From assembly GCA_947625115.1 (NCBI GenBank), contig CANQND010000014.1:1-34922 (forward strand): a stretch of 34,922 nucleotides of DNA, read 5' to 3'. The notes under the pieces are model-generated. The model was not told the origin of the DNA. It saw only the letters and a program-made list of their open reading frames with translations, and searched no databases. This stretch comes from an uncultured Clostridia bacterium. GTDB lineage: Bacteria; Bacillota; Clostridia; Christensenellales; CAG-314. The translations under genes were made by a program, and so were the position numbers. Below, piece after piece: positions 1 through 34,922 of this stretch. How positions within the stretch are numbered: the first letter of the stretch is position 1; each line of letters opens with the position of its first letter.

Positions 1-440
1 GGCTTTGGTTAGCACCAAGCACGCAAGCGCGCTCGGTACCGCTAACAGTCGGCGGCTCCTCTTCCCACGCAAGTATTTGCGTACTTGCGCGGGGACCCAT
101 TTTGCCGTGACGGGGACGGTTAGTATCACAGTTGCCGACTTGCTCCCCGCGAACAGGGGTGGGTGGTCGGGGACCTTGTAACACAAGGAGCGAGGGTGTT
201 CGACCAAAAATAATCTGCAACGAGGGTACATCGTACCCGAAGCGAAGCCTTTTTTGGGCGAATGTCCCGAGCGACAAGGGGTCGGGGAGAGGAATGGAGG
301 GGGCAACTGCCCCGACCTCAACTTGCGGCAGTGCCGCAAACTTCACACGCCGCAAGGCGTACTTCACAGCGAAGCTACTTCACTTTGCGCATAGCGCAAA
401 ACTTCACTATCCTCGGGGTGCGGTAGGTGGGGGACGGTTA
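1..440. repeat. composite palindromic repeat block, no gene
   Basis: This stretch is built of short inverted repeats and shares long segments with the blocks near 18.4-18.9 kb, 22.0-23.3 kb and the right end. From about 150 to 225 it matches the unit seen at about 22540-22620 (the part containing GGGTGGGTGGTCGGGGAC and AATAATCTGCAACGAGGG). From 323 to 407 it holds four hairpins, each followed by the heptamer ACTTCAC. Positions 1-130 hold further inverted repeats, such as CGCAAGTA/TACTTGCG near 70-92. An open frame at 132-446 exists only because it runs through the repeat; its translation recurs in the other copies and has no ribosome site, so I do not call it a gene. Confidence 0.8.
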
Positions 441-468
441 ATTTGATTTAGTTTAGGAGGAAAATATT

Positions 469-1122
469 ATGGCAACTTACGGATATGCGCGCGTGTCCAC
501 GCAGGAACAGAACGTGGCGCGGCAATTGGACGCTTTCAAACAATTCGGAGTGGAGGAAAGCAACATCTTTGTGGACAAGCAGAGCGGAAAGAACTTTGAC
601 AGGGCTAACTACCAAAAACTTGCCTCGCTACTCCAAAAAAAGGACTTGCTTGTGATAAAATCGATAGACAGGTTGGGAAGAAACTACTCTGCGATCATCT
701 GCGAATGGAACCGCATAACAAACATCATCGGCGCGGACATAAAGGTTTTGGATATGCCGCTGTTGGACACGCGCGCCAACGGCGACAGCTTGGTGGGGAG
801 ATTTATTTCGGATATTGTGTTGCAACTGCTTTCCTTTGTGGCGGAAAACGAGCGGGTCAACATTCGCCAACGCCAAAAAGAGGGCATTGCCTCGGCAAAA
901 TTGCGCGGAGTAAAATTCGGACGTCCGCAAACGCGCTACACGCAACAGTTTGTGGACGTCTTTGAACAGTACTTCGATAAGAAAATTTCCATTGCCGAAG
1001 TGGGCAGATTGCTTGGGCTGAACCGCTGTAACTGCTACTACCACGCCAACAGAATTTGCAAGTTGGGCATTGCCTCCCCGCAAAAAGACGCTACTCCTTG
1101 TCGGCGAGGGTGCAGTACTTGA
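469..1122 (+). CDS. serine recombinase (resolvase/invertase family)
   Basis: This is a site-specific DNA recombinase of the small serine type, 217 residues. The N-terminal catalytic domain (about 1-140) opens with YARVST, placing the nucleophile at Ser10, and has the IDRLGRN arginine motif near residues 66-72. The long E helix follows, then a C-terminal helix-turn-helix (about 165-205) that would bind the crossover site. Length fits Tn3-type resolvases and Hin/Pin invertases, which cannot be told apart here. The ATG is supported by AGGAGG eight bases upstream. The last 32 bases overlap the 3' end of the convergent parC gene. It lies directly against the hairpin array at 323-407, with no other mobile-element gene beside it, so it may be a remnant or a stand-alone recombinase. 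Confidence 0.9.
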
Positions 1123-3577
1123 TTATCCTCTCTACGGCAATACCGCCGCGCTTGCCCTGCGGCAACTTGCCTTTGTGGTTTTTGTTTTCCACGCTGACGT
1201 CGGCAGAATCCACCACCAAGGTGGTTGCGCGGTCGTAAACGGCAAACTTGAAGTTCCTTTCGCCGACGTACTCGGCAAACACAACGCTGCTGCCGTTTGT
1301 GCCAAATTCGATACCCTTTGCGCCCTTGCAGTTGCGCGCGTGCTTGGCGATGTCCTTGACGGGCAGTCGCTTCATAAAGCCTTTGTTGGTTACCATAAGC
1401 ATTTCGCCGCTGTCGCGCTTGACTTGCCCCGCGAACACGACGTACTCGTCGTCGGCGAGGTTTATGCAATGAACGCCGCCCGCAACTCTGCCTTGAACGG
1501 GGACTTCGTTCACGTCAAAGCGCGTGCAACCGCCGCGGTTGGTTACGTAGAAAATTTCCGTATTTTCGCGCACCACCTCAACTTTGAACACCTCGTCGCC
1601 CTCCTTGCCCTTGTAGCCTTGGAACACGGATTTGAGCAGTTGATATTCGCTCCAATCGGTACGCTTTACCAAGCCCTGACGGGAGAAGAACAGCAGTTGC
1701 CCGCTTACTTCTTCGGAGTTTTGCGCAAACACCGCAACGGGAGTTTCGCCCGTTTGCGCCTCGGGGAACACGTGGCTGAGCGTAACGCCCTGATCGCGGT
1801 AGCGAATTTCGGGCAGGTCGCCTGCCTTTATGCGAAAACAGTTACCCAAGTTGCTGAAAAACATAACGTTGACGTCCGTCTTTGTTTCTACGGCGCGGGT
1901 GAGCAACTCGCCCGAAGAACTGCCGATTGCGTCCTTTTGGGACATATTGAAGTTTTTGCTCGGTATGCGCTTGACGGTGTAGTCGGCGGCAATGCCCACC
2001 ACAACCGTTTCGACGGGTTTTTCGTCCGTTTCGCTGGGGATAACGGCGTCCGCCTCGCTCTTGCATATCTCCGAAAGACGGGGAGATTTGTAGTTGCGTT
2101 TCAGGGCGGCAAGTTCCGTTTTTATGAGGTTCATCTGCTCCTTGCGGCTGTTTATGATAACGTTGAGGCGGGCGATCGTGTGTTCCAATTCGCGCAGTTC
2201 GTTTTCCAACTTGTTCACTTCCAACTTGGTGAGGCGCGCCAAGCGCAGATCCAATATCGCCTGCGCCTGACGTTCGGACAGGCTGAAACGTTCGCGCAAT
2301 TTGTTGCGCGCGTCCGTTGTGGAAGCGGCGTTTTTTATTATCCTGATAACTTCGTCGATATTTGTTACCGCAATAACCAAGCCCTGCAAGATATGGGCGC
2401 GTTCTTTTGCCTCTTCCAACTCGAATTTGCTACGTTTGAGTATCACATCGCGCTGGTAAGCGACGTAGTAGGCGATAATGTCCAACAAGCCCATAAGTTG
2501 CGGCTTGCCGTCGGCAATCGCCACCATATTGATACCGTAGGACATCTCCAATTGAGAGTACTTGAAGAGGTTCTTGATTATCTGATTGACATCGCAATCT
2601 TTTCTCAATTTTATCACGGCGCGCAAGCCCTCTTTGTCGCTTTCATCGACGATTTCAGATATGCCTGCGAACATTTCTTTCTTTTCGTCTTTCAAGGCGG
2701 CTATGCGAATGAGCATATCGGATTTGTTTATCCCGTAGGGAATTTCCGTTATCACAATGTTGCGGCGGTCGTTGGAAGCCGATTCGATGTGCATTTTTGC
2801 GCGGATAAGTATCTTGCCCTTGCCCGTTTCGTAGGCTTGCGCCAAGCCCTCGCCGGGGATAACGTGTCCGCCCGTGGGGAAATCGGGTCCTTTGATTATC
2901 TTCATAATGGAGGCAAGCGATATGCGCGGATTGTCGATGTAGGCAATTGTGCCGTCGATGACCTCGCCGAAGTTGTGAGGGGGTATGTTGGTGGCAAGAC
3001 CCACCGCTATGCCCGTTGCGCCGTTTACCAACAAGTTGGGAAAACGCCCCGGCAACATATCCGGCTCCTTGGTGGTGTCGTCGAAGTTGCGCGACCACTT
3101 CACCGTGTCCTTTTCGATGTCGCGCAACAGTTCCAACGCGCAGGGAGAAAGTTTCGCCTCCGTGTAGCGCATTGCCGCCGCGCTGTCGCCGTCGATGTTG
3201 CCGAAGTTGCCTTGACCTATTATCAACGGGACGTTCATTGCAAAGGGTTGCGCCATACGCACCATTGCGTCGTAGATGGAGCTGTCGCCGTGTGGGTGGT
3301 AACGTCCCATACAGTCGCCCACGATACGCGCCGATTTGCGCGTGGGCTTGTCGGGAGTGTTGCCCTGTTCGTACATAGAGTACAATATTCGCCTTTGGAC
3401 GGGCTTCAAACCGTCCTCCACGCGGGGCAACGCCCTATCCAAAATGACGTGTTCGGCGTAGGGCATCATAGATTCGTGCATAACCAATTCCATAGGCTTG
3501 GTGATAAGGTTACTGCCGTCCTCCATTTTTACTATTTCGCTGTGTTCCAAATCGAATATATCTACTTGCTGACTCAT
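1091..3577 (-). CDS. parC: DNA topoisomerase IV subunit A (type IIA topoisomerase)
   Basis: This is the DNA-cleaving subunit of a type IIA topoisomerase, acting with ParE to decatenate and relax DNA. The breakage-reunion domain occupies about residues 30-480. The catalytic tyrosine is Tyr138 after Arg137 ([11 protein letters not shown]). The quinolone region reads [13 protein letters not shown] with Ser99 and Asp103, the usual drug-sensitive state. The C-terminal beta-propeller runs from about 520 to 828. LKPVQRRIL and HGDSS resemble ParC of Bacillota more than GyrA, and no clear GyrA box is seen in the first propeller blade; a gyrase-like activity cannot be excluded. It starts 12 bases after parE ends, with GAGGT before the ATG, so the two form one operon. 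The 3' end overlaps the convergent recombinase gene by 32 bases. Confidence 0.9.
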
Positions 3578-3589
3578 TTGTTTACCTCG

Positions 3590-5548
3590 CTACACAAGTT
3601 TGTCGAACAGGGCGTCCGTATCTTTGTTGAAATCGGCGTTTTCCGTTATGTACGCCTTGCGCGCGTCGATTTCGTCACCCATAAGAGTGGTTACCATACG
3701 TTCCGCCTCCGAAAAGTCCTCTATCGTTACGCGCATAAGGGTGCGCGTTTCGGGGTTCATTGTGGTTTCCCAAAGCTGTTCGGCGTTCATCTCGCCCAAG
3801 CCCTTGTACCGTTGCAGATCGTAACCTCTGCCGAATTCGCCCACTATTTCCTGCAATTCGTAGTCGTCGTAGGCGTAGCGAACTTTGTCCTTTTTGGAAA
3901 TTTTGTACAGCGGCGGCATACCGATATACACGTGTCCGTCGGTTATCAGTTCGCGCATATAGCGGAAAAAGAACGTAAGCAAAATGGCTCGTATGTGCGC
4001 GCCGTCCTGATCCGCGTCGGAAAGAATGATTATCTTGTCGTATTTGAGGTCCTCGATGTTGAAGTCCTCCTCGCCGATGCCCGTGTCCAACGCGTTGATA
4101 AGAGAGCGGATCTCCTCGTTGGCAAGCACCTGATCTATACGCTTGCGCTCGGCGTTGAGCGGCTTGCCGCGCAAGGGCAATATGGCTTGGAAACGCCTGT
4201 TGCGCGCTTGCTTCGCACTGCCGCCCGCGCTGTCGCCCTCAACGATGAACAACTCGTTTTTGCTGGCGTCGCGACCCGTGCAACTTGCCAATTTGCCCAC
4301 CAAAGTGCTGTTGAAAATGCTGTTTTTTTGACGGGTGACTTCCTTTGCTTTGCGCGCCGCCTCGCGTACCTTGGCGGAAGCTATCGACTTTTTGATTATC
4401 GTTTCGGCGTCGCCGCCGTTTTTTGCAAGCAGTTCGGCAAACGCTTCCGTCGCCAACGCCTCGCAGGCGATCTTTGCCTCTACGTTGCCCAACTTGGTTT
4501 TCGTTTGACCCTCGAACTGCACGTTTGCCATCTTGACGGACATAACAAGCGTTATCCCCTCGCGGAAGTCCTCGCCCAACAAGTTTTCGTCCTTGGCTTT
4601 GAGGAAACCTTTGTTGCGAGCGTAGTCGTTGAACACCTTGGTCATTGCGGTTTTCAGACCCGTTTCGTGCATTCCGCCCTCGCCCGTGGGAATGTTGTTT
4701 ACGTAACTGATGAGGTTTTCGGTGTAGTTGGTTGTGTACTGAAAGGCAAATTCCAACTGCAACGTTTCGTTTTTGCCGCTCCAATACAGCGGTTTGAGGT
4801 GCAACGGGGCTTTGTTTTCGTTGAGGTACAACACAAAGTCTTTCAGTCCGCCGTCGTAGCAGAAAGAGTCGCTCTTCACGTTGCCGTCGTCGTCATCGGC
4901 GCGTTCGTCCGTAAGCACAAACGTTATCCCCTTGTTGAGGAAAGCAAGCTCCTTGATACGCTTGTGTATCACTTCGTAGTCCATTTGAATGTTTTTGAAT
5001 ACGCGCGCGTCGGCAAGGAACGTTACCGTACTGCCGTGTTCCTTGGTTGGACCTACTTTGGTGAGGCTGTCGATAGGTACGCCGCTAAGCACTTTGCCGT
5101 TTACCTCGGGGCTGTGAAAGTGCTGGACGTATTCGTAACCGTCCTTTTTGACGGTGACGGTGAGCCACGCCGAAAGCGCGTTGGTTACGCTTGCGCCCAC
5201 GCCGTGCAATCCGCCGCTGAACGCGTAGTTCTCGTTGTTGAACTTGCCGCCCGCGTGCAACTGCGTAAACACTACCTCTACGCCCGAAATGTGCAGTTGC
5301 GGGTGTTCGTCTACGGGTATGCCTCGACCGTTGTCGCGCACCGTTACGCTGCCGTCCTTGTGCAGAGTTACCTCTACCCTGTCGGCATAGCCGTTGCTGG
5401 CTTCGTCTACGGCGTTGTCCACTATCTCCCACAACAAATGGTGAAGTCCCGTTCGCCCCGTGGTGCCGATGTACATACCCGGGCGCATACGAACCGCGTC
5501 CAAGCCCTCCAACACCTGAATGTCTTTTGCTTCGTAAGTTTTGCTCAA
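3590..5548 (-). CDS. parE: DNA topoisomerase IV subunit B (ATPase subunit)
   Basis: This is the ATP-driven subunit partnering ParC. The GHKL ATPase domain fills about residues 1-220: Glu41 and Asn45 in EIVDNAVDE, the glycine-rich RDNGRGIPVD (71-80), and GGLHGVGASV (112-121). The transducer domain follows, then the Toprim domain with Glu437 in EGDSAGGSA and metal-binding Asp511 and Asp513 in DADQDG. PLRGKPLN is closer to ParE than to the usual GyrB wording. At 652 residues the length is normal. The start codon is TTG, chosen because GGAGG stands eight bases upstream and the protein starts in the usual place. A promoter lies about 190 bases upstream, leaving a leader of roughly 180 nt in which I see no convincing regulatory fold. 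Confidence 0.92.
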   Translation of the reverse strand: MSKTYEAKDIQVLEGLDAVRMRPGMYIGTTGRTGLHHLLWEIVDNAVDEASNGYADRVEVTLHKDGSVTVRDNGRGIPVDEHPQLHISGVEVVFTQLHAGGKFNNENYAFSGGLHGVGASVTNALSAWLTVTVKKDGYEYVQHFHSPEVNGKVLSGVPIDSLTKVGPTKEHGSTVTFLADARVFKNIQMDYEVIHKRIKELAFLNKGITFVLTDERADDDDGNVKSDSFCYDGGLKDFVLYLNENKAPLHLKPLYWSGKNETLQLEFAFQYTTNYTENLISYVNNIPTGEGGMHETGLKTAMTKVFNDYARNKGFLKAKDENLLGEDFREGITLVMSVKMANVQFEGQTKTKLGNVEAKIACEALATEAFAELLAKNGGDAETIIKKSIASAKVREAARKAKEVTRQKNSIFNSTLVGKLASCTGRDASKNELFIVEGDSAGGSAKQARNRRFQAILPLRGKPLNAERKRIDQVLANEEIRSLINALDTGIGEEDFNIEDLKYDKIIILSDADQDGAHIRAILLTFFFRYMRELITDGHVYIGMPPLYKISKKDKVRYAYDDYELQEIVGEFGRGYDLQRYKGLGEMNAEQLWETTMNPETRTLMRVTIEDFSEAERMVTTLMGDEIDARKAYITENADFNKDTDALFDKLV

Positions 5549-5733
5549 TTGAGTTTCCTCCGTGGTGGTCTTTTTCCGTTGTAAATAACTTTGCCTTTTC
5601 GGCTTTTGCCCCGAACGCGCTACCGCGCAAATTTTCGGGCAAAGAACCGAATTTTGCCTGTTTGCAAAGGGCTGACCGTCCGTTGACGTCGCAGGCGCAA
5701 AGCCGCAAAAAAATGCGTTTTTTACACAAATTT

Positions 5734-5762
5734 ATTATAGCACAAACGCCTTTACAACGCAA
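5734..5762 (-). promoter_or_regulatory. putative promoter for parE-parC
   Basis: Reading the minus strand, TTGCGT is followed after 17 bases by a perfect TATAAT. It is the best match in the 370-base gap between parE and the LRR gene terminator. The -35 element is weak (3 of 6). The rest of the gap is AT-rich and holds one perfect 11-bp inverted repeat at 5855-5883. Confidence 0.6.
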
Positions 5763-5885
5763 GAGATATTTTATATTTATTCAAATAAAAACAGTCAATT
5801 CAAGGTCAAAAAATGTTTATACAGAATAAATTGTATAAATATGAAAAAATTGAAATAAATATACGCAAGGTTCGTATATTTATGC

Positions 5886-5918
5886 AAAAAAGGGGCGCGT
5901 TTTGCCGAAAAACGCGCC
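5886..5918 (-). terminator. intrinsic terminator after the LRR gene
   Basis: On the minus strand a perfect 10-bp stem (GGCGCGTTTT with AAAACGCGCC, 5-nt loop) is followed by CCCC and then a run of six T. It begins four bases past the LRR gene stop codon, ending the lipase-LRR transcription unit. Confidence 0.85.
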
Positions 5919-5921
5919 GAC

Positions 5922-7004
5922 TTACACAAAGGTGAACTTGATGTGCCGAGAGCTGTCGGCGAAAATATCTTCCGCGTCCATACGCAAAAAGCCTGCAAAA
6001 CGCTTGGGCATTGTTACGCGGGTAAGGTTGTCGCACTTGGCAAACGCGCCTTTGGCAATCTTTTTGACGCTGCGGGGGATAACGACGGAAACAAGGCTTT
6101 TGCAACCGACAAAGGCGTCGGCGAGAATTTCCGTAACGGGGACGCCGCACGTCCACGAGGGCAGAGAGAGCGTTTTTGGGTCGTTGCAAAAACCGCTTAC
6201 GGAGCAGGTTGCGCCGTCGGGGTTGTAGCGAAATTCAAGGCAACGTTCGCTTTCCTTTTTTTCAAGGCGATCTGCCTCTTCAAATACGATTTCGGCGTTA
6301 AAAAGGGCATTGTTACCCTCTCGGTCCACTTCTACGGCGCGCCATTGAGCGGGCGTTCCGTTGAAGAAAACCTTTTTGAGCGAGGCGCAGTTTTCAAACG
6401 CGCGCGAGGCTACGCTACGCAATCCGCCGTCGATAACTATCGAAGTTAGGTCACTGCAACCGCTGAACGCGCGGCGGGAAATTGTGCTTACGCGTTCGGG
6501 CAGGAAAATACTGCCGAGCGAGGCGCACCCCGCAAACGCTTCGGTGGGAACAAACGTTATCTTTTGGGGAATGTACACGTATTTGAGGCTTATGCAATCG
6601 GAAAAGACGTCGCGCCCGAGCGTAAGCAAACTTTCGGGCAGACACACGCTGTACAAATCGCTACAACGGGCAAACGCCTCGGGACCGACTTCTCTCACGC
6701 CCTGCCCGACGTACACCGTTTTGAGGTTGTAGCAATCGCGAAAAGCCCCCTCCTCTACGCGCGTTACGGGTAGCGAGGAGTACTGCGAGGGAATGGTTAC
6801 GCAACCCTCGATATAGCGCGAATTAGCCGAAAGGGCGTAACTTACGCGGTCGCCGTTGTATCTGAAAACAAACAGCTTTTCCAGCTCTTCTTTGGTCAGA
6901 CCGTCGTCGCGCGGCAACGTTTTTGCCACCGCCTCGAAAGCGTTGAGGGGAGCGTCCGTCGCGGAAACAATATCCGCCGTTTTGCTTGTGCTTTTTTCTG
7001 TCAT
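5922..7004 (-). CDS. BspA-like leucine-rich-repeat protein, apparently intracellular
   Basis: The protein has 360 residues and LRR_5-type repeats of about 23 residues with the rhythm AFxxCxxLxxVxIPxxVxxIxxxAF. One cluster spans roughly residues 55-215 and a second roughly 270-335. Between them is a segment near FNGTPAQWRAVEVDREGN, a turn seen in many BspA-like proteins. Such repeats mediate protein binding and are usually on exported proteins, but here the N-terminus is charged and polar with no signal peptide, lipobox or membrane helix, so the product should stay in the cytoplasm. GGGAGG lies before the ATG. It begins 18 bases after the lipase gene ends, in one operon with it. The binding partner is unknown. 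Confidence 0.75.
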   Translation of the reverse strand: MTEKSTSKTADIVSATDAPLNAFEAVAKTLPRDDGLTKEELEKLFVFRYNGDRVSYALSANSRYIEGCVTIPSQYSSLPVTRVEEGAFRDCYNLKTVYVGQGVREVGPEAFARCSDLYSVCLPESLLTLGRDVFSDCISLKYVYIPQKITFVPTEAFAGCASLGSIFLPERVSTISRRAFSGCSDLTSIVIDGGLRSVASRAFENCASLKKVFFNGTPAQWRAVEVDREGNNALFNAEIVFEEADRLEKKESERCLEFRYNPDGATCSVSGFCNDPKTLSLPSWTCGVPVTEILADAFVGCKSLVSVVIPRSVKKIAKGAFAKCDNLTRVTMPKRFAGFLRMDAEDIFADSSRHIKFTFV

Positions 7005-7022
7005 TGTCGTCCTCCCGAGAGG

Positions 7023-7988
7023 TTACTTTTTCAAGCGCGCTGTTTTGCGCTCGGGTTTGGATTGTTCGCGCTGTTCGGGCGCGGCTTGGGGAGTTAGCCT
7101 GTCCAGCCACGCGAGAACGTCCGCGTACACCTCTTCCTTGTTGGTTTCGTTGAGTATTTCGTGGCGCGCCCCGTCGTAAAGGCGCGTAGTTACGTCCTTT
7201 ACGCCCACCTTGTCGGCGTAGAACTTGGCAAGTTTTTTTACCCCTTTGCCGTAGTTGCCGACGGGATCGTCTGCGCCCGAGATGATGAGCAGGGGCTTGT
7301 CTTTGTCTATTTCGCCGTAGAACTCGCGCTTGTACAGCTTGGAAATGCCCGCCATAAAACTGCGATAAAAGTTTGCCGAGCAGGTAAAGCCGCAGTTGTC
7401 GTCGGAGTTGTACTTGGCTACTTCCTTTTCGTCGCGGTTGAGCCAAGCGTTTTTGCCGTGAAAACGCTTTTCGTACGAGGTAAAGGACAGCTTGACTATC
7501 AAATCCGCGGGGTAGCGTCCGCCCTTGTTACGGCACATAGCCCGCGCCACCACTCCGCACGCGGTGAAGCTAAGCCCCTTGATGTAGTTGGAGCCGCACA
7601 GCACAAAACCGTCCGCGTCGGGGTGCGCCTCGATAACGGCTTGCGTAACAAAACTGCCGTAGCTATGCCCCATAACGTACAGGGGCAGGGAGTACTTTTT
7701 GCGGCAGTAGTCTATTATCGCCAACTGATCGTTGACGTTGTTGCCGAACATATCCCCCTCTTCGTAGCCGAGGCTGTCCTTTTCGGCGGTAAGCCCGTGT
7801 CCGCGGTGGTCGTTCATTACGACGATGTAGCCGTGCGCATTGAGAAATTGCGCAAAACCGTCGTATCTTGCGGAGTGTTCCGCCATTCCGTGCGCTATCT
7901 TGACAACGCCTTTGGGGTGAGCGACGTCCTCCCAAGTGTACAGTTGCACTTCTTTGCCGTCGTGAGATACAAATCGCGTAAGTTTCAT
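7023..7988 (-). CDS. alpha/beta hydrolase, monoacylglycerol lipase/lysophospholipase-like
   Basis: This is a serine hydrolase of the alpha/beta fold, 321 residues, resembling bacterial monoglyceride lipases and lysophospholipases. HGMAEHSARYDGFA (about 33-46) carries the oxyanion-side HG motif and MNDHRGHG (58-65) is typical. The triad appears as Ser109 in GHSYG, Asp240 in SGADDPVG and His276 in GARHE. No signal peptide is seen. The frame is open upstream, but this ATG is preferred because AGGGG precedes it and a consensus promoter lies only 32 bases upstream, which excludes longer starts. The C-terminal tail is basic (QSKPERKTARLKK). It is cotranscribed with the LRR protein; the substrate is inferred from family resemblance only. 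Confidence 0.85.
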   Translation of the reverse strand: MKLTRFVSHDGKEVQLYTWEDVAHPKGVVKIAHGMAEHSARYDGFAQFLNAHGYIVVMNDHRGHGLTAEKDSLGYEEGDMFGNNVNDQLAIIDYCRKKYSLPLYVMGHSYGSFVTQAVIEAHPDADGFVLCGSNYIKGLSFTACGVVARAMCRNKGGRYPADLIVKLSFTSYEKRFHGKNAWLNRDEKEVAKYNSDDNCGFTCSANFYRSFMAGISKLYKREFYGEIDKDKPLLIISGADDPVGNYGKGVKKLAKFYADKVGVKDVTTRLYDGARHEILNETNKEEVYADVLAWLDRLTPQAAPEQREQSKPERKTARLKK

Positions 7989-8019
7989 AATCGCGCCCCT
8001 TGCAGATATTTGTAACAAT

Positions 8020-8047
8020 ATTATAAACCTTTTGCGCAAATTGTCAA
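8020..8047 (-). promoter_or_regulatory. consensus promoter for the lipase-LRR operon
   Basis: On the minus strand TTGACA and TATAAT, both perfect, are separated by 16 bases. The predicted transcript starts about 25 bases before the lipase ATG at 7988, leaving room only for the ribosome site. Confidence 0.85.
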
Positions 8048-8165
8048 CAACCGACAAGCGCAAATCGCCTCTCCGCCCGAAAGCGAAAAACGGGTAAACT
8101 TTGACGATTTCCGTCAAAAAAACAGTTCGCACAGCTCCGCTCACAGAAAAAACGTCCGCCCGCCT

Positions 8166-8477
8166 TTACAGCAGAGAACGGTAGTCGCTCATACCGTACA
8201 GCACCCTGACTACCTGAATTTCATCTCCCCTTACGCGGAAAAACGCTATGTAATTGTTGACAATAAGTTTGCGCAAAGTTTTGTCGGCGACGTATTCGTT
8301 GTTGACAAGCGGACAGCTTTCGGGAAAGGCGCGCACGGCGGCAAACGCCTTTTCAAAGTCCTCTATCAAGCCGATAGCCGCAGTTGGATTTTTCAAATTT
8401 TCGGAAACGTACGCGAAGATTGCGTCCATATCCGATTGCGCCAAAGGGAAAATTTTCAAACGATGGTCAGCCGCCAT
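8166..8477 (-). CDS. RelE/ParE-family toxin
   Basis: The 103-residue protein has the RelE/ParE-superfamily layout: an N-terminal beta strand (HRLKIFPLAQSDMDAIFAYV), two helices, the segment LRKLIVNNYIAFFRV and a final strand (IQVVRVLYGMSDYRSLL) ending in the Arg/Leu-rich tail typical of the family. Members either cut mRNA on the ribosome (RelE) or poison gyrase (ParE). The ending with YRSLL resembles the ParE side, but I cannot decide. It overlaps the antitoxin gene by 11 bases and is translated from the same message. No T-rich hairpin is visible after it. Confidence 0.85.
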   Translation of the reverse strand: MAADHRLKIFPLAQSDMDAIFAYVSENLKNPTAAIGLIEDFEKAFAAVRAFPESCPLVNNEYVADKTLRKLIVNNYIAFFRVRGDEIQVVRVLYGMSDYRSLL

Positions 8478-8742
8478 ATTTGCGCCTCATCGAATCCAAA
8501 AATTCCTTTCCGTCGGCGGGTTCGGCTCCGCGCTCCGCCTCTTCCAGACCCGCATTGATAAGAGCCGCCGCCTGCATTTTGGCAAACATCTCCTCGTAGA
8601 GCTTTACGCTCATCATAACCGCTTCGCCGTAGCCGTTTTTCGTTATCACGATGGGAACGGGACTTTCCCGACAGGTTTTGATTATGTTAGATGTGTTTTT
8701 GAGTTCGTTTACAGGCAAAATTTTAGGTAAAGGCAACGTCAT
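8467..8742 (-). CDS. Phd/YefM-family antitoxin
   Basis: The 91-residue protein begins MTLPLPKILPVNELKNTSNIIK and continues with PIVITKNGYGEAVMMSVKLYEEM, the standard Phd/YefM fold that binds DNA and gives VxxLR-like N-terminal contacts. The C-terminal part (about 50-91) is the toxin-binding tail. GGGAGG lies just before the ATG. It is the first gene of the pair, as is usual, and probably represses its own promoter through the TGGTA/TACCA palindrome lying over the -10 box. Confidence 0.88.
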   Translation of the reverse strand: MTLPLPKILPVNELKNTSNIIKTCRESPVPIVITKNGYGEAVMMSVKLYEEMFAKMQAAALINAGLEEAERGAEPADGKEFLDSMRRKYGG

Positions 8743-8775
8743 AATATTCCTCCCGAAAAAATTGTGTACTTATTG

Positions 8776-8811
8776 TGGTACTATTATACCATAATATATG
8801 CCCAACGTCAA
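8776..8811 (-). promoter_or_regulatory. toxin-antitoxin promoter with overlapping operator palindrome
   Basis: On the minus strand TTGACG, 17 bases, then TATAAT. The palindrome TGGTA-N6-TACCA (8776-8791) covers the -10 box, where a Phd-type antitoxin would block RNA polymerase. The arms are only 5 bp, so the operator call is less sure than the promoter. Confidence 0.75.
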
Positions 8812-8890
8812 CCCCTCGCGCCGCTTTTGTCCGTTGCGGTAACGCAAAAATCGGAGAAAAGGAGCTTGCAGGCGAATACGCGCAAAAAAT

Positions 8891-8920
8891 TTGATAAAAG
8901 GGCGGTTTTGCGCATACACT
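8891..8920 (+). promoter_or_regulatory. putative murG promoter giving a leaderless message
   Basis: TTGATA is followed after 18 bases by TACACT. Only six bases separate this -10 box from the murG ATG, so transcription would start at or beside the start codon. No Shine-Dalgarno sequence lies at the proper distance. Confidence 0.5.
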
Positions 8921-8926
8921 AAACCT

Positions 8927-9952
8927 ATGAAGATAGTTTTTACGGGAGGCGGAACGGCAGGACACGTTACGCCCAACATCGCGCTGATAAACAAACTGCG
9001 CGGCGAAGAAATTTACTATGTAGGCACAAACGGTATGGAAAAACAGCTCGTCGCGCCGTTACTTTCGGGAGATGTGCGCGAGTACTGCGAAATAAGCGCG
9101 TTCAAACTGCAACGCAAAGCAACGCTGTCCAATCTGCTGTTGCCCGCCCGTCTTGTAAAGAGCGTGCGCGAGGCAAAACGCCACCTCAAACGCATACGCC
9201 CCGACGTCGTGTTCAGCAAGGGCGGCTACGTGGGTCTGCCCGTTACCGTCGCCGCCAAGCAACTGCATATACCCACCGTGATACACGAAAGCGATATGAG
9301 CGCGGGGCTTGCCAACAAAATTGCCTCTGTTTTTGCCACAAAATATTTGGCGGCGTTCCCCACCGTGAAACGCGCCGAACCCGTCGGGCTTGTGGTGCGC
9401 GAAGAGATTTTGCACGGCGACAGAAAACGCGGGCTTGCCGCTATGGGCTTTGACGGGAGCAAACCCGTCCTGCTTGTGACGGGCGGAAGCCTTGGGGCAA
9501 AGGCTCTCAACGACGCGGTGAAAGGCTGTCCCGCGCTGGCAAAAACGTTCGATATTTTTGTCGTGTGCGGCAAAAACAAGCTGACGGGGTGCGATTTTCT
9601 GCACGAAACGGAATTCGCCGCAAATATGAACGACCTGCTTGCGGCGGCGGACGTGTGCCTCACTCGGGCAGGAGCCAACACTCTTGCGGAGCTTACTCTT
9701 GCGCGGGTACCCTTTGCGGCGGTCCCCCTTGCCAAGCAGTCGCGCGGCGAACAACTGCAAAACGCCCGATGGTTTTGCGAGAGGGGTTGCGGCGTACTGC
9801 TACGCGAAGAGGACCTCGAAAAAAAGCTCCTGCCCGTTCTCACCGCCCTGTGGAACAACCGCACCGCTTTTGCCGCCAAACAACGCGCCCGCCAAGACCT
9901 TTACGGTACGGATAAAGTCGTCCAAATAATAAAAGACTGCGCCCGACATTAG
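8927..9952 (+). CDS. murG: UDP-N-acetylglucosamine--lipid I N-acetylglucosaminyltransferase
   Basis: MurG adds GlcNAc to lipid I at the inner face of the membrane, making lipid II for peptidoglycan. It is a GT28 enzyme of 341 residues, a normal length. The acceptor-side loop GGGTAGHVTPN (7-17), FSKGGYVGLPV (about 89-99), the HESD motif and the second glycine loop VTGGSLGAKALN are all present, and the C-terminal RAGANTLAEL segment binds UDP-GlcNAc. A TTG further upstream (8891) keeps the frame open, but the family start is this ATG. It stands alone on the plus strand, outside any dcw cluster, with a candidate promoter so close that the message may be leaderless. Confidence 0.95.
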   Translation: MKIVFTGGGTAGHVTPNIALINKLRGEEIYYVGTNGMEKQLVAPLLSGDVREYCEISAFKLQRKATLSNLLLPARLVKSVREAKRHLKRIRPDVVFSKGGYVGLPVTVAAKQLHIPTVIHESDMSAGLANKIASVFATKYLAAFPTVKRAEPVGLVVREEILHGDRKRGLAAMGFDGSKPVLLVTGGSLGAKALNDAVKGCPALAKTFDIFVVCGKNKLTGCDFLHETEFAANMNDLLAAADVCLTRAGANTLAELTLARVPFAAVPLAKQSRGEQLQNARWFCERGCGVLLREEDLEKKLLPVLTALWNNRTAFAAKQRARQDLYGTDKVVQIIKDCARH

Positions 9953-10005
9953 CCGAGCGCGTTTTTAATTCAAAAAGTTTTCGATAAATTGTTTTGTAAA
10001 ATTTT

Positions 10006-11613
10006 TCAATACTTGTCGTCGTAAGGAGTATCGGCATAGCCTCGTTCGCGCAGACGTTCGACTTTTTTATCGAGGCGTTTTTTCCAAAAGTTGCAAAACC
10101 ACTGTTTTTTGCCGTACAACTTTACCAAAGTGGGACTAATTGCGTAGTAAACTTTGATAAAAATTCTGCCAAACGGGTTGCTATCCAATTTGTAGTCGCG
10201 ATAACGTCTTAAAACCCACACTTCGGGGCAATCGTAACTGCCGTAAACTGCGGTAGCTATATAGCAACCGCCGGAAGAACCGCTTGAAGAATGGCTTTGT
10301 GCATTGGATTTGTCATAACGCAATCTACTGTTTGGACAATATTTTTTCACTAAATTGTAGATGTCTTTATTACAAGTATATGTGTCAACATCGCCTGAGA
10401 TTCCGTTTTCTAACAATAATTTTACCATTTCATAATTTTCGTCCCGGATTGGTTGTCTTATAATGTCATAATGCGAATGACGCTTTTCTCCGTTTTCCGT
10501 ATTCTCATATGTAGTATCATAGGAAGTAGGAAAAACCAACGCTATTACAAACTTAAACCCAAGTTTCTTGTTCTTTACAACTAATTCCTTTAATATCCAA
10601 TAGAGATGCTCGTCGTCGTATGCGATCAATTCAAACGCTTTTTTTAACCACTGCACCTGTTCAAACGCTTTTTTTAACCACTGCACCTGTTGCTTATCGG
10701 CGGTTTCAAGCCAAGCAATCGCCCTGCCGAAAAATTCTTCCGATTGATTTTCCAAATGTTGCATATGCATTACAATTTCGCCCAAAATGTTTCCCGTCTT
10801 TTCAAAAAATACCATACCGAAGTACGGAAATGTATCCCAAACAACATTTTTAGTTATTGTTAAATCTTTTGTATATATATCTTTCCACTCTTCAAGCATA
10901 AATTGTAATTTTTCAAAATCGGTGGAATAAACAGGGTCGATTGTATTCCAAAAACGATCGACTATCTCCCGACGTAAATTCTCCGACTCGCTATCCTTAT
11001 AGCACAATATAAGAGCTAAGCAGGCATTATTATGTTCCGTGCTAAGCAACTCTTTTTCAAGTTGCTCGTCCAGCACGCAATTTTTCCTCATAAAGTCAAT
11101 CAAGTTGTTTTTTACTGTAAATACTCTCTCATACGTTTCAGAAGATGCGTATCTGGAAACATCTGCAATATTTGGCGTTTCCTTAAATACAGTTTTTACA
11201 AACTTATCCAACTCTTCATCTAACGGCAAATTTTGGGACAGCTTGCCCAATATGTACTTTACTGCTTTGCAAAAATATTCATAATCATAATCATCACTAT
11301 CACGATATTTTGCGCTATAAAAATAGGCTTCCAAACTTTCGGGAGAAATTTTCAATATTTCCTCGTAGTACTTCTTGGCATTTTCTTCGTCATCTGTGTC
11401 ACGCGCTCTGCGGGCAAGAGTGTACAAATTGTTCAATTGAACGGAATTGTCAACATTGACGGTACCCGTAACTTCAACTTTACCCTCCACCTCTACCATC
11501 ATTTTCTTGGCTTCTTCGATAGAATACTTACAGCCGCAACTTTGACATACAAAAAGACCATCTTGTTTGATAATATCCGTACTACCGCACATCTCGCATA
11601 CAATTTGTTTCAT
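10006..11613 (-). CDS. zinc-ribbon protein with helical repeats and C-terminal CFI-box-like domain
   Basis: The protein has 535 residues and unknown function. It opens with a zinc ribbon (Cys6, Cys9, Cys23, Cys26), then a short beta segment (VEVEGKVEVTGTVNVDNSV), then a helical, TPR-like region (about 45-420). After a serine-rich linker the C-terminus (about 449-501) reads GCYIATAVYG...LRRYRDYKL...YYAISP, the layout of what is called the CFI-box C-terminal domain (family name recalled, not searched). No signal peptide or membrane helix. The chosen ATG has AAGGAGA upstream; a longer frame start lacks one. It is the last gene of an operon with the SPFH and four-helix genes. It carries an exact 30-bp internal duplication. 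Confidence 0.7.
   Translation of the reverse strand: MKQIVCEMCGSTDIIKQDGLFVCQSCGCKYSIEEAKKMMVEVEGKVEVTGTVNVDNSVQLNNLYTLARRARDTDDEENAKKYYEEILKISPESLEAYFYSAKYRDSDDYDYEYFCKAVKYILGKLSQNLPLDEELDKFVKTVFKETPNIADVSRYASSETYERVFTVKNNLIDFMRKNCVLDEQLEKELLSTEHNNACLALILCYKDSESENLRREIVDRFWNTIDPVYSTDFEKLQFMLEEWKDIYTKDLTITKNVVWDTFPYFGMVFFEKTGNILGEIVMHMQHLENQSEEFFGRAIAWLETADKQQVQWLKKAFEQVQWLKKAFELIAYDDEHLYWILKELVVKNKKLGFKFVIALVFPTSYDTTYENTENGEKRHSHYDIIRQPIRDENYEMVKLLLENGISGDVDTYTCNKDIYNLVKKYCPNSRLRYDKSNAQSHSSSGSSGGCYIATAVYGSYDCPEVWVLRRYRDYKLDSNPFGRIFIKVYYAISPTLVKLYGKKQWFCNFWKKRLDKKVERLRERGYADTPYDDKY
10631..10690. repeat. exact 30-bp tandem duplication inside a gene
   Basis: Positions 10631-10660 and 10661-10690 are identical. 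The duplication adds ten residues in frame (EQVQWLKKAF repeated) to a helical part of the zinc-ribbon/CFI-box protein. Perfect identity suggests a recent slip. Confidence 0.97.
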
Positions 11614-11630
11614 CTGGACAATCTCCTTTT

Positions 11631-12284
11631 TTAACTTTTTTGTTTGTACGCTTTGCAACGTATATTGCGTTCCTCCACTTGCCGAATAAGAGTTTTCGCG
11701 TGTTCGGTAGCGGCGGGCAAATCGTTGTTGTCAATGTCGATTGAAAATTGCGAAAGCAACTTTCCGATTTTTTCTTCAATGGGTTGCAACCGCACGTCCG
11801 AAACGGGATCGCTGTAACGCAACGCTTCGTAAACGTTTTTGGACAGTGCTTTGAGTTGCTCGGTGGCGGCACGGGACATTATCACTTCCGCATCGACCGT
11901 TGCCTGACGTATAAAACTGTCCAAAACGGCAAGCTGTTTGGAAAGGAACGCCGACACGACAGTCAAAATTCCGAACAGCGCGACGACGAGTGCGCCCACC
12001 CAAGAGGGTAAAGACCTAACTGCGCAAAAGGCGGTTGCCACCGAAACGGATATTGCAGAGGAAACGTATCCTACGCCACGCGGAGATAGAATGTTGAAGA
12101 GTTTTTTGTCGCAGTTTTTATCTGCAACGACCACTACGACCGTTTGAATTGCAAGTAACGTTACCGTCGCAACGAAACAAACCCAAAATTGAACGTCGAA
12201 TTGCGAAAAGACCAAAGACAACGCCGCAAACAATGCCACGGCTACGCTATTGACTACACAGTAGATTTTGTTTTGAAATTTCAT
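11631..12284 (-). CDS. four-helix membrane protein with cytoplasmic tail, unknown function
   Basis: The 217-residue product has two hydrophobic hairpins, about residues 10-28 with 30-52 and about 70-90 with 92-112, followed by a soluble, mostly helical tail (about 115-217) rich in charged residues. I recognise no family motif. AAAGGAG precedes the ATG. It sits 12 bases after the SPFH gene and 17 bases before the zinc-ribbon/CFI-box gene, so the three are very likely one transcript, and this protein could be the membrane platform for the other two. Confidence 0.75.
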   Translation of the reverse strand: MKFQNKIYCVVNSVAVALFAALSLVFSQFDVQFWVCFVATVTLLAIQTVVVVVADKNCDKKLFNILSPRGVGYVSSAISVSVATAFCAVRSLPSWVGALVVALFGILTVVSAFLSKQLAVLDSFIRQATVDAEVIMSRAATEQLKALSKNVYEALRYSDPVSDVRLQPIEEKIGKLLSQFSIDIDNNDLPAATEHAKTLIRQVEERNIRCKAYKQKS

Positions 12285-12296
12285 ATTTGTACTCCT

Positions 12297-13301
12297 TTAC
12301 AATTTTGTACCGCAATTCGGGCAAAATTTTGCATTTTTCACTTCCGTGCCGCATTTTGAACACGTTTCGATGAGCGGCGCGCCGCACTCGGGACAAAATT
12401 TGCCCTTAGTTACGTAGTTGCCGCAATTGCGACAAAGAGTTTTACCAACGCTTTCGGAAGCGGCACTTTGTTGAACGTCGAACTCTCTTTCCTGTTGATA
12501 GGTGTACCCCTCCGTTTCGCGCTTTTTTGCGTTCGCCTGCGAAAGAATTATCGTTTTTTGCGCCTCGGTATTTGCGTCTATTACGCCTACTTGTTGTCTG
12601 AGTTGCGCTTCGGCAATATCCGTATGCTTTCTGTAATTGAGTTCCTTGAACTTTTCGTATTGAGGATCGCCGTCGGGTTTTAGCACCGTTGTTATGAGAA
12701 AACGTTCCAAAGCAACGCCGTAATCTTCAAATACGGGTTTGAGCTGTCGCAAAAGTTCTGCGGAAAGATCCAACAATTTGACGTCTATTTCAAAGATATT
12801 GATAGATTGCGCCTTGATAGTTTGCGCCAACGTCACTTTGAGGTGCGTTACAAGAATACCCTTGAAATATTGCATAAGTTTTGCCTGCGTGAGTTCCGTT
12901 TCCGTACCGACGAGTTTAACCAACAACTTGCGCGAATTGTCCACACGCAACGACATTTCGCCGCAAGCACCCAAACTTACGGGAAAACCGTAGACGGGTT
13001 CCAAATACTGTACCTTGCTGTCCGTACCCCATTTAACTCCCATTTGTTCCGTTTTGTTTACAAAGTAAACCTCGGCGTGATATGGTTTTCCCTCGGGCGT
13101 TTTGGAATTTAACTTTGGCAAACAATCTGCCGACAGGGTGTAACGCCCCGCGCCGAACAAATCTAACGCCTCGCCGTTGAGAAAGAATATCGCTTCTTGC
13201 GATTCGTGTACGACGAGTTGCGTGCCGTCCTCGAAATTTTCCGTAGGGTGTTTCCAAACAAACACGGAGTTGTCGCCTTCATACTGTAACAATGTGTTCA
13301 A
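12297..13301 (-). CDS. SPFH-domain protein with two C-terminal zinc ribbons (YdjI-like)
   Basis: The 334-residue protein resembles the SPFH (stomatin/prohibitin/flotillin-like) family members of the B. subtilis YdjI type, which gather at the membrane. The SPFH core spans about residues 20-240 and a helical, coiled-coil-prone region follows (LRQQVGVIDANTEAQKTI). Two zinc ribbons close the protein: CRNCGNYVTKGKFCPECG and CSKCGTEVKNAKFCPNCG. No signal peptide. The start is taken as TTG at 13299-13301 because AGGAGG lies six bases upstream and the protein then begins as family members do; frame upstream runs into a hairpin. It is first in a three-gene operon behind a structured leader. Confidence 0.75.
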   Translation of the reverse strand: MNTLLQYEGDNSVFVWKHPTENFEDGTQLVVHESQEAIFFLNGEALDLFGAGRYTLSADCLPKLNSKTPEGKPYHAEVYFVNKTEQMGVKWGTDSKVQYLEPVYGFPVSLGACGEMSLRVDNSRKLLVKLVGTETELTQAKLMQYFKGILVTHLKVTLAQTIKAQSINIFEIDVKLLDLSAELLRQLKPVFEDYGVALERFLITTVLKPDGDPQYEKFKELNYRKHTDIAEAQLRQQVGVIDANTEAQKTIILSQANAKKRETEGYTYQQEREFDVQQSAASESVGKTLCRNCGNYVTKGKFCPECGAPLIETCSKCGTEVKNAKFCPNCGTKL

Positions 13302-13466
13302 AATAAACCTCCTTTGTGCAACAAAAAAAGCGTGCTCCAAATTTGGAACACGCCGCACAAGTATCCCAAATTTGTTGCCGCAAACTCAATACGATAAGAC
13401 TCCGTATGAAAGGATACTCTATGCCTGTTTGCATTGAGTCCTATCGTATAATATTGAGTTGCGGCA
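13302..13466 (-). promoter_or_regulatory. structured 5' leader with terminator-like hairpin (candidate attenuator)
   Basis: In the minus-strand transcript the first bases (13436-13464) pair with 13378-13402, giving a long imperfect stem that starts about where transcription is predicted to begin. Downstream, 13330-13353 forms an almost perfect palindrome (GCGTG, TCCAAATTTGGA, CACGC) followed by seven T (13323-13329), i.e. a terminator-like hairpin directly before AGGAGG. A second copy of CAAATTTGG near 13364-13372 could compete for the same stem. No known riboswitch class is recognised. Confidence 0.55.
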
Positions 13467-13471
13467 GATTG

Positions 13472-13500
13472 ATTTTAACATATTGTGAGGAGATTTGCAA
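13472..13500 (-). promoter_or_regulatory. putative promoter of the SPFH operon
   Basis: On the minus strand TTGCAA, 17 bases, then TAAAAT. The start point predicted from the spacing falls at the outer base of the leader's long hairpin. Between this promoter and the end of the WYL gene (13501-13609) only an A/T-rich stretch is seen, including nine T on the minus strand that may help end WYL transcription. Confidence 0.65.
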
Positions 13501-13609
13501 GAATAAATAACAAATATCTAACAAAAAACAAAAAATGCAAAAAAAAACGGATCTTGACAACCGCAGATAAGCTACGGCGCAAAACCCGTTACCCGTTTTA
13601 CTTGGCGGG

Positions 13610-14527
13610 TCAGTCGTCCTCGTTTACTTGGGCTATGCGTTGGCAAGCCTCTATCACGGCTTGGCGCAAACGGCGGGGTTTTTCCACGCGCACGCCCGCG
13701 CCCAACGACAAAATTTTGTTTACTAACATCTCGTCGTAGGGCAAAGTTGCCTTGGCAAGAAAGTTTTCGCCCATCTTTACCACCGCGCTTACGCCCAACC
13801 ACTCTTCGCAGGCGGATAACGCGCTGCTGTCCACCGATAGCAGTACCTCGCACATCTCCTTGCCTTTCAACACGTCCGTCTTGATTACGCTGCTGTCCAC
13901 GCCGTCGTAACTTCTGCCGCTGAACCTGTCGCCCACTTCCAACTTGACTATGCGCGACACTTTGAAATATCTGAAATCTCTGCGCAGACGGCAAAAACTG
14001 TACACGTACCACGCCCCGTCTTTCAAAATGAGGCAATACGGCTCTATCACGCGAACGGAGTCCTCGCCGTCCTTGGAGTGGTACTCGATGTGGCACAGCT
14101 TCTTTTGCGCGATGGCTTCCGAAACGGTGTTGACAAGCTCTCCCAAAACGCTGTCGCCGCCGTCCACGATGAATTGATCGCTTTTCAGCACCGTTGCGTT
14201 GTGAGCGCGGTTAAGCCCCGAAAGTTTGAGCAAGGCTTGCTTTGTTACGTCGTCTTGCAGGGTGGAACTTTGCAAACCGAACACAAGACGCTCGTACTCC
14301 TCGGGGGTAAAATAGGTGGCTTTCAATTTGTAGTTTTCGATAATGCGCCAACCGCCGGCGCGCCCCTGAACGCTTTCTATCGGAACGCCGCTTTCGGACA
14401 AAACGTTGATGTACCGATAGACGGAACGGGCGGAAATCTCGTACTTTTTGGTGAGGTCGGAGGCGGAAACCAACCCGTCCGCCGACAATAACGTGGAAAG
14501 GATCCCCACCAACACGGGTACTTGCAT
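13610..14527 (-). CDS. WYL-domain transcriptional regulator
   Basis: The 305-residue protein has an N-terminal winged helix-turn-helix of the HTH_11 type (about 1-60; LVSASDLTKKYEISARSVYRYINVL), a middle segment, and a WYL domain (about 140-215) with the GAWYVYSFCRLRRDFRYFKVSRI-like core, here given in part: GAWYVYSF and RDFRYFKVSRI. A WCX-like C-terminal domain ends the protein. WYL domains sense nucleotides or other ligands and such regulators often control defence or stress genes. The ATG is chosen for AGAGG eight bases upstream. It faces away from a 54-codon gene; two matching palindromes between them point to control of both genes. Confidence 0.9.
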   Translation of the reverse strand: MQVPVLVGILSTLLSADGLVSASDLTKKYEISARSVYRYINVLSESGVPIESVQGRAGGWRIIENYKLKATYFTPEEYERLVFGLQSSTLQDDVTKQALLKLSGLNRAHNATVLKSDQFIVDGGDSVLGELVNTVSEAIAQKKLCHIEYHSKDGEDSVRVIEPYCLILKDGAWYVYSFCRLRRDFRYFKVSRIVKLEVGDRFSGRSYDGVDSSVIKTDVLKGKEMCEVLLSVDSSALSACEEWLGVSAVVKMGENFLAKATLPYDEMLVNKILSLGAGVRVEKPRRLRQAVIEACQRIAQVNEDD

Positions 14528-14613
14528 ATTTTTACCTCTGCCTAAATATATTACAAACACAACGCGAATTTACACTCAATGTACGCCGCGCTTTGAAAAC
14601 GGTTTGTACAACG

Positions 14614-14642
14614 ATTATAAAACACTGACAAATAGTTGTCAA
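14614..14642 (-). promoter_or_regulatory. consensus promoter of the WYL gene
   Basis: On the minus strand a perfect TTGACA and a perfect TATAAT are 17 bases apart. The -35 hexamer lies inside the operator palindrome at 14626-14641, so binding there should shut the promoter. The leader is about 80 nt. Confidence 0.88.
14626..14641. promoter_or_regulatory. putative WYL operator 1
   Basis: TGACAAATAGTTGTCA is a perfect palindrome apart from its 4-bp centre (6-bp arms). It overlaps the -35 box of the WYL promoter and matches operator 2 at 14 of 16 positions, the two changes being compensatory. Confidence 0.75.
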
Positions 14643-14679
14643 GTTTTTGCAAAAAATAATTAAAATTTTTACACAACAC

Positions 14680-14695
14680 TGCCAAATAGTTGGCA
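14680..14695. promoter_or_regulatory. putative WYL operator 2
   Basis: TGCCAAATAGTTGGCA has 6-bp arms and the same ATAG centre as operator 1, 54 bp away (about five helical turns). It ends 12 bases before the -10 box of the small divergent gene, covering the -35 region. Confidence 0.75.
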
Positions 14696-14704
14696 CATAT
14701 AGTG

Positions 14705-14713
14705 TGATATAAT
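14705..14713 (+). promoter_or_regulatory. extended -10 promoter of the small gene
   Basis: TGATATAAT is an extended -10 element with a perfect hexamer. No good -35 box is found; that region is taken by operator 2. The start codon is 28 bases downstream with GGAGGGG between. Confidence 0.65.
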
Positions 14714-14741
14714 ATAGCTACAAAACGCAACGGAGGGGAAA

Positions 14742-14906
14742 ATGAAATACGACTGCGCCGACGAATTCGATATGAGCGAAATTTTTGCCAAGCTGACTAG
14801 CGCAAGCAAGCCTATGCAGGTGGCGGCAAAGGATTTTTTTGTCCGCGAAGAATTTACCTTGCAGGACTTGCGCAAGGCGTTGCAACGGGTGACGGCGAAC
14901 AAATAG
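14742..14906 (+). CDS. 54-residue protein of unknown function, divergent from the WYL regulator
   Basis: The frame encodes MKYDCADEFDMSEIFAKLTS and on to a TAG at 14904-14906. Support for a real gene is the strong ribosome site (CGGAGGGGAAA just before the ATG), the extended -10 promoter and the palindromic operator just upstream. The product is soluble, about half acidic and basic residues, predicted helical (TLQDLRKALQRV), with one Cys and no membrane helix. I do not recognise a family. It ends three bases before the convergent ddl gene, with no terminator visible. It may be the main target of the WYL regulator, or its partner. Confidence 0.65.
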   Translation: MKYDCADEFDMSEIFAKLTSASKPMQVAAKDFFVREEFTLQDLRKALQRVTANK

Positions 14907-14909
14907 GTT

Positions 14910-16001
14910 TTACTTTTTACGTCCGCCGCCGTCGAGAACGGAGGACTCAAAGGCGTAGAGGAAACTTTGCGCTTTGAGATAGTCGGCTACGGCTTGCTTT
15001 GTCAACGCCTCGCCGAAATCCGCGCGGGAAAAGGCGTTTTGCCACAGCCCGTAGGAAAGCGAGCCGGGGATAGAGTTGATTTCGTTGACGTACAGTTTGC
15101 CGCTTGCGTTGTCGTACAAAAAGTCTACCCTTATCACGCCGCCGAAACCCAACTTTTCGTAGATCTCCGTCGCAAGACGGGATACCTCCTTTTTCAGGTC
15201 CTCCGACACTTTGTCGGAGGGCTTTTGAAAAGCGGAGTTTTGGATATATTTATCCGCAAAGGTCAACAGCTCGTTAGCCGTTACGGGGCGGTCTACGTCG
15301 CTTGCAAGCACCTTGCCGTCCGCGCGCAAAACGGAGCAGTTAAGCTCGGTAAAGTCGGTAAGAGCCTCCTCCACCAACGCTTTGTCGCAGTAGGTAAAGG
15401 CGTTGCTCAACGCCGCTTTAAGTTGTTCTTCGCCGTGCGCCACCGATACTCCTATGCTGGAACCGAGCAACGCGGGTTTCACTATCAACGGATAGCGCAA
15501 ATCTCCCGTCGAGAAAGTTTCGGCGTGTTCTTTTTTGACGGAAACGCCCCTCAAAACGGGAAAGCCCATTTGAGAAAGCACCGTTTTGGACAGAGTTTTG
15601 TCCATTGCCACGGCGGACGGGGCAATATCCGAACCGACGAGGGGTATTCCGCACAGCTTGCACAGCGCGGCAACGCAACCGTCCTCGCCGTTTACGCCGT
15701 GACAGCAATTTACGGCGACGTCCACGTGTATTTTTTTCATACGACCGCCGTGAAAAACGCCTATCGCGCCCTCTCCCGTCAAAAAAACCGCTCGGTTTTT
15801 GAGAGGGTTGCGCAAATGCGCGCGGGGAGTCCAATTGTTGCCAACCAAGTAGGCGCGATTGTCCTTTGCGAGGTAAACGCTCAATTGTCTGCCCGTAAAG
15901 TAGCCTTTGGCAAGGCACGCCGTTATCACGGAAACGTCGTGTTCGCAACTCTTTCCGCCGTAAATTATCGCCACAACTCGTTGATTTTGAGTTTTTTTCA
16001 T
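14910..16001 (-). CDS. ddl: D-alanine--D-alanine ligase
   Basis: Ddl joins two D-Ala with ATP to make the dipeptide that MurF adds to the peptidoglycan precursor. The 363-residue ATP-grasp enzyme shows the N-terminal YGGKSCEHDVS motif, the HGVNGEDG loop, MDKTLSK, the ATP-binding VKPALLGSSIGVSV segment and the metal site YVNEINSIPGSLSYG. The ATG is supported by AAGGAAG; the open frame continues upstream only as an antisense shadow of murF. It follows murF by 22 bases. Its 3' end nearly touches the convergent small gene. Confidence 0.93.
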   Translation of the reverse strand: MKKTQNQRVVAIIYGGKSCEHDVSVITACLAKGYFTGRQLSVYLAKDNRAYLVGNNWTPRAHLRNPLKNRAVFLTGEGAIGVFHGGRMKKIHVDVAVNCCHGVNGEDGCVAALCKLCGIPLVGSDIAPSAVAMDKTLSKTVLSQMGFPVLRGVSVKKEHAETFSTGDLRYPLIVKPALLGSSIGVSVAHGEEQLKAALSNAFTYCDKALVEEALTDFTELNCSVLRADGKVLASDVDRPVTANELLTFADKYIQNSAFQKPSDKVSEDLKKEVSRLATEIYEKLGFGGVIRVDFLYDNASGKLYVNEINSIPGSLSYGLWQNAFSRADFGEALTKQAVADYLKAQSFLYAFESSVLDGGGRKK

Positions 16002-16023
16002 ACCGTTACTTCCTTTATTTATG

Positions 16024-17490
16024 TTACAGCCCCGCAACGTCGGGCAGATCGTTTTGAAAGAGCAACAAACCGTCGCGCGCGTAGGGCAACGCCGCTTGTA
16101 CCGCCTCGTTGAGATTGCGCGCAAACAGCACTTTACAATTTGTCCGAGCAAGCCCCGCCGAAAGATATTTGGCGTTTTTGCCCAACACCACCGCCGCGCC
16201 GCAACTGTTTCCCAACAGCTCGCCGCACATCTCGTTGAGCCGCCTGCGTTCGCGACCGCACTCCGCAAGCCCCTGCGTTATCACCGCCTTGTGACAGGAA
16301 AATTTGTTAAGGGTGGCGCAACAGCTTTGCACCCCGACGATACTGCCGTTGTAGCTGTCGTCCAAAATGCGACAAGTTGCGCCGCTCAATATCTGCAAGC
16401 GGTGAGGCGTTTGCTTTACGCGCGGCGCGTTGAGTTGAACTTCGTTCAGGCTTTGCCCCAAACACGCCGCTATCGACAAACACATTGCAAACGTATCGGC
16501 AACGTAGTCGGATATTTGCGGCAAATGCACCGTTGCCCGCTCGCCGTTGAACAGGACGGAAAGAGTCGTTCCGTCGAAATCGACCTTTTCGACGGTCAAT
16601 TCCGTATCTTGGTAGGACAGCCTTTTGCCGCACGTCCCCGCCGAAAGAAAGGAGCGCGCGTATTCGTCCTTTTCGTTGAGTACGCATACGCCGTCGCTCG
16701 GGAGGTTTTCCGCCAATTCTCTCTTGGCGGCGATAACCTGCGAAAACGTTTTGAAAGTGGAAAGGTGCTGTGCGCACACGCCCGTCACTACGCCGTACTT
16801 GGGCGGATAGAGCTTGCACAACTCGGCAATATCTCCGCGGCGGCGCGCGCCGAACTCCAACACGAGATAGCGCACCCCACCCAGATCCGTTTTGTTGACA
16901 AACGCCGCAATGCCGAGAGGCGTGTTGCAACTGCCCGACGGCGCGGCGCAATCGTTAAGCAGGGCGGAAAGCATATCCTTTACGGAAGTTTTGCCGTAAC
17001 TACCCGTGACGGCTATGACCGTTGTTCCGCTATCGCGCAGTTTTTGCGAGGCAAGCCTGACGTATCGGCGGTTGATGAGCGTATCCAAGGGCAGACATAT
17101 CGCCCACGCCGCAAGAACGGTTACGGGCAACAGCCACACCCACCAACTCGGGTTTACCAACGCGCAAAGCAGGGCGAGGATAACGGCTTCTGCCGCGAAC
17201 ATTCGCAACACGCGCTTGGTGAGTTTGAGCGGACACTTGCGCTTGACAAGCCCCCAACCCAATGCCGTAGCAAAAAACAACCCCGCGTTTACGTAGAGGG
17301 CGCACGGCACAAAAACGTCCAACAGCACAGCGACTGCCTGCACCGCCGCAAGAAACAGGTAGTACGGCGACAAAAACACCTTTGCGTAGCCGCGTTGAGG
17401 ACGGTAACTTGCCGCCTGCAACACTCTGAAACACTCCGCGGAAGCCGCCGTCAGGAATATCGCGTCCAAAAGGGAAAATAATGTTTTCAC
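16024..17490 (-). CDS. murF: MurF-type Mur ligase with N-terminal membrane domain
   Basis: MurF adds D-Ala-D-Ala to UDP-MurNAc-tripeptide. Here the catalytic part starts near residue 155 with the P-loop VTGSYGKTSVKD (Gly163-Ser169) and continues with NTPLGIA, the central-domain FGARRRGDI segment, and HRLQIL and DDSYNGS near the C-terminal domain. The first 150 residues are unlike E. coli MurF: three or four hydrophobic segments (about 43-80 and 100-135) predict membrane anchoring. I read this as MurF fused to a membrane domain. The GTG start directly follows the stop codon of the hydrolase gene, with GGTGGAG just before it, so translation is probably coupled. Ddl follows. Confidence 0.85.
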   Translation of the reverse strand: MKTLFSLLDAIFLTAASAECFRVLQAASYRPQRGYAKVFLSPYYLFLAAVQAVAVLLDVFVPCALYVNAGLFFATALGWGLVKRKCPLKLTKRVLRMFAAEAVILALLCALVNPSWWVWLLPVTVLAAWAICLPLDTLINRRYVRLASQKLRDSGTTVIAVTGSYGKTSVKDMLSALLNDCAAPSGSCNTPLGIAAFVNKTDLGGVRYLVLEFGARRRGDIAELCKLYPPKYGVVTGVCAQHLSTFKTFSQVIAAKRELAENLPSDGVCVLNEKDEYARSFLSAGTCGKRLSYQDTELTVEKVDFDGTTLSVLFNGERATVHLPQISDYVADTFAMCLSIAACLGQSLNEVQLNAPRVKQTPHRLQILSGATCRILDDSYNGSIVGVQSCCATLNKFSCHKAVITQGLAECGRERRRLNEMCGELLGNSCGAAVVLGKNAKYLSAGLARTNCKVLFARNLNEAVQAALPYARDGLLLFQNDLPDVAGL

Positions 17491-18177
17491 TTACTCCACC
17501 AAGTTGTGTACCGTTTGGGCAAAAGCACGAGGATTGCGGAAAAAGGCAAAGTGATCGCCGTCGATCTCCGCCAAATCGCTGTTTTTGAGCAGTTTGTGCA
17601 ACCTCTGCGCTTGCGAAAGCGGGGTTTGAGCGTCCTCGCGCCCGTTGACTATCAGCGCGTAGCAACGCGTTTTCCGCGCGCAAGGGGCAAGGTTTTCCTT
17701 TATCACTTTGAGGAAAGTGGCGCGCATTTCGGGCGGACAGGCTTTCCAATCGGCAGAGGCGCGAGAGGCGTTTGCCTTGCCGAAACGTTTTTGAATTTTG
17801 TATATCCTTTCTTTCAGCCAACGCTTGGGTGAAAAGGGGCGCAGACCCGCAGGCGCGACTAACAACATCTGCTCTACGCACTCGGGGTGAACGGCGGCAA
17901 GTTTCAACGCCACCCGACAGCCGAAGCTATGCCCTACAACCGTTACGCGGCGCAGACTTTCGCTTTGCAAAAAGGCGAAAACGTCCTCGGCGTAGTCGGC
18001 TACCGACCAACCGTCTTGGGGCGGAGGCGGACTTTTGCCGAAACCGCGCATATCCAACAGATAGTTGGAAAAATCGGGCAAATATTTTACGACGGGCGCA
18101 AACACCTCACCGTCGCAACCCCAGCCGTGCAGCCACACAACGGGCTTGCCGCAACCGCACCGAACGAAATGCAACAA
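17491..18177 (-). CDS. alpha/beta hydrolase in the murF-ddl operon
   Basis: A 228-residue alpha/beta-fold hydrolase with HGWGCDGEVF (oxyanion side), LDMRGFGKS, and a likely triad of Ser84 (GHSFG), Asp182 and His209 (GDHFAFF). It resembles carboxylesterases such as BioH but is too divergent for a substrate call. No signal peptide. The start is one of two adjacent TTG codons (18175-18177 or 18172-18174); AGAGG lies four or seven bases upstream, so the second may be the real one. It is the first gene before murF and ddl. The upstream promoter is unclear. Confidence 0.75.
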   Translation of the reverse strand: MLHFVRCGCGKPVVWLHGWGCDGEVFAPVVKYLPDFSNYLLDMRGFGKSPPPPQDGWSVADYAEDVFAFLQSESLRRVTVVGHSFGCRVALKLAAVHPECVEQMLLVAPAGLRPFSPKRWLKERIYKIQKRFGKANASRASADWKACPPEMRATFLKVIKENLAPCARKTRCYALIVNGREDAQTPLSQAQRLHKLLKNSDLAEIDGDHFAFFRNPRAFAQTVHNLVE

Positions 18178-18394
18178 CTTACCTCTCGGACTATCTTATG
18201 TAACTTGTCGGCGCAAAGTGACAAATCGCGACTATTTTCGCGATAAATTCATTGGAAAAACTTCAAAGCTCTTTCCGCCGATATTTGCCCAAAAAGCCGA
18301 AAACCAATATGTTTATAACATAAAAAGTATATTATGTCTGAAATAGTACTATATAAAACGACAAAATTCGACGTAATAAAGCAAAAAACCCTTT

Positions 18395-18860
18395 GTGTTG
18401 ACACAGAGGGAATTATAACAATATATAGCTTGTTTTTCAAGATCGAAACTCATCAGTCACCTATCGGTGACGACTGCGTTGGGGCATTAGAAAAGCCCCA
18501 ACTTGTCCGCGCGGATTGCAGGTAGACTACTTGCTTTTCAGGTCGAAACTCATCAGTCACTTGCAGTGACAGCTTCTCTTGCGTCCCCAAGAGAAGCCTA
18601 ATAAGCGGTTGCCGAACTGCTCCCTGCGGACAAAGTTTGTCAAAACATAGAATAACTTTATACATAGTTATTTACTTTATCCCTGCGGACAGGGGCGGGC
18701 GGGGACGAAATGTTCGGGCGTTTACGCCCGTCCTCAACTTGCGGCAACGCCGCAAACTTCACACGCCGCAAGGCATACTTCACTGTGCGATAGCACAACT
18801 TCACTTTGCGCATAGCGCAAAACTTCACTGTCCTCAGGCGATAGTCTTGTGTTTTGTCGG
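18395..18860. repeat. composite repeat block between two operons
   Basis: The block starts with a TTGACACAGA-type module also found, inverted, near 22260-22330. It then carries two TCGAAACTCATCAGTCAC modules exactly 100 bp apart (18443 and 18543), a GTTGGGGC/GCCCCAAC hairpin, a GCTTCTCTTG/CAAGAGAAGC hairpin, and from 18739 to 18828 four hairpins each ending in ACTTCAC. The remaining bases from 18178 to 18394 are AT-rich; I see no gene in them. Short open frames here repeat in other copies and are not called. Confidence 0.8.
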
Positions 18861-18867
18861 CACTTCT

Positions 18868-19326
18868 CTATCTTGTAAGTTGTTTTAGCATTGTGTAGGC
18901 GTCGCGCGTGGGGAAACGCTTGGTGCGCCTGTAAAAATCGCGGCGAGTGCCGACAACCTCGAAACCGCATTTTTTGTACAGCTCCACCGCTTCGACGTTG
19001 GCTGTGTTCACTTCCAACTCTATCCTTTCGCACCCCTGCACCTTGGAAAAGTCGGCGACGGTTTCCAACAGTCTTGTGCCGATACCGCGTCGGCGGTACT
19101 GCGGAAGCACGGCGACGTTGCAAATCTGAGCTTCTTCGTACATTATGCGTACGCACACGTAGCCCACTATCGTTTCGCCGTCCGTTTCGCCGAACAGGTG
19201 CGAAAACTCGTTTTGGTATTCTCCGATAATATTGTTGACCGTCCACGCCTCTTTGCCGAAACACGCCTTTTCTATCTTGTTGAGCTGAAACACGGTGGGC
19301 ATTGAAAATTGCAATTTTGTTATCAT
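18868..19326 (-). CDS. rimI: GNAT acetyltransferase, RimI type
   Basis: RimI-type enzymes acetylate the N-terminus of ribosomal protein S18, and in Bacillota the gene usually travels with tsaB and tsaE as here. The 152-residue GNAT fold shows VAVLPQYRRRGIGTRLLE (acetyl-CoA binding QxxGxG-type loop, here RRRGIG), LEVNTANVEAVELYKKCGFEVVG, and a final YTMLKQL. The ATG overlaps the tsaB stop as ATGA. It is the last gene of the operon; the hairpin array at 18739-18828 begins 40 bases after its stop. Confidence 0.88.
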   Translation of the reverse strand: MITKLQFSMPTVFQLNKIEKACFGKEAWTVNNIIGEYQNEFSHLFGETDGETIVGYVCVRIMYEEAQICNVAVLPQYRRRGIGTRLLETVADFSKVQGCERIELEVNTANVEAVELYKKCGFEVVGTRRDFYRRTKRFPTRDAYTMLKQLTR

Positions 19327-19886
19327 TTAAGGTTCTCCTCCGCCTGCGAACGGCGTATGTACAGCGGAGTAAGTCCGCCGTCGAAACGTTGTTCGGAAAA
19401 ACTTTTGCGCACCAACGTCACCGCTCCGTCCAAGTAGTCGCAAGCGTTGCCTCTGCCCGCGCCGACAGCTCTTTCGTCGTCGTAGGGAACAAGGCAAGGC
19501 AAGGTGCCGACGGCGTAATCGGCAAAGTAGTAGCCGTTGCCCGCGTCCACAACGGCTTTGCCCGCATTGCCGCACGCTTTTGAACAGGCAATGGCTTGCA
19601 GACAGTTGACTGCAATGTACGGGCGAGGTACCGCCGTTGCGTACCCCTTTACCGTAGAAACGCCAATGCGTATGCCCGTAAAACTGCCCGGTCCTATCGC
19701 GCAGGCGTATGCGTCCAAGTCGGAAAAGGTAACGCCCGCTTGCGTAAGCACTTCTTGCACCTTTTGACAGAGCAATTCGCTGTGCTTGCGTTGAGAGTCG
19801 CGGCAGGTGACGGCAAACGTTCGATCTTCCGTTATCAACGCGGCAACAAGGTCGGGGGTGGTTGTGTCTACAAAAAGAATTTTCAT
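19323..19886 (-). CDS. tsaB: tRNA t6A biosynthesis protein TsaB
   Basis: TsaB is the scaffold subunit that works with TsaD, TsaE and TsaC to place threonylcarbamoyl on A37 of ANN-decoding tRNAs. The 187-residue protein has the ASKHA-fold start [10 protein letters not shown], then HSELLCQKV and the signature IGPGSFTGIRIGVSTVKG. The C-terminal half is shorter than in E. coli, as is common in Bacillota. The ATG is chosen because it overlaps the tsaE stop as ATGA; the frame continues upstream only as an antisense shadow. TsaD is not in this window. Confidence 0.9.
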   Translation of the reverse strand: MKILFVDTTTPDLVAALITEDRTFAVTCRDSQRKHSELLCQKVQEVLTQAGVTFSDLDAYACAIGPGSFTGIRIGVSTVKGYATAVPRPYIAVNCLQAIACSKACGNAGKAVVDAGNGYYFADYAVGTLPCLVPYDDERAVGAGRGNACDYLDGAVTLVRKSFSEQRFDGGLTPLYIRRSQAEENLK

Positions 19887-20305
19887 TGCGAAACCGTTAT
19901 GCGGCGGGTGCTGTCGCCCAACTTGTCCAATTGCACCGTTATGCAACGAGGCGGCAACAGATCGGCGACGTTTTCGCTCCACTCTATCGCCGCAACGGCG
20001 GTTTTGTCGAAAAACAGTTCGTCCAGCCCGAGCATTTCCACCTCTTCGCTGTTTTCTATGCGGTAAAAATCGAAATGATTTAGTTTGAGCCTGCCAACGT
20101 ACTCGTTGTGCAACGCGAACGTGGGACTCGTAACCTCTTCCTCAATTCCCAATCCGCGCGCAAGCCCCTTTACGAAATGCGTTTTGCCCGCGCCGAGTTC
20201 GCCCACAAGCAAAAGCACTTCGCCGCCGCGCAAAGACTGCGCAAAACTGCTTGCAAAAACTTCCGTTTCCTGCGCCGATTGAGTTGTTTGTACCAAAGTT
20301 TTCAT
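19883..20305 (-). CDS. tsaE: tRNA t6A biosynthesis ATPase TsaE
   Basis: TsaE is the P-loop ATPase that resets the TsaBD complex. The 140-residue protein has Walker A GELGAGKT, switch-like TSPTF, and [17 protein letters not shown] plus AAIEWSENV, all standard. The ATG at 20303-20305 gives the usual N-terminus. No ribosome site is seen; instead a promoter -10 box ends seven bases before the ATG, so the message may be leaderless. First gene of tsaE-tsaB-rimI, all joined by ATGA overlaps. Confidence 0.92.
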
Positions 20306-20312
20306 CGGATAT

Positions 20313-20341
20313 ATTGTACAACAAATCTTGCATATTTGCAA
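20313..20341 (-). promoter_or_regulatory. putative tsaE promoter, leaderless
   Basis: On the minus strand TTGCAA, 17 bases, then TACAAT, with seven bases before the tsaE ATG. A normal start point would be at or next to the A of the start codon. Confidence 0.65.
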
Positions 20342-20398
20342 GCGTTAGGGCAACACGGCGCAAGCTCTTTGTAAAAAGCCGCCCCCTGACAGCGAGGC

Positions 20399-20433
20399 AA
20401 AAAACGCCCCACGGCAAACTACCGAGGAGCGTT
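20399..20433 (-). terminator. intrinsic terminator after the coiled-coil membrane gene
   Basis: On the minus strand AACGCTCC pairs with GGGGCGTT (8 bp, one G-T), with an inner CGG/CCG pair, followed by a T run. It lies about 20 bases past the stop of the gene at 20455-21582. Confidence 0.85.
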
Positions 20434-20454
20434 AAAGATAAACGGGTCAATTTT

Positions 20455-21582
20455 TCAATTCTTTAAGTTTTTTTTCATCGAGTTCATATCTGCAACGAGT
20501 TTTTGGCTACCTGTATCGATTTTGTCGGAAAGAGCTTTTTGCAACTCTTTGTTGGAAATCACCTGCGCCGCCAAACTTGCCTCTACCGCTTCCGTGTTGG
20601 CAATAATATTTTCATTTATCGTGTTTAATGCCGACATCATTTGCGAATGCTGTACCGACAATTGCTGACTCAAAACATCAAAACAACTTGCCATTAACTT
20701 TCCCAGATTAAAAGCGGCTTCGCGAATTTGATTGCTAACCATAATCGCCGCTTGTCGAATTGCGCCTACGATTTCGTCCGTTTGACGTTGACGGTCATAT
20801 TGTATCAACGCCTCTTTGAGGTCATCGGCTCTGCCCGTAGATAGGTAGTAAATCAACAGGTCGATATTTGCCCAATCGCTTTGCGACAATATGGGCGTAT
20901 ATTGGGCGTTCAATGCGTTTCGCATTTCGTCGGCAAGCAATATCGCGGGGTGTGCATTTTCTGCATAAGACTGAATTGCTTCTACCATATTTTTTTCTTT
21001 ATACTCGCTTAGTTGTCTTTCCAAAGATTTCAACCTACTCTTTTGTTCGTTCAGGCGTTTGTTCTCGTCGGCAATGTACCTATCATATTCCCTTTCTAAA
21101 TCGCTATATTTTTGCGACAGTCGTTTGTTTAATTTATTGTTTTTTACTTTATAATTTAAGCCCACAATCAAACCTACTAACGAAACATCAATGACTAAAC
21201 CCACAACAACTCCGAGAACGGCCGTTACCGTTAAAGGTCCCAAGAGAAAAGCTGAAACGCTCATTAGCGCGGGTGCAAAAATAAAAAACAAAGCAATTGT
21301 CAAAGCAATAGTATTTTTTTTGCTAGGACGTTGTTCATCTATTTCACTTCGACACGAGGCTTTCTTATCTTTTAATTCGTCCGGCAAAACAACTGTAATA
21401 TTGTAATTTGTAGAATTGATTTGATTGTTCAATACTTTAATTTCCGATTTACATTTGTCGATTTCCGCCATTACGCCGTCGATTTGTTTTTGTTGACTGT
21501 CCACAATATCTTTCTGCTTCGATATTACGGACAACCCCGCGCGCAAAGTGTACAAATTTGCTACAAGCTCCTCTTTTCCCAT
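20455..21582 (-). CDS. coiled-coil membrane protein of unknown function
   Basis: The 375-residue protein has a coiled-coil N-terminal part (about 15-60), two membrane helices (about 91-113 and 117-143), a long second coiled coil (about 148-215) and a helical C-terminal region (about 215-375) with many Gln and Asn. No signal peptide and no catalytic motif are seen. The ATG has CAGGAGG upstream; a start 20 codons earlier lies inside a leader hairpin and is rejected. It is a single-gene unit with its own promoter, structured leader and terminator. The leader has the same plan as that of the SPFH operon, so the two may belong to one response. Confidence 0.75.
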   Translation of the reverse strand: MGKEELVANLYTLRAGLSVISKQKDIVDSQQKQIDGVMAEIDKCKSEIKVLNNQINSTNYNITVVLPDELKDKKASCRSEIDEQRPSKKNTIALTIALFFIFAPALMSVSAFLLGPLTVTAVLGVVVGLVIDVSLVGLIVGLNYKVKNNKLNKRLSQKYSDLEREYDRYIADENKRLNEQKSRLKSLERQLSEYKEKNMVEAIQSYAENAHPAILLADEMRNALNAQYTPILSQSDWANIDLLIYYLSTGRADDLKEALIQYDRQRQTDEIVGAIRQAAIMVSNQIREAAFNLGKLMASCFDVLSQQLSVQHSQMMSALNTINENIIANTEAVEASLAAQVISNKELQKALSDKIDTGSQKLVADMNSMKKNLKN

Positions 21583-21762
21583 ATTTTTTTCCTCCTGTAA
21601 TAAAAAAGTGCGGCAACCGAAGCTGTCGCACAAAAAACGCAACTCCGATTGTTACCACACAACCATACTTGTCAAAACGCATAAGCATGTGGAGCGCATT
21701 TTTTCATATAGAAAAAATCGCTTACGCGTTATGACATAAATATTAAGTTGGCTGTGTGGTAG
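21583..21762 (-). promoter_or_regulatory. structured 5' leader with terminator-like hairpin (candidate attenuator)
   Basis: In the minus-strand transcript, 21745-21762 pairs with 21651-21670 (CTACCACAC with GTGTGGTA), and inner segments pair as GTCATAACGC with GCGTTTTGAC and GCGATTTTTTC with GAAAAAATGCGC, making one long imperfect hairpin of about 110 nt that begins near the predicted start. Then 21608-21631 forms an 8-bp stem with a loop of 8 nt and a run of six T (21602-21607), directly before AGGAGG. A small inverted-repeat element inserted here is the alternative reading. Confidence 0.55.
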
Positions 21763-21766
21763 CTTT

Positions 21767-21795
21767 ATTGTAACATAACGGCGCGGCAATGTCAA
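21767..21795 (-). promoter_or_regulatory. promoter of the coiled-coil membrane gene
   Basis: On the minus strand a perfect TTGACA, 17 bases, then TACAAT. The predicted start is at the outer base of the leader hairpin. Confidence 0.8.
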
Positions 21796-22379
21796 TGACA
21801 AAATTTGACGTAAAATAAGAAAATTGAAAACGACTTGCAAAAAAGCGATGTCTTGCCGCTGTGGGTGCAAAAAATCGGTGAGAAATGTTAGGGTATGAAA
21901 AATTAGAAAGCAAAAGACGACTTCTATATCAATTGGGAATTTTTTGCAAAATATAACTTGCTTTTCAGGTCGAAACTCATTCGTCCAAACTTGTCGCCAA
22001 TATTCCTCTTCCACCGCCTAACGGCGGTCCCCCTTCCCCGTAGGTTCGCATTGCTCGCCGACGGGGACGGTCTTTGGGGAACACGCCATACGGCGGTCCC
22101 GACTGCGTTGGGGCGTTAGAAAAGCCCCAACTTGCCCGCGCAGATTGCAGGTAGGTTACAGTGTATAGAATTATTCAAACTTTTGGTAAGTTTTGCCCGT
22201 AGGTAGCAAGTCGGGAACAGTAAAAAAAGTCTTCTCTTGACGACGCAAGAGAAGGGGGACCGCCATAAGGCGGTGGTTGAGTTTCGACCTGAAAAGTAAG
22301 CTATATATTGTTAAAATTCCATCTGTGTCAACATATAGTTTTGTTATGGGTAATAGCAATATACAATTTGTTTCGGTAG

Positions 22380-22650
22380 TCGAAACTCATCAGTCACTTG
22401 CAGTGCCGACTGCGTTGGGGCGTTAGAAAAGCCCCAACTTGCCCGCGCTCACGGCAAAGTGTCCACAGGACACGTTTGCTTTGCGTGGCGCGCTCTTGCG
22501 TCGTAAAGGGAAGCCCTATACGCGGTTGCAAACTTATTTCCTACGGACAGGGGTGGGCGGTCGGGGACCTTGTGACACAGGGAGCGAGGGGTGTTCGACC
22601 AAAAATAATCTGCAACGAGGGAGGCGAGGGGATATAACTTGTTTCGGTAG
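22380..22650 (+). repeat. tandem repeat unit, copy 1 (271 bp)
   Basis: The unit runs from TCGAAACTCATCAGTCAC through the GCCCCAAC hairpin, GTGTCCACAGGACAC, and AATAATCTGCAACGAGGG to GTTTCGGTAG. Copy 2 begins at once. Confidence 0.9.
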
Positions 22651-22988
22651 TCGAAACTCATCAGTCACCTAACGGTGACGACTGCGTTGGGGCGTTAGAA
22701 AAGCCCCAACTTGCCCGCGCTCACGGCAAAGTGTCCACAGGACACATTTGCTTTGCGTGGCGCGCTCTTTTGTCGTAAAGGGAAGCCCTATACGCGGTTG
22801 CAAACCTACTCCCTGCGGACAGGGGTGGGCGGTCGGGGACCTTGTAACACAGGGAGCGAGGGTGTTCGACCAAAAATAATCTGCAACGAGGGTGGCGTGA
22901 GTTTATCTTTTTGTTGGGGCTGGTGAGCGTGTTTGCCGCAAAATAATCTGCAACGAGGGTGGCGAGGGGATATAACTTGTTTCGGTAG
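22651..22988 (+). repeat. tandem repeat unit, copy 2 (338 bp, with internal duplication)
   Basis: Nearly identical to copy 1 but about 67 bp longer, because the AATAATCTGCAACGAGGG segment is present twice with unrelated sequence between. The next copy (from 22989) keeps the first 70 bp and then switches to the module seen at 18443-18640. Confidence 0.9.
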
Positions 22989-23297
22989 TCGAAACTCATC
23001 AGTCACCTATCGGTGACGACTGCGTTGGGGCGTTAGAAAAGCCCCAACTTTCCCGCGCAGATTGCAGGTAGTCTACTTGCTTTTCAGGTCGAAACTCATC
23101 AGTCACCTATCGGTGCCAGCTTCCCTTTCGTCGTAAAGGGAAGCCATATACGCGGTTGCAAACCTACTTCCTGCGGACAGGGGCGGGCGGTCGGGGAGTG
23201 GAACGGCGGGGGCAATTGATTGCCCCGTCCTCAACTTGCGGCAACGCCGCAAACTTCACAATTGAACTTAACTTGCCGCACAGCGGCAAACTTCACT

Positions 23298-24074
23298 TTA
23301 CTCGGGTGCGTCGTCCGATTGCGTGTCGGCAGTCGGGGCGGGATTTTTGTCTTTACGGGCGGGTTTGCGGCGGTCGGGGTCTACCTGCCAATGCAACGCG
23401 CGGGAGAGAGGTTTGTAGAGTACAAAGGTCAGCACGCAGGTGACGGCGGTTTTTATCACGTTGAAAAGCAACGTCCACCACAGCGCGGGGTACATCACTT
23501 CGGGTTGGTTCATTCCGTAGACGGGTAGCAAAATAAATTGATTGCACAGCCACATCGCCCCGCAAAACAGCAAACTGCTAACGCCCAAGGCAAGGATCGC
23601 GCCCTTTTTGTTACGGCGTATCTTGTAGATCAAGCCCGCCACAACGGCGTACACGGTGCCGCTAATGAAGTTGGAAAGCGGTCCCACCAAGTTGGTGCTT
23701 GTACCCGAAATAAGCAGTTTTACCACGATTTTGACGGTGTTCACCACCGCGCCGCTGACGGGTCCGTACATAAACGCCGCAAGCAGCGTGGGTACGTCGG
23801 AGAAGTTCATTTCCAACCACGGCGTTGCGGGGAAGAGCGGAAACTCCAAGTACAGCAACGCCACGCCCAAAGCGGAAAACAACGCGATTTTGGTAAGGTA
23901 GAACACCGAACCGAACGTTGCTTCGCGCTTGGTGCGCTTTTTTGCGGGAGGGAGTTTGCCCTTTTTGGAAGCTATGAGCATATAGGCGATAACGCCCAAC
24001 TCCAACAAAATGATAACTCCCAAAATGGTAATGATAAGAACGGCTTTTTGATTGAAACACAACAAGTTTGTCAC
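23298..24074 (-). CDS. ribU: riboflavin ECF transporter substrate-binding component RibU-like
   Basis: This membrane protein of 258 residues is the S component of an ECF transporter, binding vitamin outside and delivering it with the shared EcfAAT module (not in this window). It has about six membrane helices. The segment LEMNFSDVPTLLAAFMYGP with following SGAVVNTVKI is the RibU-type motif after the first helix. It has an extra N-terminal helix and a polar, basic C-terminal tail. The GTG start has AAAGGAGG eight bases upstream. The substrate is supported by the FMN riboswitch upstream, which is independent evidence. One base after the stop a repeat hairpin array begins. Confidence 0.9.
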   Translation of the reverse strand: MTNLLCFNQKAVLIITILGVIILLELGVIAYMLIASKKGKLPPAKKRTKREATFGSVFYLTKIALFSALGVALLYLEFPLFPATPWLEMNFSDVPTLLAAFMYGPVSGAVVNTVKIVVKLLISGTSTNLVGPLSNFISGTVYAVVAGLIYKIRRNKKGAILALGVSSLLFCGAMWLCNQFILLPVYGMNQPEVMYPALWWTLLFNVIKTAVTCVLTFVLYKPLSRALHWQVDPDRRKPARKDKNPAPTADTQSDDAPE

Positions 24075-24242
24075 AACAGATACCTCCTTTTCCTTTTTTC
24101 GGCGACGTATCTATGGAACGTTACTCCCCAACGCTTTTGCGACAAACGCGGTTTCTGCGAGAAAGGCGACGAACTTGCCCCATCAGGGGCAGGTTGCATA
24201 TTGACCGAACCACTTGCGTGTGGTCGGGGCTCACCATAGAGC

Positions 24243-24274
24243 AAAAAAAACGCGCCCGCAAAGCATTGAGGCGC
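24243..24274 (-). terminator. expression-platform terminator of the FMN riboswitch
   Basis: On the minus strand GCGCC pairs with GGCGC and is followed by G and eight T. It lies 15 bases past the aptamer, where binding of FMN would stop transcription. From here to ribU (24075-24242) is about 170 bases of spacer with two short hairpins (ACCACACGCAAGTGGT and TGCCCCTGATGGGGCA). Confidence 0.8.
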
Positions 24275-24288
24275 AAATACACAAAGTA

Positions 24289-24413
24289 TTCATTCTTTTC
24301 TCATCCGGACTGTACCGTCGGCTCGGGAATTTCACCCGATCGGCGCGTGCGATTACGCAAGCGTTCATAGGCTGTACTATCGGTGTGGAATTGCACCACG
24401 CCCCAAAGAATTT
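24289..24413 (-). ncRNA. FMN riboswitch (RFN element)
   Basis: The minus strand shows the conserved aptamer in order: the P1 strand TTCTTTGGGGC, then GGTGCAATTCCACACC, the ACAGCC segment, GGGTGAAATTCCCGAGCC, GACGGTACAGTCCGGATGAG and the closing P1 strand AAAAGAATG. This matches the FMN aptamer closely. It controls ribU downstream, which ties the transporter to riboflavin. Confidence 0.97.
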
Positions 24414-24427
24414 GTTGTTGTAATAAA

Positions 24428-24456
24428 ATTTTAGCACACTGCGGCAAATCGCGCAA
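24428..24456 (-). promoter_or_regulatory. putative promoter of the FMN riboswitch-ribU unit
   Basis: On the minus strand TTGCGC, 17 bases, then TAAAAT, ending some 15 bases before the aptamer. The -35 box is weak. Confidence 0.5.
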
Positions 24457-24523
24457 CGGTTTTGCGGCAATATTCGGCAATTTCTTGGATTTTGCCCTCG
24501 CAAACGCTACCGCAAAAGAAAAA

Positions 24524-25327
24524 TCACTTGGCGTACATAGAGTACACAATACGCAAAACAAGCCGTTGCGGCAAAACTTTGGCAAGAACGCACAGCAATT
24601 TGTAGCTAAACCCTATCGCGGAACAGGGCTTGACGCGCTTTTTCAGGCATTGCTTGCAAATATATTTACCCGCCACTTTCGCCTGCATACCGTGCTTTTC
24701 GTCCCGCTCCATCACCGATACCGAACGGGAAATACGTCCGCCGTACTCCTCGTCGCCCAATTCGGATTTCTTCCGCGCGGCAGTAAAGCCCGTGCAAATA
24801 TCCCCCGGCATAACGGCGGTTACGCCTATGCCGTAGGGGCGCAATTCGTTGCTCAACGCCGCGCCATACGCGTTGAGAGCGGCTTTGCTTGCAGAATAGT
24901 ACGTCTGAAAAGGTATTGCAATGGCTCCCGCAACCGAACTGACGATAACAACTCTGCCCCGCCTGTTTCTACGCATAAAGGGCAACGCCGCTTTGACGGC
25001 GTTTACTACGCCGAAAAAGTTTACGTCAAATTGTTTTTTTGCGTCGGCAAGTTCGGTAAACTCCACCGCGCCCGAAATCCCGAAGCCCGCATTGCACACC
25101 AAAATATCTATCTGACCCTCGTTTGCAATCACTTCGTTTATTGCGGCAAGTACCGCGCTTTCGTCCGTGACGTCGCAGACGATGTGGCGCGCGCTGTGCG
25201 TTACTTGCGCGCGACGGCTCAATTCGTAGACGGTAACGCCGCAATTTTGCAAATGCTCCACCGTGGCAAGACCGATCCCGCAGGAACCGCCCGTTACCAC
25301 CGCTACTGTTTTTTTCTTCACTCGCAT
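24524..25327 (-). CDS. short-chain dehydrogenase, candidate 3-ketosphinganine reductase
   Basis: A classical SDR of 267 residues using NAD(P)H. The cofactor loop is TGGSCGIG (12-19), with CNAG at 78-81, and the catalytic set Ser131, Tyr144, Lys148 (YYSASK). After the fold a basic segment and a hydrophobic C-terminal stretch (about 245-263) could touch the membrane, as in KDSR-type reductases of sphingoid-base synthesis. The ATG overlaps the end of the upstream synthase gene by 10 bases, so the two are coupled. SDR substrates cannot be read from sequence alone; the role rests on the neighbour. Confidence 0.85.
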   Translation of the reverse strand: MRVKKKTVAVVTGGSCGIGLATVEHLQNCGVTVYELSRRAQVTHSARHIVCDVTDESAVLAAINEVIANEGQIDILVCNAGFGISGAVEFTELADAKKQFDVNFFGVVNAVKAALPFMRRNRRGRVVIVSSVAGAIAIPFQTYYSASKAALNAYGAALSNELRPYGIGVTAVMPGDICTGFTAARKKSELGDEEYGGRISRSVSVMERDEKHGMQAKVAGKYICKQCLKKRVKPCSAIGFSYKLLCVLAKVLPQRLVLRIVYSMYAK

Positions 25328-26505
25328 AGTTTGTTAGCCTTTAACACACGGTAAATTATTTCCGAAGCCTCGTCTATCAGCGGCTCGGTGTGCGTTGCCA
25401 TAAGCGACGTGCGCAACAGACACTCGTGTTCGGGAGTGGCAGGCGGCAACGAACTGTTGACGTACACGCCCTCGTCGTACAGTTGCTTGGTGACGGAAAG
25501 CGTTTCCATTGTTTCGTAGGTGTAGATAGGCACAATGGGCGTTTCGCTAATGCGTATCTTTATGCCGTAGTTTAGCAACTTTTGGCGGAAATAGGCGGAA
25601 ATTTTGTGCAGATTGTCCACTAACTCGGGGTGAGCTTGAAGTTTGTGCAATGCCGCAAGCGCGGTTGCACAGCTCGACGGCGTTATCGAAGCGGAAAAGA
25701 TAAACGGGCGCGACGTGTGGCGCACGTAGTCGCATACGTTGGCGTTCGCCGCCATATATCCGCCCAAGGAAGCGAGCGATTTGGAAAAAGTACCCATATA
25801 GATATCCACTTCCTTTTCCAAACCGAAATGGCTTGCGGTGCCTCTGCCGCCTTTGCCCAACACGCCCAAACCGTGAGCGTCGTCTACCATAACGCGCGCT
25901 CCGTACTGCTTGGCGAGGCGGGTTATCTCAGGCAAATCGGCTATGTCGCCGCCCATTGAGAACACGCCGTCGGTGACAATGAGAATACCTGCCGTTTGCG
26001 GTACCTTTTGCAACTGACGTTCCAAGTCCTGCATATCTGCGTGACGAAAACGCAACATTGTGCCGTAACTCAAACGACACGCGTCGTAAATGCTGGCGTG
26101 ATTTTCTCTGTCGCAGATAACGTAGTCGTTGCGACCGACAAGCGCGGAAATAATGCCCAAATTGCTTTGGAAACCCGTAGAAAAAGTAACGACGTCCTCT
26201 TTTCCCAAAAAGTCGGCAAGTTCCCTTTCCAACTGTTGGTGGAGGAGAAGAGTGCCGTTCAAAAATCTGGAACCCGAGCAACCCGAGCCGTACCTACGCA
26301 ACGCGTCCACGCCCGCCTGAATAACGTCGGGGTCGGTTGTAAGCCCGAGATAGTTGTTGGATCCCAACATTATGCGCCGCTTTCCCTCCATCACCACCTG
26401 TACGTCCTGACGGGACTCCAACGCGTGGAAATAGGGGTACACGTTCATTTCTCTCGCCTTGTTTGCCAAGGAATGTCCCTGAGCGCATTTAGCAAATAGA
26501 TCCAT
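25318..26505 (-). CDS. alpha-oxoamine synthase, serine palmitoyltransferase-like
   Basis: A PLP-dependent enzyme that joins an amino acid to an acyl-CoA or acyl-ACP. The 395 residues include His136 (ENHAS) stacking on PLP, Asp208 (MVDDAHG) for the ring nitrogen and Lys242 (GTFSKSLASLGG) for the Schiff base. Family members include KBL, BioF, HemA and serine palmitoyltransferase. Wording such as VYPYFHALES, YGSGCSGSRFLNGTL and the C-terminal SLMATHT closely resembles Bacteroides serine palmitoyltransferase as I recall it; no alignment was run. No bio or tdh genes are near, while an SDR overlaps it, matching the first two steps of sphingoid base synthesis. GGGAG lies nine bases before the ATG and is inside a hairpin. 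Confidence 0.8.
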   Translation of the reverse strand: MDLFAKCAQGHSLANKAREMNVYPYFHALESRQDVQVVMEGKRRIMLGSNNYLGLTTDPDVIQAGVDALRRYGSGCSGSRFLNGTLLLHQQLERELADFLGKEDVVTFSTGFQSNLGIISALVGRNDYVICDRENHASIYDACRLSYGTMLRFRHADMQDLERQLQKVPQTAGILIVTDGVFSMGGDIADLPEITRLAKQYGARVMVDDAHGLGVLGKGGRGTASHFGLEKEVDIYMGTFSKSLASLGGYMAANANVCDYVRHTSRPFIFSASITPSSCATALAALHKLQAHPELVDNLHKISAYFRQKLLNYGIKIRISETPIVPIYTYETMETLSVTKQLYDEGVYVNSSLPPATPEHECLLRTSLMATHTEPLIDEASEIIYRVLKANKLCE

Positions 26506-26511
26506 AAAATT

Positions 26512-26542
26512 TTTCTCCCGTAATATATCTATACGGGAGAAA
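26512..26542 (-). promoter_or_regulatory. perfect 11-bp hairpin covering the synthase ribosome site
   Basis: TTTCTCCCGTA and TACGGGAGAAA form a perfect stem with a 9-nt loop. In the message the 3' arm contains GGGAG, the only Shine-Dalgarno candidate of the synthase gene. It lacks a T run, so it is not a normal terminator for pfkA. Upstream (26546-26580) GTTTAC occurs twice, 12 bases apart. Confidence 0.7.
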
Positions 26543-26580
26543 TTTTATTACATAAAGGTAAACAAAAAGTAAACTTTTGT

Positions 26581-27576
26581 TTAATATTTAACCAAGTTGT
26601 TGGCGAGGTCGTAAATTTCTTGATTGAAACGCTTTGTCTTGGCAAGCGCGGTCAGCATATCCTCGTCGAACACGACGTCGTTTTTTATGCCGATAACGCG
26701 GTCCGTCTTGCCCTCTGCCAAGCATTTGACGGCGTGCGCGCCCATCATAACGCCCAATTTGCGGTCATACACGGTGGCGTTGCCGCTACGTTGCAGGTGT
26801 CCCAACGAAATACTGCGAATGTTGAGTTCGGGCAGACGTTTGAGCAAGTCTTTCATAACCTTGTCCGCCTCGTGACCCTTGTCCAGCGTGCCGTCGCTAC
26901 GTATACCCTCGGCTACGATGATTATGTTGTCCTTTTTGCCTGCGCGGGCATTGCGCTCTATCACCTCGACGATTTTGTCGGGGTCGTAGCCCTTTTCGGG
27001 TACGCACACCGCCTCCGCGCCGCAAATGAGGGCGGCAAACATAGCTATATCGCCGCAATCGCGCCCCATAACTTCCACAACGCAGGTGCGATCGTTTGCC
27101 GACATCGTGTCGCGCAACATTTCCACGCCGTTTACCACAACCGCCACCGCGCTGTCGAAGCCGAGCGTGTAGTCGGTGTAGGCGAGGTCGTTGTCTATCG
27201 TGCCGGGGATACCGATGATCTTTATGCCGTAGCCCGTACTCAACGCCTTTGCGCCCTGAAAACTGCCGTCGCCGCCAATGACGACCAAGCCCTCTATTCC
27301 GTATTTTTTGAGGACGTCAACGGCTTTTTGTTTGCCCTCGGACGTCATCATTTCGGGGCAACGCGACGTACCGAGTACCGTGCCGCCCAACGGGATAATG
27401 CCCTCTACGCTTTTTGCGTCCAGCTTACGCACCTCGTCGCGGATAAGTCCGCTGTAACCGTGGTAAATTCCGTAAACCGTCAATCCGTGAGAAATTGCGG
27501 CGCGTACCGTCGCGTACACCGCGGCGTTCATTCCCTGACTGTCGCCGCCGCTTGTCAAAACTCCGATCGTTTTCAT
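26581..27576 (-). CDS. pfkA: ATP-dependent 6-phosphofructokinase
   Basis: PfkA phosphorylates fructose 6-phosphate, the committed step of glycolysis. The 331-residue protein has GGDSQGMNA at the ATP site, GGDGS (101-105) with Gly104, as in ATP users rather than pyrophosphate users, and PGTIDND (124-130) with catalytic Asp128. MGRDCGDIA and GHLQRSGNATVYDR complete the substrate site. AAGGAG stands before the ATG. It begins 12 bases after the hexosaminidase gene, an unusual partner that may channel released sugars to glycolysis. Confidence 0.95.
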   Translation of the reverse strand: MKTIGVLTSGGDSQGMNAAVYATVRAAISHGLTVYGIYHGYSGLIRDEVRKLDAKSVEGIIPLGGTVLGTSRCPEMMTSEGKQKAVDVLKKYGIEGLVVIGGDGSFQGAKALSTGYGIKIIGIPGTIDNDLAYTDYTLGFDSAVAVVVNGVEMLRDTMSANDRTCVVEVMGRDCGDIAMFAALICGAEAVCVPEKGYDPDKIVEVIERNARAGKKDNIIIVAEGIRSDGTLDKGHEADKVMKDLLKRLPELNIRSISLGHLQRSGNATVYDRKLGVMMGAHAVKCLAEGKTDRVIGIKNDVVFDEDMLTALAKTKRFNQEIYDLANNLVKY

Positions 27577-27588
27577 ATCTTCTCCTTG

Positions 27589-29091
27589 TTATACGCCGTC
27601 AACGCGAGGTTTCGCTTGTTTTTTGCGTACAAATTTTCTGTTGTAGTTCAAGCCCAACTTGTCGTAGTAGGCGAGGCGTTTTTGCACGCGAAGCGCAAAG
27701 TCTTTGCGGCGTTTGCTCCACGCGCACTCTGCCAAAGCGTCCAAGCGCGGCAAAAGTTGAAAGTAGAGTTGCTCTTCGTTTTCTATGTGTTGAGTCCACA
27801 CCGCGCCCTCAACGCCCAATACGTTGGCGCGTTCGGATTTCTTTATCCCTCTGAACGGGTTGAGCTTCAACGTGCGGCGCAGGGGCAGAGCCTTGTAGGT
27901 GCGGTTGAAATTTACCTTTTTGCGAGGAGCAACTATCACCAAACGCTCGGCGTCGGCTTTTTTTGCGTCCTTGACGCGCTTGACGGGCGTCCACAGCTGG
28001 CTGACAATGCGTTCGTCGGTGTTTTTGGTTACGCCGTCGTTGCGAATAATGACGGTTTTGCCCTTGCTTTCCAAGTGTTTGCGGAACACTTCTATCATAT
28101 GGGTGTGCAATTCTTCAACGGTGTCCAATTTCAGTTCCGACATACGTTCGCAACACAGTTTGCAATTGCACCATCTGTCCTTTACCACTTCTTCGCCGCC
28201 AAGATGTACGTAGCGCGAGGGAAACAGCTGACAAATTTCGTCCAACACGTCCTCTACAAATCGGTACACCTTGTCGTTGCCCGCGCACAAGATGTCTTTG
28301 GAGGCGGACCACTTTTTGCGTACTTCGGACACCGTTCCCGTACAGCTCAACTCGGGATAGGCCGCTATTGCCGCCACAAAATGACCGGGTATATCTATTT
28401 CGGGGACGATCTCCACGTTGTGAGACTCGGCAAACGCCACAATATCCTTTACTTCGTCTTTGGTGAGGTAGCCGCCGTGCGGAACGTCGTTTATGTAACT
28501 TTCGCCGTCCACCGTCACTTCGCTGCCTAAGCGTACGCTGGCGATCTCCGTCAAAAGAGGATATTTGTCTATCTGCAAACGGAAGCCCTGATCGTCGGTC
28601 AGGTGCAAGTGCAACACGTTCAACTTCACCTGCGACATCAATTCTATTATCTGCTTGATAACGCTCGGTCCGAAAAAGTGCCGCGCTATATCCAACATAA
28701 GGGCGCGATAGGCAAATTGCGGCCTGTCCTCCACGTAGCAGTCGTTACAGACGATCTGCCGTTGAGTTTCGTCCAAATTGAATATCTGCCGCAAGCTCTC
28801 CACCGCGTAAAAAATGCCGCGCGAAGTGGACCCCGTTACCGTTGCCACGCCCTGACTTATCATTATGACGTAGCCCTCTTGCGGGAGATTTTCGTCGCGG
28901 GCAAAAATGATTTGCGCGTCCTCTATCACGTCGGTAAACTGCAAAAAGAAACCGCAGCTTCCGTACACAAGGTCGGCAAAGCGTTCCGCCTGTTGCTGAA
29001 ACTCGCTTTTGCAAAATATCTTTGCATTGCCGTCGATACAAAAACTGCCGTTTATATTTTCGGACTTTTGAGGATAAGGTAATATTTTCAT
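27589..29091 (-). CDS. GH20 family beta-N-acetylhexosaminidase with altered catalytic pair
   Basis: The 500-residue enzyme has a GH20b-type N-terminal domain (about 1-120) and the (beta/alpha)8 catalytic domain from about 125: YRALMLDIARHFF, LHLHLTDDQGFRLQI, EIVPEIDIPGH and YVHLGGEEV. GH20 enzymes use substrate-assisted catalysis with an Asp-Glu pair; here it reads Glu300-Glu301, so the Asp that steers the 2-acetamido group is replaced by Glu (codons GAA GAA). No signal peptide, so it would act inside the cell on imported chitobiose- or glycan-type sugars, or on muropeptides. AGAGG precedes the ATG. First gene before pfkA. Confidence 0.87.
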   Translation of the reverse strand: MKILPYPQKSENINGSFCIDGNAKIFCKSEFQQQAERFADLVYGSCGFFLQFTDVIEDAQIIFARDENLPQEGYVIMISQGVATVTGSTSRGIFYAVESLRQIFNLDETQRQIVCNDCYVEDRPQFAYRALMLDIARHFFGPSVIKQIIELMSQVKLNVLHLHLTDDQGFRLQIDKYPLLTEIASVRLGSEVTVDGESYINDVPHGGYLTKDEVKDIVAFAESHNVEIVPEIDIPGHFVAAIAAYPELSCTGTVSEVRKKWSASKDILCAGNDKVYRFVEDVLDEICQLFPSRYVHLGGEEVVKDRWCNCKLCCERMSELKLDTVEELHTHMIEVFRKHLESKGKTVIIRNDGVTKNTDERIVSQLWTPVKRVKDAKKADAERLVIVAPRKKVNFNRTYKALPLRRTLKLNPFRGIKKSERANVLGVEGAVWTQHIENEEQLYFQLLPRLDALAECAWSKRRKDFALRVQKRLAYYDKLGLNYNRKFVRKKQAKPRVDGV

Positions 29092-29165
29092 TGTTGCCTC
29101 TCAAAAGATTTAACGCTATGTATGGAATTTACTCCCGAAAAACAAACAGGAGTATCTTGATTTTT

Positions 29166-29194
29166 ATTTTAACACAAAACGCAGTATTTTACAA
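29166..29194 (-). promoter_or_regulatory. promoter of the hexosaminidase-pfkA operon
   Basis: On the minus strand TTGTAA, 17 bases, then TAAAAT. The leader is about 68 nt and contains a TACTCC/GGAGTA hairpin at 29129-29155 without a T run. Confidence 0.7.
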
Positions 29195-29258
29195 CTTTAT
29201 TGGCGTAATTTTGTAAACGGTTCGCGCTTTTTGCGAGTTTTTACGCACAAAATATAAC

Positions 29259-29283
29259 AAAATCCTCCCCCATAAGGGGGAGG
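29259..29283 (-). terminator. intrinsic terminator of the pot operon
   Basis: On the minus strand CCTCCCCC and GGGGGAGG pair perfectly around a 4-nt loop, followed by ATTTTG and more T-rich sequence. It starts nine bases past the potD stop. Confidence 0.88.
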
Positions 29284-29291
29284 AAAGAATT

Positions 29292-30962
29292 TTACTCGCG
29301 GTCGCGCAACTTTACTTTGTGACTGCGCGCTCTTTTGACAAGTATAATAACGTACACCAAACCCACAACGACCGCTACCGCCAACGCCGTGTAGCCCAAC
29401 AGGGGCAACGCGTTTACTCCCGCCGAACGAGTGTAGTTCCACGCCGTCACCACCGCTTTGTTTTGCGCGCCGAAATCGCGCATAACGCCCAAGCTGTCGA
29501 TGTTGCGGTAGTTGTCGGCGTTGAGTGCCGCGCTTTCAAAGGGGTAACGCCAATTGCTGTCGCTTATCTCGTCGTAACTGACTGTTTCGCCGTCGTCGTC
29601 TACGTAGCTGTTGTGGAAGAAGTACAGCTCGAACTCTTCCCAACTTGCAAAGTCACATTCGTCCTGCGGGATAGGGTCGCCGTTTTCGTCCGTCACGTCC
29701 CACAGCTCGGGAGCGTACACAACGTAGTTTTCGGCAAGCACGGCGCGAGCGTCGTCGTCCGACTTGATTGCCTCCGACTTGACCGCCGAAGAGTAGCCTA
29801 TTTCGTACAAGTTAGCCGCGGCTACGTCGGGACGGTTGAGGTAGTTTATGAACAATTTGACTGCGGCAAGGTGCGCGGGATTGCAGGTTTTGGGGACGAC
29901 CCAACCGTCGAACCAGATGTTGCCCGTGCTGTGCGGCACGTAGTAAGCCAATTCGTAGTCCTCCAATTCGTCGTTCCAACTCTCTTCCACTGCGTACATC
30001 GCGTCGCCGCTCCAAGCGAGGTCTACCATTGCGTTGCCCGAAAGCAAGTCGTCTTTGCCGAAGTCCACCTCGTAACCGAACAACTGCGCCTTTTGGTCGG
30101 TCAATGCCTCTTTTACCTTGTCCAACAGTTGATCGTCCACGGTGTTTATCAGTTCGCCGACGGGCATATCCTTGTACGCAACGCCGTTTTCGTCGGTAAG
30201 TCCCTCCAACGCGCCGCTCTCCAACAGGTAAAATACCGTTGCGGCGTAGCTGTCGCGTATGCTGTCTTTCATAAGAATGTTGCCCGTAAGTTTTTCCGAC
30301 AGCAGTTCTCCGTTGCCGTTGTCGTTGAACAGAATGCCCCAATTGGCGCGGTTGAGCAGTTCCGCGTCGTAGATTTCCGCCTCCATAAAGGCGTACTTGT
30401 TGTACAGTATGCCCAACGTTCCGTACATATACGGCACAAAGTAGTCCACCATACTAACGGTTTTGCCCTTGTTTCCGCCTTGTGCGGTAATTTCGATATT
30501 GCCGAACGCGTCGCTAACCTTGTCGATAATGCCCTGTTCGACGTTGCCGCTGTTGTGGACGTACTTTTCCCTGTCGATATCCGAGCCGAAGTCCTCCGTG
30601 AACTTTTTGCCCTCGTTACTGCCGTCGTCGTCAAAGTAGTACATAGGCAAAAGCATATCCGATTCGATAAGTTTTTGAATGGCGTATTCGCTTGGACACA
30701 CCACGTCCACGTTGCTGTCGCCCTTGGTGAGGCGGGTGAGCATTGTTTCGTTGGTGTCGAACGTGACGTAGGTTATATCTATATTTTTGCCCGTGACGTC
30801 GCGGTAGTACTGTTTGAAATCGGTAAGTTTGTCGTCGAAAATGTAGTCCGCCCAATTGTAGATGACGAGGCTGTCCTTTTCCTCTTCCTTGCAAGCGGTA
30901 AGCAACGTTCCGAACAGGCACACAAGCAACAATATTGCCAAAAGAGAAAGGAATTTTTTCAT
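29292..30962 (-). CDS. potD: spermidine/putrescine-binding lipoprotein with C-terminal membrane helix
   Basis: PotD captures polyamines outside the cell for PotABC. The signal peptide ends in LTAC with lipid-bearing Cys24. The binding domain has IYNWADYI, VTFDTNETMLTRL, YMYGTLGILYNK and WSGDAMYAV. At 556 residues it is much longer than the usual 340-360: acidic segments are inserted (DDDGSNEGKK, TDENGDPIPQDE) and a membrane helix (about 523-545) with a basic cytoplasmic end (VKRARSHKVKLRDRE) closes it. It is therefore tied to the membrane at both ends. Its ATG overlaps the potC stop by four bases; GGAGG lies upstream. Confidence 0.92.
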   Translation of the reverse strand: MKKFLSLLAILLLVCLFGTLLTACKEEEKDSLVIYNWADYIFDDKLTDFKQYYRDVTGKNIDITYVTFDTNETMLTRLTKGDSNVDVVCPSEYAIQKLIESDMLLPMYYFDDDGSNEGKKFTEDFGSDIDREKYVHNSGNVEQGIIDKVSDAFGNIEITAQGGNKGKTVSMVDYFVPYMYGTLGILYNKYAFMEAEIYDAELLNRANWGILFNDNGNGELLSEKLTGNILMKDSIRDSYAATVFYLLESGALEGLTDENGVAYKDMPVGELINTVDDQLLDKVKEALTDQKAQLFGYEVDFGKDDLLSGNAMVDLAWSGDAMYAVEESWNDELEDYELAYYVPHSTGNIWFDGWVVPKTCNPAHLAAVKLFINYLNRPDVAAANLYEIGYSSAVKSEAIKSDDDARAVLAENYVVYAPELWDVTDENGDPIPQDECDFASWEEFELYFFHNSYVDDDGETVSYDEISDSNWRYPFESAALNADNYRNIDSLGVMRDFGAQNKAVVTAWNYTRSAGVNALPLLGYTALAVAVVVGLVYVIILVKRARSHKVKLRDRE

Positions 30963-31774
30963 TTCTTTACCTCCTTTTGCGTGCGCTTTATGTTTACCAA
31001 AAGCAACAACGTAAACATAACCACAAAGAAGATACTGAACACCGCAAACCAAAATGGTTCAAGACTTTTTACGCGCGCGTCCTCGTAGATGTAGGTGGAA
31101 AGGGTTTCTATGCCCGTGTCGCCCTTGTTGAACTGCGTGATTATGAAGTCGTCTAAACTGAGCGTAAACGCCATTGCAAAGCCGCTGACGATACCGGGCA
31201 TAATGTAGGGGAAAACTACCTTTATCATTGCCGTAAAGGGGTTTGCGCCGAGGTCGAGAGCCGCCTCGTACATATTTGGGTCCATACGTTGCAATCGCGG
31301 CAGAATGGACAAAACCACATACGGGGTGCAGAAAGCCACGTGGGAAATTATCAGGCGAGTCATTCCCTGCGGAAACACGGCGGAAAACGCCGCAAAGAAC
31401 ACCATAAGGCTGACAGCCATAACCACTTCGCTGTTGATCATCGGCAGTTGATTGACCGTCAAAGTTATCTTTTTCATTCTGCGCCCGAGCGCGTAAATGC
31501 CTATGGTGGAAAACGCGCCCAAAACAGTGGATATGACGCTTGCGGAAAGGGCAAGTATCGCGGTGTATTTGAGAGCGTTGAGCAAACCGCCGTTCAGTTC
31601 GGGGTCGAACAACTGACGGTAGCTGTCAAGAGTGAACCCCTCCGAAAAGCTGAAACGGCTTGTTCCGCTGAAACTGAACACGATTATGAGGAAAATGGGC
31701 AGATACATTAACGCCAGCACCAAGCCGAGATAACCGTCCGCACATATACGTGCGATCAATTTGCGCTTTTTCAT
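30959..31774 (-). CDS. potC: spermidine/putrescine ABC transporter permease PotC
   Basis: One of two permease subunits of the polyamine importer, 271 residues and about six membrane helices. The ATPase-contact EAA loop reads EAALDLGANPFTAMIKVVFPYIMPGI in part: EAALDLGANPF and PYIMPGI. The next segment SGFAMAFTLSLDDFIITQF is typical of PotC. Start and stop overlap neighbours as ATGA on both sides, pointing to coupled translation. Confidence 0.93.
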   Translation of the reverse strand: MKKRKLIARICADGYLGLVLALMYLPIFLIIVFSFSGTSRFSFSEGFTLDSYRQLFDPELNGGLLNALKYTAILALSASVISTVLGAFSTIGIYALGRRMKKITLTVNQLPMINSEVVMAVSLMVFFAAFSAVFPQGMTRLIISHVAFCTPYVVLSILPRLQRMDPNMYEAALDLGANPFTAMIKVVFPYIMPGIVSGFAMAFTLSLDDFIITQFNKGDTGIETLSTYIYEDARVKSLEPFWFAVFSIFFVVMFTLLLLVNIKRTQKEVKK

Positions 31775-32571
31775 AGTACGCTCGCCGCCTCCTCGTCTTT
31801 GCTTGTAAGGTTGACAATGACGTTAGCCACCACAACCAAAACCAACATAACCAAGCTCATAACGCTGCCCACGCCAAAACTGTTGGTAGTTTTGCTGAAA
31901 TGCATATTTATTGCGTCGCCGAACAGGAAGATCTTGCTGCTGGAAAGTATTTCCGAAATGGCAAAGGTGCTTATCGCGGGGATAAAGGTCATTGTTATTC
32001 CGCTGACGATACCGGGGACGGACAAAGGCAAAACCGTTTTCAAAAACACCGTCATTTTGTCCGCGCCGAGGTCCTCCGCCGCCTCTATGTAGCTGTGATC
32101 GATACTGCACAGCGTTGTGTGCAGAGGCAATATCATATAGGGCAGATAGTTGTACACCATTCCGAACAGCACAGTTCCCATTCCCAATTCCACGTCCATT
32201 GCCATAAATATCGCCTTGGTGGAAAGCGTTCTGATAAGGAAGTTGACCCACATCGGCAAGATGAACAACAGCACAAACACTCGGCTGTTGGCGTGGTACT
32301 TGGCAAGCAGGTACGCCACGGGATAGCCTATCGCAAGGCATATCAGGGTGGTGACAAGCCCGATTATCAACGAGTTGCCCAGCACAGTCAAACCGCCGCC
32401 CGCGTCCGTAAAGAACTCGACGAAGTTTTGAAAGGTAAATTTGTTTGCGTCGTCCAAAAACGCGTTGATGAGTATTATCACCAAGGGAACCACCACGAAC
32501 ACGATCAAAAAAATCATATAGGGGTAGGCAAATGCGCGGCGCGTAAAGCGAAACTTAAACTTCTTCTTCAC
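31771..32571 (-). CDS. potB: spermidine/putrescine ABC transporter permease PotB
   Basis: The second permease, 266 residues from a GTG start, about six membrane helices. The EAA loop reads EAAEDLGADKMTVFLKTVLP. MWVNFLIRTLSTKAIF and FIPAISTFAISEIL are usual for PotB. The GTG at 32569-32571 is chosen because GAGGAGG lies nine bases upstream; an earlier TTG in frame has no ribosome site. It overlaps the end of potA by 17 bases. Confidence 0.92.
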   Translation of the reverse strand: MKKKFKFRFTRRAFAYPYMIFLIVFVVVPLVIILINAFLDDANKFTFQNFVEFFTDAGGGLTVLGNSLIIGLVTTLICLAIGYPVAYLLAKYHANSRVFVLLFILPMWVNFLIRTLSTKAIFMAMDVELGMGTVLFGMVYNYLPYMILPLHTTLCSIDHSYIEAAEDLGADKMTVFLKTVLPLSVPGIVSGITMTFIPAISTFAISEILSSSKIFLFGDAINMHFSKTTNSFGVGSVMSLVMLVLVVVANVIVNLTSKDEEAASVL

Positions 32572-34015
32572 TGTGTTGCACCTCCTCGACAATTATTTTT
32601 TCGGGAGCGATTTTTATACCCACGCGGTCGCCTATGCTCCACTCGTAGTCGTTGTCCACAAAGAAATCGTAGTAGTTGTCGGTGCGCACGATGTACTGCC
32701 AATAACTGCCCTTGTAGATGGCGGAAATTATCGTCGCGCCGATTGTGCCGTCCTCTTCGTCGTCGGTGAGTTCCACGTCGTCGAAATCCACCTTTACGCG
32801 CACCTGCGTCGATTCGGGCAGGTCGGTTACGCACTCGAACCGTCCTCCGCACATAGAAACGATGTTGCGGTCGTAAATTTCTCCGTCCAACTCGTTGATT
32901 AAGCGGGACTTGTGCATTATGTGGAAATCGAAAGGCTTGATGTACAAACCGATTGTATCGCCCGTTTTTACTTCTACGTTGTCGTGTATTATTATCTCGT
33001 TGCGCTCGTCGCCGAAAGTAAGCGCGGTTACCTGATAGTGATCGCCCTTGAACACGCAACTGAGAACTTCTGCCTCCACAAGGCATTGCTTGCTTGACGT
33101 TTCCACAATCTTTATGTCCTCGGGGCGGATAATGACGTCGATAGGCTCGTTGCTCTTGAAGCCCTTGTCCACACACTCGAATTTATGCCCCGAAATTTCC
33201 ACGCAACAGTCCTTTACCATCGTGCCTGAAAGAATGTTGGACTCTCCGATAAAGTCCGCCACAAAGGCGTTTGCAGGCTCGTCGTACACCTTGGTGGGGG
33301 TGCCGATTTGCTGAATTTCGCCGTCTTTCATAACCACTATCGTGTCGGACATTGTTAACGCCTCTTCCTGATCGTGCGTTACGTACACAAAGGTTATGCC
33401 GAGTTGCTTGTGCATTTGCATAAGCTCCAATTGCATATCTTTGCGCATTTTGAGGTCCAACGCGCCCAGAGGCTCGTCCAACAAGAGAACTTGCGGTTCG
33501 TTTACCAAGGCGCGGGCAATGGCTACGCGCTGTTGCTGTCCGCCCGAAAGGCTGTTGACGGCGCGGTGTCCGTAGTCCTCCAAGTCCACCATTTTGAGGG
33601 CGGCGTTTACCTTGGCGGATATTTCCGACTTGGTAAGGTGGCGCATTTTTTGCACTTTGTTGCCGCGCTTGTCCGTTGTGGGTTCGCCGTCGGGGATAGT
33701 TTTCATTTTAAGCCCGAACGCGATGTTGCCGAAAACGTTCAGGTGCGGAAACAACGCGTACTTTTGAAAGACGGTGTTTATGTTGCGCTTGTGCGGCGGC
33801 AACAGCGTTATATCCTCGCCGTTGAACAGGATAGTGCCGCTTGTGGGCTGCTCGAACCCTGCTATCATTCTCAAAGTGGTTGTTTTGCCGCAACCTGACG
33901 GACCGAGCAAAGTGACGAATTCGCCCCGTCGGATAGAAAGAGAAATGTTTTTTACTACGGGTTTGTTGTTGTAGCTTTTGCTTACATTTTTGATTTCGAT
34001 GATTTTGTCGTCCAT
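32555..34015 (-). CDS. potA: spermidine/putrescine ABC transporter ATPase PotA, extended form
   Basis: The ATPase driving polyamine uptake. Walker A GPSGCGKT (38-45), Q-loop Gln84, signature LSGGQ (156-160), Walker B LLLDE (177-181) and His214 are all intact. Two features are unusual: an insertion of about 30 charged residues after the Q-loop (about 104-133, TIPDGEPTTDKRGNK) and a long C-terminal part, 486 residues in all against about 370 usually, which seems to hold two TOBE-like beta domains (about 250-365 and 385-480). It starts nine bases after the XRE-cupin gene. Confidence 0.93.
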   Translation of the reverse strand: MDDKIIEIKNVSKSYNNKPVVKNISLSIRRGEFVTLLGPSGCGKTTTLRMIAGFEQPTSGTILFNGEDITLLPPHKRNINTVFQKYALFPHLNVFGNIAFGLKMKTIPDGEPTTDKRGNKVQKMRHLTKSEISAKVNAALKMVDLEDYGHRAVNSLSGGQQQRVAIARALVNEPQVLLLDEPLGALDLKMRKDMQLELMQMHKQLGITFVYVTHDQEEALTMSDTIVVMKDGEIQQIGTPTKVYDEPANAFVADFIGESNILSGTMVKDCCVEISGHKFECVDKGFKSNEPIDVIIRPEDIKIVETSSKQCLVEAEVLSCVFKGDHYQVTALTFGDERNEIIIHDNVEVKTGDTIGLYIKPFDFHIMHKSRLINELDGEIYDRNIVSMCGGRFECVTDLPESTQVRVKVDFDDVELTDDEEDGTIGATIISAIYKGSYWQYIVRTDNYYDFFVDNDYEWSIGDRVGIKIAPEKIIVEEVQHSEEEV

Positions 34016-34024
34016 TGTTTCCTC

Positions 34025-34561
34025 CTAAAAGTTTGACGGGGTGGTGATCCACAAAATTTTACATTCTTCTTTTTTGACGTTTTTCAATTTGTGCTGTTTT
34101 GCGCCGCCGAGAGAAAAGGACTCGCCCGCCTTTACGCACAGCCGCTCTTCGCCGAGATCGAGGACCGCCTCGCCGCTGAGGACGTAGCCGAACTCCTCCC
34201 CCTCGAACGGATCTCGCACAACGCTTTCTTCTCCTTTGCGGAGAGTGAGTATTATCGGCTCCATTTGCTTTACCTGCGAATTGGGAATGAGCCAAACGCT
34301 TTGACCGCTGCCGCAGGCGGAAACGAAGTAGTCGGCGGGGGTGTACACCACCTGCTCTTGCTTCGGCTCGGCAAAGAACTCGGGCAAGGACACGCCCAAC
34401 ACGTTGAGAATGTCTTCCAACGTGGTGATGGACGGAGAACACAAATCGTTTTCCAATTGCGAGATGTAGCCCTTTGTCAATTCCGTGCGCTGGGCAAGTT
34501 CTTCCTGCGTTAAACCCAACTTCAACCGATATTGTTTTATTTTTCGACCGATTTCTACCAA
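34025..34561 (-). CDS. XRE-family regulator with C-terminal cupin domain
   Basis: The 178-residue protein has an XRE helix-turn-helix (about 4-60; LGLTQEELAQRTELTKGYISQLEN) and a cupin ligand-binding domain (about 100-175; GEEFGYVLSGEAVLDLG, AGESFSLGGAKQHKLKN). Such PuuR-like regulators commonly control polyamine genes; here it is the first gene of the pot operon, probably sensing polyamine supply. The start is TTG at 34559-34561, with GGGGAGG eight bases upstream. A longer frame from 34606 has no ribosome site. Confidence 0.88.
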   Translation of the reverse strand: MVEIGRKIKQYRLKLGLTQEELAQRTELTKGYISQLENDLCSPSITTLEDILNVLGVSLPEFFAEPKQEQVVYTPADYFVSACGSGQSVWLIPNSQVKQMEPIILTLRKGEESVVRDPFEGEEFGYVLSGEAVLDLGEERLCVKAGESFSLGGAKQHKLKNVKKEECKILWITTPSNF

Positions 34562-34696
34562 AATCGACGCCTCCCCACAAAAAAATACCCGTCGGCAAAC
34601 CCACACAAGTTATTTACGGTACCGCCGCATTTCACGGCGCAAGCGCGACGGCTTGCATATACGAAAATAAATTTGTTTGCCTCGGGCAACAATGAC

Positions 34697-34725
34697 AGTA
34701 TAGAGTATATGCTAAGTATTGTCAA
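34697..34725 (-). promoter_or_regulatory. promoter of the XRE-potABCD operon
   Basis: On the minus strand a perfect TTGACA, 17 bases, then TATACT. The leader is about 130 nt and has GCAAGC/GCTTGC and CGCCG/CGGCG stems. No clear operator palindrome is seen over the promoter. Confidence 0.8.
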
Positions 34726-34795
34726 ACATTTTGATTAAAATTGCTAAACTTTTTTTGAAAACAGCAAAATGGGGTGAGTTGCGATGGCGCGCGCC

Positions 34796-34905
34796 CCGAA
34801 AAAAGTGAAGTTTGTCGCGGTGCGACAAGATAAGGACGGGGCATAGCCCCCACCGTTCCACTCCCCGACCACCCACCCCTGCTTGCGGGGAGCAGATAGA
34901 TTGCT
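34796..34905. repeat. inverted copy of the composite repeat at the right end
   Basis: GTGAAGT (reverse of ACTTCAC) is followed by a TTGTCGC/GCGACAA hairpin (34812-34828), then GGACGGGG and GTTCCACTCCCCGACCACCC, which is the reverse complement of the module near 150-180 and 23190-23220. The window thus starts and ends within the same repeat family, in opposite orientation. No gene is seen from 34726 on. Confidence 0.8.
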
Positions 34906-34922
34906 GTGCATAAAGTTTATTT

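Follow-up and report, generated by a model that had tools for sequence, protein, structure and literature searches.

A promoter-linked leader RNA with competing terminator and antiterminator helices and its relatives in gut Clostridia

Introduction

The window, i.e. the whole 34,922-nt stretch of Clostridia DNA analysed here, contains directly upstream of a gene for a coiled-coil membrane protein a segment in which a promoter, a long hairpin, a T-run stem and a ribosome-binding site follow one another. What does this segment do, is it the only one of its kind, and is it a control element or an inserted piece of mobile DNA?

Results

Architecture of the leader

Read along the minus strand from 21795 to 21583, the leader consists of a near-consensus promoter, a hairpin, an intrinsic terminator and AGGAGG, followed by the start codon. 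Its parts and the controlled gene (all on the minus strand) are as follows.

21767–21795, minus strand: promoter, −35 box TTGACA (21795–21790), 17-bp spacer and −10 box TACAAT (21772–21767); direct sequence
21653–21761, minus strand: P1 arm with base stem arms 21761–21749 and 21665–21653; MFE fold
21691–21704, minus strand: 5′ strand of the long-range tip pairing, AAAAAATGCGCTCC, competing with the tip hairpin P3; direct sequence and covariation of the tip-pairing (PK) helix
21632–21646, minus strand: 3′ strand of the tip pairing, GGAGTTGCGTTTTTT, its 5′ part overlapping the antiterminator; direct sequence
21614–21651, minus strand: antiterminator helix, 5′ strand 21651–21640 (CAATCGGAGTTG) and 3′ strand 21625–21614, the latter within the terminator; MFE fold, compensatory changes and triple covariation
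21602–21631, minus strand: intrinsic terminator, a hairpin (21631–21608) with UUCG loop and six T (21607–21602); sequence and covariation
21591–21596, minus strand: ribosome-binding site AGGAGG, 8 nt before the ATG; direct sequence
20455–21582, minus strand: controlled gene, starting with ATG at 21582–21580 and encoding a 375-aa coiled-coil membrane protein with no Pfam family above the cut-off

The promoter matches the consensus at 11 of 12 positions and has TG directly upstream of the −10 box; the P1 base stem starts 5 nt after the −10 box, at the predicted transcription start. Inside the P1 arm a conserved unpaired AAUA lies next to the base stem, and there are an inner stem and the tip hairpin P3 around a run of six A. 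The fold energy of the leader, −68.5 kcal/mol, compares with a mean of −40.4 in 200 dinucleotide shuffles, none of which came as low (z = −6.9). A first-pass annotation of this DNA had placed a promoter at the foot of a long hairpin and, after the hairpin, a stem, six T and AGGAGG; all these parts were found, on the minus strand, with coordinates and order correct. Homologues of the coiled-coil protein with a leader of their own were observed at G012:C39, G012:C54, G014:C40 and L158. We conclude that 21795–21583 is a genuine leader composed of a promoter and an RNA switch.

Several other features of the window were recorded. Just upstream of the leader (22000–23250) there is a dispersed repeat family; its 261-bp piece 22380–22640 has 99 matches in its own genome, often in arrays. 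An FMN riboswitch is located at 24289–24414 on the minus strand (Rfam RF00050, 108.6 bits), and a perfect sigma-70 promoter (12/12) at 14642–14614, also on the minus strand, precedes the gene of a WYL-domain regulator.

Covariation and alternative folds

Covariation was assessed in 28 relatives collected by BLAST and not chosen by pattern. Four helices were supported: P1, the antiterminator, the terminator and the long-range tip pairing. For the structure designated ON (P1, P3 and antiterminator) we observed 91.5% pairing, and the double-change cells numbered 76, where shuffles gave 20 and slid controls no more than 26; for the OFF structure (P1, tip pairing and terminator) the values were 95.0% and 75, where shuffles gave 19.4 and slid controls again at most 26. 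None of the shuffles or slid controls came up to the covariation of the real alignment. Among the separate helices, the P1 base was paired in 97.9% (both sides changed in 8 of 12 pairs), the antiterminator in 94.4%, with compensatory changes, and the terminator in 94.2% (both sides changed in 6 of 10 pairs). The tip-pairing helix was paired in 93.3%, with both sides changed in 3 of 15 pairs, thinner support than that for P1.

In leaders collected with a sequence pattern (see below) the antiterminator base W pairs with a shared terminator base in 89 of 95 cases, and the terminator-stem partner of the shared base changes in step; thus, three positions covary. Since a single nucleotide has here two alternative partners, this is strong sequence evidence for alternative folds. 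It should be noted that the collecting pattern fixes parts of the antiterminator and tip strands, so that the pattern set varies there only at ambiguous positions.

Rough energies computed for 105 leaders were −16.2 for the antiterminator, −14.0 for the terminator and −16.4 for the tip pairing. In the absence of the tip pairing the antiterminator is ahead of the terminator by 2.1 kcal/mol; with the tip pairing the OFF state is lower by 6.9 kcal/mol, before any pseudoknot penalty.

Distribution of the family

A DNA search found the window leader in a single copy in its own genome, and related leaders in 23 of 101 relatives, mostly immediately before a gene, the genes differing from case to case. 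The covariance model R1, built from 28 leaders (its E-values are rough), detected leaders in 34 of the 101 relatives and, in the class search, in 49 of 196 genomes representing 34 of 132 genera, with as many as 12 matches in one genome, 12 being the most candidates that were scored. With a 23-base pattern we collected at least 120 stretches in species genomes, plus four viral contigs; the matches came mostly from metagenome-assembled genomes (MAGs) of Clostridia, many from herbivore gut, and the cultured Pumilibacter intestinalis, whose strain CLA-AA-M10 has a type A leader at locus L135, was among them. The phage or viral contigs with a leader are five in all. A phylum-wide search, which held few genomes of the same class and used strict filters, gave one genome out of 398, the window's own; it is superseded by the class search. 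The plan of promoter, hairpin, terminator and ribosome-binding site thus recurs in many relatives; a scan for divergent types found no further leader among 400 kb sampled from the own genome.

Additional sequence types were seen across the class, all keeping the same pairing plan, and the distribution within one genus is patchy. The genomes involved are mostly metagenome-assembled, and all the evidence is derived from sequence. The family to which the window leader belongs is large, is without a counterpart in Rfam and is present in gut Clostridia and some of their phages.

Anatomy across relatives

Among 114 pattern-collected leaders the P1 stem has at least 11 bp in 109, and a −10-like box (at least 4 of 6 positions) is present in 112, in 99 of which it lies 5–7 nt before P1. 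Conservation is about zero upstream of the −35 box and fades soon past the T run and ribosome-binding site; the distance from the T run to the start codon has a median of 30 nt. The tip pairing, of ∼15 bp, joins the hairpin tip (AAAAATGCAAATTCC) with the segment after P1 (GGAGTTTGCGTTTTT).

The unpaired AAUA occurs at +13/+14 of P1, often as TTAATATT, which resembles a −10 box; its frequency is 76% in type A and 59% in diverse leaders, compared with 13% in shuffles. We infer, with no ligand-binding data, that AAUA could be the site where a ligand or protein makes contact, or else could make the polymerase pause close to the promoter.

Leaders were also observed in tandem, three in L136 and two each in L143, G052:C37, L300 and L301. 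Each tandem leader has its own promoter and terminator, and the sequence types sometimes differ.

A second leader in the window

Another leader precedes an SPFH/zinc-ribbon gene of the window.

13323–13500, minus strand: second leader, before the SPFH/zinc-ribbon gene; descriptor score 89.8, homologue L203

Its promoter (13500–13472) reads TTGCAA, 17 bp, TAAAAT; then come P1 (13466–13376), the antiterminator (13374–13363 with 13349–13338), the tip pairing (13419–13411 with 13367–13359) and the terminator (13354–13329) with its T run, followed by AAAGGAGG. The two leaders had been described in the first-pass annotation as unlike in sequence and alike in the order of parts, and comparison of their structures bears this out: the order is the same and the sequences look unrelated. 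The two were also compared by a sequence-blind descriptor, which scores only the pairing of the four helices and their joint geometry. When the whole window (34.9 kb) was scanned on both strands, just two places reached a score of 74 or higher: the window leader, with 95.6, and the SPFH leader, with 89.8. In first-order Markov control sequence (919 kb) no score exceeded 78.0. As genuine coding DNA without a promoter scores up to 93, the promoter is needed as a part of the identification.

The family model R1 misses the SPFH leader by sequence, and only the structural descriptor and intermediates connect the two. In L199 and L200 an antiterminator of the window type occurs together with a tip pairing of the SPFH type (GTATCTC/GGAGATAC). 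The leader at G007:C28 was reached by BLAST from the SPFH leader (E-value 9.8e-6) and, independently, by the covariance model of the window-leader family (E-value 1.4e-5). In L203 a leader of the SPFH type stands in front of an unrelated lipoprotein gene, and its antiterminator carries a compensatory change (CAAATTCGG/CCGAATTTG versus CAAATTTGG/CCAAATTTG). A homologue of the SPFH gene in G016 has its own leader (L225); two closer SPFH homologues have none. These observations support placing the window and SPFH leaders in one superfamily, defined by common predicted geometry and promoter. The earlier suggestion of one control principle behind both leaders holds, because intermediates in relatives (L199, L200 and G007:C28) join the two types.

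A second SPFH/zinc-ribbon paralogue, with 58% identity and an internal TAA stop, was seen elsewhere in the same genome (G000:C1:24922-25932, minus strand).

Downstream genes and genomic context

The 111 proteins encoded downstream of leaders fell into 78 clusters. A predicted signal, membrane segment or lipobox was present in 67 of the 111, and the Pfam families among them include BspA-type repeats, zinc ribbons, WG repeats, trypsin, DUF4236 and an EcoRI-type methylase. The claim that such leaders serve membrane-linked proteins is thus only partly general: it stands for the majority of the proteins, and beyond this the genes show no relationship to one another. The module accompanies a wide range of accessory genes, most of them envelope-linked and some carried by phages. 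In L167 the leader (5373–5575, minus strand) and its gene are situated between terminase genes and a primase gene, and in the phage record MT835503.1 a leader at 336–527 precedes an EcoRI-methylase-like gene; both look like real phage context, as expected of phage cargo genes.

A tRNA gene on the same strand was present within 1.2 kb upstream in 21 of 106 loci, compared with two tRNAs within 2.5 kb downstream. Judged from this arrangement, leader and gene would fit a small cargo unit inserted at a tRNA gene. A survey of defence islands gave only scattered single PADLOC matches, and the plasmid comparison gave no match.

Leader-plus-gene units, among them those of L090, L112 and 19 other loci, often lie 120–700 nt past a same-strand tRNA gene. 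In the first two of these loci the gene is followed by 40 nt copied from the 3′-end of the tRNA, which gives leader and gene the look of a small unit inserted there.

Discussion

Proposed mechanism

The leader meets what is expected of an attenuator: an intrinsic terminator lies between the promoter and the start codon, and an alternative helix, backed by covariation, excludes this terminator. We propose that it acts in cis as an RNA switch with its own promoter, a transcription attenuator, and give this reading, inferred from sequence comparison, a probability of roughly 0.78. RNA polymerase would start at the foot of the P1 hairpin. In the ON state the segment after P1 would engage the 3′ half of the terminator in the antiterminator helix, and transcription would continue into the gene. 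In the OFF state the same segment would instead be base-paired with the tip of the P1 arm, the terminator would be freed, and transcription would stop at the T run before the ribosome-binding site. Which state is adopted would depend on a signal; the likeliest is a molecule or protein that reads the P1 arm and the AAUA loop. The tip pairing is the presumed lever, because the rough energies favour the antiterminator without it and the OFF state with it.

What is shown at the level of sequence are the parts, their covariation, the nucleotide shared by two helices and the linkage to promoter and ribosome-binding site. Actual termination, the default state and the existence of an effector are inferred, there being no data on expression, termination or ligands. 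Which state is the default is uncertain, since the energies are near balance after a pseudoknot penalty. In those leaders whose P1 arm is long, the tip may come into contact with the antiterminator only if the arm bends or partly opens. The nature of the signal cannot be guessed from the cargo, as the downstream genes have no common pathway.

Alternative explanations

The terminated RNA of ∼160–270 nt could instead be a trans-acting small RNA, with read-through into the gene incidental. In favour of this, promoter and terminator are present in every unit, units occur in tandem (see above), and in a few cases no clear gene is found close downstream of the leader; stacking is unneeded for a plain cis-switch, and the tandems count against such a switch. 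Still, the start codon follows the T run so closely (at the median distance given above) and with such a good ribosome-binding site, and the coiled-coil, SPFH, DUF4236 and collagen-like families retain a leader despite differing sequence type. Moreover, the antiterminator covaries, yet a plain small RNA has no use for an antiterminator; we therefore regard a small RNA as unlikely. A further possibility is antisense attenuation of the plasmid pT181 type, in which termination is governed by a countertranscript made from the other strand. The long imperfect hairpin followed by competing terminator folds resembles such systems; however, opposite-strand promoters were no commoner than in shuffles while sense promoters were enriched, which leaves this option hardly tenable. 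Even less credence can be given to leader-peptide attenuation, in which a ribosome on a short frame from the tip AUG selects the fold: the AUG is present in many members, but the tip triplet is AUG in just 50 of 106 (elsewhere ACG, GCG or CUG), frame lengths vary widely and there is no conserved short reading frame. The tip AUG is explained by the pairing AUGC/GCGU.

The remaining explanations invoke mobile DNA. The first-pass annotation had allowed for insertion of the hairpin as a miniature mobile element (MITE), and the patchy distribution within one genus and the unrelated neighbours are in line with it. A search for the hairpin as a mobile repeat elsewhere found, however, the single copy in the own genome instead of multiple near-identical ones; homology is confined to the stretch from promoter to ribosome-binding site and is always oriented toward the gene; and the diverged arms keep their pairing by compensatory changes, unlike recent transposed copies. 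Though no systematic search for target duplications was made, we consider a MITE very improbable. Attenuators derived from the ends of insertion sequences and conserved before unrelated genes have been described by Naville and Gautheret (PMC2965389). This precedent raises the possibility that the leaders are 3′ terminators of insertion sequences left behind as ‘mobile attenuators’. The leaders include, though, a promoter of their own at fixed spacing to P1 and competing antiterminator and tip helices, and the sequence upstream of the −35 box is not common to them; such an origin can be nearly dismissed.

Relation to known systems

The proposed attenuator resembles the mobile attenuators (PMC2965389) in being conserved before unrelated genes with patchy spread, and differs from them by its own promoter, the covarying switch helices and the absence of attached insertion-sequence DNA.

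In terminator/antiterminator riboswitches and leader RNAs, too, an antiterminator and an intrinsic terminator that exclude each other lie in the 5′ leader, ahead of the start codon. Unlike the known attenuating riboswitches, the window family has its terminator switch tied to the tip of a promoter-proximal arm, has no Rfam match and has no common downstream pathway. T-box riboswitches make a choice between antiterminator and terminator and are found class-wide in Firmicutes. The window family shares this choice; its genes, in contrast, are not aminoacylation or amino-acid genes.

Rfam at the gathering threshold gave no match at the leaders, nor did Rfam 15 under relaxed thresholds, down to E-values of 1 and 0.5, at any tested leader. 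A riboswitch of a known aptamer family was rejected with no Rfam 15 match, and a T-box with no match to a T-box model in the Rfam scans.

A large list of structured-RNA candidates from the human microbiome (PMC8040213), as far as the passages found allow one to say, includes some from Clostridiales and some with terminators. Those passages of the main text contain nothing with the architecture of the window leader, and the candidate list could hold pieces of the family. In the open-access literature, supplements excluded, we found no published description of this architecture.

Implications

It is conceivable, though we would put it at slightly less than an even chance, that the family is a major undescribed Clostridia class of signal-sensing switches: a single module of promoter, switch and ribosome-binding site whose many sequence types preserve one logic of pairing, which goes with envelope genes that move horizontally and with phage cargo, is at times stacked in tandem, and answers to a ligand or factor yet to be discovered. 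Provided that the switch does work in the inferred way, one in four of the class genomes sampled has a regulatory RNA that has escaped recognition, in some genomes in a dozen copies, and it would gate little-known surface and accessory genes of gut bacteria and their phages. There would then be a new ligand or factor to be found, co-regulated genes could be predicted among proteins of unknown function, and a self-contained expression module would become available for these bacteria, which are hard to engineer.
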